DNA from: a virus
Virus record (IMG/VR): IMGVR_UViG_3300017917_001946
Coordinates: 1-64,000 of that record
Strand: one strand, 5' to 3'
DNA: 64,000 nucleotides
The notes under the pieces were generated by a model. That model saw nothing but the letters and a program-made list of their open reading frames with translations. It was not told where the DNA came from and made no database searches. The position numbers and the translations under genes were made by a program. Below, one piece after another: positions 1 to 64,000 of this stretch. How positions within the stretch are numbered: position 1 is the stretch's first letter; every line of letters starts with the position of its first letter.

Positions 1-1
1 T

Positions 2-178
2 CCATACTATGTTATGGATTTTGATCACGTACGTGGGCGGAAGCATAAGAATGTAATGGAACTTATTCCTACACTATCCAAGAAGAAGATAGATGAAGAA
101 ATAGCTAAGTGTGAAATAGTTTGCTCAAATTGTCATAGAGTCAGAACTCATAATCGTAAAACTAAGAAATCTGAATAA
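2..178 (+). CDS. HNH endonuclease, C-terminal fragment cut by the window edge
   Basis: An open frame enters from the left edge and ends at TAA 176-178, giving 58 residues. It carries the second half of a zinc-finger HNH nuclease: a YVMDFDHV block holding the catalytic Asp-His pair, then IVCSNCHRVRT with the second CxxCH knuckle. It closely parallels the intact HNH protein at 1093-1488 (PYYMLDLDH and VVCANCHRIRT), so the two are paralogs. Such free-standing nucleases in phages are usually mobile homing enzymes; that role is inferred. The N-terminus is not visible. Confidence 0.85.
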   Translation, partial: PYYVMDFDHVRGRKHKNVMELIPTLSKKKIDEEIAKCEIVCSNCHRVRTHNRKTKKSE

Positions 179-186
179 TATCCTAG

Positions 187-215
187 TTGACTAGAATATA
201 TATAGATGATACAAT
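187..215 (+). promoter_or_regulatory. Promoter TTGACT-N17-TACAAT, leaderless
   Basis: The -35 box TTGACT is at 187-192 and the -10 box TACAAT at 210-215, with a 17-bp spacer and an upstream TGA giving an extended -10. Exactly six bases separate the -10 from the ATG at 222, so the expected transcript begins at or within a base of the start codon. The hexamers match those of the minus-strand promoter at 2575-2603. Confidence 0.75.
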
Positions 216-221
216 AAAAAT

Positions 222-332
222 ATGAACGAAAAAATACCAGGATATAAGCAGACTCCACCTGATTGGTGTGATGACTGCAATGCTGCTCCAGGAGGAGAAT
301 GTCCAGATTGTGGATGTACTCACAATTGCTAA
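222..332 (+). CDS. Cysteine-rich microprotein, possible zinc ribbon
   Basis: This 36-residue frame begins at an ATG six bases after a consensus-like promoter and has no ribosome binding site, so it is probably translated leaderless. The sequence has six cysteines: a DWCDDC knuckle, ECPDCGC and a C-terminal THNC. The CxxC pairs suggest one bound zinc, although two disulfides are also possible. It heads a run of four tiny genes (222-653) with 8-16 base gaps or overlaps, which looks like one transcript. I do not recognise a family, and the function is unknown. Confidence 0.6.
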   Translation: MNEKIPGYKQTPPDWCDDCNAAPGGECPDCGCTHNC

Positions 333-341
333 AGAGAAATT

Positions 342-425
342 ATGTTTGAATTTCTATTTATATCAGGATTGATAGTATTTAGTTTATTAGTGGTTATTAC
401 TCTTATTATGGATATAATTAATTAA
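342..425 (+). CDS. 27-residue single-pass membrane microprotein
   Basis: The frame starts at ATG 342, nine bases after the previous gene, behind an AAAGAGA ribosome-binding-like stretch. Almost the whole product is one hydrophobic helix (FLFISGLIVFSLLVVITLIM) with a short acidic tail, so it should sit in the inner membrane. No family is recognised. Its place in a run of similar microproteins supports its being real. Host-membrane or exclusion functions are common for such phage peptides but are only a guess here. Confidence 0.5.
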   Translation: MFEFLFISGLIVFSLLVVITLIMDIIN

Positions 426-433
426 GGATAAAG

Positions 434-580
434 ATGAAAAAGAAATTTTTAGGAATGATGGTTCTAATTGCGACAGCAATTGCTTTTGGTACATTTCTAG
501 TTAATACTATAAAAAAGGCGGGACTCGAAGACATCTTTGACTTCGACCTAAATGAAGAGATAGATGAAGAAGCTTTCTAA
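434..580 (+). CDS. 48-residue membrane-anchored microprotein with acidic tail
   Basis: ATG 434 lies behind AGGATAAAG, a plausible ribosome binding site. The product has a lysine-rich N-terminus (MKKKF), a hydrophobic segment at about residues 6-24, then KK and a strongly acidic C-terminus (EDIFDFDLNEEIDEE). This is the layout of a signal-anchored peptide. Its end overlaps the next microprotein gene by 17 bases. No family is recognised. Confidence 0.55.
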   Translation: MKKKFLGMMVLIATAIAFGTFLVNTIKKAGLEDIFDFDLNEEIDEEAF

Positions 581-653
581 ATTCCTTATTTGGTCTCTAT
601 TGGTCATAATGTTTATATCTAGCTTATCTGTATTTAGTCTTATATTGGAGTAA
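564..653 (+). CDS. 29-residue membrane microprotein overlapping the previous gene
   Basis: ATG 564 lies inside the end of the preceding gene in another frame, with GAGA upstream. The product MKKLSKFLIWSLL... is a basic N-terminus followed by one hydrophobic helix. It is the fourth and last of the microprotein run and may be translationally coupled to the gene it overlaps. Function is unknown; confidence rests mainly on the pattern and position. Confidence 0.45.
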   Translation: MKKLSKFLIWSLLVIMFISSLSVFSLILE

Positions 654-712
654 ATTTAGCCTTTTCCATTCTCCCGCCCTTTTCTGCCTTGATCGACCCG
701 TAGGGTCATAAT

Positions 713-889
713 ATGGCTAAAAGTGGCTTAGAGGGCCTACAGAGCAATTTAGAGGCATATTGTGGAAATGATGGTAAATGGGAATGTCTCTCTTCCGCCG
801 AATCACTTTTTTCGGGCGCACTTTTAAATCGCACTATATATAAATTGTTTCATGTGAAACATTGCCAGCGCCTCCGCAAAATAGTATAA
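713..889 (+). CDS. Possible 58-residue protein spanning the parS-like site
   Basis: A frame of 58 codons starts at ATG 713, with AGGG eight bases upstream, and ends at TAA 887-889 inside the -10 box of the tRNA promoter. It encodes a protein with two central cysteines and a basic C-terminus. The stretch 846-861 reads LFHVKH, which is simply the translation of the palindrome there. The region is GC-richer than its surroundings and holds a GACCC/GGGTC hairpin (695-707) and a CGCCGAA/TTCGGGCG hairpin (about 796-818), so it could equally be a noncoding control region. I treat the gene as doubtful. Confidence 0.3.
   Translation: MAKSGLEGLQSNLEAYCGNDGKWECLSSAESLFSGALLNRTIYKLFHVKHCQRLRKIV
846..861. 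promoter_or_regulatory. parS-like 16-bp palindrome
   Basis: TGTTTCATGTGAAACA differs at one central base from the widely conserved bacterial chromosome-partitioning site TGTTTCACGTGAAACA bound by ParB. It sits directly against the -35 box (862-867) of the tRNA promoter, so it could be a ParB loading site, an operator or both. No ParB gene is visible in this window. The near-identity is seen; the function is inference. Confidence 0.5.
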
Positions 890-890
890 T
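862..890 (+). promoter_or_regulatory. tRNA promoter TTGCCA-N17-TATAAT
   Basis: The -35 is TTGCCA (862-867) and the -10 is TATAAT (885-890), separated by 17 bp. The predicted start is at about 897, three bases before the 5' end of tRNA-Asn. It probably drives both tRNA-Asn and tRNA-Gly. Confidence 0.7.
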
Positions 891-899
891 TTTATATAT

Positions 900-972
900 T
901 GACCCATAGCTCAGTCGGTAGAGCGCAGAGCTGTTAACTCTGATGTCACAGGATCGAAGCCTGTTGGGTCAG
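900..972 (+). tRNA. tRNA-Asn (GUU)
   Basis: A full cloverleaf can be drawn. The acceptor stem is 900-906 with 965-971, the D arm GCTC/GAGC, the anticodon stem CAGAG/CTCTG with loop CTGTTAA (anticodon GTT at 933-935), and the T arm ACAGG/CCTGT. The discriminator base is G972. No CCA is encoded, so the end must be added by a nucleotidyltransferase. It reads AAC and AAU. Confidence 0.93.
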
Positions 973-976
973 CAAT

Positions 977-1050
977 GCGGATGTTGCATATCGGTAGTGC
1001 CTCTGCCTTCCAAGCAGAAGGGGTGAGTTCAATTCTCATCATCCGCTCCA
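977..1050 (+). tRNA. tRNA-Gly (UCC)
   Basis: The acceptor stem GCGGATG (977-983) pairs with CATCCGC (1040-1046). The anticodon stem TCTGC/GCAGA encloses CTTCCAA with anticodon TCC (1009-1011). The discriminator T1047 is followed by an encoded CCA (1048-1050), unlike the neighbouring tRNA-Asn. It reads GGA, a codon used very often in the glycine-rich fibre genes of this window. Confidence 0.92.
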
Positions 1051-1057
1051 AATAGTA

Positions 1058-1086
1058 TTGACATGATTCGATCCATTTTATATAAT
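1058..1086 (+). promoter_or_regulatory. Consensus promoter TTGACA-N17-TATAAT, leaderless
   Basis: A perfect -35 TTGACA (1058-1063) and perfect -10 TATAAT (1081-1086) are separated by 17 bp, with six bases from the -10 to ATG 1093. This places the transcript start at the ATG and makes the in-frame ATG at 1063, inside the promoter, untenable as the start. Confidence 0.8.
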
Positions 1087-1092
1087 CGAACT

Positions 1093-1488
1093 ATGAGGCA
1101 TAAAGAAGATATTATTAAACTTAGATCTGAAGGCAAGACTTATAATCAGATAGTAGAAATACTAGGTTGTTCTAAAGGAACCATTGCTTATCATTTAAGC
1201 GAAAGCGTAAAAGTTAATTATAATACTCGTAAAAGAAAATATAGACGTGTAATTGATAAGCACATTAGAGAGTATAAGGAATCCTTTGGCTGCATTGACT
1301 GTGGAGAAAAGTATCCATACTACATGCTTGATTTAGATCATATTACAAATGATAAAAAATTTAGTGTTTCTGATTATAGAAGCCATACTATAGATATAGA
1401 ATTAATAAAAGCAGAAATAGCAAAATGTGAAGTTGTCTGTGCTAATTGCCATAGAATAAGAACATACCAGAGATCTGGTAGAGAATAA
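1093..1488 (+). CDS. HNH homing-type endonuclease with N-terminal helix-turn-helix
   Basis: 131 residues from ATG 1093. An in-frame ATG at 1063 overlaps the promoter -35 and is rejected. Residues about 4-30 (DIIKLRSEGKTYNQIVEILG) form a helix-turn-helix. The nuclease half has CIDC, then LDLDH with the catalytic Asp-His pair, and CANCH as the second zinc knuckle: the standard His-Me finger HNH fold that nicks or cleaves double-stranded DNA. It lies between tRNA-Gly and tRNA-Arg, a common landing place for mobile phage endonucleases. It resembles the fragment at 2-178. Confidence 0.88.
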   Translation: MRHKEDIIKLRSEGKTYNQIVEILGCSKGTIAYHLSESVKVNYNTRKRKYRRVIDKHIREYKESFGCIDCGEKYPYYMLDLDHITNDKKFSVSDYRSHTIDIELIKAEIAKCEVVCANCHRIRTYQRSGRE

Positions 1489-1495
1489 ATATTAA

Positions 1496-1568
1496 CCCTT
1501 CGTAGCTCAGTGGATAGAGCGAGGCTCTTCTAAGGCCTGCGTCACACGTTCGAATCGTGTCGAGGGGG
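1496..1568 (+). tRNA. tRNA-Arg (UCU)
   Basis: The acceptor stem CCCTTCG (1496-1502) pairs with CGAGGGG (1561-1567, one G-T pair). The anticodon stem AGGCT/GGCCT encloses CTTCTAA with anticodon TCT (1529-1531), and the T arm is CACACG/CGTGT-type. CCA is not encoded. It reads AGA, the dominant arginine codon in most genes of this window. The convergent minus-strand gene ends two bases away at 1570. Confidence 0.9.
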
Positions 1569-1569
1569 C

Positions 1570-2187
1570 TCAGACTATATTAGTTATTATTCCGTCTGTA
1601 ACTGTTATTGTTTTACCATCAGCAGTTGTAAAAGATCCAGATGCACCTTTAAAGTTTACCCAATAAGATCCATTCCATTTAATCATGTCGCCAGAGGACT
1701 TACTTGTTAAAACTAAATTATGTAGCTCTTCCATCTCGAAACCGTTTTGAACTTTAACAAATATTTCACCGTTATTTTGTTGTTTACGTGTAACTATTCC
1801 AATAAATACTAAATGGGCTGGAGCCACTGGCTTATTTGCAAGTCCATATATAAGATTTCCATCTGTGCCCAGCCATACTGGATCCCCAGGATTTGCGCTA
1901 TTTGTATTTAATCCAGAAAGCAATCCTTCAGTAATTACATATCCCTGACCATTAACAGCAAGACTTGTCTCTATAAGACCCATAGTTTTACTAGAGGTAG
2001 ATTCCTGTGTATTTGATGCTTTCCCAACAATCATATTGGTTCCGTCATTACCAGTCGATCCAGTTACATAGACAGCTTGCCCTTTAGTTAAAGCAACACC
2101 AGCTTTTACTAAATGCTTTACAGTGCTTGTATATGAAGGTATAACAACAGGTGTTATATGAGGATCAGTTACTCTAATGCTTGTCAT
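1570..2187 (-). CDS. Virion structural protein, probable appendage or decoration protein
   Basis: 205 residues starting at ATG 2187, overlapping the stop of the upstream gene (ATGA). The central part (VKAGVALTKGQAVYVTG, then GYVITEGLLSG, GDPVWLG, and GEIFVKVQNGFEMEELHNL) matches a beta-rich protein that recurs in many uncultured aquatic phages as a virion or fibre component. The C-terminal 35 residues form a separate small beta module. It is placed with its partner at 2184-2456 on the strand opposite to the main structural block. Exact role unknown. Confidence 0.65.
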   Translation of the reverse strand: MTSIRVTDPHITPVVIPSYTSTVKHLVKAGVALTKGQAVYVTGSTGNDGTNMIVGKASNTQESTSSKTMGLIETSLAVNGQGYVITEGLLSGLNTNSANPGDPVWLGTDGNLIYGLANKPVAPAHLVFIGIVTRKQQNNGEIFVKVQNGFEMEELHNLVLTSKSSGDMIKWNGSYWVNFKGASGSFTTADGKTITVTDGIITNIV

Positions 2188-2456
2188 TTTCTATCTAACT
2201 CTAGTACAGCCACTTGAACGCCAGCATCTCCAATTGCATATATATTATCGCTCCAAGAAAGTTCAACGGTAAAAGATTGTCCTGGATATAATTTATGACC
2301 AAAATTAGATAAAGAAACATTTTCATTTCCAAGATAAGCATATCCCGTATCCATAATATTTTGTATAGATAATGTATTTGTAGAATGAATTATTTCTCTG
2401 GTAACCAAGTTTTGTGGTGTTCCATTTAAAGTCATTATTTTATGAGATAGCTTCAT
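2184..2456 (-). CDS. Small beta-rich virion-type protein
   Basis: 90 residues from ATG 2456 (MKLSHKIMTL). The frame is open further upstream, but the ATG lies exactly six bases after a TATAAT -10, so I take it as the start. The sequence looks like a single beta-sandwich (sheet-forming alternation, PGQSFTVELSW motif). It is coupled by ATGA overlap to the virion protein downstream, so it is probably a partner in the same particle substructure. No family is recognised with certainty. Confidence 0.6.
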   Translation of the reverse strand: MKLSHKIMTLNGTPQNLVTREIIHSTNTLSIQNIMDTGYAYLGNENVSLSNFGHKLYPGQSFTVELSWSDNIYAIGDAGVQVAVLELDRK

Positions 2457-2462
2457 GCATCT

Positions 2463-2492
2463 ATTATACAGCCTAATAAGGACAAAACCCAA
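2463..2492 (-). promoter_or_regulatory. Promoter for the 2456-1570 gene pair, leaderless
   Basis: On the minus strand TATAAT is at 2468-2463, with TTGGGT 18 bp upstream (2492-2487) and six bases from the -10 to ATG 2456. The -35 lies within the 3' arm of the upstream terminator hairpin. Confidence 0.6.
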
Positions 2493-2515
2493 TCAGAGGC
2501 GGATCCGATTGGGTT
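2480..2515 (-). terminator. Terminator hairpin AACCCAATC/GATTGGGTT
   Basis: On the minus strand a perfect 9-bp stem (2515-2507 with 2494-2486) has a 12-nt loop and is followed by TTTTGTCCTT. It ends the proposed small RNA or, alternatively, acts as an attenuator in the leader of the 2456 gene. Confidence 0.6.
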
Positions 2516-2569
2516 CTGCTGTTCTTGCGAACATGTACTGGGAGCAAGTGGGATGCTACGACCAGTACT
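2480..2569 (-). ncRNA. Candidate small structured RNA of about 90 nt
   Basis: A strong promoter (TTGACT-N17-TACAAT, 2603-2575) points into 95 bases with no plausible gene. The RNA would fold into three consecutive hairpins. The first is GUACUGG/CCAGUAC (2568-2562 with 2541-2535) with an inner AGCA/UGCU helix. The second is UGUUC-GCAA-GAACA with a GNRA-type tetraloop (2533-2520). The third is the 9-bp terminator hairpin (2515-2486) followed by a U-rich tract. A boxed promoter, three helices and a terminator are the hallmarks of a bacterial sRNA. A regulated 5' leader for the gene at 2456 is the main alternative. I recognise no known RNA family. Confidence 0.5.
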
Positions 2570-2574
2570 TAATA

Positions 2575-2603
2575 ATTGTAAAATAGTATAAATTCTAAGT
2601 CAA
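2575..2603 (-). promoter_or_regulatory. Promoter TTGACT-N17-TACAAT on the minus strand
   Basis: The -35 TTGACT is read at 2603-2598 and the -10 TACAAT at 2580-2575, with a 17-bp spacer. The predicted start is at about 2569. The hexamers are identical to those of the promoter at 187-215. No start codon follows in a sensible position. Confidence 0.65.
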
Positions 2604-2610
2604 CTATTTT
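2580..2610 (-). terminator. Weak bidirectional terminator-like hairpin AAAATAGT/ACTATTTT
   Basis: An 8-bp A/T-rich inverted repeat (2580-2587 with 2603-2610) lies just beyond the stop of the gene ending at 2622. It could end transcription of the minus-strand operon from 3706, and it physically overlaps the promoter of the candidate small RNA. Confidence 0.35.
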
Positions 2611-2621
2611 TTATAACTTTT

Positions 2622-2834
2622 TTAATCTATAGGATCTGGACTGTATGCTGGATTAGGTCCTAGCAAATAACCCTTTTCATGATATTCAACCATCTTAGAA
2701 ACTTCATCTGCCCCAACTGTAGATTTAGCTATAAGTGTAAGCATGTCATAAATTCTATGTAGCATGATATAAGTGACCATAGGTAAATTTTCTTCTATGG
2801 TCCCGTTTTCTTGAGGTATATTTTCTTCAGTCAT
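2622..2834 (-). CDS. Small conserved-looking phage protein of unknown function
   Basis: 70 residues from ATG 2834 (MTEENIPQENGTI). An earlier in-frame ATG at 2879 would overlap a better-placed small gene, and the chosen start has GGAAG five bases upstream and overlaps the previous stop. The protein is acidic at its N-terminus and has a helical middle (MVTYIMLHRIYDMLTLIAKS) and a proline-rich end. It is the last gene of a four-gene minus-strand operon downstream of the transglycosylase. Function unknown. Confidence 0.6.
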   Translation of the reverse strand: MTEENIPQENGTIEENLPMVTYIMLHRIYDMLTLIAKSTVGADEVSKMVEYHEKGYLLGPNPAYSPDPID

Positions 2835-2937
2835 TTGGTCTTCCAAGATCTTCCCAAAATTTTTCTCTACCCATTGCATCGGTTTCTGGGATCATTTTTG
2901 ATTCATATTCGGCAGGTTGCGGAATGTTATTTGTCAT
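2827..2937 (-). CDS. 36-residue nested microprotein
   Basis: This frame starts at ATG 2937, inside the end of the zinc-ribbon-like gene, and stops at 2827, inside the start of the next gene, so both junctions overlap by a few bases as in a translationally coupled operon. The product is hydrophilic with WEDLGRPND at its end. It fills what would otherwise be a 92-base gap. Function unknown. Confidence 0.55.
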   Translation of the reverse strand: MTNNIPQPAEYESKMIPETDAMGREKFWEDLGRPND

Positions 2938-3142
2938 TAATTTGCTCAACAGTTTTTTTAATATTTTCATACATATTTACACCTAAGTAGTTTTTATAGC
3001 TGCAAGATGTGCAGTATAAATATATATTGTCCTCCCAATCAAGGTTAGACATAAGAAGGCCCTGATCCATTGGACATTCAAGTCGTGGAGCAAGGCCTTC
3101 TTCTGCTAGCTGAAGGTATTTAGATACGTACTGTATCCTCAT
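2927..3142 (-). CDS. Small zinc-ribbon-like protein
   Basis: 71 residues with a clear ribosome binding site (AAAGGAAGG, three bases before ATG 3142). Cysteines at about positions 23, 44, 47 (CPMD... YLYCTSCSYK) make an incomplete zinc ribbon: one CxxC plus a lone upstream CP. The protein begins with a basic helical segment. It lies directly downstream of the transglycosylase and is co-transcribed with it. No defined function. Confidence 0.6.
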   Translation of the reverse strand: MRIQYVSKYLQLAEEGLAPRLECPMDQGLLMSNLDWEDNIYLYCTSCSYKNYLGVNMYENIKKTVEQINDK

Positions 3143-3154
3143 AAACCTTCCTTT

Positions 3155-3706
3155 CTAATTTGGGAATTCAGTTATGAATTCTTTGAATCTTGCCCCGTTA
3201 AGGGAAGACCATGATGACCAGTCAGTTCCGCCTTTAGTCATATAATACGTTATCTCTGAGTTTATTACTGGATCAAACAATAAAATATTTGATCTTAATT
3301 CAAATTTTTCTTTACGATCAATGCCGAGTTCACCCAACATATTAATCTGAAAAATTCCGTAGGAACTGTCTCCAGTTTTCCTGTTACCATTGTAAGCCAT
3401 AGGTCTAGCATTAGATTCTGACTTAGCAATAGCCCAAGCCATTTTAAGGGCTTTTCCTTCAAAACCAACAGCTGATAAAAGTTCTTTTAGTTCTTTGTCT
3501 GTTAGATTCTCAGAAGGCTTGTACACAGTAGTGCTGTACTTCTCTAAGGTTTCTTTCTTTAGTTGTACTGTCGATTTAGGTGTTTCCACCGTTAGTGCTT
3601 GAGTTGCTGTTGGACCAGGCTGGACTGTAAACAAGAATAATGTTATCATTCCTATATAAGACCAGTTGTGAGCAACATCGCTCAAACGCTCTTTGATTCT
3701 CTCCAT
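3155..3706 (-). CDS. Lytic transglycosylase / lysozyme-like protein with N-terminal membrane anchor
   Basis: 183 residues from ATG 3706, which has GGAGG at ideal spacing (8 bases). An upstream in-frame ATG at 3769 coincides with the promoter -35, and another at 3712 is too close to the GGAGG. Residues about 15-28 (WSYIGMITLFLFTV) are a signal or membrane anchor, followed by a Pro/Thr-rich linker. The C-terminal domain carries AIAKSESNARP with the catalytic glutamate (E97) and DSSYGIFQINM, the SLT/goose-type lysozyme signature. It would cleave peptidoglycan glycan strands, either for lysis or for release. It is first in a minus-strand operon. Confidence 0.8.
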   Translation of the reverse strand: MERIKERLSDVAHNWSYIGMITLFLFTVQPGPTATQALTVETPKSTVQLKKETLEKYSTTVYKPSENLTDKELKELLSAVGFEGKALKMAWAIAKSESNARPMAYNGNRKTGDSSYGIFQINMLGELGIDRKEKFELRSNILLFDPVINSEITYYMTKGGTDWSSWSSLNGARFKEFITEFPN

Positions 3707-3739
3707 TGGCATTTCCTCCTTTAGAGATAACGAACTATA

Positions 3740-3769
3740 ATAGTAGCATTGGCTATAAGTTACTGTCAA
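3740..3769 (-). promoter_or_regulatory. Promoter TTGACA-N18-TACTAT for the transglycosylase operon
   Basis: On the minus strand the -35 is TTGACA (3769-3764) and the -10 TACTAT (3745-3740), preceded by TGC (extended -10). A GTCAA/TTGAC inverted repeat (3765-3779) places a TTGAC on the plus strand as well, towards the divergent glycosyltransferase, but no convincing plus-strand -10 follows it. Confidence 0.65.
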
Positions 3770-3792
3770 GTCAGTTGACCAGAAAGAATTAA

Positions 3793-4803
3793 GTGGAAAT
3801 ATCTTATTATACTATTAGAGCGGGACTTAATCCAGCAGTAGGATTTGGTTATGCTGGTCAAAATATTGTTAATTCCCTACAAGAAATGGGACACACAGTT
3901 AAATTTGCTAACTCTAAACTTCCAGTTCAATTAAATTTTACACAACCACATCATTTTAAATTACATAAAGGACAATACCAAATTGGTTATACTCCTTGGG
4001 AATCTACAAAAATTAGAACAGAATGGCGTGATATATTTAATCAATGTGATGAGGTTTGGGCAACATCAGATTGGACAGCAGAAGTATATAAAAATAATGG
4101 CGTAACAAAACCTATATTTGTTTATCCACATGGAATTGAAAAAAAGTGGGCTCCATATAAAAGAATTTTACAAAAAGGAAAGCCATTAAAATTTTTACAT
4201 ATTGGAGAGCCTTCGCCAAGAAAAGACGGACAACTAGTAGTAGATACTTTTATAAAACTTTTTGGCAATAATCCAGAATATCACTTAACTGTAAAATGCC
4301 ATGGATCATCAACTATAAGAGTATATAATAAGTTCGATCAATTAATCTCACCAGATGAGATATATCATAATATTACTATTATAAAAGAAGAATATACTGT
4401 TGAACAATTAGTTCAACTTCATCATATGCATCATGTATTAGTTTATCCTAGTTGGGGAGAAGGTTTTGGTTTTATCCCGCTTCAAGCTTTAGCAACTGGT
4501 ATGCCAGTAATATCAACTTATGATTGGGCACATTATAAAAAGTTTTTAGGTCCCCTAAAGTTAAAGTCAAGATTGACAGATGCTTCAAAAGAAGGAGTTC
4601 CAAAAGCTGTTGGTGATCCACATCTTGGAAGTTTTTATCAACCAGATAAAGAACATTTAGAAGATCAAATGGTTGATGCAGCAATAAATTTTAAAGCATA
4701 CTCTGGTTATTACTTTGCTCAGTCAACTAAAATACATGAAGAATATAATTGGATTCAGTTGACCAATAATGCTTTCGATCATATTTTTAAAAAGTTTTCT
4801 TAA
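3793..4803 (+). CDS. GT-B glycosyltransferase, family 4-like
   Basis: 336 residues from a GTG start; no ATG is available before conserved sequence. The N-terminal half has a glycine-rich loop (NPAVGFGYAGQNI) and the C-terminal half the nucleotide-sugar site (FLHIGEPSPRKD, then VYPSWGEGFGFIPLQALATGMPVI). In the usual E-x7-E motif of GT4 enzymes the second glutamate is here a glutamine, so activity or donor handling may differ. Phage glycosyltransferases modify DNA, virion proteins or host surface polymers; nothing here distinguishes these. It lies between the lysozyme-like gene and the ribonucleotide reductase. Confidence 0.8.
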   Translation: MEISYYTIRAGLNPAVGFGYAGQNIVNSLQEMGHTVKFANSKLPVQLNFTQPHHFKLHKGQYQIGYTPWESTKIRTEWRDIFNQCDEVWATSDWTAEVYKNNGVTKPIFVYPHGIEKKWAPYKRILQKGKPLKFLHIGEPSPRKDGQLVVDTFIKLFGNNPEYHLTVKCHGSSTIRVYNKFDQLISPDEIYHNITIIKEEYTVEQLVQLHHMHHVLVYPSWGEGFGFIPLQALATGMPVISTYDWAHYKKFLGPLKLKSRLTDASKEGVPKAVGDPHLGSFYQPDKEHLEDQMVDAAINFKAYSGYYFAQSTKIHEEYNWIQLTNNAFDHIFKKFS

Positions 4804-4807
4804 CCTC

Positions 4808-4836
4808 TTCCCACCTGAATAAAAGTTTGGTAGAAT
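4808..4836 (+). promoter_or_regulatory. Probable promoter with extended -10 TGGTAGAAT
   Basis: TAGAAT (4831-4836) is preceded by TGG, and a weak -35 TTCCCA lies 17 bp upstream (4808-4813). It would drive the ribonucleotide reductase gene. Confidence 0.45.
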
Positions 4837-4888
4837 TAGTATCTTACTAAAAATTAATTAATCGCATATGGCGGAGAAAGAGTGTATT

Positions 4889-6823
4889 ATGTCAAGAACT
4901 ATTGATAATCCTTATGAAAATTTTATTGCATTGTCTCGTTATGCAAGATGGATGCCAGAAGATAATCGTCGTGAAACATGGGGAGAAACAGTAGATCGTT
5001 ATTTTGACTTTATTATCAATCATTTAAAAGAAAATAATAACTATACTCCAGATGAAAAAATTGTTAATGAATTAAAAGAAGCCGTTTATAATAGAAATGT
5101 AATGCCATCAATGAGAGCAGTAATGACTGCTGGTGCTGCTTTAGAAAGAGACCATGTTGCAGGATATAACTGCTCATTTGTTCCAGTAGATTCACCTAGA
5201 TCATTTGATGAAACAATGTATATTCTTATGTGTGGAACAGGTGTTGGATTCTCTGTTGAATATAAGTATGTTAATAAACTTCCTGCCGTCCCAGAAACAT
5301 TTGAAAAATCTACAACAGTAATTACAGTTGAAGATTCTAAACAAGGTTGGGCAAAGGCATATAGGGAACTACTAGCATTATTATGGACTGGCCAAGTACC
5401 TTCAATTGATGTAAGCAAACTACGTCCAGCAGGAGCACGTCTTAAAACTATGGGCGGAAGATCTTCAGGCCCACAACCACTGATTAACCTATTTGATTTT
5501 ACAATTGCAAAATTCAAATCAGCGGCAGGTCGTCAGTTAAAACCAATTGAAGCACATGATATTATGTGCAAGATTGGAGAAATTGTTGTAGTTGGTGGAG
5601 TACGTAGATCAGCAATGATTTCTCTTTCAAACATTAATGATATTGAAATGGCTGCCGCAAAATCTGGTAACTGGTGGGAAAATAATTCTCAACGTGCATT
5701 ATCAAATAACTCTGTTGCGTATTCTCGCAAACCAGAGATGGCACAGTTTATAGCAGAATGGAAAAATCTTTATGACTCAAAGTCTGGCGAACGTGGAATC
5801 TATAATGTTGCAGCAGCGCAGGCGCAGGCAGCTAAATATGGTCGTAGAGACCCTGAAATCCATTATGGAACAAACCCATGTTCAGAAATCATTCTCCGTC
5901 CTTATCAGTTTTGTAATCTTTCAGAAGTCGTATTACGTGAAAAGGATACAGTTGAAGATGTATCGAATAAAGTACGCCTTGCAACAATTCTTGGAACTTG
6001 GCAATCGACATTAACAGATTTTAAGTATCTTCGTAAAATTTGGAAAGACAATACAGAAGAAGAAAGACTGCTTGGGGTTTCTTTAACTGGTCAATTTGGA
6101 CATAAGTTCTTTTCAGGAAAACAAGATTTAAAAAAGCTAGAAGCAACACTATCTGGCCTTAGAGAATATGCTAGATCTGTTAACTCAGAAGAGGCAGCAA
6201 AACTTGGCATTCAAGAATCTGCAGCAATTACATGCGTTAAGCCATCTGGTACAGTATCTCAATTAGTTGGAGTTTCTTCTGGAATGCATCCATGGCATTC
6301 TGAATACTATATTAGAACAGTTCGTGGAGACAAAAAAGATCCACTATCTACATTTTTAAAAGAAGTCGGAATTCCAGTAGAAGATGACTTTATGAAACCA
6401 AACGATACATATGTATTTTCATTTCCAGTAAAAGCACCAGAAGGTGCAATTATTAGAAATGATTTAACAGCACTAGATCATTTAAATACCTGGCTTGTTT
6501 ACCAACGTGCATGGTGTGAACACAAGCCTTCAATTACAGTTTCCGTTCGTGAGGAAGAATGGATGGCTGTGGGAGCCTGGGTATGGGAACACTTTGATGA
6601 AGTATCTGGAATTTCATTCCTACCGCATTCAGATCATTCATACAAGCAAGCACCATATCAAGAAGTTTCCGAAGTAGAGTACCTAGACCTTCTTGCAAAA
6701 ATGCCATCAGCCATTCGTTGGGAAGACTTATCTTTTTACGAAACAGAAGATGGAACATCTGGAACACAAACATTAGCATGCACTTCAGATGGCAATTGTG
6801 AAATTGTAGACATTTCTGCTTGA
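4889..6823 (+). CDS. nrdJ: Adenosylcobalamin-dependent (class II) ribonucleotide reductase
   Basis: 644 residues from ATG 4889; an in-frame ATG at 4868 would add MAEKECI, but the GGAG/AAAGAG stretch lies between the two and favours 4889. The enzyme makes deoxyribonucleotides from ribonucleotides. It matches the monomeric RTPR-type layout: C95 (GYNCSF), active-site C331 and E333 (NPCSEI) and C342 (FCNLSE), with the same 2- and 11-residue spacings as the Lactobacillus enzyme, and a C-terminal pair (C-x5-C, LACTSDGNCEI) for re-reduction. GTGVGF and KPSGTVSQL are nucleotide- and phosphate-binding loops. It stands alone and needs host or imported B12. No radical subunit is needed or seen. Confidence 0.93.
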   Translation: MSRTIDNPYENFIALSRYARWMPEDNRRETWGETVDRYFDFIINHLKENNNYTPDEKIVNELKEAVYNRNVMPSMRAVMTAGAALERDHVAGYNCSFVPVDSPRSFDETMYILMCGTGVGFSVEYKYVNKLPAVPETFEKSTTVITVEDSKQGWAKAYRELLALLWTGQVPSIDVSKLRPAGARLKTMGGRSSGPQPLINLFDFTIAKFKSAAGRQLKPIEAHDIMCKIGEIVVVGGVRRSAMISLSNINDIEMAAAKSGNWWENNSQRALSNNSVAYSRKPEMAQFIAEWKNLYDSKSGERGIYNVAAAQAQAAKYGRRDPEIHYGTNPCSEIILRPYQFCNLSEVVLREKDTVEDVSNKVRLATILGTWQSTLTDFKYLRKIWKDNTEEERLLGVSLTGQFGHKFFSGKQDLKKLEATLSGLREYARSVNSEEAAKLGIQESAAITCVKPSGTVSQLVGVSSGMHPWHSEYYIRTVRGDKKDPLSTFLKEVGIPVEDDFMKPNDTYVFSFPVKAPEGAIIRNDLTALDHLNTWLVYQRAWCEHKPSITVSVREEEWMAVGAWVWEHFDEVSGISFLPHSDHSYKQAPYQEVSEVEYLDLLAKMPSAIRWEDLSFYETEDGTSGTQTLACTSDGNCEIVDISA

Positions 6824-6829
6824 TAGGTA

Positions 6830-6878
6830 TATAATATAGATTGGGGTAACTCCCAAAATTCCTGGGTACAATGCCCAG
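6830..6878 (+). promoter_or_regulatory. Promoter -10 and structured leader of the holin-like gene
   Basis: TATAAT at 6830-6835 follows the reductase stop. The leader then holds two GC-capped hairpins, TTGGG/CCCAA (6841-6845 with 6852-6856) and CTGGG/CCCAG (6862-6866 with 6874-6878), just before AGGAGG. The two stems share GGG/CCC sequence and could exchange partners. Confidence 0.5.
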
Positions 6879-6895
6879 AAATAGGAGGATCTAAA

Positions 6896-7126
6896 TTGGC
6901 AACAAAACAAGATCTAAACAATGATGGAAAGGTAACTATGCAAGAAAAAATTCTAGCAGCGTTAGCAAGCTATGGTCGTCACTTTCTAGGTGCAGCCATT
7001 GCTCTTTACATGACTGGAAATACTGACCCAGGAGATTTAGTTAAGGGTGGAATTGCAGCATGTTTGCCAGTTATCCTAAAAGCGCTTAATACAAATGAGC
7101 CAGCTTTTGGATTTACAAAGAAGTAA
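6896..7126 (+). CDS. Holin-like small membrane protein with EF-hand loop
   Basis: 76 residues from a TTG start placed seven bases after AGGAGG. Residues 6-17 (DLNNDGKVTMQE) are a textbook 12-residue EF-hand calcium loop, with D, N, D, K, T, E at positions 1, 3, 5, 7, 9, 12. There follow two hydrophobic segments (about 27-42 LASYGRHFLGAAIALYM and 49-66 LVKGGIAACLPVILKAL) and a basic end. This architecture is common in aquatic phages and is usually annotated as a holin; it would form lesions in the inner membrane to release a muralytic enzyme. Calcium dependence is inferred from the loop only. It has its own promoter and is followed by a terminator. Confidence 0.65.
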   Translation: MATKQDLNNDGKVTMQEKILAALASYGRHFLGAAIALYMTGNTDPGDLVKGGIAACLPVILKALNTNEPAFGFTKK

Positions 7127-7148
7127 AATTTAATAATCAATTAGGATC

Positions 7149-7189
7149 ACTCCTGTGCTAAAATAGGCATAGGAGTTTTCCTATTTTAG
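7149..7189 (+). terminator. Terminator overlapping an alternative hairpin
   Basis: ACTCCTGTGC (7149-7158) pairs with GCATAGGAGT (7167-7176), ten pairs including one G-T, with an 8-nt loop followed by TTTC: a rho-independent terminator after the holin-like gene. An incompatible helix, CTAAAATAGG (7158-7167) with CCTATTTTAG (7180-7189), uses both flanks of the loop and ends at the ribosome binding site of the next gene. It could act as an antiterminator or simply reflect A/T-rich sequence. Confidence 0.65.
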
Positions 7190-7202
7190 GAGATTTTTGC
7201 AA

Positions 7203-7550
7203 ATGGCAGCACAAAAGAATTTCGAAGTAGATCAAAATACAACATTCTCTTTTATTTTAGAATATAAAGACAGTGAAGGTAATCCCATTGATCTAGATGG
7301 TGCTACCGCAAAATTACAAGTAAGAGATACTAAGGGTGGAGCTAAATTAGCATTTACTCTTACATCACCAAATGGCGGAATTATTATTGATGCCCCAAAT
7401 GGTAAACTTACATGTAAAATGACTCCTACACAAACTAATAAATTATTTTTCCCAAAGTCATCATATGATCTCATGATAACCGACTCTAATCTAAACAAGA
7501 CAAAGCTTCTTGAAGGATTTTTGACTTTGAGTAGATCGGTAACCATATAA
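7203..7550 (+). CDS. Appendage or baseplate-type beta-sandwich protein (BppU N-domain-like)
   Basis: 115 residues from ATG 7203, ten bases after GGAG; an in-frame TTG at 7197 is less likely. The sequence has the pattern of the immunoglobulin-like domain at the N-terminus of lactococcal BppU and many phage appendage proteins: a polar N-terminus (FEVDQNTTFSFILEYKDSEG), the IDLDGATAKLQVRD strand pair and a repeating beta layout. Such domains anchor fibres to the tail or head. It opens the fibre block and is coupled (TAATG) to the next gene. Confidence 0.65.
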   Translation: MAAQKNFEVDQNTTFSFILEYKDSEGNPIDLDGATAKLQVRDTKGGAKLAFTLTSPNGGIIIDAPNGKLTCKMTPTQTNKLFFPKSSYDLMITDSNLNKTKLLEGFLTLSRSVTI

Positions 7551-7987
7551 TGGCAGAAACAGTAGTAGTAACCGAAAATATAAATAAAGTAGTAGTATCA
7601 TCTACTGGAACACAAGGTCCACGAGGAAGAACTATCCTTAATGGCAATGGTGCTCCAGCAGACAACCTTGGAATAGAAGGAGACTTCTATTATGATAAAG
7701 ATACTACTAGATTTTATGGCCCAAAACTACAAGAAACTACATGGGCTGGTGCTACAAATTATTTATTGAGCACAATGACCCTCACATATCCATTTTCTAT
7801 AGGTCAAGTCGTTAATGCTGGTACATATTATTATGTTGAAATTCAGCATAATATGGGATATCACCCAAACGTAACAGTACAAAATAGCGCAGGAGACGTA
7901 TTAGAGACAGGAATAGACTATAATAGTATTAATAAAATTACACTGTTAATGGCACAGCCGTTCGGTGGGACAGCGTACCTGTCTTAA
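7550..7987 (+). CDS. Short fibre protein with collagen-like N-terminal motif
   Basis: 145 residues, start overlapping the previous stop. The N-terminal third includes GTQGPRG and the GIEGDFYYDKDTTRFYGPK module that recurs in phage fibre stems. The C-terminal 80 residues form a compact beta domain (VNAGTYYYVEIQHNMGYHPNVTVQNSAGDVL) similar to the C-terminus of the next fibre protein. It is probably a short fibre or a fibre adaptor. Exact attachment unknown. Confidence 0.6.
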   Translation: MAETVVVTENINKVVVSSTGTQGPRGRTILNGNGAPADNLGIEGDFYYDKDTTRFYGPKLQETTWAGATNYLLSTMTLTYPFSIGQVVNAGTYYYVEIQHNMGYHPNVTVQNSAGDVLETGIDYNSINKITLLMAQPFGGTAYLS

Positions 7988-8000
7988 GGAGATATAGAAC

Positions 8001-9734
8001 ATGGCAAGATTATTTGTAACTGACATTAATCTGAATAAGAATGAACTTCAGAATGCCAGAATTCAAGGACTTTCATCTGCACCACTTAACCCAGTTAATG
8101 GTCAGATTTATTACAATACATCTGAAAACAAGATGTACTACTACAATGGACTGGCGGCACCAGATGGTCCATGGGTTTCAATGTCTGGATCAGACGAAGT
8201 TATCCAAGATGTACTTAATGACACAATAATTGCTGGCTATGGTATTACAAAAACATACGGCGATCCAGCCAATACTCTAACTCTTGAGATAGATACAACA
8301 GAAACAGCAGATCTGACAACTGCTCAAACTTTAACAAACAAAACAATTGGTTCTGGTGGATTAAAGTTTAATGATACTGGTACTGATAGCACAATTTATT
8401 CAGGCGGAGCAGACTTAACAGTATATGCAAGTAATAATTTATATCTAAATACCGTAACTGGAGACGTAGTTCTTCAACCAGACGGCATTGCAAGTGTTTT
8501 TGGTGACAGAATTGTTACAGAGAATGCTAGCCAAACAGTAACAAATAAAACAGTTGGAGACACATTATATTTTAATAATGGAACTGCTGCTGGAAACATT
8601 TCTCATTCTGGTTCAGATTTAACAATTAATGCATCAGATGATTTAACTCTTAATACAGAAACTGGAAACATCAGTTTAACTCCAGATGGAAATGCAAATG
8701 TTAACGGTGACGTAATTGTTACAGAGCAAGCAGCTCAAACTCTTACAAATAAGACTTTAACATCTCCAGTAGTAACAGACCTACACTTAAATGATTCAGC
8801 AATCACATTTGAAGGATCAACTGCAGATGATTATGAAACAACTCTTCAAGTTACAAATCCTAGCGCAGATAGAGAAATTACTCTTCCAGATGCAACAGGT
8901 ACAGTAGCTCTTGTAGAGAATAAGCTACATGATTTTGCTCTTGCAACACAATCAGTAGATTTAAATAATCAAAAGATTGTAAATCTTGCAGAACCAGTAG
9001 ATCCACAAGATGCTGCTACTAAATACTATGTAGATTCAGCAGTTGCTGGATTAACATGGAAGAGAGCGGTACACCTAGCTTCTTCATCAAATATTGATCT
9101 TTCAACAGATCTAATTGGTGTTGTAATTGATGGACATGATCCACTATCTTTATCAGATGTTGGATATAGAATTCTTTTAACTGGTCAGACAACTACATCT
9201 GAAAATGGTATCTATGAACTAGCTAACTCAGGCGGAGTTTTAGTAGCTAATAGAACTACAGATGCAGATACTGTAGCAGAACTAAAGGGTGCAGCAGTAT
9301 TCGTAATGGAAGGTGCCTCATATGGTGCCACATCATGGGTACAAGCAAATCACTACCTAACAGATCTATCTGGTCAGACATGGGAGCAATTTGCTGGTGC
9401 ATCTGACTATACAGCAGGCGCTGGTCTTGTAGCTGATGGTAATGTATTTAATGTAGGACAAGGTCTTGGTATCAGTGTAACAGCAAACGAAGTTGCAATT
9501 GATACAGCAGTAACGGCTAGAAAGTATTCTGCTACAATTGGAAACGGTTCAGCCACATCTTATACAATAACACACGGACTAAATAATCAGTTTGTTGTTA
9601 CTCAAGTTTATCAAAATAGTTCACCATTTGCTCTTGTAGAAACAGATGTTGAATTAACGTCACCAACTCAAGTGACAATTAGATTTGCAGTAGCTCCAAC
9701 AACGGATCAATATATAGTAAATATCATCGGATAG
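8001..9734 (+). CDS. Tail fibre protein with repeated TNKT motifs
   Basis: 577 residues behind AAGGAGATA. The N-terminus has the fibre module GQIYYNTSENKMYYYNG. The shaft includes three 'QTLTNKT' repeats at about residues 110, 180 and 246 that mark trimeric beta-fibre segments. A segment around 340-430 (LNNQKIVNLAEPVDPQDAATKYYVDS, then ILLTGQTTTSENGIYEL) is typical of large phage fibres. The C-terminal tip is a beta domain ending YIVNIIG. It presumably contacts the host surface; the receptor is unknown. Confidence 0.75.
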   Translation: MARLFVTDINLNKNELQNARIQGLSSAPLNPVNGQIYYNTSENKMYYYNGLAAPDGPWVSMSGSDEVIQDVLNDTIIAGYGITKTYGDPANTLTLEIDTTETADLTTAQTLTNKTIGSGGLKFNDTGTDSTIYSGGADLTVYASNNLYLNTVTGDVVLQPDGIASVFGDRIVTENASQTVTNKTVGDTLYFNNGTAAGNISHSGSDLTINASDDLTLNTETGNISLTPDGNANVNGDVIVTEQAAQTLTNKTLTSPVVTDLHLNDSAITFEGSTADDYETTLQVTNPSADREITLPDATGTVALVENKLHDFALATQSVDLNNQKIVNLAEPVDPQDAATKYYVDSAVAGLTWKRAVHLASSSNIDLSTDLIGVVIDGHDPLSLSDVGYRILLTGQTTTSENGIYELANSGGVLVANRTTDADTVAELKGAAVFVMEGASYGATSWVQANHYLTDLSGQTWEQFAGASDYTAGAGLVADGNVFNVGQGLGISVTANEVAIDTAVTARKYSATIGNGSATSYTITHGLNNQFVVTQVYQNSSPFALVETDVELTSPTQVTIRFAVAPTTDQYIVNIIG

Positions 9735-9743
9735 GGGTTTTAA

Positions 9744-9998
9744 ATGTCTGTAAAAAGATTAGTCCCCTTACATGCAGTAGTACTTGAATCTGATCCAGAG
9801 ACAGGCCGCATTGGCGATATATATTATAATAGCGTATCTGAACAATTAAAATATTTTGACGGAACAGAATGGAATCCAGTCGGTTCAGGAGCAATTACAG
9901 GGCTTTTAGATCATATTCATACTTATGATGGCGCAGTATTCTCAGTAGAATCTATTGAGGTTCCTGCTGCTGGAGAAATAGATGGCGGTACACCATAA
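9744..9998 (+). CDS. Small fibre-module protein
   Basis: 84 residues. It consists mainly of the short beta module TGRIGDIYYNSVSEQLKYFDGTEW that also appears at the N-terminus of larger fibre proteins in this cluster (8001 and 14251 genes), plus a hydrophilic tail. Its stop overlaps the ATG of the next fibre gene, so the two are coupled. It may be an adaptor or capping piece, or a split-off N-terminal module. Function inferred from context only. Confidence 0.55.
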   Translation: MSVKRLVPLHAVVLESDPETGRIGDIYYNSVSEQLKYFDGTEWNPVGSGAITGLLDHIHTYDGAVFSVESIEVPAAGEIDGGTP

Positions 9999-11944
9999 TG
10001 GCAGTTACAATAAGAGTAAGAAGAGGAACTGCTACACAATGGGCAGCACGTACAACACCATTATTAACTGGTGAATTTGGATACGATACAACAAATAAAA
10101 TTATTAAAATTGGTGATGGTACCAGTTTATGGAGTATTTTACAGCCAATAAATTCAGTCAACACAACAGAAATTGGCGAAATTGCACAAGATGCAATTTA
10201 TGATGCATTAACAAACTTTATAGGAATAGGAAACAATATTACTGTTTCTTATAACGATGCAGATAACTATATTGTTTTAGATACTGGCCCAAGCGTTGTT
10301 CTTCAGGCAGATTTAACAAATGCAATAAATGGTGCAAATGATTATACAGATATTGCAATTGCAAGTTTTGGCGATACTGTAGAAAATGGTTATATACCAA
10401 TTGGAGAAAAGGCAAATGCAGGAGGAGTAGCTTCACTTGGATTAGACGGTTATGTTCCAGACTCACAAATATCTCCAGACATAGCAAGAGATTCAGAAAT
10501 TATAACTAGTTATAATGATTTAACAGATAAGCCAGCAATTGCTCTAGGTGCAGTTCAATGGACTGCAAATCATTATCAATTAGAAGGTGGAGCAAATACT
10601 AGATATCTTGCAGGAGATATTGTTTGGGATGGCGGAAACATATATGTGGCTAATTTTGATAATGAAAGTCTTCCAACAACAAATACACAATACTGGTCAT
10701 TGGTTGGTCCAGGAAAAAGATTAAATATAGACGGTAGAGATATCCCTAACGTTATTTGGGACAATATCTTACAAAAGCCAACACTATTTGATGGAGACTA
10801 CAATACTTTAACAAATAAACCAACAATTCCATCAGATGTTTCAGATTTAACAGATTCAACTAGCCTTTTAGTTCCATTTAACTCTCCAACATTTACAGGT
10901 ACTGTAACTACATCAGATTTAATAATTAATGGAGATGTTACTATAAATGGAGGAGACTTTTTAGCATCCGCCACACAGATAGTTATTGAAGATAGTTTAC
11001 TTCAATTAGGACATACAAATCCAGCGAATACTGTGGATCTTGGAATTGTTGTTTCATATAACGATGGTGCCCAAAAGCATGCTGGTTTTGTTAAAGATGC
11101 ATCTGATTCAAAATGGAAACTTTTTAAAGATGTAGAAACTGAACCAACAACTACAGTAGATTTTACAGAAGCATTGCTAGACGATTTACAATTAAACGAT
11201 TTATCTGTAGCTTCTGCAACAATTGGAGATGTTTCTAATACAGAGATACAATATCTTAATGGCGTAACAGATTTAATTCAAACACAGCTAGATGCTAAAT
11301 TAGGAACAGATGCTGCTGGAATTATTTATCTTGGTAAAATAGAAGCAGGTCTTACATATTTAACACAGAGTAGTGCTTCTTCAACTTATCAATCAATTGT
11401 GCCTGGAGTTTCAAGTACTGAAATAGGATACTTATCTGATGTCACATCAAATATTCAAAATCAAATAAATAATATTTCTTTAACACCTGGACCAACAGGT
11501 CCATCTGGTCCGTCAGGGCCAACTGGTGCAACAGGACCAACAGGGCCAACTGGTCCAATAGGACCAACAGGACCAACTGGACCAATATCAGGATCTGCAA
11601 ATCAAGTTATATATAAAAATTCAATAAATGAACCAACAGGATCTGCAAACCTAACATTTGACGGAAATAGCCTCTCTGTTTCTGGATATTTTAGATCTAA
11701 TAATTCTTCTGGCGATGAAGGTGGAGAAATATTCTTAAGTAAATCAGTTACCAATACCACTTTAAATAATGGCGTAACTATTGATGTATATCAAGACAAG
11801 CTTCGCTTTTTTGAACAGGGTGGAACTGCAAGAGGATATTATATAGACATTTCTCAAGGTGGCGGAGGAGCTTCAACAAACCTTGCATCTGGAGGCGGAG
11901 GATCAACAGGGGCTGACATTATGAATATCATGGAAGCATGGTAA
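9998..11944 (+). CDS. Tail fibre with collagen-like segment
   Basis: 648 residues. Residues 1-50 ([21 protein letters not shown], then [17 protein letters not shown]) match the N-terminal domain of phage receptor-binding fibres such as the Bordetella phage tropism determinant family. A long beta shaft follows ([21 protein letters not shown]). Residues about 490-530 are Gly-Pro-Thr/Ser collagen-like triplets, and the protein ends in a Gly-rich loop and [10 protein letters not shown]. It is likely trimeric. No retroelement or template repeat is present to suggest targeted diversification. Confidence 0.75.
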
Positions 11945-11948
11945 TCTA

Positions 11949-11963
11949 GGTATAAAATATACC
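11949..11963. repeat. GGTATA palindrome before the decoration-type gene
   Basis: A perfect inverted repeat GGTATA-AAA-TATACC lies 26 bases upstream of ATG 11989. It overlaps a TATAAA sequence that could serve as a -10 box, so it may be an operator or an internal late promoter element. No clear -35 is present. Confidence 0.35.
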
Positions 11964-11988
11964 ATAACTCGAAATAATAGGAGAAAAA

Positions 11989-12318
11989 ATGGCAACAATA
12001 TCAAAACTACTAGCAAGAACAACTCTTACAACTACAAATACTACCGTGTTGTATACAGTTCCTTCTGCAACAACAACAATACTTACAAATATAATTATAA
12101 GTAATATTACTGCATCAGCAGCATCATTTAACCTTACATTTCCAGACGCTACTGGAACTCAGGTAGCATTTGCTACATCTGTATCTGTTCCAGCAAACAG
12201 CATAGCGTCATTTGATTTGAAACAGGCACTTGGTGGATCTGGAACTCAAACAGTAATAGGATGGGCATCTGCTAACTCTGCATTAACAGCACATCTAAGC
12301 GGAGTTGAAATATCATAA
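11989..12318 (+). CDS. Small beta-sandwich virion protein (paralog of the 17810 and 20060 genes)
   Basis: 109 residues behind a good GGAG site. It is rich in threonine, alanine and valine with regular beta alternation: ILTNIIISNITASAASFNL, then VSVPANSIASFDL. The same pattern (TNII/NNLIISNI followed by small residues and VxVPxGxS/Axxxxxxx) is present in the products of 17810-18169 and 20060-20392. The family is widespread in marine and freshwater phages as a small virion protein, probably a trimeric decoration or fibre-associated sandwich. Confidence 0.6.
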   Translation: MATISKLLARTTLTTTNTTVLYTVPSATTTILTNIIISNITASAASFNLTFPDATGTQVAFATSVSVPANSIASFDLKQALGGSGTQTVIGWASANSALTAHLSGVEIS

Positions 12319-12319
12319 A

Positions 12320-12700
12320 ATGGCATATAGCACATTTCCAGCAACTTCTTCAATTATAAAGTCAGTTCAAAGAGGCTCAGCGGCTTCTGCTGGAAACGTA
12401 ACTATATCTGCAGTAGATATATCTAAATCTTTTGTAAATTCATTTTCAACAGGTTCTACTGGAAGCATATCAACAAATAGCAGTACATCTGGAACCTATA
12501 CTCCATCTGGAGGAAATATAGGACAATACTCTCAATCTTTTAACCCAGGAAGCGGATCTTATCCAAACTTAGTAGGAACTAGAAGCTTTAGCGGAGGATC
12601 TACATCATTAGTTTCATCAGCATATGGAGCATATCTAGTAAACTCTACTACAATAACCGTCACAGGTTCTTGCCGCTGGGAAGTTGTGGAGTATGCATAA
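12320..12700 (+). CDS. Tandem paralog 1 of 4: IKSVQRG-type virion protein
   Basis: 126 residues from ATG 12320, immediately after the previous stop. The shared family pattern is IKSVQRGSAASAGNVTI near the N-terminus, SFVNSFSTG, a Gly/Ser-rich middle, GTRSFSGGSTSL, YGAYLVNSTTITVTG and a conserved end RWEVVEYA. This is a small all-beta protein met in many phage structural clusters. Copy 1 has the most divergent middle (GQYSQSFNPGSG). It is coupled by TAATG to copy 2. Confidence 0.65.
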   Translation: MAYSTFPATSSIIKSVQRGSAASAGNVTISAVDISKSFVNSFSTGSTGSISTNSSTSGTYTPSGGNIGQYSQSFNPGSGSYPNLVGTRSFSGGSTSLVSSAYGAYLVNSTTITVTGSCRWEVVEYA

Positions 12701-13077
12701 TGGGATCTAGAATTTATCCATCTACAGCTTCTCCAATTAAATCAGTTCAAAGAGGTACGGCAGCATCTGCAGGAAATATTACCATTTCATCAGTTAATAC
12801 AAATAAAGCATTTGTTACATCTTTTTCAACTGGTGCAGCAGGAACAGTAGCTGGATCTGCAAATACATCTGGAACATATACTCCAAGCGGTGGCTCAGTT
12901 GGAGCACCTGGAGGAAACCTTAATACGTCTGGATCTTTTCCAACTTATTCTGGAACACGAAGCCTTTCTGGCGGATCAACATCTTTAATAGCTGCAAAGT
13001 ACGGCGCATATTTAGTAAATGCTACTACAATAACAGTAACTGGTGCATGCAGCTGGCAAGTTGTGGAGTATCTATAA
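12700..13077 (+). CDS. Tandem paralog 2 of 4: IKSVQRG-type virion protein
   Basis: 125 residues; ATG 12700 overlaps the previous TAA. It is collinear with the neighbouring copies (IKSVQRGTAASAGNITI, SFSTGAAGTVAG, GTRSLSGGSTSL, CSWQVVEYL). An upstream in-frame ATG inside the preceding gene is rejected because alignment of the four copies begins at this ATG. Variation between copies concentrates in the Gly/Ser-rich middle. Confidence 0.65.
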   Translation: MGSRIYPSTASPIKSVQRGTAASAGNITISSVNTNKAFVTSFSTGAAGTVAGSANTSGTYTPSGGSVGAPGGNLNTSGSFPTYSGTRSLSGGSTSLIAAKYGAYLVNATTITVTGACSWQVVEYL

Positions 13078-13463
13078 TGGCAACTTCTTTATTTCCAGAA
13101 AGTATTTCTACAATTAAATCTATTCAGAGAGGCTCTACAGCAGGTGCAGGAAACGTAACAATTAGTTCAATAGATACAAATAAATCTTTTATTAGATCTT
13201 TTTCAACGTCTTCCGCTGGTTCAGCCCAACTTGTTGGTAACGAATCTGGAACATTAAATCCATCTGGTGGAAGCATTGTTGGACCAGGTGGTGGAGGTGG
13301 AGCAGTATCTGGCGGAGGAACATTTGCTAACTATGCTGGAACTAGATCTTTTAGCGGAGGAACAACAGCAGTTACAGTTCAAGAATATGGTGCATATATA
13401 GTAAACTCCACAACAATAACAGCAACAGGAGCTTGTCGCTGGGAAGTGGTGGAATACTCATAA
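13077..13463 (+). CDS. Tandem paralog 3 of 4: IKSVQRG-type virion protein
   Basis: 128 residues, start overlapping the previous stop. It shares IKSIQRGSTAGAGNVTI, SFIRSFSTSS, GTRSFSGGTTAVTV and CRWEVVEYS with its neighbours, but has an enlarged glycine loop (GGGGGAVSGGGTF). It probably occupies an equivalent position in the same oligomer or in an alternative fibre tip. Confidence 0.65.
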   Translation: MATSLFPESISTIKSIQRGSTAGAGNVTISSIDTNKSFIRSFSTSSAGSAQLVGNESGTLNPSGGSIVGPGGGGGAVSGGGTFANYAGTRSFSGGTTAVTVQEYGAYIVNSTTITATGACRWEVVEYS

Positions 13464-13840
13464 TGACTATTAGAGTTTACCCTGCAGTTTCTTCTGGAAT
13501 TAAATCAATGCAAAGGGGTTCTGCTGCGTCTGCTGGAGCCATAACAATCTCATCTGTAGATACAACAAAATCTTTTGTTACATCTTTTTCTACTGGATCA
13601 GCTGGAACAGTTGCAACCAACAGTTCAGAAAGCGGTACATTGACTCCTTCAGGTGGTTCTGTTGCTACAGCCTCTAATGGAGCAATGGGTGGAGGTTCAT
13701 TTCCAAACTTTATTGGAACAAGAAGTTTATCTGGCGGATCTACTTCTTTAACATCAGCAGAGTATGGAGTAACATTAACAAATTCAACAACATTGACAGC
13801 AACAGGTGCTTGTCGATGGCAGGTAGTAGAATATTACTAA
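13463..13840 (+). CDS. Tandem paralog 4 of 4: IKSVQRG-type virion protein
   Basis: 125 residues, start overlapping the previous stop. It keeps the frame of the family (IKSMQRGSAASAGAITI, SFVTSFSTGSAGTV, GTRSLSGGSTSL, YGVTLTNSTTLTATG, CRWQVVEYY). Copy 4 is followed by a fresh ribosome binding site for an unrelated gene, so the array ends here. Confidence 0.65.
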   Translation: MTIRVYPAVSSGIKSMQRGSAASAGAITISSVDTTKSFVTSFSTGSAGTVATNSSESGTLTPSGGSVATASNGAMGGGSFPNFIGTRSLSGGSTSLTSAEYGVTLTNSTTLTATGACRWQVVEYY

Positions 13841-13851
13841 AAGGAGAAAAA

Positions 13852-14199
13852 ATGACTAACTGGATACAATTAAAAGACGGAGTAGCATTTGCATATGTAA
13901 ATTCATCAAATTTTGTTGCAAACTCTATTCCAGTAGAAGATTCTGTTGACCCAGATACACTAATGGCAAAAAAATATGTTGACGGTCAATGGGAGGCAGC
14001 CCCACTAATTTACTTTGTAGAAGAAATGCTTGGAAATAAAGTTCTTAGAATAAACTCAACAGTATTTTCATCAGATGTAAAAGGAGATATTATTGGGCCA
14101 GAGGTAAAAGAGATGTGGACAAAAAATGAAGATGGCTCATATTCACCACCAGCTACAATAGCAGAAGCAACCATATATGATGAAGGTCTATTTTCATAA
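13852..14199 (+). CDS. Small structural protein of unknown function
   Basis: 115 residues from ATG 13852, behind AAGGAGAAAAA. It starts with a tryptophan-bearing strand pair (WIQLKDGVAFAYVNSSNFVANSIPV), with several acidic turns and an ending rich in small residues. I do not recognise the family. Its position between a tandem set of virion proteins and a giant fibre suggests an appendage or assembly function such as a fibre chaperone, without proof. Confidence 0.55.
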   Translation: MTNWIQLKDGVAFAYVNSSNFVANSIPVEDSVDPDTLMAKKYVDGQWEAAPLIYFVEEMLGNKVLRINSTVFSSDVKGDIIGPEVKEMWTKNEDGSYSPPATIAEATIYDEGLFS

Positions 14200-14205
14200 A
14201 TATTA

Positions 14206-14231
14206 AATTATAACCTTTTTAAGGTATAATT
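14206..14231 (+). promoter_or_regulatory. Probable promoter within an imperfect palindrome
   Basis: TATAAT at 14225-14230 lies in the right arm of a near-perfect inverted repeat (AATTATAACCTT and AAGGTATAATT, one bulged base). No good -35 is seen. The site precedes the GGAAAGAGG ribosome binding region of the 1185-residue fibre gene, so it may be an internal promoter with an operator-like dyad. Confidence 0.4.
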
Positions 14232-14250
14232 AGGAAAGAGGTATACGTAA

Positions 14251-17200
14251 ATGGCAACAAACTTTCCAGAGGACTTAGATTCCTTTATAAATCCGCAACC
14301 TACGGATTCAGTTGCCGCTGTCTCACATGCAGCCCAACATGCCAACACTAATGATGCTATAGAGGCATTACAGACTAAAGTTGGTGTTGATGGTTCACAA
14401 GATGTAAACTCTTTAGATTATAGAATAGCAAACCTTGAAAATGCATCAGTAGATACAGAATCTATTCAAGATATAGTATTTAACGTATTAAACGCTGGAA
14501 CCCATACAAACATAAACGTCGTTTATGATGATGAAAATAATAAGATTAACCTGGAAGCAACCTATGGCGATGAACAGGTAATAGATGCTATTGCGACTGC
14601 ATTAACAGCAGGTTACGGTATTACAAAAACTTATAATGATTCTGAAAATGTAATTGTAGTTGAAATAAATACAGATCAAATTGCTACCCAGGATTATGTA
14701 GATGCAGCAATATCAGCACTTGTAGATGCAGCTCCAGGACTTTTAGACACATTAAATGAAATAGCTGCAGCAATTGGAGACGATGCAAATTTTGCTACTA
14801 CAATTAATAATGCTATTTCTTCAGCAATAACAACGGCTACAAATAACGCTAAAGATTATACTGATCAAGAAATTTCTGCTTTATCTACAGTCTATGACCC
14901 ACTTGGATCTGCTACAACTGCAGAAACAAATGCCAAAAATTATGCAGATGGCCTAGCAGTAAATTATGACCCAGCAGGTTCTGCAGCTACCGCTGAAGAA
15001 AATGCAAAAGATTATGCAGACGGATTAGCATCAAACTATGATCCAGCTGGAGCGGCAGCAACGGCAGAAGCAAACGCCAATCAATATACAGATAATCAAA
15101 TAAGCAATCTCACAACAGACAGTTTACTTGAAGGTTCAAATAATAAATATTTTACAGATGAAAGAGCACAAGATGCTGTAGCAGATGCTCTTGTTGGCGG
15201 AACGCATACAAATATTACTGTAGTCTATGATGACGTAAATGGTCACATTAATTTATCTGGAACAGCAACTGTAAGTACAGAAGAAATATTAGATGCAGTA
15301 GCAACAGCACTTACTGCTGGATACGGCATAGTAAAAGAATATGATGATCCAAATGATACCATTACTATTTCAATTGATACAAATTCAATTGCTACACAGT
15401 CCTATGTAAATAATGCCGTAGCAGACCTAGTTGACTCATCTCCGCTTTTATTAGACACATTAAAAGAAATTGCTTCTGCAATTAATGACGATCCTAATTT
15501 TTCTAATACAGTTAATACAGCAATAGCCAATGCTATATCTACTGCAAATCAATATACTGATACTCAAATTTCAGGACTATCTACTGTATATGAGCCAATT
15601 AATAGTACATCTACTCATAGTAATTTAACAAGCGGAATTCATGGCGTTACTGGAAATATTGTTGGAACTAGTGATTCTCAAACGCTTACAAATAAAACTA
15701 TGGGCGATGACCTACTTATGGATGGAAATCAAATAAGTGGATTAGGTACTCCTACTCAAGCAGATCATGCAGCCACAAAAGCATATGTTGATTCATTTAC
15801 AGAAGGTTTGCACGTACATGCTTCTGCACATGTTGCAACTACAACTAATTTATCATCATTTATAGGTCTAACATCATTAACCATAGACGGACACACAGTA
15901 CAAGATCAAGAAAGAGTACTTGTAAAAAATCAGTCGAATCCAGCAGAAAACGGTATATACGTATATGATTCAACTTTAGAAACTTTAACAAGAGCACTAG
16001 ACTATAATCAAGCATCCGAGATTGATGCTGGAGACTTTATATTTGTATCAAATGGCAATACTTATAATAATACTGGGTGGGTTCAAGAAAATAATATAGT
16101 AACACTTGGAACAGATGCTATATCTTGGATACAATTCTCAGGTGCTGGAACATATCTAGCTGGTAATGGTTTAATACTAGATGGTAATACATTTACAATA
16201 GATGATTCTATTACAGCAACTAAATCATATGTAGACACTCAAGATGCCGCAACATTATCTTCTGCAAATAACTATACAGATGCAGCAGTAGCAAGCCTTG
16301 GAAATGATGTTGAAGCTGGATATATTCCTATTAGCGAAAAGGCCACAGCTGGCGGAGTGGCATCATTGAACTTATCTGGCAAGGTTCCAGATACTCAATT
16401 AGATATTAATGAAAGAATTCAAGATGTAGCTGCTGGAATGATAGTAAATGGTACTCATACAAATATTACCGTTTCCTATAACGATAACACAGGAACTTTA
16501 AGCTTTACTGGTGCAACAGGCGGTGGTGGAGGAGTAACATTAACTCAAGAACAAATTCAAGATTATGTTGCACCACTGTTTGCACATAATGGACATACTA
16601 ATATTACAGCAACGTATGATGATATAAATGATAGAATTATATTAGCTGGCTCCCAAGGTGGTGGCGGTGGCCCTGCATATATGACAATTTCTGCAAATCC
16701 TCCAGCTGAAGCTGGAAACGGAGATTTGTGGTTAGACAACGATAATGGAAAAACATATGCATTTGATGGAGAATTTTGGGTAGATATAAGTGGCGGCGGA
16801 CTATACGCACTAGAAACTTCAACATATACAAATGAAAATGCAATGGATGCAGTTGCTGGTGCATTACTAGCAGGAACACATACAAATATATCTGTTTCAT
16901 ATAATGACTCTTTAAATAAAATTAGTTTGTCTGGATCTCCAACATATACAGATGAACAAGCAGTGGATGCTGTAGCATCTTCAATAGTAGCTGGATTTGG
17001 AATAACAAAGTATTATAGTGACCCAGATGATACTATTACCTTATCTATAGATACAAACTCTCTTGCAACTAAAGAATATGCAAATTTAGCAGTTGTAAAT
17101 CATGAAAATGATACTACAAATGTACATGGAATTGCTGATACATCATTACTTGCTACAAAAGCATATGCAGATAATTCTGCTCAAGTAGCTGCAACAGCTG

Positions 17201-17808
17201 CAGTAAGCTCTATATTAGATTCTGCACCATCAACATTAAATACTTTAAATGAATTAGCTGCAGCAATTAATGATGATGCATCTTATGCTAGCACTATTAC
17301 AACGGCTTTAGGAACTAAATTAAATATAACAACTGCAGCTCTAACATATGCGCCATTAAATTCTCCAACATTTACTGGAACTGTAAATGGAATTACAAAA
17401 TCAATGATTGGGCTAAGCAATGTAGATAATACATCAGATTTAAATAAACCTATTTCAACTTCTACACAAAATGCATTAGATCTAAAAGCTCCAATTGCTT
17501 CACCAACATTTACTGGAACAGTTAATGGTATTACAAAAGCAATGGTTGGACTAGGAAATGTAGATAATACTACAGACTTGTTAAAACCTATATCAACAGC
17601 AACACAAACAGCATTAGATTTAAAGGCACCATTAAATTCAGCAACATTTACTGGTGTAATAACACTACCAAGCTCAACATCAATTGGAAATGTGTCAGCT
17701 ACAGAAATAGGATATTTAGATGGAGTAAGTTCATCTATTCAAACACAATTGAACGCAAAAGCGTCAACAGGAAAGGCTATAGCAATGGCTATAGTTTTCG
17801 GAGGATAA
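14251..17808 (+). CDS. Giant tail fibre protein
   Basis: 1185 residues. The shaft is built of repeated modules: about eight 'GTHTNI-x-VxYDD-x-N-x-I-x-L' segments, three 'LLDTLNEIAAAIGDDANFATTI' helical segments and three C-terminal '[26 protein letters not shown]' repeats. A central block (ATKAYVDSFTEGLHVHA, then RVLVKNQSNPAENGIYVY) is the same fibre domain seen in the 8001 gene. The tip ends SIGNVSATEIGYLDGVSSSIQTQLNAK and a short hydrophobic tail. The protein is expected to form a long trimeric fibre; the receptor is unknown. Modules are shared with the 9998 and 19760 genes. Confidence 0.8.
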   Translation: MATNFPEDLDSFINPQPTDSVAAVSHAAQHANTNDAIEALQTKVGVDGSQDVNSLDYRIANLENASVDTESIQDIVFNVLNAGTHTNINVVYDDENNKINLEATYGDEQVIDAIATALTAGYGITKTYNDSENVIVVEINTDQIATQDYVDAAISALVDAAPGLLDTLNEIAAAIGDDANFATTINNAISSAITTATNNAKDYTDQEISALSTVYDPLGSATTAETNAKNYADGLAVNYDPAGSAATAEENAKDYADGLASNYDPAGAAATAEANANQYTDNQISNLTTDSLLEGSNNKYFTDERAQDAVADALVGGTHTNITVVYDDVNGHINLSGTATVSTEEILDAVATALTAGYGIVKEYDDPNDTITISIDTNSIATQSYVNNAVADLVDSSPLLLDTLKEIASAINDDPNFSNTVNTAIANAISTANQYTDTQISGLSTVYEPINSTSTHSNLTSGIHGVTGNIVGTSDSQTLTNKTMGDDLLMDGNQISGLGTPTQADHAATKAYVDSFTEGLHVHASAHVATTTNLSSFIGLTSLTIDGHTVQDQERVLVKNQSNPAENGIYVYDSTLETLTRALDYNQASEIDAGDFIFVSNGNTYNNTGWVQENNIVTLGTDAISWIQFSGAGTYLAGNGLILDGNTFTIDDSITATKSYVDTQDAATLSSANNYTDAAVASLGNDVEAGYIPISEKATAGGVASLNLSGKVPDTQLDINERIQDVAAGMIVNGTHTNITVSYNDNTGTLSFTGATGGGGGVTLTQEQIQDYVAPLFAHNGHTNITATYDDINDRIILAGSQGGGGGPAYMTISANPPAEAGNGDLWLDNDNGKTYAFDGEFWVDISGGGLYALETSTYTNENAMDAVAGALLAGTHTNISVSYNDSLNKISLSGSPTYTDEQAVDAVASSIVAGFGITKYYSDPDDTITLSIDTNSLATKEYANLAVVNHENDTTNVHGIADTSLLATKAYADNSAQVAATAAVSSILDSAPSTLNTLNELAAAINDDASYASTITTALGTKLNITTAALTYAPLNSPTFTGTVNGITKSMIGLSNVDNTSDLNKPISTSTQNALDLKAPIASPTFTGTVNGITKAMVGLGNVDNTTDLLKPISTATQTALDLKAPLNSATFTGVITLPSSTSIGNVSATEIGYLDGVSSSIQTQLNAKASTGKAIAMAIVFGG

Positions 17809-17809
17809 A

Positions 17810-18169
17810 ATGGCAGCACCAAATATAGTAAATGTTACAACAATTACTGGCAAGACGGCAGTCCTAGCACCAACAACTGTTGCAACAGATATTGTTGCAA
17901 ATGCTGCTGCTAGCAACACTGTTGTAAAAATTAATAATTTAATTATTTCTAATATTAATGGAACATCTGCAGCAACAATTACTGCTAGTGTATATAGGTC
18001 TACAACAGAATTTAAGGTAGCACATGTTGTATCTGTTCCACCAGGAGCATCTATAGTTGTATTAGATAAATCTTCTTCTATTTATTTAGAAGAAGGTGAT
18101 TCTTTAAGATTAACAGCTTCTGCCAACGCATTCTTGCATGCAGTATCTTCATATGAAATTATAGGATAA
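17810..18169 (+). CDS. Small beta-sandwich virion protein (paralog of the 11989 and 20060 genes)
   Basis: 119 residues, start one base after the preceding stop. The pattern APNIVNVTTITGKTAVLAPT, VVKINNLIISNINGTSAATI, VVSVPPGASIVVLDK and YLEEGDSLRLTASA is characteristic of a small virion protein abundant in marine and freshwater phages. It is probably a surface decoration or fibre-base sandwich. It is the most canonical of the three family members here. Confidence 0.65.
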   Translation: MAAPNIVNVTTITGKTAVLAPTTVATDIVANAAASNTVVKINNLIISNINGTSAATITASVYRSTTEFKVAHVVSVPPGASIVVLDKSSSIYLEEGDSLRLTASANAFLHAVSSYEIIG

Positions 18170-18170
18170 A

Positions 18171-18965
18171 ATGGGTAAATTACATACCAGTATTGGAAAG
18201 TATTTAGGATTTTCTGGTACATATAACAGTGGTGGACTTTTTAAGCTGAATGAATTAAATCAGTTTACAATACCATCTACTGGCCTTATACTACACCTAG
18301 ATGCAGGATCTAAAAGATCATATCCTGGTACTGGTACAGTTTGGTATGATTTAAGTCCCAGTGGATATCATTTTAATATTGTTGCAAAAGCATATCAAGA
18401 TATTGGTCCTAAATATATGGACTTTAATGGAACAACTGGAATTGCAAAGTCTCAAATTTCAACGGAAACTGCAGCACCAGCATCTTATACAATTTTAGTA
18501 TGGACAAGAATTAGAAATAGTACAACTCAATGGAGAACTTTAACAAGACCTTATACTGGAGATCACGTAGTTATATGTGAAGACGGTTCTTGGCGTGTAG
18601 GAATGTATGATAATGATGCAGCAGGATTTTTAGATAGTGGATTTTTACAAACAAATTTTCCAGGACAAGGAACTGGAACATGGATGTTTTTACACTTAAG
18701 AATAAATAATATTTCTAGTCCATACTGGCAAATGAGTTATAACAATACTCCAAATACAATAAGATCTTCCATAACAGATTCAAGGGCATATTCACAAAGA
18801 ATCTTAGGAAATATAGGTGGATGGGGAGACAGCGACACAACTAATCCATCTTTATCTAGTCAATGGTGGGGAGATATAGCACAATATTATATGTACAATA
18901 GAACATTATCAAATGATGAAATTTTACAAATATTTAATTCAACAAGAAATAGGTTTGGTATATGA
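18171..18965 (+). CDS. LamG/concanavalin-like lectin appendage protein
   Basis: 264 residues. After about 40 residues there is the phage LamG signature GLILHLDAGSKRSYPGTGTVWYDLS, then YMDFNGTTG, YTILVWTRI, and a C-terminal QYYMYNRTLSNDEILQIFN helix that closes the jelly roll. Domains of this type bind sugars and often decorate phage fibres or heads. The next gene is a paralog, overlapping by four bases (ATGA). Ligand unknown. Confidence 0.75.
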   Translation: MGKLHTSIGKYLGFSGTYNSGGLFKLNELNQFTIPSTGLILHLDAGSKRSYPGTGTVWYDLSPSGYHFNIVAKAYQDIGPKYMDFNGTTGIAKSQISTETAAPASYTILVWTRIRNSTTQWRTLTRPYTGDHVVICEDGSWRVGMYDNDAAGFLDSGFLQTNFPGQGTGTWMFLHLRINNISSPYWQMSYNNTPNTIRSSITDSRAYSQRILGNIGGWGDSDTTNPSLSSQWWGDIAQYYMYNRTLSNDEILQIFNSTRNRFGI

Positions 18966-19741
18966 CAAATAGAGGAATTATCGGATCAAATCAAATACTA
19001 AACACTTCATTACAAAGCGGTATTTGGAATATTGAAGAAAGAGTAGATTTTATAAACAATGATACTGCTAATGGTAGAGATATTATAACTTATGGACTTA
19101 TTCTTCGTTTAGATGCAAGCAATATAAATTCATATCCTGGAACAGGATCAACTTGGAATGATCTTTCTTATGGATCATTTAATGGATCCTTAACAAATTC
19201 ACCTGGATTTGATTCTTCTGACGGAAGAGGTTCTTTAACATTTAATGGCACAAATCAGATGATTACTGGAGTTCATAATACAACTTTAGAAACAACTGGA
19301 AATATGACATCAGATGTTTGGTTTAAAATTTCCGTAAATCCAGGAGACTGGGTAAGAGTTCTTGGAAAAGGAGATGCAACAAATAGAACACATGGATTAT
19401 GGTACAACATGGGAGAATCCTACTTTTTATTTCAAAGATATGGAGCATCAGGAATGAATGTTCTATATTCAACAACAGTTTCAACTAACGTTTGGTACAA
19501 CCTTGTTGGCGTTACAGACGGTACGAATAATTATTTATACGTAAACGGCTCTCTTGTTGGAACAACTGTTGGGCCAGCAACATATCTTACGTCTACCCAG
19601 CCATATACATTAGCGTATCATGGAGGAATACATGCTTACCATAATGGAAAAATTGGAGAAGCAAGGCTATATAATCGCCCATTGAGTGCAACAGAAGTAT
19701 TAAAAAATTTTAATGCATCAAGATGGAAATATGGTATATAA
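18962..19741 (+). CDS. LamG/concanavalin-like lectin appendage protein, second copy
   Basis: 259 residues; ATGA overlap with the preceding copy. It repeats the LamG landmarks in the same order: GLILRLDASNINSYPGTGSTWNDLS, LTFNGTNQMI, SDVWFKISVNPGDWV, NLVGVTDGTNNYLYVNGSLVG and ARLYNRPLSATEVLKNFN. It is closer to the canonical bacterial LamG pattern than copy one. Two copies suggest two binding specificities or a heteromeric appendage. Confidence 0.75.
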   Translation: MTNRGIIGSNQILNTSLQSGIWNIEERVDFINNDTANGRDIITYGLILRLDASNINSYPGTGSTWNDLSYGSFNGSLTNSPGFDSSDGRGSLTFNGTNQMITGVHNTTLETTGNMTSDVWFKISVNPGDWVRVLGKGDATNRTHGLWYNMGESYFLFQRYGASGMNVLYSTTVSTNVWYNLVGVTDGTNNYLYVNGSLVGTTVGPATYLTSTQPYTLAYHGGIHAYHNGKIGEARLYNRPLSATEVLKNFNASRWKYGI

Positions 19742-19742
19742 T
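19735..19742 (+). promoter_or_regulatory. -10 element TATAAT at the end of the LamG gene
   Basis: TATAAT lies at 19737-19742 within TGGTATATAATATATAG, almost the same string as at 6826-6840 before the holin-like gene. No good -35 is present. It precedes AGGAGA and ATG 19760, and may be an internal late promoter. Confidence 0.4.
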
Positions 19743-19759
19743 ATATAGATAGGAGAATT

Positions 19760-20038
19760 ATGGCATCATCATTTGGATTACCTTCTAACCCTACAATTGG
19801 AGATACTCATGTAGTGGGAGATAGCACCTATGTATGGACAGGGGTAGTTTGGAATCAAGTAACCAATCAAGTAACCCAAGAACAAGTTCAAGACATCGTT
19901 GCTCCTTTATTAGTCCATAATAATCATACAAATATAACTGCAAGTTATGATGATATAAATAATCTTATTTTGCTTAACGGATCTTCAGGCGGAGGAGGAG
20001 GAGCCACGGATATAGCCCTTATAATTGGCTTATCATAA
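19760..20038 (+). CDS. Short fibre-module protein
   Basis: 92 residues behind AGGAGA. It begins with a beta module (NPTIGDTHVVGDSTYVWTGVVW) and continues with QEQVQDIVAPLLVHNNHTNI and YDDINN, which is a near copy of an internal segment of the giant fibre at 14251 (around its residue 770), then a glycine stretch and a short end. It could be a detached fibre module that co-assembles with that fibre, or a remnant of one. Confidence 0.6.
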   Translation: MASSFGLPSNPTIGDTHVVGDSTYVWTGVVWNQVTNQVTQEQVQDIVAPLLVHNNHTNITASYDDINNLILLNGSSGGGGGATDIALIIGLS

Positions 20039-20053
20039 AAGGCATAGTATAAT
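20025..20053 (+). promoter_or_regulatory. Promoter TTGGCT-N17-TATAAT, leaderless
   Basis: TTGGCT (20025-20030) and TATAAT (20048-20053) are 17 bp apart, and six bases separate the -10 from ATG 20060. There is no ribosome binding site before that ATG, so leaderless translation is expected. Confidence 0.7.
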
Positions 20054-20059
20054 AACAAT

Positions 20060-20392
20060 ATGGCAACTTTCAGCAATTTAAAGGCACATGCGGTAGGAAC
20101 TACCGAAGTAACCATTGCCAATATAATTAGTCCAACAGTCTTAACTGGCTGTAATTTTGCCAATATAATTGGTTCGTCAGCATCAATATCTTTATACGTA
20201 GATAATATCGATGAGGTGGAAGAAACAACTACAACATATTATATTGTAAAGGATAAAAGTGTGTTGGGAAACGAAAATTTAGATGTAATTTCGGCCAACA
20301 AAATATTTTTAAAAAATGGAGACATCTTAAAGGCTAAGGCCACAGTCCAAGCCTCTTTTGATATTCTAATCTCCACCATGGATGGTATTTAA
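20060..20392 (+). CDS. Small beta-sandwich virion protein (divergent third paralog)
   Basis: 110 residues, probably translated from a leaderless mRNA. It follows the beta layout of the 17810 product: an N-terminal HAVGTTEVTIANII strand pair, GCNFANIIGSSASISLYVDN, an insertion with a TTTTYYIVKDKSVL hairpin, and a FLKNGDILKAKATV end that corresponds to YLEEGDSLRLTASA there. It is therefore placed in the same family. Overlaps the next gene by one base. Confidence 0.55.
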   Translation: MATFSNLKAHAVGTTEVTIANIISPTVLTGCNFANIIGSSASISLYVDNIDEVEETTTTYYIVKDKSVLGNENLDVISANKIFLKNGDILKAKATVQASFDILISTMDGI

Positions 20393-20634
20393 TGAACACA
20401 GATTTTGAAATCTTAGACCTCAGCTTTGCTGATAAGACCTTCTATGGCTTTAGATATAACAATGCGACTGGAAAGCTCATTGTCGAAAGAATAAATGACG
20501 GTTCCCCCGTAAAATTACCTGATGATAATGTCCTAAATAGAGACGATTATAAGACTTGGATTTGGACAAAACATACGGTACAATTTGAGTGGGACCAAAA
20601 CCAAAAGACTAACCTGTTAATGGAGATACTATGA
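20392..20634 (+). CDS. 80-residue structural-region protein
   Basis: The start codon overlaps the previous stop and the end overlaps the start of the giant spike by four bases, so it is tightly coupled to both. The sequence has a beta character (FYGFRYNNATGKLIVERINDGSPVKLP) and three tryptophans near the C-terminus. Short proteins encoded just before a fibre or spike are often its adaptor or chaperone; that is only a positional inference. No family recognised. Confidence 0.55.
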   Translation: MNTDFEILDLSFADKTFYGFRYNNATGKLIVERINDGSPVKLPDDNVLNRDDYKTWIWTKHTVQFEWDQNQKTNLLMEIL

Positions 20635-23600
20635 CACAACTTATTGACCTAGGCAAGATCAGATTCTACTTTGCTGGCCTATGGGACGACACAACAACTT
20701 ATGAATTAAACGATGTAGTTAAATACGGCGGTAACGTATATATTTACATATATGCACTAGCATCAGAAGGTCATTTGCCAACAGATGAAAATTACTGGGC
20801 ATTAATGATCGAAGGTATCAAGTTTACAGGTGTTTGGGATGACGAAACAGAATATCGTGTAGGTGATGGAGTTGCTTGGGGTGGTAAGGTATACATCTCA
20901 ATTAAAACAGGTTCAGGTCATACTCCGCCAAATGCAACATACTGGTCACAATTTGCAGACGGTATTCAGTATGAAGGAGCATGGTCAACAACTGTTAATT
21001 ATCAAAAGAATGATATTGTAACATATGGACCTGATGTATTTATTGCTAAGCAAGATAATACAAATCAAAATCCATCATTAACCCCAGCATACTGGGATCC
21101 GTTTGTATCTGGCGTAGACGCAACAGGAGTATGGAATCAAGCAACAGCATATAAGCCAAATCAATTAGCAGCTTATGGTTCAAGAATTTATTTATCTTTA
21201 ACAAACAATACAAACAAGATACCATCACAAAATCCATCTGATTGGACACAATTTATTGATGGTCTTCGTGCAATGGGCGTTTATAGCTCAGCAACACAAT
21301 ATCACGTAAATGATATTGTAACTTATGGTTCAACAGTTTATATTGCAAAAGGCGATACGATTAATCATACCCCAACAGATACAGCATATTGGGATATTTT
21401 AACTTCTGGTACAACATACAAGGGAGTTTGGGCAGCATCAACAGAGTATCTTGGCGGAGATATTGTACAATGGGGTGGCAATACATATATTACAGATACA
21501 TTCCACTCATCTTCACCAGCATTTTCTACAGATAAAGATGTTTACTGGGAAAAGTATAACTCAGGAATCCGTTATCGTGGAGCATGGGCAGAAGAAACAT
21601 TCTATATTGAAGGCGATGTTGTAAATGACGGAGAAAATGCACGAATTGCACTCGTAGACCACACATCATCAAATTTCTTGCTTGACGATGAAGAATACTG
21701 GGATATTTTAGCAAAAGGTGCTACTGGTCTTCTACCAGGACAAGGTGGTAAAGCTGGTTATGTACTTAGTACAGACGGAGCAGAAGCGTCATTTGAAAGA
21801 GATGTAACAAACCTATACTTCGGTGACGGTGCACGTACATTTATCGAAGGTCCAGCAGCATTAACAGATGTTGCAACTGCAGCAGCATGGGACACAGAAA
21901 GCTTTGCACAAGCAGTAGTTATTAATAATTTAGACACATCAACAGGCGATGGAGCTGCTCAATCAGCAGACTTTATTGCTTACACAGGAGACTCAACAAA
22001 CGCATATGGTTGGGCAGATCTTGGATTCACAGGTAAAAACTTTACCGCATCAGAATTTGGTGTTACTGGCCCTGGAGACGGATATGTATTCGCTCAAGGA
22101 TTTGAACCTTTAACCGCAGTAATTTCTGGAAAACAATTGGCTTCAAATGTTGCAACAATTACAACATCTGCAGCACACGGATTTACAACAAACAAAAAAG
22201 TAAGAATTGAAGGAGTTGGAGCTCCGTTTGATGGACTACATGTAATTACAAATGTAACATCAACAGAGTTCAGTTTTGCTAAAACAGCAGACGATGTCGT
22301 TGCTGGTGGCGCTACAGGAACTGCCTCGATGTACTTTGGTGACGGAAACCTTGTCCTTGCAACAGGAGACGGTGGAGCACAAAATAAAATTATTATTGCC
22401 GCTGGAGGATTTGCTTCAGGTAATGAACAAATTTCTATTACTCCAGATCAAAACGTACATATTGAAATTGCAACAGCTTCAACAAGTGCTACAACAGGTG
22501 CACTAACAGTCGTTGGTGGTGTCGGTATTACTGGAGACCAATATATTGCTGGTGACCTAACAGTTATTGGAAACGTAGACTTGCAGGGAGTTACAAAGCT
22601 TCCAGTAGGTGCTGGAGCAACAGCATATGAAATTTCAGCAGGACTTACAGATGCAGTTATTATTGCAGCTGGTACATCTAGCTCATTCGTACAAAATGCT
22701 ATAGTAAACCTTGGAGTAGGAACTTCTACATCTGCAGACTATATTGCATATGCAGCAGAAGGAGATAACGTATCAGGTTGGATTGATATGGGTATCACAG
22801 GAGCCAACTTCAACGACGAATCATTTGGCGTAACTGGTCCACACGATGGATATCTATTTATGTCAGCTCCAGAAGGAACAACGGGATCTGGTAACCTTGT
22901 AATTGCAACAGACAATACAGGTACAGAAAATAAGATTATCCTTGCAGCTGGTGGTTTGTTTACTGGTAATGATCAAGTAACAATTACACCAAACCAAAAT
23001 GTACACATTGAAATTGCAACACCTTCCGTTTCACCTACAACAGGTGCATTAACAATAGTCGGTGGAGTTGGTATCTCTGGAGACGTTAACGTAGCAGGTG
23101 CAGTTAATATTGCTGGTGAAATTACATTCGGCGGATCAGGAACAGTTGTAGAAACTGAAAACCTTGCAGTTGTAAATCCAATGGTATTCGTTGCTAGCGG
23201 AAACCCAACAGGAGACGGATTAACATTCGCATTCCTTGGAGAATCTCGTTCACAACGTACATTGACATTATCAGAAACAGTGACTTTCCGCTCAGCATCA
23301 AATAACGTAGCAACAATAGTAACAGGCACAACACACGATTATGAAGTAAATGATACAGTAGTAATTACTGGTGTTGATGATCTAGCTTCTATATCAGTTG
23401 TTATTGTATACGAAGTTACAGGTTCAACAACTGCTAAAATTACAACATCTGCAGCACATGGATTGTCAGCAGGACAATCAATTACTGTATCTGGTGTAGC
23501 AGCAACAGTTAACGGAACATATACAATTGCTACAGTTCCATCAACAACAACTTTAACATATACAGTATCATCAACAAGCAACGTTGCCCCATCACCAGTA

Positions 23601-24794
23601 TCTGGTCTAGTACAACGTGTAAGCTTGCCAAACGTATATAACGGAAGTTATACAATTACTGAAGTTCCAACACCAACAACATTCAGATACGCTAGAACAA
23701 TTCCAGATGAAGGAGTTGTAGCACCTAGCCGTACATATCCAACAGTAGTAAGTTATTCATTAACAAACGGTGTTGTCACACTTGTACTTAATGACGTACC
23801 GCAGGCAATTGTTGGAGACTCAATATTAGTTGCTGGAGTAACATCATTATTAAATGGTACAAGAACAGTGACAGCAAGAAGCACATCAGTTCCGTACTCA
23901 ATATCATTTGCAAGAGCACTTGACAATATTACATCTACAACATTAACAACATCAGTGGTTGCAAATATTATTAGTCGTAACCGTACAAGTGGTGTTGCTA
24001 CACTTACAACAAGTGCTACACACTCATTCGTACCAGGACAATCAATTGTAGTTGCTAACGTATCAGGAACATTCGATGGTACATATACAATTACAGCAGT
24101 TACAGGCACAACAATTTCATATGCACAAGCACTTTCAGATGTTATTGAAACAGCTGGAACTGGTGGCACTGCAACAGCAACATACCCAAGCTATGGATCA
24201 TATAAGCTTCTAGGATATCTAGGTGCTGCTGTTGTAACTAACCCATTCCGTGGACAATACACAGGACTTGCACGTAACCAAGGAAACCAGAAATGGTACT
24301 TGGTCGGAGGAATTGCAAATAAGCCTTCAAATACAATTGACTTCTCAGTTCCAGGAACAACCTTCACTAGAGAAGATCTAAACGTAGATACACTTGAAGC
24401 AAGAATGGTTATGTTGGATAAAGATCCGTGGAGATCAACAGATGCCATTAACTATAATACATTTAACATGACTCCTTCTGTCTTAACATCTAGCACAACA
24501 CTAGTTGCAAAAAGATATGGTAACATTACAGAAGGATATGTACATGCTACAGGTCATTACATGCTAGCATTAACAGCAACTGGACAGACATTAACTCTTC
24601 CAGCTTCTCCTCTAATTGGAGACACAATAAAAATTACTGATATAGCAAATAACTGTGCTAGATTTACTCCAACTATTTCACGAAACGGTGAATTAATAGA
24701 GGGTCAAGCCGAAGATATGTCATTTAATTTAAGCAATGAGAGCATTACATTAGTATACTCAAATACAAACAACGGATGGAGAATAGTGAGATAA
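20631..24794 (+). CDS. 1387-residue tail spike with seven carbohydrate-binding-like repeats
   Basis: Residues about 10-365 are seven consecutive repeats of roughly 50 residues. The pattern is G-x-W-x-x-x-T-x-Y-x-x-x-D-x-V-x-x-G-x-x-Y, then YW near the end, as in type 5/12 carbohydrate-binding modules of chitinases. Two 'GALTVVGGVGITGDQYIAGDLTVIGNV' modules follow, then, from about residue 880 to 1190, at least five beta repeats of the kind 'ATITTSAAHGFxxGxxVxVxGVxxxFDGTYTITxVxSTTTFxYA'. The end is a separate capping domain (ATGQTLTLPASPLIGDTIKI). It is expected to be a receptor-binding spike. No glycosidase active site is recognised. Confidence 0.75.
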   Translation: MTQLIDLGKIRFYFAGLWDDTTTYELNDVVKYGGNVYIYIYALASEGHLPTDENYWALMIEGIKFTGVWDDETEYRVGDGVAWGGKVYISIKTGSGHTPPNATYWSQFADGIQYEGAWSTTVNYQKNDIVTYGPDVFIAKQDNTNQNPSLTPAYWDPFVSGVDATGVWNQATAYKPNQLAAYGSRIYLSLTNNTNKIPSQNPSDWTQFIDGLRAMGVYSSATQYHVNDIVTYGSTVYIAKGDTINHTPTDTAYWDILTSGTTYKGVWAASTEYLGGDIVQWGGNTYITDTFHSSSPAFSTDKDVYWEKYNSGIRYRGAWAEETFYIEGDVVNDGENARIALVDHTSSNFLLDDEEYWDILAKGATGLLPGQGGKAGYVLSTDGAEASFERDVTNLYFGDGARTFIEGPAALTDVATAAAWDTESFAQAVVINNLDTSTGDGAAQSADFIAYTGDSTNAYGWADLGFTGKNFTASEFGVTGPGDGYVFAQGFEPLTAVISGKQLASNVATITTSAAHGFTTNKKVRIEGVGAPFDGLHVITNVTSTEFSFAKTADDVVAGGATGTASMYFGDGNLVLATGDGGAQNKIIIAAGGFASGNEQISITPDQNVHIEIATASTSATTGALTVVGGVGITGDQYIAGDLTVIGNVDLQGVTKLPVGAGATAYEISAGLTDAVIIAAGTSSSFVQNAIVNLGVGTSTSADYIAYAAEGDNVSGWIDMGITGANFNDESFGVTGPHDGYLFMSAPEGTTGSGNLVIATDNTGTENKIILAAGGLFTGNDQVTITPNQNVHIEIATPSVSPTTGALTIVGGVGISGDVNVAGAVNIAGEITFGGSGTVVETENLAVVNPMVFVASGNPTGDGLTFAFLGESRSQRTLTLSETVTFRSASNNVATIVTGTTHDYEVNDTVVITGVDDLASISVVIVYEVTGSTTAKITTSAAHGLSAGQSITVSGVAATVNGTYTIATVPSTTTLTYTVSSTSNVAPSPVSGLVQRVSLPNVYNGSYTITEVPTPTTFRYARTIPDEGVVAPSRTYPTVVSYSLTNGVVTLVLNDVPQAIVGDSILVAGVTSLLNGTRTVTARSTSVPYSISFARALDNITSTTLTTSVVANIISRNRTSGVATLTTSATHSFVPGQSIVVANVSGTFDGTYTITAVTGTTISYAQALSDVIETAGTGGTATATYPSYGSYKLLGYLGAAVVTNPFRGQYTGLARNQGNQKWYLVGGIANKPSNTIDFSVPGTTFTREDLNVDTLEARMVMLDKDPWRSTDAINYNTFNMTPSVLTSSTTLVAKRYGNITEGYVHATGHYMLALTATGQTLTLPASPLIGDTIKITDIANNCARFTPTISRNGELIEGQAEDMSFNLSNESITLVYSNTNNGWRIVR

Positions 24795-24795
24795 T

Positions 24796-26061
24796 ATGGC
24801 AAACTTATCAACCCTTCTTGGGGTCAGCGACGTTAGAATTTATAAAAATTATCAGGAATACCGTACACCAGGAACTTATACATTTACAGTTCCAGCTGGC
24901 GTAACTAGAGTACGTGCAATAGTAATCGGCGGTGGTGGTGCTGGAGGAGCTTCTCCAGACGCAAACTATTACGGTGGAGACGGTGGTTCTGGTGGAGGTT
25001 TTGCCATGGGAGAATATACTGTTACTCCAGGACAAGCAATTTCAGTAACAGTAGGTGCTGCTGGAAGATCTCCACAAACTAGAGGTTGGCCAGATGGAAC
25101 TGGTGAAAATGGAGGAACGTCTTCATTTGGCGCATTTTGTTCTGCAACTGGCGGCGGTGGTGGCGGATGGAGAAATAATAACGGAAAAACTCGTACTCCA
25201 GGAACTGCTTCAGGTGGAACTATTATAAATTCTAATGGAGGAACTGGTGGATATGGTTCTCCTTCTTCATGGGGATGGTCTACTGAAAAATACCCAGGTG
25301 GTGGCGGAGGATCAGCTGGTTCTTGGCTAGGTACTGGCGGTGGTGGTGGTAACTGTGAGTCACACGGTGGACAAACTGCTGCTGGACCAGGTGGAGGTGG
25401 AATTGGCGGACCAGGTGGAAATACTGGATGGCCAAGTAGTAGCTCTTCTAATTATTGGATGTGTGGTGCAGGTGGTGGAGGATCCGCTGAAGGTGGCGGA
25501 TACGGATACTATGCTGAAAATTATCCAACACAATCAGGATTTGGTGGAAGAGGAATTTTAGCACCTAGAGTATCTGCAGCAATTCAACATCATCAAGGAG
25601 GAGTTCAAGGACACAATCAAGGAACATATGGAGCTTTTGAGCAATGGGGAAGAGAAATTCACGAAGGTGCAGGATCTAATAACTATAACATTAAAGGCAT
25701 AGACCTAAATGGTGCAGTAATGGCACCTACAGCATTTGCAACACCTAGATTACTAACAACAGTTGGATCTGGTGGTGGCGGTGGCGGTGGCATTTCCTGG
25801 GTTGCATATTGGGCTGGTGGAAATGGAGCTGCAGGTGGAGGCGGCGGAGGTTCACAGGCATACAACTATGGAACAGGAAACTCTGGACAAGGTGGATTTA
25901 TGGGTGGTGGATCTGGATCAACAAATGAAGGTATGTATGCTGGCAACGGTGGAGTAGGTGGCGGAGGTGGCGGTGGAGGCTCAATGCACGGCTGGCAAGG
26001 CTGGACAACACACTACGCTGGTGAAGGTGGTCCAGGATACGTAGCAGTAGAATGGGCATAA
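24796..26061 (+). CDS. Glycine-rich adhesin-like fibre tip protein
   Basis: 421 residues starting one base after the spike gene. After a short lead, GTYTFTVPAGVTRVRAIVIGG marks the start of the phage glycine-rich domain. About 35-40 percent of the following 360 residues are glycine, in GGGGxG runs of the type that form polyglycine-II sandwiches at fibre tips such as those of T-even adhesins. The protein ends with a strand GPGYVAVEWA that closes the domain. It probably binds the host surface. Confidence 0.7.
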   Translation: MANLSTLLGVSDVRIYKNYQEYRTPGTYTFTVPAGVTRVRAIVIGGGGAGGASPDANYYGGDGGSGGGFAMGEYTVTPGQAISVTVGAAGRSPQTRGWPDGTGENGGTSSFGAFCSATGGGGGGWRNNNGKTRTPGTASGGTIINSNGGTGGYGSPSSWGWSTEKYPGGGGGSAGSWLGTGGGGGNCESHGGQTAAGPGGGGIGGPGGNTGWPSSSSSNYWMCGAGGGGSAEGGGYGYYAENYPTQSGFGGRGILAPRVSAAIQHHQGGVQGHNQGTYGAFEQWGREIHEGAGSNNYNIKGIDLNGAVMAPTAFATPRLLTTVGSGGGGGGGISWVAYWAGGNGAAGGGGGGSQAYNYGTGNSGQGGFMGGGSGSTNEGMYAGNGGVGGGGGGGGSMHGWQGWTTHYAGEGGPGYVAVEWA

Positions 26062-26072
26062 GGAGATAATAA

Positions 26073-26345
26073 ATGACTAAATGGGCAAGAAAAGATCTAG
26101 ACGGCCATATTGTAGAAATCATAGATTTTGATCCTACTGGAAAATTCCATGAAGGAATTATATGGACAGAAGTTGATGATTCTGCAGAAGTATGGCTTCC
26201 AGCTTATACTCCAGAAGCATCTCCAGCACCACAAGGTCCAGCATTAACTCCAGAAGAAGAAGCTCAAAAAGCAATCGATCTTGCAGAAGCTAATGCAAAA
26301 TTTGAAGCATGGAGAATAGCACAAGGCCTTCCTCCAGTATCATAA
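26073..26345 (+). CDS. Small fibre-associated protein, paralog of the next gene
   Basis: 90 residues behind AAGGAGATAATAA. The N-terminal 35 residues (KWARKDLDGHIVEIIDFDPTGKF, then IIWTEVDD) form a small domain shared with the next gene and common downstream of phage fibre genes. The rest is a Pro/Glu-rich linker and a helix (EEEAQKAIDLAEANAKFEAWRIAQ). A tail-fibre assembly chaperone is the usual guess for this position. Confidence 0.55.
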   Translation: MTKWARKDLDGHIVEIIDFDPTGKFHEGIIWTEVDDSAEVWLPAYTPEASPAPQGPALTPEEEAQKAIDLAEANAKFEAWRIAQGLPPVS

Positions 26346-26358
26346 AAAGAAGTTTTAA

Positions 26359-26682
26359 ATGAGTTTAAAACGACGTTGGGGAAGACTCGATGAAGAAAAT
26401 AAAGTAATTGAGTTTACCAGAGTAAATCCAATAGGCAGATTTCATCCAGATATAAAATGGATTGAGGTAGATGAAGATACAAAATGGGGTACACAGTTAA
26501 CCCTATTTGGCTCTGAAATAAAATATAATGTAAATGAGTATGTAGGACAACCAGTAGATTTAAATGAAGTATTTAATCAAATGGAACAAGAAAGAAAAAA
26601 GGCTGAAGAAAGATTAAATAATCCTAAACCAATAACTAGCGACTTTACAGTATATGTTGACGAAGAACTACAGGAACTTTAA
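26359..26682 (+). CDS. Small fibre-associated protein, second copy
   Basis: 107 residues. It repeats the N-terminal domain of the previous gene (RWGRLDEENKVIEFTRVNPIGRF, then IKWIEVDED) and has its own charged helix (EVFNQMEQERKKAEERLNNP). The C-terminus overlaps the convergent minus-strand gene by four bases. It is possibly a second assembly factor for a different fibre. Confidence 0.55.
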   Translation: MSLKRRWGRLDEENKVIEFTRVNPIGRFHPDIKWIEVDEDTKWGTQLTLFGSEIKYNVNEYVGQPVDLNEVFNQMEQERKKAEERLNNPKPITSDFTVYVDEELQEL

Positions 26683-27380
26683 TCAAAAGTTTTTTTATTC
26701 CAAAACATTTTTTTATAATATCCACTTAGTACAGAATTAGCATCAAACTTAACTTGCTCAGATGCATTCATATATTTATCGTCATAGGAAACTTCGCTAC
26801 TCCAAGATTCTTTTTTAAACGGAATAATTTGTGCTATTGGTGTTCCTCTTTCTATAATTCCTTCAAAATCTGATTTTAAGAAAAATGGAATACTTCCTTC
26901 TGAAAAATATTTGTCTGCATCCATAATTCCAGAAGTTGTTGTAAACGGCAAATCAAATCTATTTAATGGATGAGTTACCATAACAGAGTAACCCCTTGGA
27001 ACTTTAAAACCAAATCTTCCTAAAAAAGCCCAATTCTCTGGATCGTGTCCAGATGGAACTGGAATTCCTTTTACTCCACCAGACTCTCTAAATACTACTG
27101 GATTTGGAGGAACCTTCCATGAAAGTACAGCCGCTTTAACACCAGGTTCCCTTGTAACCTGAATATCAGTATGGAGTCTAAGAACATATCCAAAGGTTAA
27201 AGAATCTAAAAATGGCACACACTGCTTTCCAGTACTATTTGAAGATAATTCTCTTATTTTTGGTTTTCCACCTATCCAAGAATCCATATCCTTGTACCAT
27301 TGAGGTATTATTTTTTTTGCAGGAATAGGATGCTCTAATTTAGGCTCTTTTTGAGTAGGAATAAATATTATTTTTTTCAT
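26679..27380 (-). CDS. Conserved phage protein of unknown function
   Basis: 233 residues, the only minus-strand gene inside the structural block. Recognisable features are IPQWYKDMDSW near the N-terminus, TGKQCVPFLDSLTFGYVLRL, and LPFTTTSGIMDADKYF followed by GIIERGTPIAQIIPFKKESW. The last two segments recall the order of strands and the GxxIAQ strand in dUTPase/dCTP deaminase folds, but the catalytic motifs are not convincing, so this is a weak hint. Similar proteins occur in cyanophages and other aquatic phages without assigned function. It has its own leaderless-type promoter. Confidence 0.6.
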   Translation of the reverse strand: MKKIIFIPTQKEPKLEHPIPAKKIIPQWYKDMDSWIGGKPKIRELSSNSTGKQCVPFLDSLTFGYVLRLHTDIQVTREPGVKAAVLSWKVPPNPVVFRESGGVKGIPVPSGHDPENWAFLGRFGFKVPRGYSVMVTHPLNRFDLPFTTTSGIMDADKYFSEGSIPFFLKSDFEGIIERGTPIAQIIPFKKESWSSEVSYDDKYMNASEQVKFDANSVLSGYYKKMFWNKKTFD

Positions 27381-27386
27381 GTATTT

Positions 27387-27395
27387 ATAATACCA
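27387..27395 (-). promoter_or_regulatory. Extended -10 TGGTATTAT, leaderless
   Basis: On the minus strand TGG-TATTAT (27395-27387) is followed by six bases and ATG 27380. No ribosome binding site is present. The -35 position (TTTTAA) is weak, as expected when the -10 is extended. Confidence 0.6.
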
Positions 27396-27420
27396 TTTAT
27401 TTAATTAAATTAAAAGCCCC

Positions 27421-27449
27421 TTTTCAATATTTATTTTATATGATATAAT
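27421..27449 (+). promoter_or_regulatory. Promoter TTTTCA-N17-TATAAT
   Basis: TTTTCA (27421-27426) and TATAAT (27444-27449, with upstream TGA) are 17 bp apart. The same hexamer pair and spacing occur at 38150-38178. It would drive the 27506 gene and the glycosyltransferase, with a leader of about 50 nt. Confidence 0.6.
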
Positions 27450-27462
27450 TTATATAATTAAA

Positions 27463-27485
27463 TTGATAATTATCATAATTATCAA
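27463..27485. repeat. Perfect 10-bp inverted repeat in the leader (operator or RNA hairpin)
   Basis: TTGATAATTA (27463-27472) and its exact reverse complement (27476-27485) are separated by TCA. It lies just downstream of the promoter and 20 bases before ATG 27506. As DNA it is a good operator shape; as RNA it is an A/U-only stem-loop without a U-tract, so it is not a terminator. Confidence 0.55.
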
Positions 27486-27505
27486 ATATTTTAGTATGGG
27501 AAAAC

Positions 27506-27760
27506 ATGTCAGAAGAAACAAAAACCCCTAATGCCGAAGTAGCTTTTGTCGTTGTAAAAAACCTAGACGGAACCTATAAACTATTAGATTCATTAAAAGA
27601 TGAAGTAGTTACCTCTAGAAAAGCCTCTAGACTAGATATTAAACTAGCTGCTGGAGAAATTTATAGCTCAATTGCAAATGCAGAATCTGCAGAAGCTGTA
27701 TTAATGTTATTGGCAAGATCTCAACAAAATCAAGAGCAAGCAGAGCCAAATAAAGAATAA
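27506..27760 (+). CDS. 84-residue acidic helical protein
   Basis: The protein starts with a beta pair (VAFVVVKNLDGTYKLLDSL), followed by helices (ASRLDIKLAAGEIYSSIANAESAEAVLMLLARSQQNQ) and a charged tail. ATG 27506 has only a weak GGGAAAA upstream. It is co-transcribed with the glycosyltransferase, whose start follows within four bases. I do not recognise the family. Confidence 0.55.
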   Translation: MSEETKTPNAEVAFVVVKNLDGTYKLLDSLKDEVVTSRKASRLDIKLAAGEIYSSIANAESAEAVLMLLARSQQNQEQAEPNKE

Positions 27761-27763
27761 TTG

Positions 27764-28822
27764 ATGCGTTTTCATGTGGTAAGTCTTCCACATACTCAAA
27801 CGACTAAAGAGTATGTCAATTGCGCCTTTACTGAAAAAGTAAGGCGCTTTTGTCTTATGATGAAAGACTTAGGTCATGAAGTTTATTTATATGCTGGGGA
27901 ACAAAACGAAGCCCCCTGTGATGAACTAATTACTTGTATATCAGAAGAAGAAAGAATTAATGGTCTTGGAGATAAACATTTTACTTCTGCATCTTTTGAT
28001 ATAACACAACCTTATTGGGATAAATTCTTAAATAACGTAATAGAAGAATTACGCCCACGACTTCAACAAAAAGACTTTATATGTCTTATTGGAGGAACAT
28101 CTCATAAACCAATAGCAGATGCCTATCCAGAACATATGTCAGTAGAGTTTGGCATAGGATATGGATCTACATTTGCTAAGTATCGTGTATGGGAATCATA
28201 TTCTTGGATGCATGCATCGTATGCTTCATATAAAGATCCAACAAAAGTTGACGGATTATTTTATGATACAGTCATACCAGGATATTTTGAACCAGAAATG
28301 TTTCCATGTCAATCAGAAAAAAAAGATTATTATTTATATATAGGTAGAATGATAGAAAGAAAAGGCGTAGATATTGCATCTCAAATGTGTAAAGAAATTG
28401 GTGCAAAATTAATAATGGCTGGGCCTGGAGATTATATTCCAGAATATGGTGAATATATTGGTCCAATAGATTCTGATAAAAGAGCAGAGTTAATGGGAGG
28501 AGCAATTGCAGTAATAGCCCCAACAACATATATAGAGCCATTTGGAAATATTGTTCCAGAAGCACATTTTTGCGGAACTCCAACAATTACAACAGATTGG
28601 GGAGCATTTGTAGAAACAAATCCAAATGGAATAACTGGATATAGATGTAGAACATTGGATGAATTTTGCAAAGCGGCTGAAGATGTTAAAAAATTAAATC
28701 CTCAAATTATTCATGATCGTGCCATGGCCACATACTCAGTAGATGTTATAAAATATAAGTATGATAAGTATTTCAAAGGACTTTTGACGTTATGGGATAA
28801 TGGCTGGTACACAAGATTATAA
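27764..28822 (+). CDS. GT-B glycosyltransferase, family 4
   Basis: 352 residues from ATG 27764; a TTG one codon earlier is possible. The C-terminal domain shows the complete GT4 signature: LYIGRMIERKGVDIA (donor-binding strand), LIMAGPGDY, then TYIEPFGNIVPEAHFCGTPTITTDWGAFVE with both glutamates of E-x7-E in place. The N-terminal domain has PHTQTTKEYVNCAFTEKVRRF, the acceptor-side loop. It is intact, unlike the substituted motif in the 3793 gene. Position among appendage genes suggests virion or host-surface glycosylation, which is inference. Confidence 0.85.
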   Translation: MRFHVVSLPHTQTTKEYVNCAFTEKVRRFCLMMKDLGHEVYLYAGEQNEAPCDELITCISEEERINGLGDKHFTSASFDITQPYWDKFLNNVIEELRPRLQQKDFICLIGGTSHKPIADAYPEHMSVEFGIGYGSTFAKYRVWESYSWMHASYASYKDPTKVDGLFYDTVIPGYFEPEMFPCQSEKKDYYLYIGRMIERKGVDIASQMCKEIGAKLIMAGPGDYIPEYGEYIGPIDSDKRAELMGGAIAVIAPTTYIEPFGNIVPEAHFCGTPTITTDWGAFVETNPNGITGYRCRTLDEFCKAAEDVKKLNPQIIHDRAMATYSVDVIKYKYDKYFKGLLTLWDNGWYTRL

Positions 28823-28831
28823 GTCATATAA

Positions 28832-28840
28832 TGGTACAAT
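28832..28840 (+). promoter_or_regulatory. Extended -10 TGGTACAAT, leaderless
   Basis: TGG-TACAAT (28832-28840) is followed by six bases (ATAAAA) and ATG 28847. No ribosome binding site lies between them. Confidence 0.65.
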
Positions 28841-28846
28841 ATAAAA

Positions 28847-29971
28847 ATGGCAACTACAGGTAAGGGTTTTCATTACCCAGTATATACAGACACACCAGAC
28901 GTCCCTAGAGACCTGGAATACTTAGCTGAAGACGTAGATGCATATTTAACAACACACCCTGGTCCAACAGGTGCTACAGGTCCAACAGGACCTGCAGGTG
29001 CAACAGGTCCATCAGGACCAATTGGCCCAACAGGCGCTACAGGCCCAACTGGACCAACAGGTCCAACTGGTCCATCTGGCCCACAAGGAACTGCGGTAAC
29101 AATTCTTGGAACATATAATTCATTAGGTGAATTGCAAACAGCACACCCAACTGGAAATGCTGGAGATGGTTATTTAATTGGCGGAACTCTTTATGTTTGG
29201 TCAGCATCAACATCATTATGGGAAAATGTTGGTAATATTCAAGGTCCAACAGGAGCTACAGGACCAACTGGCCCAACAGGACCACAAGGTCCTTCTGGAA
29301 CAGATTCGGTTGTTCCTGGTCCAGAAGGGGCTACAGGCCCAACAGGACCTGCAGGTGCAACAGGTCCATCAGGACCACAAGGTCCTCAAGGTCCATCTGG
29401 CCCATCAGGCCCAGTAGGAGCTCAAGGTGCAACTGGACCATCTGGCGCAAACTCTACAGTTGCTGGACCAACAGGTCCAACTGGACCAGTAGGCCCAACG
29501 GGACCAACGGGACCAGCTGGTGAAGTGACATTACTTGGAGCACAAACCCTTGTAGATAAAACATTAAATTATGCTACATTGTTATCTGGAACAGAAACTA
29601 CTAATATTGTTGCTTCCGCTGCCACTGGAACAATTAACATGGATGCTGAAACATCAACAATTTATTATTATACATCTGACGCAACAGCAAATCATACATT
29701 AAATTTTAGATATAATTCATCAACATCTTTATCTTCAAAATTAAGTGTTGGAGAAGCAATAACATTTGTTTGGATGAACACAAGCGGTACAACAGCATAT
29801 TATCCATCAACTATTCAAGTAGACGGAACAACTGTTACTCCAAAATGGCAGGGAGGAACCGCACCAACTGGAGGCAATACAAGCTCTGTAGATTTATATA
29901 CATTTACAGTTATTAAAACATCGGCTACACCAGCCTATTTAGTTCTTGGATCACAAACTAAGTTTGCGTAG
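28847..29971 (+). CDS. Collagen-like appendage protein
   Basis: 374 residues. The N-terminal 40 residues ([30 protein letters not shown]) are a known phage anchoring segment. Two collagen-like blocks, about residues 38-80 and 128-224, consist almost wholly of Gly-Pro-Thr, Gly-Ala-Thr and Gly-Pro-Ser triplets, separated by a small beta module ([33 protein letters not shown]). The C-terminal 140 residues are a beta domain with [18 protein letters not shown]. It is expected to be a trimeric collagen-like fibre. The repeat is preserved despite third-codon variation, so it is under protein-level selection. Confidence 0.8.
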
Positions 29972-29979
29972 GATTAATT

Positions 29980-31590
29980 ATGCCAATAATATCATCTAGA
30001 AGTTCAGGGTCTTCAAGAGGCTTTGGATTTGGCATTGGCAAAGCTGGACCAATTGCAACTGGTGGAGATATAATTGCAACATATGGATCTTATACATATC
30101 ATACATTTTTAAATAGTGGAACATTTACAATGCTTTCATCAAAACAAGTAGAAGTTTTAACAGTTGGCGGTGGCGGAGCTGGTGGAGGACATCACTCTAC
30201 TCTTTATACAACATATGGCGGTGGTGCTGGAGCTGCATTATTAGCAACAACAACATTGTCTCCAAGTACATATACAGTTACAGTTGGAAATGGTGGTTCT
30301 GCACCATATTCTACACAAGGCGTTCGTGGACCTAATGGTTCTAGTTCTCAATTTGGATCATTAACCGCAGCATCTGGTGGCGGTGGTGGCGGAGCATCTA
30401 CTGGAGGTGGCGCCTATTATAATACACCTTCACAAGATGGTTCAACTGGTGCAAGCGGAGGAAATGGTGGAGGAGGATCGCCAGCAGGTTCTGGAACACA
30501 AGGTTTCGCTGGCGCATTAGGCGGAGGTGGAGGTCAAGGTGGAGCAGCAGGTTCCACAACTCCTGGAACTGGTGTAAATTATTTAGATTGGGCGATTGCT
30601 TCTGGTAAAGGTGTAAGTGGTTTATTTGCTGGAGGTGGAGCATCTGTAGATTATTTAAATGCTGTTGGCGGCGGAGGAAATGGTGGAGGTCCAGCGCCAT
30701 GGGGTGGAACTGGAGTATCTGGAATTGATGGAACTGGCGGTGGCGGTGGAGGCGCAGGAAGAAATCAGGATTCATATAAAGCAGGTGGAAGTGGTGGTAA
30801 AGGAATTGTTATAGTTAGATATTTAGGTTCTCATCCTGATGCAATTATAAGAACAACACCTGGTGCAGTTCCAACAAATATATCAGTGCCATCCATTGGT
30901 GGATCAGCATCTCCTGGCGGCACACTTACAAAAACATCAGATGGATCTTGGAATAATCAAACATCTTTGGAATATAAGTGGCAATACTCTAATGATGGAT
31001 CTTTATGGGGAGATAGAACAGCCTGGTCATCAACTTATTCAGATTATTCAATAAGTCCATCTTCTACCGCACAAGCACCTTGGCAATACTTTACTTCTTA
31101 TCCAGCAAAAAATTCTACTAATCAATCATATAATTTAAGACAAGGTTTAAATGGAACACCAGATCAAGGACTGTACTATAGACTCGCAGTAAGAGCTTTA
31201 AATTCAAATGGATATTCTGCACCAGCATATTCATCATCATCATCACAGATTCCACTAATTCCAGTATATTCTGGAGGAGGAAGCTATTCAGGAAGTTTTT
31301 CTGTAGGAAGTACAATATTTGCAACAAGAGGAACTTGGAGTTCAACTGCAAATCAATGGCTATATCAATATATTAGAGCATCTAATGCAGATGGAAGCAA
31401 CGTTCAGGCATTTCCACAAATAGGTTCTACGGATTCTGCTGGAAATACTACTCCTGGATGGACTTATGGAAGAAACTATACACTTACATCAGCAGATAGA
31501 GGATATTATGTGGGATGTATACTTACACCAATAGGAGGGCCTATTAGTGGTGGAAGTGGTGTTACAATTGTGTTTGGATACTTACCATGA
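29980..31590 (+). CDS. Glycine-rich fibre protein with C-terminal Ig-like domains
   Basis: 536 residues. After FLNSGTFTMLSSKQVEVLTVGGGGAGG, residues about 60-275 are a glycine-rich domain of the same type as in the 24796 gene, closed by GGKGIVIVRYLG. Two Ig/PKD-like beta domains follow (GGSASPGGTLTKTSDGSW, then YSGSFSVGSTIFATRGTW). The repeated 'G-x-W' strand pattern suggests surface binding. Overlaps the next gene by ATGA. Confidence 0.7.
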   Translation: MPIISSRSSGSSRGFGFGIGKAGPIATGGDIIATYGSYTYHTFLNSGTFTMLSSKQVEVLTVGGGGAGGGHHSTLYTTYGGGAGAALLATTTLSPSTYTVTVGNGGSAPYSTQGVRGPNGSSSQFGSLTAASGGGGGGASTGGGAYYNTPSQDGSTGASGGNGGGGSPAGSGTQGFAGALGGGGGQGGAAGSTTPGTGVNYLDWAIASGKGVSGLFAGGGASVDYLNAVGGGGNGGGPAPWGGTGVSGIDGTGGGGGGAGRNQDSYKAGGSGGKGIVIVRYLGSHPDAIIRTTPGAVPTNISVPSIGGSASPGGTLTKTSDGSWNNQTSLEYKWQYSNDGSLWGDRTAWSSTYSDYSISPSSTAQAPWQYFTSYPAKNSTNQSYNLRQGLNGTPDQGLYYRLAVRALNSNGYSAPAYSSSSSQIPLIPVYSGGGSYSGSFSVGSTIFATRGTWSSTANQWLYQYIRASNADGSNVQAFPQIGSTDSAGNTTPGWTYGRNYTLTSADRGYYVGCILTPIGGPISGGSGVTIVFGYLP

Positions 31591-31814
31591 CAGATATTAT
31601 AAATATTGAACAGCCAGAAGAGGCACCAACATTATTTAAGGTCTCTTCAGACATTGAGTCTGACGAATTATATATTAATTGGATTAAAGCAACACCTGGA
31701 AGTAGATGGGTTGACATTCAAAATACTGGATTAAATATTATTAGAGAAAATAGAGATAATGTAATTTATATTTATAATGAATCATCAGATAGTTGGGATA
31801 TTGATGTCATATAA
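31587..31814 (+). CDS. 75-residue acidic protein between two fibre genes
   Basis: It starts in an ATGA overlap with the glycine-rich fibre gene, and its end overlaps the next start by 11 bases. The product is acidic, with a central tryptophan-rich beta part (LYINWIKATPGSRWVDIQ). It is not recognised. Tight coupling on both sides argues that it is made in proportion with its neighbours, as an adaptor or chaperone would be. Confidence 0.55.
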   Translation: MTDIINIEQPEEAPTLFKVSSDIESDELYINWIKATPGSRWVDIQNTGLNIIRENRDNVIYIYNESSDSWDIDVI

Positions 31815-33645
31815 ATTAAAAGTGTTATCAGACTACCCACTAGCATTTTGGCCAGCAGAATCAGTTTCTGGTAGCGGACTTATGACATACCAAGATTTAA
31901 TAGATACATTCGATACATATCAAGATTTTGTAAATGCTTTTGGTAACTATGCAGAAGCTGGTGGAAGTTTAACAGAAGATATTTCTGGATCAAGTAATTC
32001 AGCTATCTATAATGGAACATATACAGACGGATTACTTCCTTTAGTTCCAGGTTTTATACAATCGGCAAAATTAACTGGATCATCATCAATACTATATCCA
32101 GTATTAAATGACTATGCTGGAACAACAAATGCGGCAGGGTTTGGAACATCAAATTCATCAGATAATGATTTTACACTAGAGTGCTGGGCTTACTTTAATA
32201 CATCTTCAGAGCTAGAAATACCTTTAGTTGGAGATGCAGAAAATTCAGTTGGGTTATTTTATGATAATAAAAATATAGTTTTTAAATTAAATTCAGAACA
32301 GATATCTTGGACAATTCCATATTTAAAGAAATCGTTTCATATAGTTGCATCATATACTGGATCTAAAGCTTATTTGTATATTGATGGAGTTTTAGAAGAA
32401 GAAAAAACTCTTTCAAACTTTACATTTTCTAATACCTCTTTAAATTTATCTTCTGGCCCAGTGTCCAATTTAAGCGACTACATGCTTATAAATTGCATAG
32501 CAGTCTACAGATACTCCCTTGGACTTGAAAATGTTAAAGCTCATTATGACTTAGGTCAAAGTATTAATCCAGTGGAAGTAGTGTATCCAGACGGTGGTGA
32601 ATTATTTAATATATATGACGATGCCTTATCTACAAAATATTCATACTCCTATCCAGCAACAAAATCCTGGGACTATTTTTTAAATAACGATTTATATTAT
32701 GATAATATAAATAATGCAATAAGAATTGCATATGGTTCTGGTATTTCAAAAACGGTAACAATAGAAGATTTTATTACAATACCTAGTGCTCCAGAAATGG
32801 ATAATTCTAGAATAGAATGGTATGGAGATAATGGTATATCAGTAGAGACCAGTATAGATGGTATAACATATGTGTCTTGTACAAATGGTCAGCCAATCCC
32901 ACAGTATTCCCTAGACTCTTTTGATACATCAAGAGATTTATATATTAAGATTACAATGCAGACAACTGACGACAGCAAGTATTTGCCAAAATTATATACA
33001 TTATCTATGAGCTTTTATAATGATCAAGCTTTTTATGCAAACAATTCATCGGCGTATATTTCTACAAATTCTGGAGGAATTGGATTAAGCAATTCAAATG
33101 AATATACTTTACTGTCTAGAGATTCAAGAAATGGCATCGCAGTTCAATCTGGGGGAAGTTTTTATATAAATACAAATACTCTAACTAAATCATTAGAGTT
33201 CTTTTATACTCCATCAGATTTAAATGGTGGCGGTCTAGTAGAATCATTAGATGGCTCAAATTATGACGCATCATCCCTTGCTTGGCCTGCAGGCACATTA
33301 TCAAAAACCAATATAGATAAAATATATGTAAACGGATTAGACAAGAGTTCACAAACAGATGTTCATAATGTCTTTACCAAAGATCAGCTCCAGCATGTAG
33401 TAATTACATTTACTGAGCCTATTTCTGGTGCTATTAAGATGAATTATTCTACCACTGGAGCAATTTCGGCACTTTACCAGAATATAGCCCTATATAATTA
33501 TTCATTAACAGCAAGTCAAGTATTAGAGCATTTTAATTTATACCTAGGCAATTCATCGGTTAGCCTTCAAAATGCGTTAATGTCTGTGACAGAAAACTCA
33601 ATAAGTTATTATAATTATGACTGGAAGGTCGTAGAAAACATATAA
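31804..33645 (+). CDS. Large appendage protein with LamG-like domains
   Basis: 613 residues from ATG 31804, where the common phage motif begins (YKLKVLSDYPLAFWPAES). The first 250 residues read as a LamG/concanavalin-like jelly roll (FTLECWAYFNTSS, SFHIVASYTGSKAYLYIDGVLEEE, ALYNYSLTASQVLEHFN-type closing helix), and a second related domain occupies the last 200 residues (SLEFFYTPSDLNGGG, then HVVITFTEP and IALYNYSLTASQVLEHFNLYLG). A middle beta domain links them. Likely a sugar-binding appendage. Confidence 0.7.
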   Translation: MSYKLKVLSDYPLAFWPAESVSGSGLMTYQDLIDTFDTYQDFVNAFGNYAEAGGSLTEDISGSSNSAIYNGTYTDGLLPLVPGFIQSAKLTGSSSILYPVLNDYAGTTNAAGFGTSNSSDNDFTLECWAYFNTSSELEIPLVGDAENSVGLFYDNKNIVFKLNSEQISWTIPYLKKSFHIVASYTGSKAYLYIDGVLEEEKTLSNFTFSNTSLNLSSGPVSNLSDYMLINCIAVYRYSLGLENVKAHYDLGQSINPVEVVYPDGGELFNIYDDALSTKYSYSYPATKSWDYFLNNDLYYDNINNAIRIAYGSGISKTVTIEDFITIPSAPEMDNSRIEWYGDNGISVETSIDGITYVSCTNGQPIPQYSLDSFDTSRDLYIKITMQTTDDSKYLPKLYTLSMSFYNDQAFYANNSSAYISTNSGGIGLSNSNEYTLLSRDSRNGIAVQSGGSFYINTNTLTKSLEFFYTPSDLNGGGLVESLDGSNYDASSLAWPAGTLSKTNIDKIYVNGLDKSSQTDVHNVFTKDQLQHVVITFTEPISGAIKMNYSTTGAISALYQNIALYNYSLTASQVLEHFNLYLGNSSVSLQNALMSVTENSISYYNYDWKVVENI

Positions 33646-33669
33646 TTTTGTCATCAAGGTTGACAAAAT
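33645..33669. terminator. Inverted repeat ATTTTGTCA/TGACAAAAT, weak terminator or operator
   Basis: A perfect 9-bp stem with a 7-nt loop begins at the last base of the preceding stop codon. A proper U-tract is missing after it (ATGG), so termination would be weak. It stands at the boundary between appendage genes and the head module, so an operator is the alternative. Confidence 0.45.
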
Positions 33670-33676
33670 ATGGACT

Positions 33677-33705
33677 TTGACCCAAAAGAATGGTAAAATT
33701 ATAAC
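33677..33705 (+). promoter_or_regulatory. Promoter of the head module
   Basis: Two readings overlap: TTGACC-N17-TATAAC (33677-33682 and 33700-33705), or an extended -10 TGGTAAAAT (33691-33699) eight bases before ATG 33708. Either way the leader is at most a few bases. Confidence 0.55.
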
Positions 33706-33707
33706 CT

Positions 33708-34055
33708 ATGGATATTAATAAAATTAATACAAAGGTTCTAGATGAAGAGACTAGACTTGGTATATATGTCTGGGAAATGCCAGATGGAAGGTGGATAGGC
33801 GATGATGAAGGAAACTATTTATCAATCACCTCAACAAAAGGAAACAAGTCACGAATTTCTTTATTGGCTAATGAAGTTCGGTCATACGGTATTTCTGAAG
33901 GCGGGCCTCTATTTCTTTCTGGACGCAGGAAAATCGACGACGAAGAATTTGAATATCAGCAACAAAGATTAAAGTGGGGTCTTGTACCAGATCCATTGGA
34001 TATTGGTAATTATAAAGATGAAATGAAAGCGTTGAAAAACGGAGGGCTAAAATAA
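33708..34055 (+). CDS. Conserved protein encoded before the portal
   Basis: 115 residues, no ribosome binding site; probably leaderless. It begins NKINTKVLDEETRLGIYVWEMPDGRW and contains FLSGRRKIDDEEFEYQQQRLKWGLVPDP, a charged helical end. Small proteins of this kind are found just upstream of portals in several long-tailed phages. Its stop overlaps the portal start. Function unknown. Confidence 0.6.
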   Translation: MDINKINTKVLDEETRLGIYVWEMPDGRWIGDDEGNYLSITSTKGNKSRISLLANEVRSYGISEGGPLFLSGRRKIDDEEFEYQQQRLKWGLVPDPLDIGNYKDEMKALKNGGLK

Positions 34056-35638
34056 TGGAATATATTAACGAAGAAGATACATTTAGTAATGAGGTATCAG
34101 TATCTAATTCATCAGACATGTTTAGTTTTAGCCAGCCAGTAGTTATTGAAACAGATCCATTTAAAGTATCTGGAGACGATTTAAAAAAGATTAATGGACT
34201 AAGTCCAACATTTCGTCGTAAGATGTCAAGAGAATTTCAAAAAAGATTTAGCGGAATAGAAGGAACTGGAACTCAACAGAACCTACTTCAACAGGCAGTA
34301 ACAGGATATGCAATGTTTGATCTTGTACAGCCTATTTATAATTTAGAATATCTATCTAAAATTTATGAGATATCTCCATACAACTATGCAGCAATTAATG
34401 CTAAGGTCGCTAATATTGTTGGACTTGGATACTCATTTGTAGAAAGCAAAAAGGCTATGGAAGCCTTGGACAATATTACAGATGAAGTTCAGTTAAATCG
34501 TGCACGTAGAAAAATGGATAGAATTAGACAGCAATTAGAATTGTGGCTAGAAGATGTAAATGAAGAAGAAACATTTATTGAAACATTAATAAAGGTATAC
34601 ACAGATCTTGAAGCAACAGGAAATGGATTTATTGAAATAGGAAGAACTACAAGCGGAAACATTGGATATATAGGACATATTCCTGCAAAGACAATGCGTG
34701 TTCGTAGACTTCGTGATGGATTTATTCAATTGCTTTACGGTAAGGCTGTATTCTTTAGAAACTTTGGAGATACAGAAACAGAGAACCCAATTGCTGGCCA
34801 AGAAGATAGACCTAATGAAATTATTCAGCTGAAGAAATATACACCTATGGATAACTATTATGGTATCCCAGACATTGTTGCTTCACAAAATGCTATGGCA
34901 GGAAATGAATTTGCTGGAAAATATAACTTAGATTATTTTGAAAATAAGGCGGTTCCAAGATATATTATTACAGTAAAAGGAGCTAAGCTATCTACAGAAT
35001 CAGAAAGAAAACTCTTAGAGTTTTTCCAAGTAGGGCTTAAAGGAAAGAATCATAGATCACTTTATGTTCCACTTCCACCAGATTCAGCAGACTCTAAAGT
35101 TGAATTTAAGATGGAACCAGTTGAAGCAAACATTCAAGACTCATCATTTAATACTTATAGAAAAGCTAACCGTGACGAAATCCTACTTTCACATAGAGTT
35201 CCAATAAATAAAATTGGAGTTCCAGAAGGAGTCAGTCTTGCCTCTGCCAGAGATGCAGATAAAATGTTTAAAGAGCAAGTTTGTCGTCCAGCTCAAGATA
35301 TTTTAGAAAAGAAATTAAATAGAATCGTTGCAGAAAAAACAGACGTTCTAGTTCTTAAATTTAATGAGCTTACTTTAACTGATGAAGATACTCAGTCTAA
35401 AATTGATGAAAGATATTTAAGAATGCAGGTTATAACCCCTAATGAGGTAAGAATTAGAAAAGGCATGGTCCCAATTGATGGTGGGGATGCAGTAATTCAA
35501 TTAAAACCTCAACAGGCTGCAGAACAAATGGCCCAGGCTTCTAATAGTAGAAGAAGAACCCAAGAAAGAGATAATAATGCACCTGATATTTCAGGGGAGG
35601 CCAGAAATCCAAAAGGTGAGGGTAGAACGACTGCTTAA
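34055..35638 (+). CDS. Portal protein (HK97/PBSX-like)
   Basis: 527 residues. It forms the dodecameric DNA gate at one capsid vertex. Family landmarks are ISPYNYAAINAKVANIVGLGY (residues about 108-128), YTDLEATGNGFIEIGR, YGIPDIVASQNAMAGNEFAGKYNLDYFENKAVPRYII and FNTYRKANRDEILLSHRVPINKIGV in the clip-to-stem region, then a wing and a disordered polar tail. The position directly before the protease and capsid genes agrees. No terminase gene precedes it here, which is unusual for adjacent packaging modules. Confidence 0.92.
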   Translation: MEYINEEDTFSNEVSVSNSSDMFSFSQPVVIETDPFKVSGDDLKKINGLSPTFRRKMSREFQKRFSGIEGTGTQQNLLQQAVTGYAMFDLVQPIYNLEYLSKIYEISPYNYAAINAKVANIVGLGYSFVESKKAMEALDNITDEVQLNRARRKMDRIRQQLELWLEDVNEEETFIETLIKVYTDLEATGNGFIEIGRTTSGNIGYIGHIPAKTMRVRRLRDGFIQLLYGKAVFFRNFGDTETENPIAGQEDRPNEIIQLKKYTPMDNYYGIPDIVASQNAMAGNEFAGKYNLDYFENKAVPRYIITVKGAKLSTESERKLLEFFQVGLKGKNHRSLYVPLPPDSADSKVEFKMEPVEANIQDSSFNTYRKANRDEILLSHRVPINKIGVPEGVSLASARDADKMFKEQVCRPAQDILEKKLNRIVAEKTDVLVLKFNELTLTDEDTQSKIDERYLRMQVITPNEVRIRKGMVPIDGGDAVIQLKPQQAAEQMAQASNSRRRTQERDNNAPDISGEARNPKGEGRTTA

Positions 35639-35643
35639 TTATT

Positions 35644-35667
35644 AGGCAACTAGTTATTTGCCTTTTT
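35644..35667 (+). terminator. Terminator hairpin after the portal
   Basis: AGGCAA (35644-35649) pairs with TTGCCT (35658-35663) across an 8-nt loop, followed by TTTT. The 3' arm doubles as the -35 box of the next promoter. Confidence 0.6.
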
Positions 35668-35686
35668 ATATTTTAAAAGATAAAAT
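35658..35686 (+). promoter_or_regulatory. Promoter TTGCCT-N17-TAAAAT for the capsid genes
   Basis: TTGCCT (35658-35663), a 17-bp spacer and TAAAAT (35681-35686) lie seven bases before ATG 35694. The same hexamers with the same spacing precede the tail-tube gene at 41318-41346, suggesting a shared late promoter class for the most abundant virion proteins. Confidence 0.65.
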
Positions 35687-35693
35687 TAAGCAT

Positions 35694-37019
35694 ATGAATA
35701 TTGAAAAATCTTATTGGTCTTCAAATGGCGACAATATTAATTTGTCCGTTCCGTTTACAAAGGTCAACCGTGAAAAAAGAACTGTTTCTGGATTCGCTAC
35801 TTTAGACAATCTGGATCAAACAGGAGATGTCGTTACGGCTGATGCAAGCCTAAAAGCTTTTGAAAACTTCCGTGGGAATATTCGTGAAATGCATGGATCA
35901 AATGCTGTTGGCAAAATGGTTTCATTTAAGCCAGAAACATTTTATGATCCAAAAAGCGGAGAATTTTATAATGGAGTCTATGTAGACGCATATATTTCTA
36001 AAGGCGCACAAGACACATGGGAAAAGATTTTGGACGGAACTTTAGCAGGATTTTCAATAGGTGGAAAAATTATTGACTCAGATAATGAAGTTAATAAGTC
36101 TACAGGACAAGCAGTTCGTTTTATTAAAGAATACGCATTGATGGAATTATCAGTTGTTGATTCACCAGCAAACGAACTATGCAACATTTTGTCTATTCAA
36201 AAGATGAATGGTCAATTAATGTTTAAAGGAATTGCAGCAGAAACTGCTACAGAAAATATTTTTTATTGTGAAGAAAGTAAATCAGTATTCATCTCACACG
36301 ATGCATCTTACGACTCCCCAGTTACTGGTAAACCAGCAACATTAATTGGTTGGGTAGAGAGTAACGATGTTAACAAAGCTAAAGAGATAGATAAAATTCT
36401 TGATTCGTTTATGAAGTCAAGATTACCGTTGCCTGAAACACAAACAATTGCAAAACAGGCAAACGTAGAAGGAGGTAATGAAGTGTCAGAAAACACAGAA
36501 AACGTAGTTGCAGAAGATGCAGTAGCACCAGAAGCAGCCGTAGAAGAAACACCAGTTGTTGCTGAGGAAGCACCAGCTGCTGAAGTTGCTGTAGAAGATG
36601 CAGTAGCAGACGCTTCTGCCGAAACTCTAGAAAAAGCAGCCGACGTATCAGAAGTTGAGGTTGATGAACCTGATTTTGCAAAGATGCTTGGTGACCTAAA
36701 AGGATTTTTCTCAGAGACTCTAAATAAAGCTTCAGAAGCAAATGCAGCACAAGTTTCAACAATCAAAGAGACAGTTGAAGTTTTCAGCAAGAGCGTCGAT
36801 AGCAGAATTTCAGAATTGGCAGAACAACATGCCGTATTAAGCAAGGCTGTTGAAGATATCAAGAGCACGATTGATGGCGTAGAAAAGCGTGTCGATGCAG
36901 TTGAATCAGAGACTGCAATTAAGAAGTCCTCAGACCTTGGCGGGTCTCAGGAAGTAACAATCAAAAAATCAAAATGGAACGGTTCTTTCCTTGGTTCCGT
37001 AAACGAATTATTCAACTAA
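35694..37019 (+). CDS. Prohead protease fused to scaffold-like domain (XkdF-type)
   Basis: 441 residues from ATG 35694; an upstream in-frame start lies inside the promoter. Residues 20-165 are an HK97-like serine protease: H67 (REMHG), S121 (GTLAGFSIGG) and E151 (LMELSVVDSPAN) correspond to the usual His-Ser-Glu triad. After a long Ala/Glu/Val-rich linker (about 270-320), residues 330-420 are a coiled coil (LGDLKGFFSETLNKASEANA, IKETVEVFSKSVDSRISELA) typical of capsid scaffold, with a basic capsid-binding end. Protease and scaffold in one chain explains the absence of a separate scaffold gene. It processes the procapsid. Confidence 0.88.
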   Translation: MNIEKSYWSSNGDNINLSVPFTKVNREKRTVSGFATLDNLDQTGDVVTADASLKAFENFRGNIREMHGSNAVGKMVSFKPETFYDPKSGEFYNGVYVDAYISKGAQDTWEKILDGTLAGFSIGGKIIDSDNEVNKSTGQAVRFIKEYALMELSVVDSPANELCNILSIQKMNGQLMFKGIAAETATENIFYCEESKSVFISHDASYDSPVTGKPATLIGWVESNDVNKAKEIDKILDSFMKSRLPLPETQTIAKQANVEGGNEVSENTENVVAEDAVAPEAAVEETPVVAEEAPAAEVAVEDAVADASAETLEKAADVSEVEVDEPDFAKMLGDLKGFFSETLNKASEANAAQVSTIKETVEVFSKSVDSRISELAEQHAVLSKAVEDIKSTIDGVEKRVDAVESETAIKKSSDLGGSQEVTIKKSKWNGSFLGSVNELFN

Positions 37020-37040
37020 AAGGGTAGGTGAAAAAAAACA

Positions 37041-38099
37041 ATGAGCAATGAAACATTAGAAAAAGCAGTTGCCGCTAATACAACAGCAACAGGTACTTTT
37101 GCTTCCACATCAGGAGGCGACGGTATTCACACAGGTTCCGAAAACGGAAATGGTGGTCTGTTAAATCCAGAGCAATCTGCACGATTCTTAGATTATATGT
37201 TTGATGCAACCGTAATTGGTAAAGTAGCACGAACAGTTCGCATGAAGGCTGATACAACAGAAATTGATCGTATTGGTGTAGGCGAAAAACTTATGAAGCT
37301 CGCAACAGAAGCTGACAATACAGGTGTAAACTCTGCAGTCACTTTCTCAAAGATCTCTTTGACAACAAAGAAGCTTCGCTTGGATTGGGAACTTTCAACA
37401 GAGTCTCTAGAAGACAACATCGAAGGTCCAGATCTAGAAGATCATATTGCCCGCATGATGGCAACACAAGCAGGTAATGACATTGAAGACGTTATCCTTA
37501 ATGGTAACGAGTCACTAACAGGTGACGCACTATACAAGGCATTTGACGGAGTTGTTAAGAAGTCAAAGGCTAACGGTCACGTTGTTGACGCAAATGGTGC
37601 AGGAGTTTCTCGTGCTGTATTTAATTCAGCATTGAAGGCACTTCCACGTAAGTACAAGCAACGCAGAGCTGATCTACGATTCCTAGCAGGTTCAAACTTG
37701 ATTCAGGATTATCTATACTCAGCTTCAGTTCTTGGTGATTACGGCTCAAACAATCCACAGGACATCGCTTCAAGCGTTATCCGTGGACAAGGTGTACAGC
37801 CTCTAGGTGGTCCAGCAGGTTATGTGGCTCCATTCGCATTTGGTATTCCAATTGTCGAAGTTCCACTTCTTCCTGAAGCACAAGATGGCGATTACACAGG
37901 TGAGACAGGAAATCACGGAGACATCCACTTGACATTCCCAAATAACGTAGTTATTGGTATCAAGCGTGATGTAACTGTTTACCGTTTCTTCTGGCCACGT
38001 AAGGACTCAATCGAGTACACAATGTATACTCGTGTTGGCGTTCAAATCGAGCAGGCAGACGCTTGGGTAGTAGTTAAAAACGTTAAGGTCGCTTCTTAA
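37041..38099 (+). CDS. Major capsid protein (HK97 fold)
   Basis: 352 residues following the protease, as in HK97-fold phages. After a flexible Gly/Ser-rich arm (1-45), residues 45-352 show the E-loop and P-domain pattern: FDATVIGKVARTVRMKADTTEIDRI, DWELSTESLEDNIEG, LEDHIARMMATQAGNDIEDVILNGN (spine helix) and VIGIKRDVTVYRFFWPRKDSIEY near the C-terminus. It is strongly expressed by implication: 15 of its 16 arginines use CGN codons whereas most neighbours favour AGA, and a strong terminator follows. Start preceded by GGGTAGGTG. Confidence 0.93.
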   Translation: MSNETLEKAVAANTTATGTFASTSGGDGIHTGSENGNGGLLNPEQSARFLDYMFDATVIGKVARTVRMKADTTEIDRIGVGEKLMKLATEADNTGVNSAVTFSKISLTTKKLRLDWELSTESLEDNIEGPDLEDHIARMMATQAGNDIEDVILNGNESLTGDALYKAFDGVVKKSKANGHVVDANGAGVSRAVFNSALKALPRKYKQRRADLRFLAGSNLIQDYLYSASVLGDYGSNNPQDIASSVIRGQGVQPLGGPAGYVAPFAFGIPIVEVPLLPEAQDGDYTGETGNHGDIHLTFPNNVVIGIKRDVTVYRFFWPRKDSIEYTMYTRVGVQIEQADAWVVVKNVKVAS

Positions 38100-38125
38100 T
38101 TATTTAAGAATTAGACTAGCTGGAG

Positions 38126-38154
38126 AAGCCCCCAATTTATTTTGGGGGCTTTTC
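38126..38154 (+). terminator. Strong rho-independent terminator after the capsid gene
   Basis: AAGCCCCCAA (38126-38135) pairs perfectly with TTGGGGGCTT (38142-38151) around a 6-nt loop and is followed by TTCATTTTA. This is the most GC-rich hairpin in the window. Confidence 0.88.
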
Positions 38155-38178
38155 ATTTTAATTTAGTAATGCTATAAT
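38150..38178 (+). promoter_or_regulatory. Promoter TTTTCA-N17-TATAAT for the neck genes
   Basis: TTTTCA (38150-38155), 17 bp, and TATAAT (38173-38178) with an upstream TGC extended -10. Leader about 20 nt with AAGGAGA before ATG 38205. The -35 overlaps the terminator tail. Confidence 0.6.
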
Positions 38179-38204
38179 TAAATAACCTAGACAAAGGAGA
38201 ATAT

Positions 38205-38606
38205 ATGTCATTTGAGACATTGAAGATATCTGATTTAAGAAAGATCGCTGAAGATTTTGGCGTAGATACAGAAGACCTAAAAAATAAAAACGATATTATT
38301 GCATCACTAGCGGAAGAAGGCGTTACCTGGGCGGTATACGAAAAGACGATTAAAGACGTAGAGAATGCAACAGAAGATATTTCCCAAGAAGTATTACCTA
38401 AGTTTGATCCAAATAAGGAGCAGCCAGAGAACACTGTCCTAGTCAGAATGACAAGAGCTAACTTTAGATATGATATTATGGGATTTACATTTACAAAAGA
38501 TCACCCATTCGTAGCAATGGATAAAGAAAAAGCACAGCAAATTTTTGACAAGGAGGAAGGTTTTAGATTAGCAAACCCAAAGGAAGTACAAGAGTTTTAT
38601 AGCTAA
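38205..38606 (+). CDS. Head or neck protein with N-terminal SAP/LEM-like helix pair
   Basis: 133 residues. Residues 1-45 (FETLKISDLRKIAEDFGVDTEDLKNKNDIIASLAEEGVTW) follow the SAP/HeH pattern of two helices joined by a short loop, a fold that binds DNA or peptides and occurs in phage head proteins. The rest is a beta segment (VLVRMTRANFRYDIMGFTFTKDHPFVAM) and a helical end. Position between capsid and connector suggests a minor head or decoration role. Function unproved. Confidence 0.65.
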   Translation: MSFETLKISDLRKIAEDFGVDTEDLKNKNDIIASLAEEGVTWAVYEKTIKDVENATEDISQEVLPKFDPNKEQPENTVLVRMTRANFRYDIMGFTFTKDHPFVAMDKEKAQQIFDKEEGFRLANPKEVQEFYS

Positions 38607-38620
38607 ACTAAGCCTTTAAA

Positions 38621-39601
38621 ATGGCAGAGATATTAATTAGAACACAGTCACCAGTAACACATCAGGTTTTCTGGAATGGCGACATTGCAACACCAGATTC
38701 AACACCAATAGTAAAGGTGTATGATATTACGAGTGACCCAGCAATAAATCCAACAATAAATCCAACCGAACTACTTGATACACTAACTGCCGTTTTAGAT
38801 GAAAATAATCCAGGAACTTATACTGTTTATGTTCCATATGAATTTACAGACAGAAATAGAACACTAAGACTTCAATGGGAATATTCTATAGACGGAACAA
38901 ATATTGCTAGATCTGATGAAGTTTTTGTTGTTACCCCATATGTAGATTTTAATCACGTACAAGATTTAGGTTTTAGTACAGATTCATCAGATCCAAATTA
39001 TAGATCATATAAAGATTTAGTTCGTGCAGAAAAGTATGCTCGTAAACAAATTGAACAATATACAGGACAGAGTTTCTTTTTATACGATGACGTATTTGTA
39101 TTAAATGGTTATGATTCAGACACACTTCCTTTGCCAGCAAAAATATATGAGCTGCACGAACTTTACGCAAACGACATTTTACTTGTAGACAATCTTAATG
39201 AAATTAATAATTGGAATTATGATGTTCAAATTTCTGATACTGGATATGGAATAAGAGTTAATAAAGCTAGCTTATTAGACAATACAGTTTACACAGCAAA
39301 CGGTATGGTTCCGCCTACAATTAATGACTCTAGCGGTATTTTTCAAGATAATGTAAGTTATAAAGTTCAGGGGCGCTTTGGCTGGGAAAGAGTTCCAGAT
39401 GATGTAGAATTAGCTGCAATTGAATTAATGAAAGATTATTTTTCTAAAGATACAGCATGGAGAAATAAGTACATAAAGAATATTTCTACTTTCGATTGGG
39501 ATTTTGAATATACATCAGAAGCATATGCTGGCACTGGCAATGCTTATGCTGACAGGCTTTTAGCAGATTATGTGATGGTGAGCAAGGTTCAGGTAATCTA
39601 A
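38621..39601 (+). CDS. Head-tail connector (adaptor) with extra N-terminal Ig-like domain
   Basis: 326 residues. The C-terminal 200 residues are the adaptor: YKDLVRAEKYARKQIEQYTGQSFF is the characteristic first helix and VPDDVELAAIELMKDYFSKDTAWRNKYI the last. Residues 1-105 are a beta-sandwich resembling appendage domains (PVTHQVFWNGDIATPDSTPIVKVYD, NPGTYTVYVPYEF), not usual in adaptors of this size. It docks below the portal. Overlaps the next gene by one base. Confidence 0.75.
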   Translation: MAEILIRTQSPVTHQVFWNGDIATPDSTPIVKVYDITSDPAINPTINPTELLDTLTAVLDENNPGTYTVYVPYEFTDRNRTLRLQWEYSIDGTNIARSDEVFVVTPYVDFNHVQDLGFSTDSSDPNYRSYKDLVRAEKYARKQIEQYTGQSFFLYDDVFVLNGYDSDTLPLPAKIYELHELYANDILLVDNLNEINNWNYDVQISDTGYGIRVNKASLLDNTVYTANGMVPPTINDSSGIFQDNVSYKVQGRFGWERVPDDVELAAIELMKDYFSKDTAWRNKYIKNISTFDWDFEYTSEAYAGTGNAYADRLLADYVMVSKVQVI

Positions 39602-40029
39602 TGTATGACCTTATAGACTCAGTTTTATCTATGAAAATGGATATATACAGACAATCAGATTTACAGGATCCAGATACTGGGGCTATAGTAAAACAATGGA
39701 ATTATTATAAAACAATAGACTGTCACGCAAAAGGAATTATTAGCAATTCAGCTACAACAAGATCAAGTGACAAACAGATCATGTCTAATAAATATTCTAA
39801 CGAACAGGTAATACAGGTTAGAACATTAGATAGAGTACTTTTTAGAGAAAAAATAACAAACGTAAGAAATAAAGACGGCTTAGTTATTTGGTCAGAAATA
39901 AACTTTCCAACAGAAACCCCAACAGTTTTTGAGGTAATGGGTTCAACACCAATTACAGACCCATTCGGAGTAGTTATTGCATGGAACACAACAATGAAGA
40001 GATCGGAGAACCAACAAATTGGACTCTAG
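39601..40029 (+). CDS. Head closure (stopper) protein
   Basis: 142 residues with the beta-barrel pattern of siphoviral stoppers: MKMDIYRQSDLQDPDTGAIVKQWNYYKTIDCHAKGI, then YSNEQVIQVRTLDRVLFREKITNVRN. Proteins of this kind bind the connector and plug the channel after packaging. The gene order (adaptor, stopper, neck, terminator, tail tube) supports it. Ten residues at its end overlap the next frame. Confidence 0.7.
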   Translation: MYDLIDSVLSMKMDIYRQSDLQDPDTGAIVKQWNYYKTIDCHAKGIISNSATTRSSDKQIMSNKYSNEQVIQVRTLDRVLFREKITNVRNKDGLVIWSEINFPTETPTVFEVMGSTPITDPFGVVIAWNTTMKRSENQQIGL

Positions 40030-40807
40030 TAGACTTCTTGTTCAAACAGCTAGCAGCCTAGAAAGATTTATGGTGGGAAGCCCAAAAGATGCTATTATGA
40101 AAGATAGTAATGTGGCACAAATATCTGCTGCAATTTATTATCAGGCAAACGTTATAGCAAAGCTAACTTCAAGCAAACAATTTAAAGACAAATTTAAATC
40201 AGTAATATTTTCTCAGATATTAAATGATTTTGGCAATTATGTAGATAGTCAAGCAAGAATGAAGCCTAGATCTCTTCATCATATGTATGAATGGAAAAGA
40301 GTTGGAGACCCAGAGGCAAGACTATTTAATTTAAAAATGTTAGATGGAGAAGGAATTTCATTTAAGGTCGCATATGAATATAAACTATCTCAATCATTTG
40401 TTCCAGCGCCAGAAGGAAGAAGAAAGCACGTATTTGCTAATAAAGCTTCTGTGATGGAATCTGGAATGCCTCTTAAAATTGCTCCACGCCATTCTGAGAG
40501 ACTTGTATTCGATTCTAATGGTGAGACTATCTTTATGCCCAAAGGGGCCTCAGTGACCGTTCAGAGGCCTGGTGGAAGCAGTGTAAAAAATCAATTTACA
40601 TTAAAATATAGCATATTCTTTAGAGGACAATTAATTAATCAATCTATTAAATCTTCTGGATTTCAAAAGATATTTAATTCAGCACTAACTAAAGCAATGA
40701 AATTACCAACGCCTATCAAAAAGGTTCAGTACTCATTTGCCCCAAATACAATTAGATCTATGGCGGACTCAGCAGTCACACAGTCATTTGGAGGTGCAAT
40801 GATATGA
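40019..40807 (+). CDS. Neck / tail completion protein (HK97 gp10-like position)
   Basis: 262 residues from TTG 40019, with GGAG ten bases upstream; an ATG at 40070 is the alternative start. The middle is mixed alpha/beta with YMYEWKRVGDPEARLFNLKMLDG and HSERLVFDSNGETIFMPKGASVTV. In siphovirus order this place belongs to the neck protein that joins head and tail completion factors. It is longer than the usual 130-180 residues. Family assignment is by position and general pattern. Confidence 0.6.
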   Translation: MDSSRLLVQTASSLERFMVGSPKDAIMKDSNVAQISAAIYYQANVIAKLTSSKQFKDKFKSVIFSQILNDFGNYVDSQARMKPRSLHHMYEWKRVGDPEARLFNLKMLDGEGISFKVAYEYKLSQSFVPAPEGRRKHVFANKASVMESGMPLKIAPRHSERLVFDSNGETIFMPKGASVTVQRPGGSSVKNQFTLKYSIFFRGQLINQSIKSSGFQKIFNSALTKAMKLPTPIKKVQYSFAPNTIRSMADSAVTQSFGGAMI

Positions 40808-41316
40808 CAGTTAATTATAAATTAGACGCAATGCTAGAATTAAGAAAGTTTTTATGGAGTAGATTAACTGCTTTAGGCATATTTGATGATCAGGAATACT
40901 ATAGCGACAATCTTGCAGAGACTATTGTTCCTATTATTCCAGTTCAACAAGCACCAGAAATGAATCAATTTTTAAGTGGCAAAAAGCATATTATCTATGA
41001 TAAGATCGGCACATCTTATGAAGATAACTGGATGGTCTGCTGTGAACAAATATTATTTACCGTATATTCAACAGATATATCAGAAATTAATGAAATTAGA
41101 AACTTCATGATGGATGAATTTAGAAGAATGGACGAATCTGCTAGAGATATAAATAAATGGTCTGGCCTATCTAATAAGTTTAAATTCTATACCATATTTG
41201 TTGCCGATATATCCCCTACAGAACCTTCAGAAGAACTTCAGGGATTCTTCTCAACAGATGTCATTTTAGAGATAAAATATTCTAGAATGGTGGATCTAGT
41301 AGGCCGTTTTATATAA
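40804..41316 (+). CDS. Tail terminator protein
   Basis: 170 residues, ATGA overlap with the neck gene. The chain begins with a helix (KLDAMLELRKFLWSRLTALGIF) followed by alternating strands and helices including WMVCCEQILFTVYSTDISEINEIRNFMMDEFRRMDE, as in the gpU/TrP1-type ring that caps the tail tube and docks on the neck. Position immediately before the tube gene is the expected one. Confidence 0.65.
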   Translation: MTVNYKLDAMLELRKFLWSRLTALGIFDDQEYYSDNLAETIVPIIPVQQAPEMNQFLSGKKHIIYDKIGTSYEDNWMVCCEQILFTVYSTDISEINEIRNFMMDEFRRMDESARDINKWSGLSNKFKFYTIFVADISPTEPSEELQGFFSTDVILEIKYSRMVDLVGRFI

Positions 41317-41317
41317 T

Positions 41318-41346
41318 TTGCCTTATGGTCAAATATGGCCTAAAAT
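41318..41346 (+). promoter_or_regulatory. Promoter TTGCCT-N17-TAAAAT for the tail-tube gene
   Basis: TTGCCT (41318-41323), 17 bp, TAAAAT (41341-41346). The hexamers are identical to those at 35658-35686. A 60-nt leader with AGGAGGTGGAG follows. Confidence 0.65.
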
Positions 41347-41412
41347 TAGACTAAGAGGAAAGAGCCTAGCCAGCCAAATTAATTTTAAAAACCACAGGAG
41401 GTGGAGATAAAA

Positions 41413-42138
41413 ATGCCATTAACATCACAAGCAACTGGTAATGCCCGCAATATTCTTGTAGGAGCATCACCTTTATTTCTTTCAAATGTTGATATTACAG
41501 AAACTGAGTACGTAGAAAACGCAGAACCAGGTTACGGTGTAACCTCATCTGCAGTCAATGTACCAGCATTCGCTACAGGTGAATCATACACAACAACATT
41601 GAACGATGCGACAGACGGTCTTTCAGTAGCCCCAGATTTCTATTACAGAAACGTAGGTTACACAAATAACGGTCTTCAAATCACATACAATCCAACATAC
41701 GATTCAGTAACAGTGGATCAGCTTCTTGATACAGCTAAGCTGTTCAAGTCTGCGATGGAAGTTATGATTGCAACAGAAATGTCAGAAGGTACTCTAGAAA
41801 ACGTTCTAGTTGTATTCGGACAGAAAGCATCAACACTTACAACATCAGGAACTGGACAAACAAAGAAGGATGAGTTGGGTCTTGAGGCAGGTGCACTTGG
41901 TGCAGCTCCAACAGAGCGTCAACTAATTGCAGTCGGACAAGCTCCTACAGCAACAGCTACATCGACAGAGCGTGTATATTATGCACGTCGTGTTCTTTCA
42001 GTACAACAGTCACAATTCTCTTTGTCACGTAGCACACCAACTACATTTCCAGTAACCTTCCGTCTTCTCCCATCAGGTAGCTCAAGCTACGTAGGATCAG
42101 AATACGGTAAGATTATTGACCGTGTATTAACAGTATAA
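41413..42138 (+). CDS. Major tail tube protein
   Basis: 241 residues from ATG 41413 (MPLTSQATGNARNIL); the GTG at 41401 is inside the ribosome-binding sequence. The N-terminal half has the tube beta-sandwich (VDITETEYVENAEPGYGVTSSAV, YTTTLNDATDGLSVAPDFYYRNVGYTNNGLQITYNP) and the protein ends VTFRLLPSGSSSYVGSEYGKIIDRVLTV. It forms the stacked hexamer rings of the tail. High expression is suggested by an own promoter, strong ribosome binding site, CGT-biased arginine codons and a strong terminator. Confidence 0.88.
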   Translation: MPLTSQATGNARNILVGASPLFLSNVDITETEYVENAEPGYGVTSSAVNVPAFATGESYTTTLNDATDGLSVAPDFYYRNVGYTNNGLQITYNPTYDSVTVDQLLDTAKLFKSAMEVMIATEMSEGTLENVLVVFGQKASTLTTSGTGQTKKDELGLEAGALGAAPTERQLIAVGQAPTATATSTERVYYARRVLSVQQSQFSLSRSTPTTFPVTFRLLPSGSSSYVGSEYGKIIDRVLTV

Positions 42139-42162
42139 TAATTTAATTAAATTATTAACAGG

Positions 42163-42186
42163 AACCCCCAGAAATGGGGGTTTTCT
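42163..42186 (+). terminator. Rho-independent terminator after the tail-tube gene
   Basis: AACCCCCA (42163-42170), GAAA tetraloop, TGGGGGTT (42175-42182), then TTTT-rich sequence. Its tail overlaps the following promoter. Confidence 0.88.
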
Positions 42187-42188
42187 GC

Positions 42189-42217
42189 TTGTATTATTAA
42201 ATCAAGTTTAGTATAAT
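42189..42217 (+). promoter_or_regulatory. Promoter TTGTAT-N17-TATAAT for the tail chaperone genes
   Basis: TTGTAT (42189-42194) and TATAAT (42212-42217) are separated by 17 bp. The leader holds AAGGAGGATAAA before the TTG start. Confidence 0.65.
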
Positions 42218-42243
42218 GATTAAGACTATCCAAGGAGGATAAA

Positions 42244-42582
42244 TTGGCTACAACAGTATACGACGTAGAAGAGATCACCTTACAGAATGGTGATAAAGTT
42301 AAATTAAAGCCCTTAACAATTAAGGCTCTAAGAAAATTTATGGCAGCAATTGCTAAAACAGCAACATCTCAAACAGAAGACGAAACATTGACTATATTAA
42401 TTGAGGCATGTGCGGTTGCGATTGAGTCACAATTACCAGAACTAGCTGCAGACATGGATAAGCTTGAAAGCGCATTAGATATGCCAACTATCAATCGTAT
42501 TCTTGAAGTTTGCGGAGGAATTAAGCTTGACGACCCAAACCTGGGAGCGGCAGCAGTTCTAGCTGGTCAGAACTCGATCTAG
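42244..42582 (+). CDS. Tail assembly chaperone, short form (gpG-like)
   Basis: 112 residues from a TTG start seven bases after AAGGAGG. The chain is predominantly helical after an N-terminal beta hairpin (VEEITLQNGDKVKLKPLTIKALRKFMAAIAKTA) and acidic, like the phage lambda gpG class that coats the tape measure during tail assembly. It lies between tail tube and tape measure. Ribosomes that do not frameshift at 42534-42540 stop at TAG 42580-42582 and make this form. Confidence 0.85.
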   Translation: MATTVYDVEEITLQNGDKVKLKPLTIKALRKFMAAIAKTATSQTEDETLTILIEACAVAIESQLPELAADMDKLESALDMPTINRILEVCGGIKLDDPNLGAAAVLAGQNSI

Positions 42583-42902
42583 CCGCTTTATTGGGGGAAG
42601 TTTTTCTTTTAGGTAATTGGAAAAATTACGACGAACTAGAAGACAATCTTTCAATGCCAGAACTTATACAAACTTTTAAGTCTATGCAAAAAACTGAAGA
42701 GGAGAAAAGAAAATTTCTAGCATCTCTTCAAGGCATAAATTTAAATGAAGAAACAAAAGAAGAAGGTCCTACCTTCGATGATATCAGAAAGAGGGCCCTT
42801 GGAATAAACGCATCAGCAGATGATGTTGTTTCACTACAAGGTCCTTATGCAGCAGAAGCTGGATTTGGTATCGGAGCAGGACTAGGATACTCTAAGGAGT
42901 AA
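42244..42902 (+). CDS. Tail assembly chaperone, frameshifted long form (gpGT-like)
   Basis: A -1 shift on the slippery heptamer joins the first 99 codons to a second open frame for a predicted 219-residue product. The second frame has no ribosome binding site or credible start and is open from 42507. Its first residues after the shift lead into SSSWSELDLAALLGEVFLLGNWKNYDELEDNLSMPEL, the conserved T-domain start in many phages, and it ends with a glycine-rich tail. The long form recruits tail-tube protein to the tape measure in the lambda model. Treating 42591-42902 as a free gene would be wrong. Confidence 0.82.
42534..42587 (+). promoter_or_regulatory. Programmed -1 ribosomal frameshift signal
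   Basis: The zero frame reads C CCA AAC at 42534-42540, a valid X-XXY-YYZ slippery heptamer. Five bases later a two-part stem-loop begins: AGCGGC (42546-42551) with GCCGCT (42582-42587), and inside it AGTTCT (42555-42560) with AGAACT (42569-42574) around an 8-nt loop. The zero-frame stop lies inside the stem. Confidence 0.82.
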
Positions 42903-42911
42903 TATAGCTAA

Positions 42912-45900
42912 ATGGCTGATGAACAAATAGTCACGAATATAGTCGCAACTTCGGACTTTTCAAATCTTATTACAGATCTTAATAAGGTTTCTTCAGCGTT
43001 AAGTAAATTACAGGATAAACTACAAGCAACAAATAAAACATTAGCAGCTCAAGTTGCTGTAATGAATAGAGCATTTGCAGATACGCTTAGAAGCACTGGT
43101 CAATTCTCCACACATTTTGTTAGTTTAAGTTCAGATGTAGATAAGTTTGGACAACAGCTAGATAGGGGTCAGATCAAGCTTGGCCAGTTCTTCAGAGTAT
43201 ATGCACAACATGCTAAAACAAATGGCGGATTAATAAGAGATTTAGCTAAACAACAAGTACAAATGCAGAATGCAGTACTGCAACCATTAGGCAGAAATGC
43301 TGAAGGGTTAATGCAGTATAACGTTCATATACCAAGAGGAATAGATTTAATTAAGAATAAGACTGCAATTGCAAGACAAGAATTGCAGATTATGAATAAG
43401 GTTGTTCAAGAAGGTGCTAATCAATTAATTAACTGGGGTAAAAATACTCAGTGGGCTGGACGTCAATTAACAGTAGGATTAACAGTTCCAATGGCGGCAT
43501 TTGGTAAAGCAGCAGCAGATGCATTTAGAACAGCCGATGAACAACTAGTTCGTTTAACAAAGGTTTATGGTGGAATATCACAAACATCTAGTGCAGAATT
43601 ATTAAAAGTTAGAAAAGATGTAGTAGAAACAGCACGTCAAATTTCTAAATCAATGGGATCTAGTTTTACAGAAACAATTGGACTTGCGGCAGATATTGCA
43701 GCAACTGGAAAAACTGGAAATGAATTATTAAAATCAGTACAAGAAACAACACGCCTAGCAGTTCTTGGTGAAGTTGATAGACAAGAAGCAATGAAGGCTA
43801 CCCTGGCAATTCAAACTGCTTTTAAGTCTAATACAGAAGAACTTACAGAATCAATTAACTTCCTTAACGCAGTTGAAAACCAAACATCAACAACTCTTAA
43901 TGATTTAGTAGAAGCTATTCCAAAAGCTGGACCAATTGTTAAAGGTTTAGGCGGAGACGTAAAAGATTTAGCACTTTATTTAACTGCTATGCGTGAAGGT
44001 GGAATTAGTGCATCAGAGGGAGCTAACGCATTAAAATCTGCTCTGGCATCTTTAATTAATCCAACAAATGTTGCAGTTGATAAATTTCAAAGTTTTGGAA
44101 TTAATCTAGAAAATATTGTTCAAAAAAATGCTGGTGATACAACAGCAACAATATTAGAATTACAAGCAGCACTAGATACTTTAAATCCACTTCAAAAGCA
44201 ACAGGCACTGGAACAGTTATTTGGAAAGTTTCAGTTTGCAAGAATGAATGCTTTGTTTGAAAACCTTGGAAGACAAGGAAGCCAGACTTTAGCAGTATTA
44301 GATTTAATGAAAGCAAGTAGTCAAGATCTAGCAAACTTGGCTGGTCGAGAATTAGCACAAGTAACTGAATCTGCTTCTGGTAGATATCGCAGGGCACTAG
44401 AAGGATTAAAGGCAGATCTTGCCGCAGTAGGAGATCAATTCTTAAATATTAATACTCATTTAATTAATTTTATTGATGGAATATTAAAGTTTGTACAAAA
44501 ATTACCAGACCCAATAAAGAAAATTCTTGGACTTTTAGGTATGTTTACAGCAGCAGCTGGACCACTTATCATGTTAACTGGTGTTTTGGGTAACTTCTTC
44601 GGATACATAATTAAGGGTGTATCTCATATGAGAGCATTCTTTAAGGGTGGAGAAGGATGGAGATTATTAACACCAGAAATATTAGCTGCTCAAAGAGCTG
44701 GAGATTTAGTAGAACAAACATTTTATAGTGATGCTAAAGCAGCTTCAATATTAAAACAAGCAATTGCTGGATTAGCAGGAGAGTTTGAAGTATTACAAAG
44801 AAAAGCTAATTTAGCAGCTACAGCTACATCAGTTGCAGTAAATCCAGGAGTTAGCACAGTTGCTGGAAATGTTGTAATGGTTGGTGGCGGACCAAGAGTA
44901 GTTAATCCAAATCATCCTTTAGTTGGTGAATCTGGAACAAGAGCAGCTGCACATCATATTCCAAGATCTATGATGAGTGAACAAGAAAGACTTTCACAAA
45001 CAATACATTCATTTACACCAGCACCAATACCTTTAAATCAAAAAATTGGTGCAGTTCCACAAATATTTACAGAAGGCGATCTTCCAAGAATTGAAGGTTT
45101 AACAACATCTAGAGGCGCATCAACTGGAATAGTTGCAGCAGAAGCTGCAAAATGGCATGCAATGATGGGTTCATTAGCAATGCTAACAAAATCAGAAGTT
45201 GCAGCACTTAAAAAAGAAATTGCTACTACTGGAACATTTACAACAGAAATTAATACTTCATTTGGACAATTACTTCCAGCAATGACAAAATTAACAAGCA
45301 ATGCGGCAGCCGAATCAGCAGCAATTGTTGCAGAATTAAGAGCTGGTAAAATCACAGTAGAAGCTGCAAAAGCAAAAATTATTGCAGTAAATGCTCAACT
45401 TGAACAATTAATGGCACAGACAACAACACAGGTTGCAGCAGATCTAGGTAGAACAGTAAATCTTACACAGGTTCCACTTATTGATCAGCCAATTGTTAGT
45501 GGTAAAGGCAAAGCAAATATAAAAGAATTATTTAGAGCAAAACGTCCTGCTGCTGGAATTATTGATAGGATCGCTAGAGTTCTTGGAGTAAGAACATATG
45601 GTGGAGGATATTCTACCGAAACAACAATTCCTAAAAAAATGAATACTGGAGGAATTGTTCCAGGAGTCGGCAATACTGATACTTATCCAACAACTCTTCC
45701 AGAAGGAGCTTTTGTTGTAAACAAGCAATCCACTGCACAAAATATGGATATTATTTCACCAATGCTTGGAATGAATATGGGCGGACAAGTTCCAGTAATG
45801 TTAACACCTGGAGAAGCAGTAATTGATCCAATAACAGCTGCATCAAATATAGAATTACTTGAAGGCATAAATTCAAGAAGAGCCTATCATACTGGAGGAG

Positions 45901-48900
45901 TTGTTCATGAACACCCACATAAAAGAGTTAAAGCTCACGTAAGTCAATCAAAATCTATTTCTGCTTCAGACGCAATAAAGAGCTATGGCTCTTATATGAG
46001 CGAATCGACAAAGGCCTTTGCACAAGCATATCCAGACCAACAATTACTTCTTAAAGATAATTTAACAATAAGTTTATTAAGAGAAGAAAATGAAGCCTTA
46101 AAAGAAAGTGGCGGTAAAAGAGGATCTGGTTTAACAAAAAATCAAATGCTTTCCGCAATACAGTCTACATCAGCTTCTGATTTATTTTCTGACTATAAAG
46201 AATTAAATCAAGCAGAAAAGCAAACATTAAAAAACAATCTTATTAAAAGTTTAAATACATTACCAAATGATAATAAAAAATACTGGGATTCAACTTTAGC
46301 AAGTCATTTTGATGCTGCAGTAAAAACTACAGCATCATCTCTTCCTCAAGGATCACAATTTAAAGCAGCAATGGATAAGAGAAAGTCAAATCCTAGGTGG
46401 ATTGGACACTCATCTTTTGAAAACCTAGCACCAAAGCCAATAGATAGACTTGGCGGAGGTAAAAAAATGGGAGTTAAAGAGGCTAGAGCATTAGCTGGTT
46501 CAATAACTGTACCAACATGGTATACAGATCAATCTGGAAAAGCGACAGTATTAATTCCAGGCGGTAAAAAAGGAAGCTATACACATTCAAGTGGAGCTTC
46601 TACTCAATTAAAACAAGCATTATGGAAACCAACTTTGCCACAATCACTTCCTCCAATGGAAGGTAAATTTAATAAAGCAGTTCGTGGAATTGATCCAAAC
46701 ATGTACTCTATTGCATCGCATGGAAGAAAAACAAATCTTGGAATGCCTTTAAAAAAATTGGGTCGTGGCTGGGAAAATCCTAGATATGTTGCACCAGATC
46801 CTTTAAGACAGGCATTAAAATTTAATTGGGGTCGTCATAATCAAGGCGGATTAGTTGGTGGATTAAGACCAGCACGTAGACAATATAATGCTGGAGGCAT
46901 GGTAGCATCTACATTGATGAGTTTACTTGGATACCAAGGAGGAGCAGCCCTAGGTTCTAGATTTGGTGGAGAAACTGGATCATTTATTGGTGGAGCTTTG
47001 GGCTCCATGGCACCAATGATGATGATGGGTGGAAGAGGAAGAGGTTTAGCAAAAGGATCAGAAGAGGCATACGGATTTTATAGTGGAAAACTAGACAAGT
47101 CTATAGTAGGTAATGCTAAATTTGCAACATCATTAGCAAATACAGCAGCACAAGGATCTAAGGTTTCTAAAGTTCTTATGGGTGTTGTAGGCGGACTAAC
47201 AAAAACTAATTTAGCATTAGCAGCAGTTACAACAGCAGCAGTTGTAGGATACAAGGCTTGGCAAAACCATAAAGAAGGACTTAGATTAAATGCATTAACT
47301 TATGGAATGACTGCTGAAGCTGCACAAAAAGCTGGACTTCAATTTACAGATTATAACGCCAAAATAAAAGATTCAATTAATAATATAAAGGCTGTTACAG
47401 AAAGAAATAAACTTCTTTACGAAAGCATGGCAAGTGCTGGTAAGCCAATAAAGATGACAATCGAAGAATACAAGAAGTTAAGAAAAGAAGTTAAATCTAC
47501 AATGTCTGATTATGTAGAAGCTATTAGTAGATCTAAAAATAGCGATCTCTCAGCCCTTGCACAAAGATTAAAAACTGAATTTATTGCAGCAGGAATGTCT
47601 GCAGATGAAGCTGCTAAAAAGATTTATATGGCATTTACATTATCAAATAAATCTGCACAAGCTGCTGCAGCAACAGTTGGAAATATTAACTTTAATAATA
47701 TAGTAGACGCTCAAACTGCTGTAACAAATGCAATGCAATCATTTAATAAAGCAACACAATTTGAAAATGCAACAACTCAAGCAAGATCACTAAATACAGC
47801 ACTAACATCTGTTGATGCAAGTCTTGAAGAAATTGTATCAAATAGTAAAAAGAAGGCTGACGCAGACAAGACTGGTAAAACAGAAGTTATTGACAGATAT
47901 ACTGCAGAAAAACAAATGATGTCTCAAATTAACTCTAACGTTAAAAATCAGAAAACACTTACTACAGAACTTATAAATGAACTTGCTAAACAAAATCCTT
48001 TAATAAGAGACTTTGCATCTACACAAGATACAGTCTTAAGTTTATGGATGAAAATGAGATTAGCAGCTCAAGGGTACACTGGCGATTTGCAAATGAGTGC
48101 TAAACAAATGGAAGCATTTTATGAGATGTATAATAGAATTGCTTCTACTGTAGAAACAGAAAATAAAAAAGGTGCATTAAAGTCACAGTATGTTGAATTA
48201 GATAGATTAAAAACTGCAATTAATAAAGCAGCGACTGCTGCTAAGGGTCAATCAGTACAACAACAAATTGATTCAAAGAAAGCAATTCAAGCAATTGATG
48301 ATAGAATTGCAAAAATTAAAGAAGAGGCAGATGCAAGAAGAAAAGCGCTGTCTCAACAACAACAAGATGAAGATGTATTAACACAAATAAAGAAAAAACA
48401 ATTAGAGTATCAAGAGGCTTTATCTTCTGGAAATATGTCTGGAGCAGCACAAGCTCAACTTGACATACAATCATTAACTAGACAACAGCAGGTAACTCAA
48501 GCAACAAGAGCCATTGATGAAAAAGAAGCAATGGATATTAAAAAGCTTCAGGCTCAAAGAGATGCTTTATCAAAGAAAACAGAAGACTTAGCAAATAATG
48601 CAGCAAAGGCTGGGGAATCTTTAGCGTCGCTTACAAATAAATTCAATGATCTAATAGGAAAAATTGAATCATATAATCAGGCTATAACTAACTATAAAGC
48701 AAAACAAGATTCTGGTGAAAAAATTACTGATGGAGATGCTGCCGCTGTTGTATCTGGTGCAAAAGCATTAGGAATGCAACTACCAGAAGGAACAAAATCT
48801 TATGTAGAAACTCCAGGACGTAGAGGAAGGCCTTCATACAGAGATAAGACACCACTGGAGCTTGCTCAGGATTATATGCCAACAACTTTAAATAAAGCAT

Positions 48901-49409
48901 TAGAGGCAGATAAAGTTTATATTAATGCAAAAAGCATTGTAACAGGCGAATCAGCATCTCAAAAGTCACAAGGTATTTCAGTAACAAGAAGTTATGGTGC
49001 AAGAGGGTATACTTCTTATCAAGCACCTAGCAAATCACTTGTAGATCAAGGAATTAATCTTTCATACGGAGCAACATTTGTAGATAGCACTGGTAAAAAG
49101 TATAGAATTATTGGTGAGCCAAATAGAGCTGGATTTGTTCAAGTATCACCATTTGCAAGAGGCGGTCTTGTAAGAATGCCTAATACTGCAAGAATGTCTA
49201 ATCCACAAATTAATTCTCCAAGGGCTGGATATGCATCAGGCGGAACAGTATACTCTGGAAGAGGATCTTCATCTTCATCAGTTGTTATTAATACACTATC
49301 AATTGAATTCCCTAATAGTCCAGCAAATGCTAAAGAATTTTATGCTCAAATTAAAGAAATTGCAAGACAAGAAGGAACAAAGGTCTTGTCTGGAGGGAAA
49401 GCGGTCTAA
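42912..49409 (+). CDS. Tail tape measure protein
   Basis: 2165 residues, the longest gene of the window and the length ruler for the tail. Residues about 1-160 are coiled coil; residues 190-480 form the phage tape-measure core (WGKNTQWAGRQLTVGLTVPMAAFGKAAADAF, then GDVKDLALYLTAMREGGISASEGANALKSAL). A hydrophobic segment follows (KILGLLGMFTAAAGPLIMLTGVLGNFFGYII). The middle carries several glycine-doublet beta motifs (TGGIVPGVGNTDTYPTTLPEG, MGGQVPVMLTPGEAVI, NQGGLVGGL). Residues 1650-1830 are coiled coil again. No peptidase domain is obvious. At about 0.15 nm per residue this implies a tail near 320 nm. Confidence 0.93.
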   Translation: MADEQIVTNIVATSDFSNLITDLNKVSSALSKLQDKLQATNKTLAAQVAVMNRAFADTLRSTGQFSTHFVSLSSDVDKFGQQLDRGQIKLGQFFRVYAQHAKTNGGLIRDLAKQQVQMQNAVLQPLGRNAEGLMQYNVHIPRGIDLIKNKTAIARQELQIMNKVVQEGANQLINWGKNTQWAGRQLTVGLTVPMAAFGKAAADAFRTADEQLVRLTKVYGGISQTSSAELLKVRKDVVETARQISKSMGSSFTETIGLAADIAATGKTGNELLKSVQETTRLAVLGEVDRQEAMKATLAIQTAFKSNTEELTESINFLNAVENQTSTTLNDLVEAIPKAGPIVKGLGGDVKDLALYLTAMREGGISASEGANALKSALASLINPTNVAVDKFQSFGINLENIVQKNAGDTTATILELQAALDTLNPLQKQQALEQLFGKFQFARMNALFENLGRQGSQTLAVLDLMKASSQDLANLAGRELAQVTESASGRYRRALEGLKADLAAVGDQFLNINTHLINFIDGILKFVQKLPDPIKKILGLLGMFTAAAGPLIMLTGVLGNFFGYIIKGVSHMRAFFKGGEGWRLLTPEILAAQRAGDLVEQTFYSDAKAASILKQAIAGLAGEFEVLQRKANLAATATSVAVNPGVSTVAGNVVMVGGGPRVVNPNHPLVGESGTRAAAHHIPRSMMSEQERLSQTIHSFTPAPIPLNQKIGAVPQIFTEGDLPRIEGLTTSRGASTGIVAAEAAKWHAMMGSLAMLTKSEVAALKKEIATTGTFTTEINTSFGQLLPAMTKLTSNAAAESAAIVAELRAGKITVEAAKAKIIAVNAQLEQLMAQTTTQVAADLGRTVNLTQVPLIDQPIVSGKGKANIKELFRAKRPAAGIIDRIARVLGVRTYGGGYSTETTIPKKMNTGGIVPGVGNTDTYPTTLPEGAFVVNKQSTAQNMDIISPMLGMNMGGQVPVMLTPGEAVIDPITAASNIELLEGINSRRAYHTGGVVHEHPHKRVKAHVSQSKSISASDAIKSYGSYMSESTKAFAQAYPDQQLLLKDNLTISLLREENEALKESGGKRGSGLTKNQMLSAIQSTSASDLFSDYKELNQAEKQTLKNNLIKSLNTLPNDNKKYWDSTLASHFDAAVKTTASSLPQGSQFKAAMDKRKSNPRWIGHSSFENLAPKPIDRLGGGKKMGVKEARALAGSITVPTWYTDQSGKATVLIPGGKKGSYTHSSGASTQLKQALWKPTLPQSLPPMEGKFNKAVRGIDPNMYSIASHGRKTNLGMPLKKLGRGWENPRYVAPDPLRQALKFNWGRHNQGGLVGGLRPARRQYNAGGMVASTLMSLLGYQGGAALGSRFGGETGSFIGGALGSMAPMMMMGGRGRGLAKGSEEAYGFYSGKLDKSIVGNAKFATSLANTAAQGSKVSKVLMGVVGGLTKTNLALAAVTTAAVVGYKAWQNHKEGLRLNALTYGMTAEAAQKAGLQFTDYNAKIKDSINNIKAVTERNKLLYESMASAGKPIKMTIEEYKKLRKEVKSTMSDYVEAISRSKNSDLSALAQRLKTEFIAAGMSADEAAKKIYMAFTLSNKSAQAAAATVGNINFNNIVDAQTAVTNAMQSFNKATQFENATTQARSLNTALTSVDASLEEIVSNSKKKADADKTGKTEVIDRYTAEKQMMSQINSNVKNQKTLTTELINELAKQNPLIRDFASTQDTVLSLWMKMRLAAQGYTGDLQMSAKQMEAFYEMYNRIASTVETENKKGALKSQYVELDRLKTAINKAATAAKGQSVQQQIDSKKAIQAIDDRIAKIKEEADARRKALSQQQQDEDVLTQIKKKQLEYQEALSSGNMSGAAQAQLDIQSLTRQQQVTQATRAIDEKEAMDIKKLQAQRDALSKKTEDLANNAAKAGESLASLTNKFNDLIGKIESYNQAITNYKAKQDSGEKITDGDAAAVVSGAKALGMQLPEGTKSYVETPGRRGRPSYRDKTPLELAQDYMPTTLNKALEADKVYINAKSIVTGESASQKSQGISVTRSYGARGYTSYQAPSKSLVDQGINLSYGATFVDSTGKKYRIIGEPNRAGFVQVSPFARGGLVRMPNTARMSNPQINSPRAGYASGGTVYSGRGSSSSSVVINTLSIEFPNSPANAKEFYAQIKEIARQEGTKVLSGGKAV

Positions 49410-49867
49410 TGTCAACAATATATCTTCCAGTAGGATCCGTACTTTATTTAAACTCTAATATTAAACTATCAGAGCATAATCGTCAGCCTGTATCAATAGG
49501 TAAAACTAGAATTGAACAAACTAAAAGAATGAACAATGGTCTAATGCGTAAGTTCTTTATTGCAGAAAAAGAAACAATTAGCGTTTCTTGGAATATGCTT
49601 CCATCATTTTCAACAATGACTGTAGATGGCGGTTATGGAGCAGTAGACCTAAAGGCATTTTATGAGGGAGTTGCATCAAAAGCAGCTGGAGCATTATCTG
49701 GAAGATCCACATTTGATGTATCAATATCATATGGTAATACTGTTAAGAATATGGAAATGATGTTCACAAGCTGCTCATTTGAAATTGTTAAAAGAAATGT
49801 AAAGGAACAAACAACAGACTCTCCACAAGAATTTTGGAACGTATCTATATCAATGGAAGAGATATAA
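49409..49867 (+). CDS. Tail-tip protein in the distal tail position
   Basis: 152 residues, start overlapping the tape-measure stop. The sequence is beta-rich (YLPVGSVLYLNSNIKLSEHNRQPVSIGKTRIEQTKRM, then FFIAEKETISVSWNML). Its position right after the tape measure is that of the distal tail protein that links tube and tip, or of a tube-like initiator. No strong family motif is seen, so the assignment is by order. Confidence 0.6.
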   Translation: MSTIYLPVGSVLYLNSNIKLSEHNRQPVSIGKTRIEQTKRMNNGLMRKFFIAEKETISVSWNMLPSFSTMTVDGGYGAVDLKAFYEGVASKAAGALSGRSTFDVSISYGNTVKNMEMMFTSCSFEIVKRNVKEQTTDSPQEFWNVSISMEEI

Positions 49868-52800
49868 TGATAAATTCAACAACAGCATTACAAAATTTAT
49901 TTAAACAACAGAAATCAATTACTGTAAATGCTGGCTGCGAAATTGAATATAACATGAATTCCTTAATAGATGGAATTACTGTTGTGTCTGCAACTCCAGA
50001 CTCTTCTTATACTTCACAAATTAATGGATGGCCAACTGGAAAAGCTAACCCATATAAAAAATTATTTCCAGTAGATTCTGTTGTTAAACCATTTAGACCA
50101 CTTCAGTCTGGTATCAAATATGTAGTTCTTTTACCAAACGATACGCTAGCAAATACTTTTTCTCCGTTCAGAGCTTTGCAATATCCATCATCACAGCCAA
50201 GATTATATTATCCAGGCGTTACCACGCAGTATAAATATTGGCTTGGAGCAAAAAATACTAATGCTAATATTACTATTAATTATTTAACAACTGGTTTAAA
50301 TGGAAATAAGGCTGCATTAGCAAATAAGATAGTTATTAGATTTGAAAAGTATCATCAAATTCCAACTACTTATTCTGTTACAATTACTAAGTCAGACAAC
50401 TCAATACAAACAGTAGGTCCGTTTGCAACACCATCTAATGGAAATATTCAGTTAAATTATAACGGAACAACCTGGACAGACCATGCTCTATCAGAACCAA
50501 TATCATATGCAACACCAATATTAATTAAATCAATTAATTTAGTTGCTACTAATCCAAATTTAGGCGGAGCAATAGGAGTAATTGAAGTATCTGCTAGACT
50601 AGTTAAAGATATATCTGCAGACGTAGTAACATTTGATATAACAAAAGAATCATCTTCATCAACAGAAGATATACTTCCAGTTGGATCTGTAACAGCAAAT
50701 AGCTTAAATTTAAATTTAGTCAAATATAATCAGACTACACTGCAGACAGTTGCATATAACAGACAGTCTACCTCGTTTGATTCATCTTTAATTTATATGG
50801 CAAAAAATGTTGAGGTTCGTCCATTTTTTAAAGTATACCATTCTGGAGCAACAACAGTTGCTGGTTCATATGATAAAGTGGGTCAGGGCACATATTACAT
50901 TAATGATTTTAATATAGACTCATATGGCGACACAATGGTATTTGCACTAGACGGCTCTAAATATTTAATGGATACACTATGTCCAGATATTGTTTGTGAG
51001 TTTTATCCAGTAACAGCAATATTAAGAAGACTATTAGATTCAGTAGGATTTACAAGTTATAATTTTAATTTACATGCCACATCAGAAACATCAATTCCTC
51101 AAATAAATTACTGGTGGACAGATGATACTAAAACTGTATGGGAATCAATACAGGAACTATGCCGTGACATTCAAATGAATGCATTCTTTGACGAGAATAA
51201 TGTTTTACAATTCTATAGCAGAGACTATATTTATGATAATCAGCAAGCAGCAGTATGGAATTTTTATAATGAGCAAGAAGGCTCTACACTGCCAAATATA
51301 GTTGACTTTACACAAAAAGATATTGTAGCAGCAAATTATGTAAAAGTTTTGTGGGAGTCAGCACTAACCTCTAACTACCTTGGCACATCTGGAAAACTTT
51401 GGATAGCCCCAACTTCATTTTTAAGTTCTGGCGGATTACTAAAATCATTAACAGCTTATGACACGGAGTTTGTAGTAGATACAAAAACTATTGATGCTTA
51501 CTCTCAACAGCAATCATTTTATAACTATTCTGGATTTGTTTTGATTGATTCTGAAATTATAGAATATGACGCAATAGAATATGATTGTACATTATTAAAT
51601 GGTTCAAAACAATATATATGGATTAAGTCTGAATCTGATGTAAATAAATACAGATCATTATGTAAGCCAGGATATGCAAATGTAAACAATCCTGCAGATA
51701 CAGCATACTTTAAACCAAGTGGTAAGTATAGAGTAAAAACCAGAGGAGCTCTTGGAACAGTTGCAGCACCACATTCAACTGGAAATGAAAATTTAGGAAA
51801 TTGGACAGCAAGAGAAGTGACATGGGATAGCAAGGCTGGATCAACATCTGGATCGCTAGTCCCACCATCAGGACTTGATTTTAACTATAACGTTTTGCCA
51901 AAACAAATAGACTTAACAAGCGTTGAACTAGATTTTGTTGAACCATCTATAACACCAACATCATACGTAGTATCAGTTCAAAAATTAACATCTACTGGAG
52001 CAAATGATGGTGCAGCTATAACATTGCCAGCATTTACAAGCACCCCACCATTATTAATAGAAAACTTATTCCCAGGATCAAAATATAAATTTAGAGTTAC
52101 TCCTAAAAACGGTGCAGTATCTGGAAATTACATTGAAAGTGGAATATTTACAATGAGTACTGTTTCATATAACGGAACAATATCTTCTAACCCAGTAAGT
52201 GCAACAGTTCTCACACCTGGAAAATCTTATTTTAAATTAACAAACGCAAACACGTCTAAAGATAAATATGTAATGGCATATAGAGATTTCCCTGGAATGA
52301 ATTTAACATCTTCAGTTTCAAACAATAGTTATCCATCATACTCTTATGCTCCACAAACATATGGCGAGACCTATTATGCATTTGGAACAAGCGTGTTTTT
52401 AGATGCTGCAATAAATTCTAACTCTGCTTCAGCTGGCCTAGGATTCTTTGTTGCAGATTCAGGTAAGGCTGGCTATTTTGTAGTTATAGAAACAACAAAG
52501 TCTTCTACTGCAAAAGAAACTAAATCTATTAGAATATTAAAAGCAGACGGAACAGGAATAGTTGTTTTGGCTGATTCACAAAGAACTGCATCAGCTACTT
52601 TTGAAGGAGTATATGGCGGAACTCAATATAATTTAGACGTAAGAGTTAAAGTGGATGGCGACGATGTTGAGATTAATGCTTATGTAAATGGATTTAAGAT
52701 TACAGCAACCGACTCAAATTCAATGTATAATGACACAGAAGTTAATAAAATTTTAAATTTAACAAAGTCAGTTGCTGTAGTATGTGGAAGTGGCCAGGTT

Positions 52801-53520
52801 GCCTTTGACTATGTATATGCAACAGATCTTGCAAAAACAAAATATGAACAATCTGTAGTAGACCCTAATTTATATTTAGCACAATTTTCAAATGATCTTT
52901 TAGAGATGTCATTTGGCGATTTAATATATGATAGTCAAAATACGGAAAATACTTTAAAGCCTCAAACCATAGATGATTTTGGTACAGTAGTTAGAGAAAT
53001 ATATCATGTTAAAACTAAACTGAATTCAAGACCAGCATTCCCTATAAGATGGTCAACTGGAAGCAATAGGTCAGTAAATCTTATAGGTCAAAGAATATCT
53101 AATTTCGATGCAGAGGCATATGTTTTAAATAATACTTCAACTACCGTTCCATTAAGTAATGGCGGGGAAGCCGTATTATATATATTTGGAAATGATATAT
53201 CTTCTTCAGGAACGCTTGAATACTCTACAGATGATAGTGCAGAATACGCAAATAAAGAGCCAGTAATATTTGAATCTAAGTGGTTACAAAACGAATATGA
53301 TGTAAAGCAACTAGCTAACTTTATTAAAAGCAAAGCAATTAATAAGGGTAAAGTTATTAACATGCAAGTATTTGGCAATCCACTTCTTTCAGTAGGAGAT
53401 ATAGTAACTGTTAAATATACGTATCAGGGTCTACAGGGTCTTGAAAAAATGATAATAACAAACGTCAATCAATCTTTTGAGGAAGGGATAAATACATCAA
53501 TTACATGCAGAACTTTGTAG
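49867..53520 (+). CDS. Large tail-tip / baseplate hub protein with fibronectin-like domains
   Basis: 1217 residues from ATG 49867, coupled to the previous gene by overlap. The N-terminal half and the end have hub-type segments: VWESIQELCRDIQMNAFFDENNVLQFYSRDY at residues about 430-460, and near the C-terminus NPLLSVGDIVTVKYTYQGLQGLEKMIITNVNQSFEEGINTSITCRTL, which is the ending of many siphoviral tip proteins. Between them lie a fibronectin type III domain (PTSYVVSVQKLTSTG, LIENLFPGSKYKFRVTPKNG; about 690-770) and a jelly-roll-like insert. It likely closes the tail and contacts the cell. Confidence 0.75.
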   Translation: MINSTTALQNLFKQQKSITVNAGCEIEYNMNSLIDGITVVSATPDSSYTSQINGWPTGKANPYKKLFPVDSVVKPFRPLQSGIKYVVLLPNDTLANTFSPFRALQYPSSQPRLYYPGVTTQYKYWLGAKNTNANITINYLTTGLNGNKAALANKIVIRFEKYHQIPTTYSVTITKSDNSIQTVGPFATPSNGNIQLNYNGTTWTDHALSEPISYATPILIKSINLVATNPNLGGAIGVIEVSARLVKDISADVVTFDITKESSSSTEDILPVGSVTANSLNLNLVKYNQTTLQTVAYNRQSTSFDSSLIYMAKNVEVRPFFKVYHSGATTVAGSYDKVGQGTYYINDFNIDSYGDTMVFALDGSKYLMDTLCPDIVCEFYPVTAILRRLLDSVGFTSYNFNLHATSETSIPQINYWWTDDTKTVWESIQELCRDIQMNAFFDENNVLQFYSRDYIYDNQQAAVWNFYNEQEGSTLPNIVDFTQKDIVAANYVKVLWESALTSNYLGTSGKLWIAPTSFLSSGGLLKSLTAYDTEFVVDTKTIDAYSQQQSFYNYSGFVLIDSEIIEYDAIEYDCTLLNGSKQYIWIKSESDVNKYRSLCKPGYANVNNPADTAYFKPSGKYRVKTRGALGTVAAPHSTGNENLGNWTAREVTWDSKAGSTSGSLVPPSGLDFNYNVLPKQIDLTSVELDFVEPSITPTSYVVSVQKLTSTGANDGAAITLPAFTSTPPLLIENLFPGSKYKFRVTPKNGAVSGNYIESGIFTMSTVSYNGTISSNPVSATVLTPGKSYFKLTNANTSKDKYVMAYRDFPGMNLTSSVSNNSYPSYSYAPQTYGETYYAFGTSVFLDAAINSNSASAGLGFFVADSGKAGYFVVIETTKSSTAKETKSIRILKADGTGIVVLADSQRTASATFEGVYGGTQYNLDVRVKVDGDDVEINAYVNGFKITATDSNSMYNDTEVNKILNLTKSVAVVCGSGQVAFDYVYATDLAKTKYEQSVVDPNLYLAQFSNDLLEMSFGDLIYDSQNTENTLKPQTIDDFGTVVREIYHVKTKLNSRPAFPIRWSTGSNRSVNLIGQRISNFDAEAYVLNNTSTTVPLSNGGEAVLYIFGNDISSSGTLEYSTDDSAEYANKEPVIFESKWLQNEYDVKQLANFIKSKAINKGKVINMQVFGNPLLSVGDIVTVKYTYQGLQGLEKMIITNVNQSFEEGINTSITCRTL

Positions 53521-53529
53521 TTGACCAAA

Positions 53530-53538
53530 TGGTATAAT
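53530..53538 (+). promoter_or_regulatory. Extended -10 TGGTATAAT, leaderless
   Basis: TGG-TATAAT (53530-53538) is followed by six bases (AATAAA) and ATG 53545. The promoter begins ten bases after the stop of the hub gene. No good -35 is present. Confidence 0.65.
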
Positions 53539-53544
53539 AATAAA

Positions 53545-54345
53545 ATGGCAAAGCAACCAATTCCAAATAGAATCCCTACTAAAAAAGTTACTAGGGATCT
53601 TCCTTTAATTTTAGACTCAAATAGTAGAGACCTGCTTTGGCTAAGAGCGGATGAAGTAATAGTTAAAGAAAGCACTGGATATGCTTATAGCAAATATATT
53701 GGAGGGCCTTCTGTCCCACCTGGAGACGGCAATGTAGATGGAGATAATAATGGCGTAGGAGATGGACTACCAGAAATAGATACAGTCGACATGACTGATA
53801 TTGAAAGCATAACATTTGAAGAATATGTAGATCCTTCTACTAAAATAACAAAATATAATTGTATGATTAAAATTAGAAACGGTAGTAAAAGCGCAGCAAG
53901 CGTTGTTGGTGTAGATGCAAGAATTTATGATTCTGCTTCATCATCGTATGCGGCTTCAACAGCAGAAGCAAATACAAACAATAGTCCAGAATTTGTTACC
54001 CCAACGCCATCAGTCCCATCAGTAATATTTGATAGAACTGGAACAACTGGAGTTTCATGGGGATGGAACGACGTCTCTGGATTTGGATCGTATTCTACAA
54101 TTGCATATGAATGGATAATTTCAACATCACAAACTGGCGGAACTGTAGTAAGTCAGGGAACAAAAACATATCCTTCTACTTCATACTACGGAATTGGTGA
54201 TAGTGGTAAAACCAAACAATATAAAATTAGCTCTTCACAAGGAGACACGCCACCTTCTTCATCTGCAAGATGGCTAAAAGTTAGGGCAGTAGTAACTGGA
54301 ACAAATGGTAAAAAATACTATTCTAGTTATTCAACGCCAATTTAA
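53545..54345 (+). CDS. Tail-tip associated protein with Asp/Gly-rich loop
   Basis: 266 residues from ATG 53545, predicted leaderless; an in-frame TTG at 53521 lies within the promoter region. The N-terminal part (RDLPLILDSNSRDLLWLRADEV) recurs in phage tip proteins. It continues with a calcium-binding-like loop (DGNVDGDNNGVGDG, about 65-80), then a beta domain with SVIFDRTGTTGVSWGWNDVSGFGSY and WIISTSQTGG, similar to a fibronectin-like strand order. Role in tip or fibre attachment inferred. Confidence 0.6.
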   Translation: MAKQPIPNRIPTKKVTRDLPLILDSNSRDLLWLRADEVIVKESTGYAYSKYIGGPSVPPGDGNVDGDNNGVGDGLPEIDTVDMTDIESITFEEYVDPSTKITKYNCMIKIRNGSKSAASVVGVDARIYDSASSSYAASTAEANTNNSPEFVTPTPSVPSVIFDRTGTTGVSWGWNDVSGFGSYSTIAYEWIISTSQTGGTVVSQGTKTYPSTSYYGIGDSGKTKQYKISSSQGDTPPSSSARWLKVRAVVTGTNGKKYYSSYSTPI

Positions 54346-54356
54346 TAGGAGATAAA

Positions 54357-55499
54357 ATGATAAAAGGTACATATATATTCTATCAAGATGGGAGAGAAAT
54401 CTTCCGTTCTCCTAACATTGTAACTAAGTTTGGTAAAAGATATTTTACTAGACATTTAGCTGGAATGATTAATGGCAGCACAAAAGATATTGCAATTGGA
54501 ATTAGTGAGTCAAAAACTATCTCATCTGTTTCTGGAGACGGAACAGAAATTACTTATACAACATCATCAGCACACGGACTATTTGCAGGAAATAAAGTTA
54601 GTATAGTAAACGTAGATCCATCTATTTATAATATATCTGATGTTGTAATTCAAACAGTTCCCTCAACTACGACATTTACAGTTTTAAATACTAGCACTGG
54701 AGCCTATGTTTCTGGAGGAAATGTTGTTTCAGATATTGATACCAGACTAGGTTTTGAAATATATAGAACTCCAATTGTTTTAGGAAGTTCTGATATACAA
54801 CTAGAAAATGAAAATGCTGTATATTCAATTGTATATAAAGCAACAATACCTCAAGATGTTGCTGGGGTAATATCTGAAATTGGCTTATATCCTTCTGAAA
54901 GAATATCTACAAATAATTACGATAGCAAATTTATAGCAGATTTTGATAAATATTTTGATTGGACAGATTTAAATAACTATAGTCCAACAACATCAACAGT
55001 TGGAGCAAAAGTTGGCGGCAACGTATTGCTTATGCAATCAAATGCATCTTCTTCTAATGAGTATACTTGTAACACATCACTTGATATTGAAGGATATAGT
55101 GTACAAGATACAATAAGTGTTGCTTATTATAAAACAGATAATAATTTAAATAAAATGACATTAAAGCTTTATAGTTCTAATTCAGATTATTTTTATGTTG
55201 ATATAACACCAGAATCTGGAACTGGACATAAAATAACATCAGATATATATCTAAGTTCTTTATTTGCAAATGTTGTAGGTTCGCCAGTTAAATCAGAAAT
55301 AAATAAAATTGGTATAGTTATTGTTCCAAATGCTTCATCAACCACTTCTGTTGGACTTGATGCGCTAAGAATAAATGATGAAGATACCTTCGACCCAATT
55401 TTTGGACTGCTAAGCAGATCAATACTTCCTACTCCATTTTTAACTAAAATGGCTGGAAGACAGATAGATATAGAGTATAGACTAGATTTGGATTTCTAA
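54357..55499 (+). CDS. Baseplate/appendage structural protein
   Basis: 380 residues behind AGGAGATAAA. The N-terminus (GTYIFYQDGREIFRSPNIVTKFGKRYFTRHLAG, then DIAIGIS) matches a family of phage proteins thought to form the base for side fibres. It carries an inserted 'ITYTTSSAHGLFAGNKVSIVNVDPSIYNISDVVIQTVPSTTTF' beta module, the same repeat type that fills the end of the 20631 spike. The C-terminal half is a jelly-roll-like domain. The gene abuts the next fibre gene without a gap. Confidence 0.65.
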   Translation: MIKGTYIFYQDGREIFRSPNIVTKFGKRYFTRHLAGMINGSTKDIAIGISESKTISSVSGDGTEITYTTSSAHGLFAGNKVSIVNVDPSIYNISDVVIQTVPSTTTFTVLNTSTGAYVSGGNVVSDIDTRLGFEIYRTPIVLGSSDIQLENENAVYSIVYKATIPQDVAGVISEIGLYPSERISTNNYDSKFIADFDKYFDWTDLNNYSPTTSTVGAKVGGNVLLMQSNASSSNEYTCNTSLDIEGYSVQDTISVAYYKTDNNLNKMTLKLYSSNSDYFYVDITPESGTGHKITSDIYLSSLFANVVGSPVKSEINKIGIVIVPNASSTTSVGLDALRINDEDTFDPIFGLLSRSILPTPFLTKMAGRQIDIEYRLDLDF

Positions 55500-57905
55500 A
55501 TGGCATATCAAGACTTATTAAAAGATAGTTCTCAATCAGATCCTGGTGGTAATAATTATTTTTTAGTTACAATTACCGATCTAGATGTTAATCAGTCTTA
55601 TCCAATACAGTTTAGATGGAAGTATAACGATGGAACATTTTCTCCATGGTCTGCAGTACGGGTTATAACAACTCCTGGAGAATCAGATCCAAATACTCCA
55701 AGATTTACAGATTCAAATGTTGATGTTTCTACTCCTGGATTTATAAAAATTACATGGGATGGTACATCTGATGACGCAACACCAACACCACTTACAGATA
55801 TAGATAGAGTAGACGTATACATAGACGGGCTACCATTTGACGGAACTAAACCTGCAGCAACATTTAAAACTGCTGGTACACAAGTTATTGCAGCACCAGG
55901 CGGAACCTATCAAATAGTTTTGTATGCAGTTTCTAAACTTGGAAAGCTTTCTCCAGTAAGTGCTGCTGTTACCAAAACAGTTTCAGATATAAGTAATCCA
56001 GTAGTAGATCCAGAAGATCCAGAAGCACCAACTGTAACAGCTGGTTTAGCATCAGTTATTGTTGAATGGAGTGGCAAAAAAACAGGAGGGGGAGATTTTA
56101 CTACTGGAAGTTTTGCAGGCGCAAAGGTATTTATTGGAACGTCTGCTGGATTTGTTCCAAGTGATAACAATTGGGTTCACACATTAAATTTTGCAAACGG
56201 ATCAAATAAGGTTTCAATAGGCGTTGGAACAATTATTGATAAATCTGCTGGAACACTTTTGCAATATAATACACCATACTATGTAAAGATAGATACAATA
56301 AATGCATCTGGCGTATCAAATAATAATCCTATATCTGCATCTGGTAATCCAATTACTGTTAATAAAGTTGCAGCAAGCGAAATCATTACTGGAACTATTG
56401 CTGCAGATGCATATATTACAGCAGGTATTTCTGGCGGATCTAGAGTTGTTATGTCTGGATCTTCAAGTCCATTTATTATTTATGGAACAGATGGAAATAC
56501 AAAATTATTAGAATTTATTGGTGGGGCTACTGGAACATTAACAATTAATGGCGGTGGAACATTTACTGGAGATTTATCTGCTGGATCAGGTTCTTCTATA
56601 TTTAAATCAGATACAAATGGTATATATCTTGGAAACTCAGTATTTGCATCTGCCCCATTCAGTGTTGCTAGAAATGGTATATTAAAAGCAGAGTCTGGCA
56701 CTATTGGCGGATGGACATTAGGTTCAACATATTTACAAAATGCTGGATCAAATCCAACAATTAAAATTGATACTACTGGAATTATTGTAGGGTCTACATC
56801 AAGCTCATATATTGATATTACATCATCTGGAATAACCCATAGAAATTCAAATGGCGTAGCAAGTGGAAAATTTACATTAACAACTGGTGCTTCAGCACAA
56901 TTAACAATTGATGGTACATTTACAATTAGTGGAACATCAACAATTAATGGTACAGCCGCATCCACTGTTGTATCAAATGCTTCTGCTGGGTCTACAGCAA
57001 TTCAAGATGGCAACGGTGTTACTAAAAATGCTAGCAATCAAATAACAAGAATTAGTACTAACGGTGGAATTGTTGTTTCAAGTTCTACTGTATCAAGTGG
57101 GGCAAGAGTAGAATTAACAAATACTGGATTTTATGCATATAATGGAAGTGGACAGTCAACAGTTAGTATAAATGCATCCGATGGCTCGGCATCTTTTGCA
57201 GGAACAGTTAATGCTACTGCTGGATATTTAGGAAATTCAACTTCTGGATGGAATATTTCATCTACATCGATTAATAATAATGCCGCTACTTATCAAGGAA
57301 CAACTGCAATTTATGCAAATACTGTAGCAGGATATAGCATTACAGTTCCTGGAATAGTGGCTGCAGACGGTGGTTTACAAGCAAATTTAGGAGTAAAATT
57401 ATTTACTGGCGGAAGTACAGTAGCAAACTCATTCTGGAAATCTCAAGGAAATATGTCGCCAAGTATTGATAATGGATGGACTGTCGGTTCATCTAGCTGG
57501 AAATGGTCAAGTATTTGGGCATATACAAGTACAATACAGACCTCTGATATGAGACAGAAAAAAGAAATTGCCAACTCAAATCTAGGGTTAAACTTTATTA
57601 ATGCCTTAAATCCAGTTTCATATAAATGGATAATTGGTGGAAGAAAACCTGTTTATGATGAGTCTTTTAAATACGTAATTGGATCTGAGGATATTCCTGG
57701 ACAAAGAACACACTATGGATTTTTAGCGCAAGAAGTTAAATCAGCATTAGATGAAGTTGCCCCAGGACAAGATTTTTCTGGGTGGGTATTAACAGATAAA
57801 GATGACCCAGATTCAGAGCAAGCATTAAGATATGAAGAATTTATATCTCCAATGGTAAAGGCCATACAAGAATTATCTGCAAGGCTTGACGCCCTAGAAG
57901 CATAA
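55500..57905 (+). CDS. Tail fibre with C-terminal self-cleaving S74 chaperone domain
   Basis: 801 residues. The first 260 residues contain two fibronectin-like domains (YPIQFRWKYNDGTFSPWSAVRVI, PTVTAGLASVIVEWSG). The shaft (about 280-680) is repetitive beta (GTITADAYITAG-type, 'GSSSYIDITSSGITHRNSNG'). Residues 682-801 are an intramolecular chaperone: S682-D-M-R-Q-K687 is the Ser-Lys dyad motif, with HYGFLAQEVKSALDEV and RYEEFISPMVKAIQEL typical of peptidase S74. The domain should trimerise the fibre and cut itself off before Ser682. The expected mature fibre therefore has about 681 residues. Confidence 0.85.
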   Translation: MAYQDLLKDSSQSDPGGNNYFLVTITDLDVNQSYPIQFRWKYNDGTFSPWSAVRVITTPGESDPNTPRFTDSNVDVSTPGFIKITWDGTSDDATPTPLTDIDRVDVYIDGLPFDGTKPAATFKTAGTQVIAAPGGTYQIVLYAVSKLGKLSPVSAAVTKTVSDISNPVVDPEDPEAPTVTAGLASVIVEWSGKKTGGGDFTTGSFAGAKVFIGTSAGFVPSDNNWVHTLNFANGSNKVSIGVGTIIDKSAGTLLQYNTPYYVKIDTINASGVSNNNPISASGNPITVNKVAASEIITGTIAADAYITAGISGGSRVVMSGSSSPFIIYGTDGNTKLLEFIGGATGTLTINGGGTFTGDLSAGSGSSIFKSDTNGIYLGNSVFASAPFSVARNGILKAESGTIGGWTLGSTYLQNAGSNPTIKIDTTGIIVGSTSSSYIDITSSGITHRNSNGVASGKFTLTTGASAQLTIDGTFTISGTSTINGTAASTVVSNASAGSTAIQDGNGVTKNASNQITRISTNGGIVVSSSTVSSGARVELTNTGFYAYNGSGQSTVSINASDGSASFAGTVNATAGYLGNSTSGWNISSTSINNNAATYQGTTAIYANTVAGYSITVPGIVAADGGLQANLGVKLFTGGSTVANSFWKSQGNMSPSIDNGWTVGSSSWKWSSIWAYTSTIQTSDMRQKKEIANSNLGLNFINALNPVSYKWIIGGRKPVYDESFKYVIGSEDIPGQRTHYGFLAQEVKSALDEVAPGQDFSGWVLTDKDDPDSEQALRYEEFISPMVKAIQELSARLDALEA

Positions 57906-57914
57906 TGGTATTAT
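57886..57914 (+). promoter_or_regulatory. Promoter TTGACG-N17-TATTAT
   Basis: TTGACG (57886-57891) lies inside the end of the fibre gene, and TATTAT (57909-57914), with TGG upstream, follows after 17 bp. It drives the small coiled-coil gene and probably its two neighbours. Confidence 0.6.
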
Positions 57915-57937
57915 AGGTATCTACAGATAGGATATTT

Positions 57938-58093
57938 ATGTCGAATAAAGCTGAATTAGTTATTACAGCACTGCAGCAACGTATAGGAGAAATTGTATCA
58001 AATTATGAAACTCAGATTGCAGTTTTACGTGCAGAAATTACACAACTTGTTGAAAACAATGAAAAGAAAGAATCAGACACCGATTCTAACTAA
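57938..58093 (+). CDS. 51-residue coiled-coil protein
   Basis: ATG 57938 lies behind GATAGGAT, downstream of a promoter. The product is one long amphipathic helix (ALQQRIGEIVSNYETQIAVLRAEITQLVEN) ending in a charged tail. Such short coiled-coil proteins near phage fibre and lysis genes are common; leucine and isoleucine spacing suggests a dimer or trimer. Its last 35 bases overlap the next gene in another frame. Confidence 0.6.
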   Translation: MSNKAELVITALQQRIGEIVSNYETQIAVLRAEITQLVENNEKKESDTDSN

Positions 58094-58448
58094 TCCAACA
58101 ATACTGCCATCTGGACTATCAGTTAAAACAGACAGTGGAGTATATTGGATTAAAGACGGTAAAAGATTTAAGCTTATTTCTGATCGTGCAGCAAAATCAT
58201 GGTGTTTTCCAACAGTATTAGCCACAGACCAAGCTATTGCTGGAATGAAGCTTGTTGGTAAACTAGGGTTCAGGGACGGAACTTTGATAAAGAATATAGC
58301 AGATGGTAGAATATATTTAATATCACAGAATAAACGTAGGCATATTGTAAGCCCAGATTCTTTCAATAAATACGGTCTTGATAGATCTAGTATAGTTGAA
58401 GTAAGTGAATCTGAAACAAATATGCACGACTTAGGAGAAAATCTATAA
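58059..58448 (+). CDS. Phage protein with surface-type IRYLI/GKRxHI repeats
   Basis: 129 residues from ATG 58059 (MKRKNQTPILTN); a further upstream in-frame ATG at 57993 lies within the preceding gene. Two related motifs, GVYWIKDGKRFKLISDRAAKSW and GRIYLISQNKRRHIVSPDSFNKYGLD followed by IVEVSESET, are the short beta repeats found in surface-exposed proteins and tail accessory proteins of phages of Gram-positive bacteria. Possibly a cell-wall or tail binding module. Overlaps the next start by one base. Confidence 0.6.
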   Translation: MKRKNQTPILTNPTILPSGLSVKTDSGVYWIKDGKRFKLISDRAAKSWCFPTVLATDQAIAGMKLVGKLGFRDGTLIKNIADGRIYLISQNKRRHIVSPDSFNKYGLDRSSIVEVSESETNMHDLGENL

Positions 58449-58846
58449 TGGCAGATTTAATTGCGGTAACCTTTAACGAAGGTGAACCATTAGATGTTAC
58501 TAAGTTAAACAATCTTAGACTAAATATTACAAACACATATGAAAGTGTTGCTGGGCTACAAAATGCAACACTAGATGGCAAAACAGTTCCAATGATAGAT
58601 TTTGGAACAGTTGATGTTATTACTAAGGTAGGATCTTCAAGTCCAGTTAATTTACCAATCAATCCTAATTTTACAGGTACACCAACATTTATAGTTTCAA
58701 TTGGTGGAGGAAGCGTAGGTTCTGCAATTGCCATACCTCGTGTTATTGGACAAGCTGGAAGTACACCACAAGTTATAGTAAACTCTACTAAAGATGTGGG
58801 CACAGTAAAAGTAAATTATATAGCCATACAAAATAAAACAGTATAG
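58448..58846 (+). CDS. Small virion structural protein
   Basis: 132 residues, start overlapping the previous stop. The N-terminus contains a helix (GEPLDVTKLNNLRLNITNTYESVAGLQNA) like those trimerising phage fibre bases, and the rest is beta-rich (INPNFTGTPTFIVSIGGGSVGSAIAI). It is the last gene of the structural block before a control region. A late appendage or head fibre is likely. Confidence 0.6.
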   Translation: MADLIAVTFNEGEPLDVTKLNNLRLNITNTYESVAGLQNATLDGKTVPMIDFGTVDVITKVGSSSPVNLPINPNFTGTPTFIVSIGGGSVGSAIAIPRVIGQAGSTPQVIVNSTKDVGTVKVNYIAIQNKTV

Positions 58847-58849
58847 TAC

Positions 58850-58877
58850 TTGACACACCAAAACAATATGTTACAAT
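58850..58877 (+). promoter_or_regulatory. Promoter TTGACA-N16-TACAAT of the replication module
   Basis: TTGACA (58850-58855) and TACAAT (58872-58877, extended by TGT) are 16 bp apart. The predicted start is near 58884, inside the dyad and eight bases before a terminator hairpin. Confidence 0.7.
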
Positions 58878-58890
58878 TTACATGTAACAT
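58868..58890. promoter_or_regulatory. Operator-like inverted repeat over the -10 box
   Basis: ATGTTACA (58868-58875) and TGTAACAT (58883-58890) are perfect 8-bp arms separated by seven bases, together covering the -10 and the start site. Spacing of the half-sites by about 1.5 turns fits a dimeric repressor or activator. Confidence 0.65.
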
Positions 58891-58891
58891 C

Positions 58892-58916
58892 AAAGTCACG
58901 GCCTCGTGACTTTTTT
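58892..58916 (+). terminator. Rho-independent terminator upstream of the replication genes
   Basis: AAAGTCACG (58892-58900) pairs perfectly with CGTGACTTT (58905-58913) around a GCCT loop, and the stem runs into TTTTTT. It can stop the upstream late operon, but it also lies directly in front of the promoter at 58850. Confidence 0.85.
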
Positions 58917-58932
58917 AGTATTAAGGTAAAGA

Positions 58933-59733
58933 ATGAGCAACGATTTAAAATGGATGCTATCATCTGATCAGCAATTTCCATACCAAGACGATAAGATGAT
59001 TGCCCTATGGTTTAAGGTAATGAAATGGTTTAAACCAGATGTTGTAGATTATCTAGGCGATACAGATGATCAGGCATGCTATAGCAAATACACAGAAGGC
59101 AGGTCAGCAGAATTTTTAAATCTTCATAAAACAGATAGTAAAGATTTAATTGTTCCAATGATGAGACATGAAGCTAAGGGCGCCAGAGATTTTTATACAA
59201 AAACTCGTGAGATGCTTCCAGACGCACAATTGTTTTCAGCGTTAGGAAATCACGATGTTCGAATATTTAATTATATGGATGCTAAGCTTCCAGATTATTT
59301 AAAAGAGGTAACTCCAGAATCATTATGGTCACTCGACTCCCTTGGATACGAGTACATATATTACGACTCTTTGCCAAAACAAAGATTTGGAGATGTACAC
59401 GTACATCATGGAATTTCTATTTCCGCAACTGGATCTGTAAGAAAAGATATGGAAGACCTGCAAGTTTCTCTTATTAGAGGTCATTCTCATAGAATTGCTT
59501 CTCACATGGTAACATATGAGCTTAGAAATAATGGCGAAGGCGAAACTCTTCGTGGATATGAAATTGGTCATATGTGTGATGAAAAAGGTCCAGGAATGAA
59601 ATATACACAACACCATGACTGGCAGAAAGGATTTGCCGTTGCACATATTGTAAACGATTATCCACATATTCAAATGATTCATATTGCTCCAGACTATTCA
59701 TGTGTTGTAGATGGGAAAACATTTACGCTATGA
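58933..59733 (+). CDS. Calcineurin-like metallophosphoesterase
   Basis: 266 residues behind AAGGTAAAG. The metal-binding motifs appear in order: D12 (SSDQQ, with glutamine where the usual DxH histidine stands), GDTDD (D43), GNHD (N106-H107-D108), VHHG (157-160) and GHSHR (183-187). These coordinate two metal ions for phosphodiester or phosphomonoester hydrolysis. Phage members act in DNA metabolism or on modified nucleotides; the substrate cannot be told. First gene of the replication operon. Confidence 0.85.
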   Translation: MSNDLKWMLSSDQQFPYQDDKMIALWFKVMKWFKPDVVDYLGDTDDQACYSKYTEGRSAEFLNLHKTDSKDLIVPMMRHEAKGARDFYTKTREMLPDAQLFSALGNHDVRIFNYMDAKLPDYLKEVTPESLWSLDSLGYEYIYYDSLPKQRFGDVHVHHGISISATGSVRKDMEDLQVSLIRGHSHRIASHMVTYELRNNGEGETLRGYEIGHMCDEKGPGMKYTQHHDWQKGFAVAHIVNDYPHIQMIHIAPDYSCVVDGKTFTL

Positions 59734-59918
59734 TGAAGTGTCAAAGATGTAGGGGCAGAGTCTTTATTGATAGAGTCTTTTCACAAAAATTACATATGGA
59801 ACTTTTCTGCATATTGTGTGGAAAACGATGGATGATCAACAAAGAATTGAATGCGTTTGCTAAATGGTTAGATCAAAAAGACAGAGACCACGCAAAAAAC
59901 TACTCTATTTCTTCTTAA
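59730..59918 (+). CDS. Small zinc-ribbon protein
   Basis: 62 residues, start in an ATGA overlap with the phosphoesterase (a second ATG follows at once). Two knuckles, CQRCRG near the N-terminus and CILCGKRW after about 24 residues, make a complete four-cysteine zinc ribbon, followed by a basic helix. Such small proteins in phage early operons often bind nucleic acids or RNA polymerase. Partner unknown. Confidence 0.7.
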   Translation: MMKCQRCRGRVFIDRVFSQKLHMELFCILCGKRWMINKELNAFAKWLDQKDRDHAKNYSISS

Positions 59919-60346
59919 ACGGAAAAATACATAAAGTAGTTAGAGCGTCAAAAGCTAGGGACGAAATAGTTGCTTGGTGTTACCCTGATAAAAAAAGAGT
60001 AATGTATTCATATTCTCAAGTAAAAAAGAATATGGGCAATGCATATTCAATTAAACAGGTCTGTGAAATTTTAAATAGACACAGAGTTACTGTTGAAGAA
60101 TATATACTTCAGGGTAAAATTAAAGAGCCACAAAGAGTTTATCCAATTAGTAATCCAGATAGCTCATGGTATAAATTTATGTTTAGCGAGTCCGATATAT
60201 ACGATTTGCACCAATTTATACTAGATGCTGGGTATACAAAGGATTTTCCTTCTAAGGCAGAGTTAACAGCTCTTCTCAAACACGGCTTAATATTGTATAC
60301 TAAGACTGACGAAGGTAGCTTCGTACCAGTATGGAAGGCGGAATGA
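59864..60346 (+). CDS. DNA-binding protein with MerR/excisionase-like helix-turn-helix
   Basis: 160 residues from ATG 59864, overlapping the zinc-ribbon gene by 55 bases in another frame. The N-terminus is very basic (SKRQRPRKK) and includes FFLNGKIHKVVRASKARDEIVAW. Residues 60-90 (YSIKQVCEILNRHRVTVEEYILQGKI) are a MerR/excisionase-like winged helix-turn-helix, followed by FMFSESDIYDLHQFI as the wing and a helix. A replication initiator, repressor or helicase-region regulator are all possible; it is a natural candidate for binding the dyad at 58868. Confidence 0.7.
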   Translation: MVRSKRQRPRKKLLYFFLNGKIHKVVRASKARDEIVAWCYPDKKRVMYSYSQVKKNMGNAYSIKQVCEILNRHRVTVEEYILQGKIKEPQRVYPISNPDSSWYKFMFSESDIYDLHQFILDAGYTKDFPSKAELTALLKHGLILYTKTDEGSFVPVWKAE

Positions 60347-60552
60347 TGTCAGATACGAGAGTAAAAGTAGATCTATCATTTACTCGTAACCTAGGCAACT
60401 ACGAAAGTATTAAAATAGGTATTGGCGTAGAAGATAATGTAAGGCAGGGCGAAAACGTTGATACTGCTACAGAAAGAGTTTATAAGTTTGTAGAAGAAAA
60501 GCTTATAGATAAAACTCGTGAAGTAGAGGAAGAATTAAAGCGTGGCAAATAA
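60343..60552 (+). CDS. Small conserved early protein
   Basis: 69 residues from ATG 60343, which overlaps the previous stop; a second ATG follows at once. The beta stretch RVKVDLSFTRNLGNYESIKIGIGVEDNV and the helix ATERVYKFVEEKLIDKTREVEEEL are characteristic of a short protein found in replication clusters of several actinobacterial phages. Function not known. Overlaps the next gene by 11 bases. Confidence 0.65.
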   Translation: MMSDTRVKVDLSFTRNLGNYESIKIGIGVEDNVRQGENVDTATERVYKFVEEKLIDKTREVEEELKRGK

Positions 60553-60862
60553 TAGAGAGCCTTATATCCTTCTAACCATGTATCAAAACCTTTATGAAAA
60601 TAGACATGGAAGAAAAGCTAACCTAAATAAGTTTAGAGAGAAGTGGGGCATGCAAGACGTAATAGATAGTGTGGGCTTTGATAGAGCTAAGGAGCTAATC
60701 GAGTATTATTTTAAAACTCCTAAAACAAATCATACTCTACAATTCTTTTTCTATAATTTTGATAAGCTAGACATAATGCAAAAGGAAATTGAAAAGGATA
60801 AGGTCAATCGTCAATTATTACGTGAGGCCACTAAAAAATTAGTAGAAGGTGAAGATCAATGA
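60542..60862 (+). CDS. Conserved protein encoded before the helicase, possible loader
   Basis: 106 residues from GTG 60542, preceded by AGAGGAAG. The chain is helical with YQNLYENRHGRKANLNKFREKWGMQDVIDSVGFDRAKELIEYYF and HTLQFFFYNFDKLDIMQKEIEKD. It is found next to DnaB-like helicase genes in several large phages of actinobacteria. By position it may load the helicase or couple it to primase; this is unproved. It overlaps the helicase start by four bases. Confidence 0.6.
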   Translation: MANNREPYILLTMYQNLYENRHGRKANLNKFREKWGMQDVIDSVGFDRAKELIEYYFKTPKTNHTLQFFFYNFDKLDIMQKEIEKDKVNRQLLREATKKLVEGEDQ

Positions 60863-62097
60863 ATACAGAAGCAACATTAATATCTGCTGTATGTAAAAAC
60901 AAAGATATAAGCACATTATTGGCAGACAACGTAGATGATCTATTTACCTCACACAGAGACATTTGGGAAGGTCTAAAGTCATATTACTATAAGTTTAAAG
61001 CAGTACCAGAGGTTGGAGTATTACAAGAAAAGTTTAAAGACTTTGAGCCAGACTTAAATGTAAAAGCTGAAACTGGATATTATTTAGACACATTAAAAAA
61101 TGAGTATTTGTCTGCTAGATTAAAAAGCGTTATATTAAGAAGCGGATCTGCATTAAAAGAAGAAGCAGCATCTAGGGTATTAGCAGAAATGCAAAGTCAA
61201 TTAGCAAGTCTTTCAAAGTTTACAAATAACGTTCGTGACTTAGACGTAACAGATTTAGAATCCGCAGAAAGACATTTTCAATCTGTAAAAGATCGTTCTG
61301 CTGTTATGGGTGGAAGTCCAGGAATATCAACAGGTTTCCAAGCAATTGATGCTGCATATCCAACTGGTATGGCTCCAGGACATTTAATTGTTGCAATTGG
61401 ATGGCCAGGAAAAGGTAAGACATGGTTTACTTCGTATCTTGCATGTAAGGCATGGGAGCAGGGATTTAAGCCAATGATCATATCTCTTGAAATGTCTCCT
61501 GAAAATATGCGTGACCGTATTTATACAATGTTAGGATCTGGTCTATTCAAGGCTAGTGATTTATCAAAAGGTGATATTAATATAGATGATTTCAGATCAT
61601 GGGGTAAGAAGAAGTTTGAAGGAAAGAATAGCTTTGTCCTTGTATCTAACGAAGGCACGGCTGAAGTTACTCCTGCTACGGTACAGGGTAAAATCGATCA
61701 GCACAAACCAGATCTCGTTATTTTGGATTATCATCAGCTCTTTAATGATAATAAGCGCAGTAATTCTGAAGTAGAAAGAAATAGAAACATTTCTCGTGAA
61801 TTTAAGTTGTTAGCAGTATCAAATAATATTCCAATTATTGATATTACTGCTGCAACAGCAGATGATATTTCTGATCAAGAAAATCCACCAATGATGTCGC
61901 AGGTAGCATGGTCAAAGGCAATTGAATATGATGCTGATATGGCAATGGCTATTCATAGATATCCAGGAACTAATATGATTGAAGTTGTTTCTAGAAAAAA
62001 TCGTCACGGACATGAGTTTGATTTCTATCTAGACTGGGATATTAATCGAGGAGTTATTAAAGAGTTATATGACTATGTACCACCACAAGCAAATTAA
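60859..62097 (+). CDS. DnaB-like replicative helicase
   Basis: 412 residues. Residues 1-110 form the helical N-terminal domain. The RecA-like motor carries Walker A GWPGKGKT (181-188), a catalytic glutamate region SLEMSPENM (209-217), Walker B VILDY (287-291) and the later SNNIPIIDITAAT and SKAIEYDADMAMAI motifs with arginine YPGTN loop. It should unwind DNA at the fork as a hexamer. It has no primase fusion, consistent with a separate primase gene downstream. Confidence 0.9.
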   Translation: MNTEATLISAVCKNKDISTLLADNVDDLFTSHRDIWEGLKSYYYKFKAVPEVGVLQEKFKDFEPDLNVKAETGYYLDTLKNEYLSARLKSVILRSGSALKEEAASRVLAEMQSQLASLSKFTNNVRDLDVTDLESAERHFQSVKDRSAVMGGSPGISTGFQAIDAAYPTGMAPGHLIVAIGWPGKGKTWFTSYLACKAWEQGFKPMIISLEMSPENMRDRIYTMLGSGLFKASDLSKGDINIDDFRSWGKKKFEGKNSFVLVSNEGTAEVTPATVQGKIDQHKPDLVILDYHQLFNDNKRSNSEVERNRNISREFKLLAVSNNIPIIDITAATADDISDQENPPMMSQVAWSKAIEYDADMAMAIHRYPGTNMIEVVSRKNRHGHEFDFYLDWDINRGVIKELYDYVPPQAN

Positions 62098-62380
62098 AAG
62101 ATTTCAAATATCTGTTAATTTTCGTGACGACTCAGACATAATTAGAATGAGGCATCAATACGAAAGCTTGTTGACGCATAAAATGAGAGACCAAGGTTAC
62201 TCAAGGGTACTTGACATAGATACAGCATTTTCGATAGAATTTACTGGCGAAACATGGAATTTCCTTATGACTCTTCAGGGGATATTTGTGGGAAGGAAAA
62301 AGGCATGGCAATCAGAGGGAATTACGCAAGGAAAATTGATTCCACGCAATACACGCCAGAACATATTAAGTCAATCCTAA
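62075..62380 (+). CDS. Small protein between helicase and primase
   Basis: 101 residues from ATG 62075 (an ATG two codons earlier is possible); it starts within the helicase end and its last 76 bases overlap the primase start in another frame. It has a beta-alpha layout (IKRFQISVNFRDDSDIIRMRHQYESLL, then FSIEFTGETWNFLMTLQGIFVG). Not recognised. The double overlap argues for a real coupled gene. Confidence 0.55.
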   Translation: MYHHKQIKRFQISVNFRDDSDIIRMRHQYESLLTHKMRDQGYSRVLDIDTAFSIEFTGETWNFLMTLQGIFVGRKKAWQSEGITQGKLIPRNTRQNILSQS

Positions 62381-63303
62381 AAGGATTAGGTTTAGAAGTA
62401 ACTGGTGAAACATCAAATGATTTCCTATGCTACTGCCCATTTCACTCTAATAGACACACATCCAGCTTTAGCGTAAGCAGAGAGTACGGAGCCTTTATTT
62501 GCTTTAACCCAGCATGTGGAGAATCTGGAACTCTAATTGAATTAGTAAAAAAGATATTAAGTAAAAATGATTTTCAAGCTATGAGATTTATATCTTCTAA
62601 AGAAGCAGAGATACTAGATAATTTTGAAGAAACTATGGCTAGTATGTTTGAAGATAAGCCAGACTTTCAAGAGTTTAATAAAGATACTCTTAATAAATTA
62701 TCTGAAGACAGATGGAATAGTGTAGAAGCATGTAATTATTTTATATCTCGTGGGATCAACCATGAGTCCATGGATTATTTTGAACTAGGTTATTCTAAAA
62801 ATATGAATATGGTTACTGTTCCAGTGCATAGTCCAGATGGAATTTGTATTGGAATTGTTGGAAGATCTATTGAGGGAAAGGCTTTTAAAAATAGTACAAA
62901 CCTTCCTAAAAGTAAAACACTGTTTAATATTCAACGGGCCAAAAAGGTTGGTGACCATGTAATAGTTGTTGAGTCTAGCTTTGATGCAATTCGTGTACAT
63001 CAAGCAGGGTTTCCAAATGTTGTAGCAACACTAGGCGGATTCCTGTCTGTAGAACAACAAAATATATTAAATAGACACTTTAATAAAATAACTATAATGA
63101 CCGATGCTGACGAAGCTGGTAGACAACTTGGTTTAAGCATAGCTAATAAATTAAAAAATAAAGACATCTTGTGGGCTTCGCATGAATATGGTAAGATATA
63201 CCCTCATGATGCAAAAGATGCTGGTGACATGACCGATGAGGAAATTAAAGCCTGTATTAAGAATTCTGTATCTAATATAGAATACAGAACTTGGAACTCG
63301 TGA
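62305..63303 (+). CDS. DNA primase (CHC2 zinc finger and TOPRIM)
   Basis: 333 residues from ATG 62305, preceded by GGGAAGGAAAAAGG; an in-frame ATG at 62254 is less well placed. The zinc site is CPFH (C44, H47) with C66 and C71 (CFNPACG). The TOPRIM core has VVESSFDAIRVHQAG (E223, D227), LGGFLS, and MTDADEAGR (D267, D269). It makes RNA primers for the lagging strand and works with the helicase encoded just upstream. The layout resembles the stand-alone primases of actinobacterial phages. Confidence 0.9.
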   Translation: MAIRGNYARKIDSTQYTPEHIKSILKGLGLEVTGETSNDFLCYCPFHSNRHTSSFSVSREYGAFICFNPACGESGTLIELVKKILSKNDFQAMRFISSKEAEILDNFEETMASMFEDKPDFQEFNKDTLNKLSEDRWNSVEACNYFISRGINHESMDYFELGYSKNMNMVTVPVHSPDGICIGIVGRSIEGKAFKNSTNLPKSKTLFNIQRAKKVGDHVIVVESSFDAIRVHQAGFPNVVATLGGFLSVEQQNILNRHFNKITIMTDADEAGRQLGLSIANKLKNKDILWASHEYGKIYPHDAKDAGDMTDEEIKACIKNSVSNIEYRTWNS

Positions 63304-63335
63304 TATAATAAAAATACAGATGGATATATACCATC
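63301..63335 (+). promoter_or_regulatory. Promoter TGATATAAT and leader hairpin of the single-strand-binding gene
   Basis: An extended -10 TGA-TATAAT (63301-63309) overlaps the primase stop. The leader then forms GATGG/CCATC (63319-63323 with 63331-63335) around ATATATA and leads to GAGGAGAT before ATG 63355. The separate promoter suits the higher dosage needed for this protein. Confidence 0.6.
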
Positions 63336-63354
63336 AACTATAGAGGAGATATAT

Positions 63355-64000
63355 ATGAGTATAGTAAAGGGTCTAAAAGACCTAAACAAGGCACTAGATA
63401 AGCCTACCTACAGCGGTGGGGACGAGAGCAAAGCTCGTTGGCTTAAAATTGAAGATGGCGAAAGCGTAAAAGTTAGATTTTTACAAGAACTCGATCCTGA
63501 TTCACCAAACTATAATGACAAACTAGGGTGCGGATTCATAGCACTTGAACATACCAATCCAAAAGATTATCGTCGCAAAGCTTTAGATACAATGGAATCT
63601 GAAGGGCGTGACTGGGCACAAGAACAACATCGTAAAGATCCAAAGGCTGGCTGGAAAGCAAGAACACGTCTTTACACAAATGTCCTAGTAGACGACGGTA
63701 AAGAAGAACCATATGTAGCAATTCTTTCACAGGGCACCAGTGGAAAAACAATTACTCCTACCTTAATTGAATACGCTGGCGAAATGGGAAGCATTACAAA
63801 TTTAATGTGGCGAATTAAACGTAATGGTTCAAAAACTGATACAAGTTATACAATCATTCCATTAGCAAAGGACGAAACTCCTTTTGACTTCTCAGGACTA
63901 GAACTTTTTGATCTTGAGAAGACTGCAGTACGTCACGTACCATATGCTGAGCAAGAAGCTTTTTATATGGGTAACGAAAACGGCTCAGATGAGTCTTCTG
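63355..64000 (+). CDS. Single-stranded DNA-binding protein (gp32-like), cut by the window edge
   Basis: 215 residues are visible and the frame is still open. The N-terminus (SIVKGLKDLNKALDKP) is followed by a core with WLKIEDGESVKVRFLQEL, CGFIAL, WKARTRLYTNVLVDDGKEEPYVAILSQG and NLMWRIKRNGSKTDTSYTIIP, which follow the OB-fold strand order of T4 gp32-like proteins in phages, and a tail that turns acidic (MGNENGSDESS), as in proteins that use it to recruit partners. It probably coats the unwound strand behind the helicase. Confidence 0.82.
   Translation, partial: MSIVKGLKDLNKALDKPTYSGGDESKARWLKIEDGESVKVRFLQELDPDSPNYNDKLGCGFIALEHTNPKDYRRKALDTMESEGRDWAQEQHRKDPKAGWKARTRLYTNVLVDDGKEEPYVAILSQGTSGKTITPTLIEYAGEMGSITNLMWRIKRNGSKTDTSYTIIPLAKDETPFDFSGLELFDLEKTAVRHVPYAEQEAFYMGNENGSDESS

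Follow-up and report, generated by a model that had tools for sequence, protein, structure and literature searches.

Many genes of actinobacteria are leaderless, enough to make up a major class (PMC3160421, PMC7148126) that accounts for about 14% of mycobacterial genes (PMC7148126), and the signature published for such genes is a TA-like signal located some 12 bp upstream (Zheng et al. 2011, PMC3160421). Leaderless SigA promoters have also been predicted in phages, namely in the cluster O mycobacteriophages (PMC4351075) and for gene 90 of Adephagia (PMC11373665). The stretch of DNA analyzed here, termed the window, comprises positions 1 to 64,000 of the 68,467-base viral record IMGVR_UViG_3300017917_001946 and has a comparable arrangement at seven gene starts, where a -10 hexamer is followed by exactly six bases and ATG (termed N6).

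Promoter Arrangement in the Window

The seven starts listed in the first-pass annotation (222, 1093, 20060, 28847 and 53545 on the plus strand, 2456 and 27380 on the minus strand) were all confirmed, as were the TGG or TGA extensions in four of the boxes (TGATACAAT, TGGTATTAT, TGGTACAAT and TGGTATAAT). The promoters of 27380, 28847 and 53545 are read from the sequence as TGG-extended. The first (27378..27395, minus strand) has TGGTATTAT-N6-ATG with the hexamer TATTAT and precedes the gene for a 233-aa protein (27380-26679, phrog_7084); the second (28832..28849) has TGGTACAAT-N6-ATG with TACAAT and precedes a collagen-like tail fibre gene (28847-29971); and the third (53530..53547) has TGGTATAAT-N6-ATG with TATAAT and precedes the gene for a 266-aa protein (53545-54345) with no assigned function. 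A TTG-type -35 at 17 bp is present ahead of the HNH endonuclease gene 1093-1488 (PHROGs; TTGACA-N17-TATAAT-N6-ATG, 1058..1095) and of a 110-aa ORF with no assigned function (20060-20392; TTGGCT-N17-TATAAT-N6-ATG, 20025..20062). On the minus strand, TTGGGT-N18-TATAAT-N6-ATG (2454..2492) lies before a 90-aa ORF (2456-2184), also with no assigned function. Both a TGA extension and a TTG -35 at 17 bp are found at 187..224 (TTGACT-N17-TACAAT-N6-ATG), where the 36-codon ORF 222-332 is the least certain of the seven as a gene. Two near cases, described as one or two bases off, proved to be N7 and N8, respectively. The head maturation protease gene 35694-37019 is preceded by TTGCCT-N17-TAAAAT-N7-ATG (35658..35696), again with the -35 at 17 bp, and the gene 33708-34055, just before the portal gene, by the extended -10 TGGTAAAAT-N8-ATG with the hexamer TAAAAT (33691..33710).

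The surroundings of these sites have several further features. Within 1-1569, the HNH endonuclease gene at 1093 lies among three tRNA genes (Asn, Gly and Arg), and another HNH-like C terminus is located at the window start. In the tail region, four paralogous genes in tandem (12320-13840), each about 125 codons long, have conserved C termini. A terminator-like hairpin (35644-35663) follows the portal gene, and the protease promoter has its -35 (TTGCCT) within the 3' arm, an overlap that fits a separate transcription unit for the protease. Upstream of 53545, GTTGACCAAA (53521-53529) directly follows the preceding stop codon and is kept in close relatives; GTTGACC at this place was rejected as a -35 element, being only 6 nt from the -10.

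Enrichment of the Six-base Spacing

When the kind of motif search proposed in the first-pass annotation is made as a raw count of TATAAT-Nk-ATG in the window, there is no convincing peak at six (6 matches at k = 6, 7 at k = 9 and 6 at k = 10), and the signal emerges only at gene starts. The pattern TGNTANNAT-N6-ATG has only four matches in the record, which are the four extended boxes, and the reversed pattern has none. As the naive string count does not single out six, the test must be made at gene starts. The automatic gene caller is a simple one that takes the leftmost ATG and is blind to the promoter, and its set of 64 starts for the record left out 222 and 1093. Five of these 64 starts have N6, compared with a null mean of 0.59, and 2000 dinucleotide shuffles gave a maximum of 4 with none reaching 5; the enrichment over chance, whose absence had been named beforehand as a reason to give up the leaderless reading, is thus present at gene starts.

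The set was enlarged to nine phages, composed of the record and eight large relatives from viral contigs (33-37% GC), for a total of 787 starts from 239 protein families. Of these, 27 starts in 15 families have TATAAT at spacing 6, compared with a mean of 1.4 families for the other spacings from 0 to 20 (without 6 and 7), the family counts being the fairer figure since orthologous genes and related phages are not sampled independently. Internal ATGs, used as a control, predict 1.2 starts at spacing 6, and the peak is confined to gene starts. A second, broad -10 hump in the nine phages lies 22-29 nt before the starts and fits ordinary leadered promoters. A general scan for -35/-10 promoters gave no real excess (69 compared with 62 expected). 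The share of the phage's genes with a promoter placed for the mRNA to start at the start codon is about 1 in 8. Since TATAAT-like hexamers are common at 36% GC, the N6 cases might simply have been picked out from chance occurrences, and the raw window count agrees with this in not singling out six; the tests at gene starts, the internal-ATG control and the family counts, together with the TGn signal and the orthologue conservation described below, refute this explanation in the main and leave it scarcely credible.

Shine-Dalgarno, TGn, and -35 Signals

The absence of a ribosome binding site noted earlier holds, with no Shine-Dalgarno (SD) sequence ahead of the listed ATGs. The SD core is present at 3% of N6 genes compared with 62% of genes having a -10 at 18-32 nt; elsewhere, it occurs at 43% of other genes and at 12% of internal ATGs. 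For the TGn extension, sites were picked by the hexamer alone, leaving the extension unselected, and TGn is found at 81% of N6 sites compared with 6% of TATAATs away from starts. A -35 match (at least 5 of 6 positions at 16-18 bp) is present at 6 of the 13 N6 sites without TGn compared with 1 of the 31 with it (Fisher p = 0.0014). A sigma-70/SigA promoter is expected to carry one of two elements, an extended -10 or a -35, and at the N6 sites a TATAAT-like -10 is accompanied by TGn or by a -35 at a distance of 16-18 bp.

Proposed Leaderless Initiation

Since the last T of the -10 in sigma-70 promoters is at -7 with +1 six bases on, the A of AUG coincides with +1 in the N6-ATG arrangement. The spacing peak, the missing SD, the TGn and -35 signals, the conservation among orthologues and a Vibrio phage control support the leaderless reading that had been made from the sequence, and the N6 genes are very probably leaderless, lying behind SigA-type promoters read by the host polymerase. 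Host RNA polymerase with SigA would bind either the extended -10 (TGnTATAAT) or a -35/-10 pair (TTGnnn-N17-TAnnnT), and the RNA would start 7 nt past the hexamer at the A of ATG, giving an mRNA with the start codon at its very 5' end. Ribosomes would then initiate on this 5'-terminal AUG directly, without the aid of an SD sequence, other genes of the same phage being served by SD leaders.

The reader of these promoters is probably the host SigA polymerase, since no sigma domain was found in the record (searched for Sigma70_r4) or in the eight relatives (searched for Sigma70_r2), all of which are incomplete. A phage-encoded or alternative sigma factor could read the boxes with the genes leaderless all the same, as a sigma-70 factor is present in cultured Nanopelagicales phages (PMC10202952) and such a gene could lie outside the incomplete records; the domain searches argue against this, as do the -10, TGn and -35 features, which are of the housekeeping type, and it is considered very unlikely.

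Conservation among Freshwater Relatives

Orthologues keep the promoter arrangement while the flanking DNA has drifted. N6 is kept in all 13 orthologues of the tail fibre gene 28847 and in 4 of 4 close orthologues of 53545 as well as in the relatives G017 and G018. The head protease (35694) retains N7 in 19 of 19 freshwater orthologues, and the pre-portal gene (33708) has N8 or N9 in most of them. The N6 arrangement of 27380 is not conserved in distant homologues. In a neighbouring family (called at 31777, probable start 31804), members among close phages have either a leaderless TGGTATAAT-N6-ATG or an SD-led start, and the copy in the window lacks a clear N6 as well as a clear SD; this mixture indicates that the start mode turns over, as has been reported among bacterial orthologues (PMC3160421).

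If +1 lies strictly 7 nt from the hexamer, 33708 and 35694 would have leaders of 1-2 nt. The promoters might more generally be real with +1 shifted by a few bases, resulting in short leaders or in an mRNA that begins inside the gene and uses a downstream start codon. Sigma-70 start sites do vary by a few bases, and N7-N9 cases occur; the peak at 6 is nevertheless sharp, and orthologues have conserved N-terminal residues at the N6 ATG, making a shifted start quite unlikely compared with initiation at the N6 ATG itself.

Streptomyces, Rhodococcus, and Vibrio Phages

Among named phages, the closest belong to the Streptomyces phages of the Stanwilliamsviridae, with about 59% identity for the portal and 58% for DnaE. 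The homologous core genes are in the same order as in Streptomyces phage BillNye (transglycosylase, glycosyltransferase, RNR, portal, protease and capsid), which places the phage as a relative of this family and very probably an actinobacterial phage. BillNye and Mandalore have a -10 peak at k = 6 (6 and 5 starts, respectively), where no other spacing exceeds 2. The protease promoter is TTGnnn-N17-TAnnnT-N6-ATG in all nine Streptomyces phages compared, and the pre-portal gene has N6 or N7 in Streptomyces phages. Among three Rhodococcus phages, the pre-portal gene has N6 in two and N7 in one, and no clear N6 was found at the protease starts. In a Vibrio phage (Demerecviridae) put through the same procedure as a control, -10 boxes are absent at k = 6 and numerous at k = 15-34.

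In several of the Streptomyces phages the annotated start precedes the N6 ATG by two codons (both genes of IchabodCrane, the pre-portal gene of NootNoot and the protease of Wofford and Tomas), and in the Tomas pre-portal gene it is five codons downstream. Taking the N6 ATG as the start restores the N terminus common to the relatives, suggesting that the published start codons of these genes probably need correction. Leaderless initiation of the pre-portal and protease genes might further be an ancestral, selected family trait that extends from streptomycetes to freshwater actinobacteria and serves as a control device, which is doubtful; if true, it could favour these genes when SD-dependent initiation limits late in infection.

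Host Assignment

The bearing of the arrangement on an actinobacterial host, raised in the first-pass annotation, stands with the Streptomyces-phage kinship and gene order. The actinobacterial marker WhiB (PMC10202952) occurs in four relatives; taken together with the Streptomyces-phage kin, this finding points very probably to an actinobacterial host. The low GC and metagenomic origin prompt the guess of a freshwater lineage. Searching genomes for a host by WhiB found nothing; searching by portal gave a single distant hit (31%), which lies in an Actinomycetes MAG, and two contigs of the phage group in non-actinobacterial GTDB MAGs (Cytophagaceae and a cyanobacterium), which are probably mis-binned.

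Comparison with Known Systems

The promoter-N6-ATG rule would predict where transcription and translation begin in uncultured actinobacteriophages, suggests corrected start codons in published annotations, and may serve as an added signature of actinobacterial hosts for metagenomic phages. A search of the open-licence literature found no paper on leaderless promoters in this phage family.

The window sites resemble the TA-led genes of actinobacteria, in which the first T of TAnnnT is about 12 bp before the start codon, an SD is missing and SD-led genes are intermixed; they differ in belonging to a phage of low GC and in having a -10 closer to consensus that is often TGn-extended. The Stanwilliamsviridae Streptomyces phages (BillNye, Gilson, Jay2Jay and Mandalore) share the same promoter type before the head protease and pre-portal genes but have a higher GC content (46% and 53% in the two analyzed) and more degenerate -10 boxes, and the family thus appears to keep leaderless starts at the same genes despite large changes in host and GC. 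The cluster O mycobacteriophages and Adephagia likewise have SigA-like promoters with +1 predicted at the first base of the start codon; they belong to another phage group with few predicted cases, whereas the present set is backed by a statistical test and family-wide conservation. The leaderless SigA-type arrangement is therefore already known, and the additions made here are its non-randomness, its conservation across the family and the proposed start-codon corrections.

Follow-up and report, generated by a model that had tools for sequence, protein, structure and literature searches.

A covarying small RNA gene with an almost invariant hexaloop in environmental phages, and the ribonucleotide reductase leader as its candidate target

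To our knowledge, few phage small RNA (sRNA) families are known as conserved outside the model enterobacterial prophages. In Gram-positive bacteria, the sRNAs of the RsaE/RoxS group are chromosomal regulators whose C-rich loops carry UCCC-type seeds and target Shine-Dalgarno regions, and among phage RNAs the c4 antisense RNA is catalogued as Rfam family RF01695. In phages P1 and P7, c4 is a structured phage RNA that uses its loops to base-pair with a phage mRNA at the ribosome-binding region, according to a published account (PMC12197685), which also presents IsrK, AgvB and AsxR as enterobacterial prophage RNAs acting on host or prophage genes. RNA anti-CRISPRs (Racrs) are small phage non-coding RNAs (PMC10651486).

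The RNA described here resembles the RsaE/RoxS group in its C-rich unpaired seed, its G-rich candidate target near a start codon and its intrinsic terminator, and differs from it in being phage-borne, in its proposed seed UCCGCC and in lacking an Rfam match, the two having been compared by Rfam scans only. With the Racrs, which mimic CRISPR repeats, it shares the nature of a small phage non-coding RNA (PMC10651486), and IsrK, AgvB and AsxR are likewise phage-borne regulatory RNAs, with sequences compared through Rfam scans only (PMC12197685). The nearest described relative that we met in terms of working principle is c4, although nothing suggests common descent: c4 targets the antirepressor gene ant of P1/P7, whereas here the putative seed resides in a terminator loop, the candidate target is a ribonucleotide reductase (RNR) and Rfam holds no match (PMC12197685).

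A 68,467-bp phage record in IMG/VR, of which the first 64,000 nucleotides (the window) were analysed, contains the locus on its minus strand. The neighbours of the locus, both also on the minus strand, are a small gene of uncertain start on one side (2834-2622) and a gene for 90 aa on the other (2456-2184). From the interval between them, the original prediction had read an sRNA with its own promoter, a 7-bp stem with an inner helix, a GCAA-loop hairpin and a perfect 9-bp terminator stem with a U-rich end, all in the same orientation and about 90 nt in total; each of these elements was found on the minus strand. The promoter, TTGACT-N17-TACAAT, occupies 2603-2575, and the predicted RNA gene of ~90 nt extends from 2568, the first base of hairpin P1, to about 2478. 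P1 (2568-2535) has a 7-bp outer stem (2568-2562/2541-2535), an inner helix and, in addition to what had been read before, a 2-nt 5' bulge; in the 'long' form carried by the window its loop is C-rich (AUCCCAC). P2 (2533-2520) is a 5-bp hairpin with the GCAA loop, and P3 (2519-2482), a predicted intrinsic terminator, has a stem (2519-2504/2497-2482) with a perfect 9-bp core, or 16 bp counting wobbles, followed by a U-rich tail that is modest. The hexaloop of P3, UCCGCC (2503-2498, minus strand), is the proposed seed.

The minus-strand RNA folds with a z-score of -6.5, with none of 200 shuffled sequences equally stable, compared with -3.3 for the opposite strand. Within positions 1-6000, promoter-like patterns numbered 25 versus 25.8 in shuffled sequences and terminator-like patterns 3 versus 2.6, in a scan whose minus-strand list did not contain the P3 terminator. 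Such patterns thus occur at chance level in this AT-rich DNA, and the significance of the locus must come from its conservation.

We therefore turned to related phages, which were fetched with the protein encoded upstream as the sole query and hence blindly with respect to the RNA, and searched them with R1, a covariance model trained on 10 relatives. R1 matches the window at 2478-2566 (67.5 bits, E 7.8e-13). In 78 of 80 protein-fetched viral loci (the best 80 of 181, many of them near-identical), the RNA was found downstream on the same strand; five of the 10 training rows of R1 are among these 80 loci, so that the scores of those rows follow by construction. Both exceptions are cut short by contig ends: L095 stops just past the gene, and the sequence of L082 runs out after the promoter and the first hairpin. 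In 115 of 121 distinct RNAs, that of the window among them, the best promoter-like pair is spaced by 17 nt; its score is 10.5 or more in 105 of the 121 and 9.5 or more in 114, on a scale with a maximum of 12.5 that gives a half-point bonus to the 17-nt spacing. The predicted promoter is thus kept 5' of P1 across relatives.

The association was also seen from the other direction. Among at least 119 loci matching the terminator pattern, partly on contigs also fetched by protein, 112 of 119 had the gene of the small protein upstream in the same orientation, and the remaining seven are loci whose RNA lies less than 1 kb from the upstream end of the fetched stretch. The small gene and the RNA are 69 to 2509 nt apart, such that one or more genes may intervene, and in one locus (L417) the small gene and a GGCGGA leader occur with an R1 score of at most 12.6 bits on a contig that continues for 1063 nt past the gene. 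By gene content, the upstream gene is a fixed neighbour of the RNA and the downstream context is not. In the window this gene (2834-2622, minus strand), which can be read as an 85-aa ORF from 2879, encodes a protein of ~70 aa whose counterparts precede the RNA in nearly all relatives and which matches phrog_12271, a family of unknown function.

Compensatory changes were abundant on both model-fitted and unfitted alignments, bearing out the covariation proposed as a check of the sRNA reading. In an alignment fitted to the model, with rows taken from 89 sources chosen as distinct RNAs (window included), 23 of 28 base pairs showed double-sided changes and 94.5% of cells were paired across 88 distinct rows, compared with at most 47.9% in slid and 75.8% in shuffled controls. 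An unfitted MAFFT alignment of 22 representatives gave double changes in 23 of 30 pairs and 90.1% pairing versus at most 47.2% when slid, and RNAalifold alone recovered the three hairpins, with double changes in 20 of 25 pairs. These changes were distributed over P1 (helices 1 and 2 of the model; 9/10 modelled pairs), P2 (helix 3; 5/5 pairs, with 83.5% of cells paired) and P3 (helix 4; 9/13 modelled pairs). P1 occurs in two forms, a short GGUYGAGC..GCUCC and the long GGUYGUAGCAUCCCAC..GCUCC of the window, its bulge U and GAG/CUC being nearly invariant, and takes a different form in L147, L205 and L218. P2 is highly variable in sequence and is absent from L098, L125 and L244. Together with the promoter kept 5' of P1, the compensatory changes support the sRNA reading, and on this comparative evidence we consider it near certain that the locus is a real RNA gene.

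Searches for described relatives of this RNA returned none. An Rfam 15 scan of the window and 20 other loci, the c4 family included, gave only tRNAs at gathering score, and a further comparison of the RNA with Rfam gave a single match at 13.1 bits against a cut-off of 80. A blastn search of INPHARED found no homologue. The RNA pattern matched bacterial genome contigs 36 times, none homologous by eye, and the best R1 match among these was to P3 only (L272; 22.7 bits, E 0.0099); in 396 genomes of one phylum, R1 gave two matches of ~33 bits (E 3.5e-4 and 4.5e-4) resembling ordinary terminators. Among the matches listed from CC-licensed PMC papers, no title or opening of an abstract described the RNA, and none of the titles listed for the loop sequence was that of a phage-RNA paper. 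By these comparisons the RNA is a new family of a known functional kind, combining clear covariation with a sharply defined loop and occurring in many environmental phage contigs, and its model would annotate an intergenic element that is now blank in many viral contigs.

The hexaloop of P3 was UCCGCC in 77 of the 78 loops visible in the protein-fetched loci, among which many sequences are near-identical; the exception, L139, reads UCAUCC. A fetch by the P1 sequence pattern alone returned 42 new distinct 95-mers among the matches listed, and 29 of these showed UCCGCC downstream together with 7/7 pairing of the P1 arms, the other 13 being unrelated by eye (two of them pair a 7-nt arm by chance). 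In L314 and L330, two of the 29, the closing pairs have changed together with UCCGCC kept, and in L396 and L398 the P3 stem is wholly different and the loop unchanged. Since the stem drifts under a pairing constraint and the loop stays fixed, termination alone is a hard explanation; an almost invariant hexaloop in a covarying stem is the pattern expected of a pairing seed or of a binding site for protein.

Several other roles of the loop region were considered and rejected. Anti-Shine-Dalgarno mimicry of the 16S 3'-end (GGAUCCGCCUC resembling GGAUCACCUCC) and dimerisation through the palindrome GGAUCC both involve the GGA/UCY part, which L314, L330, L396 and L398 lose while keeping UCCGCC; AGA in L112, L115 and L117 also argues against both. 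A weak test of rRNA as the target, made on a single 16S locus and on a 23S contig sampled in two stretches, found no copy of GGCGGA, the complement of the loop, inside the matched rRNA. A peptide as the conserved function was rejected because half of the RNAs (26 of 51 representatives) lack any ATG ORF of 8 codons or more. The other 25 contain one, in a single shared frame relative to the loop in 21 and in other frames in four. By manual reading, the window RNA holds a 13-codon ATG ORF (2534-2494, minus strand) in that shared frame, and some members of the family may carry a mini-ORF.

In the window, GGCGGA occurs at 4870-4875 on the plus strand, 19 nt before the ATG at 4889, in the leader (UCGCAUAUGGCGGAG) of an RNR gene (4889-6823, plus strand) that is 66% identical to Streptomyces phage RNRs and appears from its length and C-terminus to be of class II type. 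Where the locus also shows the RNA, 134 of 143 distinct leaders carry GGCGGA upstream of the RNR start; for this count the RNA was recognised with a regular expression, which passes over some loci that R1 detects (such as L189 and L193, both GGCGGA-bearing). Across all RNA-clade loci, 150 of 162 distinct RNR leaders contained it and 12 did not, one of the latter (L345) not being leader-like, and its first base lies 18-27 nt ahead of the ATG in all but four of 127 distinct contexts (123). A further 33 distinct leaders, at least 80% identical to either RNR query, came with no RNA seen by the regular expression, and 27 of these have GGCGGA; several hold the RNA by R1 (such as L084, L108, L453 and L458), and most of the others have under ~3.3 kb left on the RNA side. 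The predicted loop-leader duplex has an energy of -10.2 (6 bp) to -12.6 (7 bp) kcal/mol. By duplex energy with the loop, the RNR leader of the window is second of its 67 start regions (68 entries, with RNR at two starts), slightly behind a start region near 60331.

As a control, we fetched RNR loci with a Streptomyces-phage RNR, obtaining 80 among the matches listed, of which one was already in our set and 79 were used. R1 matched four of the 79, and exactly those four had GGCGGA within 60 nt before the start; three of the four lie on contigs that the RNA set already included. Neither the RNA nor GGCGGA was seen within the fetched stretch of the remaining 75 listed loci, and GGCGGA was also absent from three Streptomyces-phage RNR leaders read separately. 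Among other start regions it occurred in 15 of 1533, including two that belong to RNR genes which had escaped the filter. A role as a genome-wide motif was rejected, its 6.4-fold excess being largely glycine codon context: GGC-GGA occurs at 1.07 times the Gly-Gly margin expectation, and 335 of 366 ORF copies are in that frame.

Loop and leader do not change together in every case. Nine of the 143 distinct leaders are without an exact GGCGGA and their loop is still UCCGCC. The leaders of L067, L072 and L190 read GUCGUA (two mismatches) and that of L209 reads GGCGAA, both being sister groups of the window, and those of L115/L117, L181 and L245 have lost at least one base with the loop unchanged. 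Conversely, L139 has a changed loop and an unchanged RNR leader. In most RNA-clade leaders, moreover, GGCGGA forms the 3' arm of a small cis hairpin (CCGC-AAG-GCGG), and it may be kept for that hairpin or as a ribosome-binding element. The RNA-bearing phages also look like one clade, so that the association between RNA and site is not phylogenetically independent and may be co-inherited. Because of this apparent single origin and of the site losses without loop change, we regard the case for RNR pairing as evenly balanced. As a separate observation on the RNR leader (4855-4888, plus strand), its small hairpin sits upstream of the ribosome-binding site, and by eye the two arms change together among relatives (ACGAC..GUCGU, CUGCC..GGCAG, UCCG..CGGA).

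Combining these results, we propose a trans-acting sRNA whose P3 hexaloop pairs with the RNR leader, a reading we hold with roughly equal belief and doubt, its target being plausible but unproven. From the strong promoter, host RNA polymerase would begin transcription with the first base of P1 and terminate at P3, producing a discrete RNA of ~90 nt that would act in trans by base pairing, with P1 and P2 as structural parts. The hexaloop UCCGCC would serve as the seed, and its best candidate target would be the mRNA of the phage's own RNR, where 6-7 bp of pairing at the edge of the ribosome-binding region could compete with the small cis hairpin and tune RNR translation or mRNA stability during infection. 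What is observed is the sequence, the predicted structure, the covariation and the conservation of promoter, loop and complementarity; the transcript, its pairing, its target and the sign of its effect are inferred. The phage RNR leader is a concrete target that can be tested by mutation, and if the pairing is true, a phage would control its dNTP supply at the RNA level.

The same hexaloop could instead pair with a host mRNA or sRNA, the RNR match being a by-product of the clade's cis hairpin. This tentative alternative would explain why the loop does not change even in phages that have lost the RNR site or whose P3 stem is completely different; the long-form P1 loop is likewise C-rich, and two of the three Streptomyces-phage RNR leaders have, by eye, a hairpin of other sequence, so that the leader hairpin may be ancestral. 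It sits less well with the persistence of GGCGGA in leaders without the usual CCGC hairpin arm (L396, L398 and L413) and with its absence from all 75 listed RNR loci in which no RNA is visible. The fixed loop might also be read by a protein, with UCCGCC and the P1 GGUYGAG..CUCC bound by a phage protein, perhaps that of the upstream small gene, or by a host protein for which the RNA is a decoy. The near-perfect linkage to the small gene, in both directions, and the nearly invariant bulge U and GAG/CUC of P1 would fit, but linkage may be mere conserved gene order, and the small-protein family has homologues in 97 Streptomyces-phage records, in four of which the surroundings of the gene were examined and gave no sign of the RNA (best R1 score 10.1 bits). 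Its predicted structure consists of two helices (mean pLDDT 77.6), and a fold search of the PDB gave two matches, neither good (both E 9.7). We consider protein binding unlikely. Improbable as well, in our judgement, is a riboregulation module in which the ~70-aa protein would be partner or chaperone of the RNA, and the RNA, through its terminator hexaloop, would co-ordinate nucleotide supply by RNR with late gene expression across a whole clade of actinobacterial phages.

Two further readings would place the function of the locus in transcription itself. According to the original prediction, the RNA could be an attenuated leader of the structural gene at 2456, and the terminator does lie directly upstream of that gene, whose -35 region would overlap it. 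However, the downstream context varies among phages, with tRNA genes on the opposite strand after the RNA in some loci (e.g. L192; others by eye), and the upstream gene is the constant one, so that the RNA is not the leader of one gene; the fixed association with a single downstream gene that marks an attenuator or riboswitch was not found. The following gene, moreover, often has its own TATAAT: in the window at 2463-2468 (minus strand), 6 nt before the ATG at 2456 in a leaderless arrangement, and among 170 distinct downstream stretches as TATAAT-N4-9-ATG in 62 (N6 in 50) and in a weaker form in 12, with neither in 96, versus 0/170 on the opposite strand of the same stretches. This recurring spacing implies leaderless mRNAs, and we judge an attenuated or regulated leader to be very improbable. 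Scarcely credible, finally, is a mere promoter and terminator kept between operons for transcription punctuation: the promoter is near consensus and P3 would serve well as a terminator, but punctuation requires neither the covariation of P1 and P2 nor a loop that is almost invariant in a freely varying stem.

The phage itself probably infects an actinobacterium, as its portal protein (~59%) and RNR (66%) are closest to those of Streptomyces phages; those Streptomyces phages whose records were examined are members of the Stanwilliamsviridae. The phage differs from the first isolates infecting 'Ca. Nanopelagicales', which have 39-kb genomes with whiB (PMC10202952); WhiB was not found in the record studied here. 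Tetranucleotide counts in the window are 0 for CCGG (34.6 expected) and 0 for CGCG (19.7 expected), and in 1.08 Mb of terminator-pattern loci (L143-L261) 0 versus 875 and 26 versus 737, respectively. Loci fetched by the 205-aa protein encoded downstream (1570-2187, minus strand; a weak Phage_cement PF22758 match of 24.3 bits, below the cut-off of 27), of which three of 52 contain an R1 match, are near expectation (CCGG 354 versus 425; CGCG 165 versus 205). The contrast points to counter-selection in a single host lineage, for which restriction may be responsible.

Other features of the window include tRNA genes for Asn, Gly and Arg at 900-1569 (plus strand), the last two separated by a gene resembling HNH endonucleases, and a gene-poor region at 660-870 near this cluster that contains a AGTGCGCCCGAAAAAAGTG-type element on the minus strand. 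In several relatives (L085, L087 and L206), GTGCG elements of a similar kind occur downstream of the RNA, and AGTGCGCCC is present in Streptomyces phages. At 12305-13840 (plus strand), four consecutive ORFs of 131-138 aa are alike by eye and apparently arose by tandem duplications.
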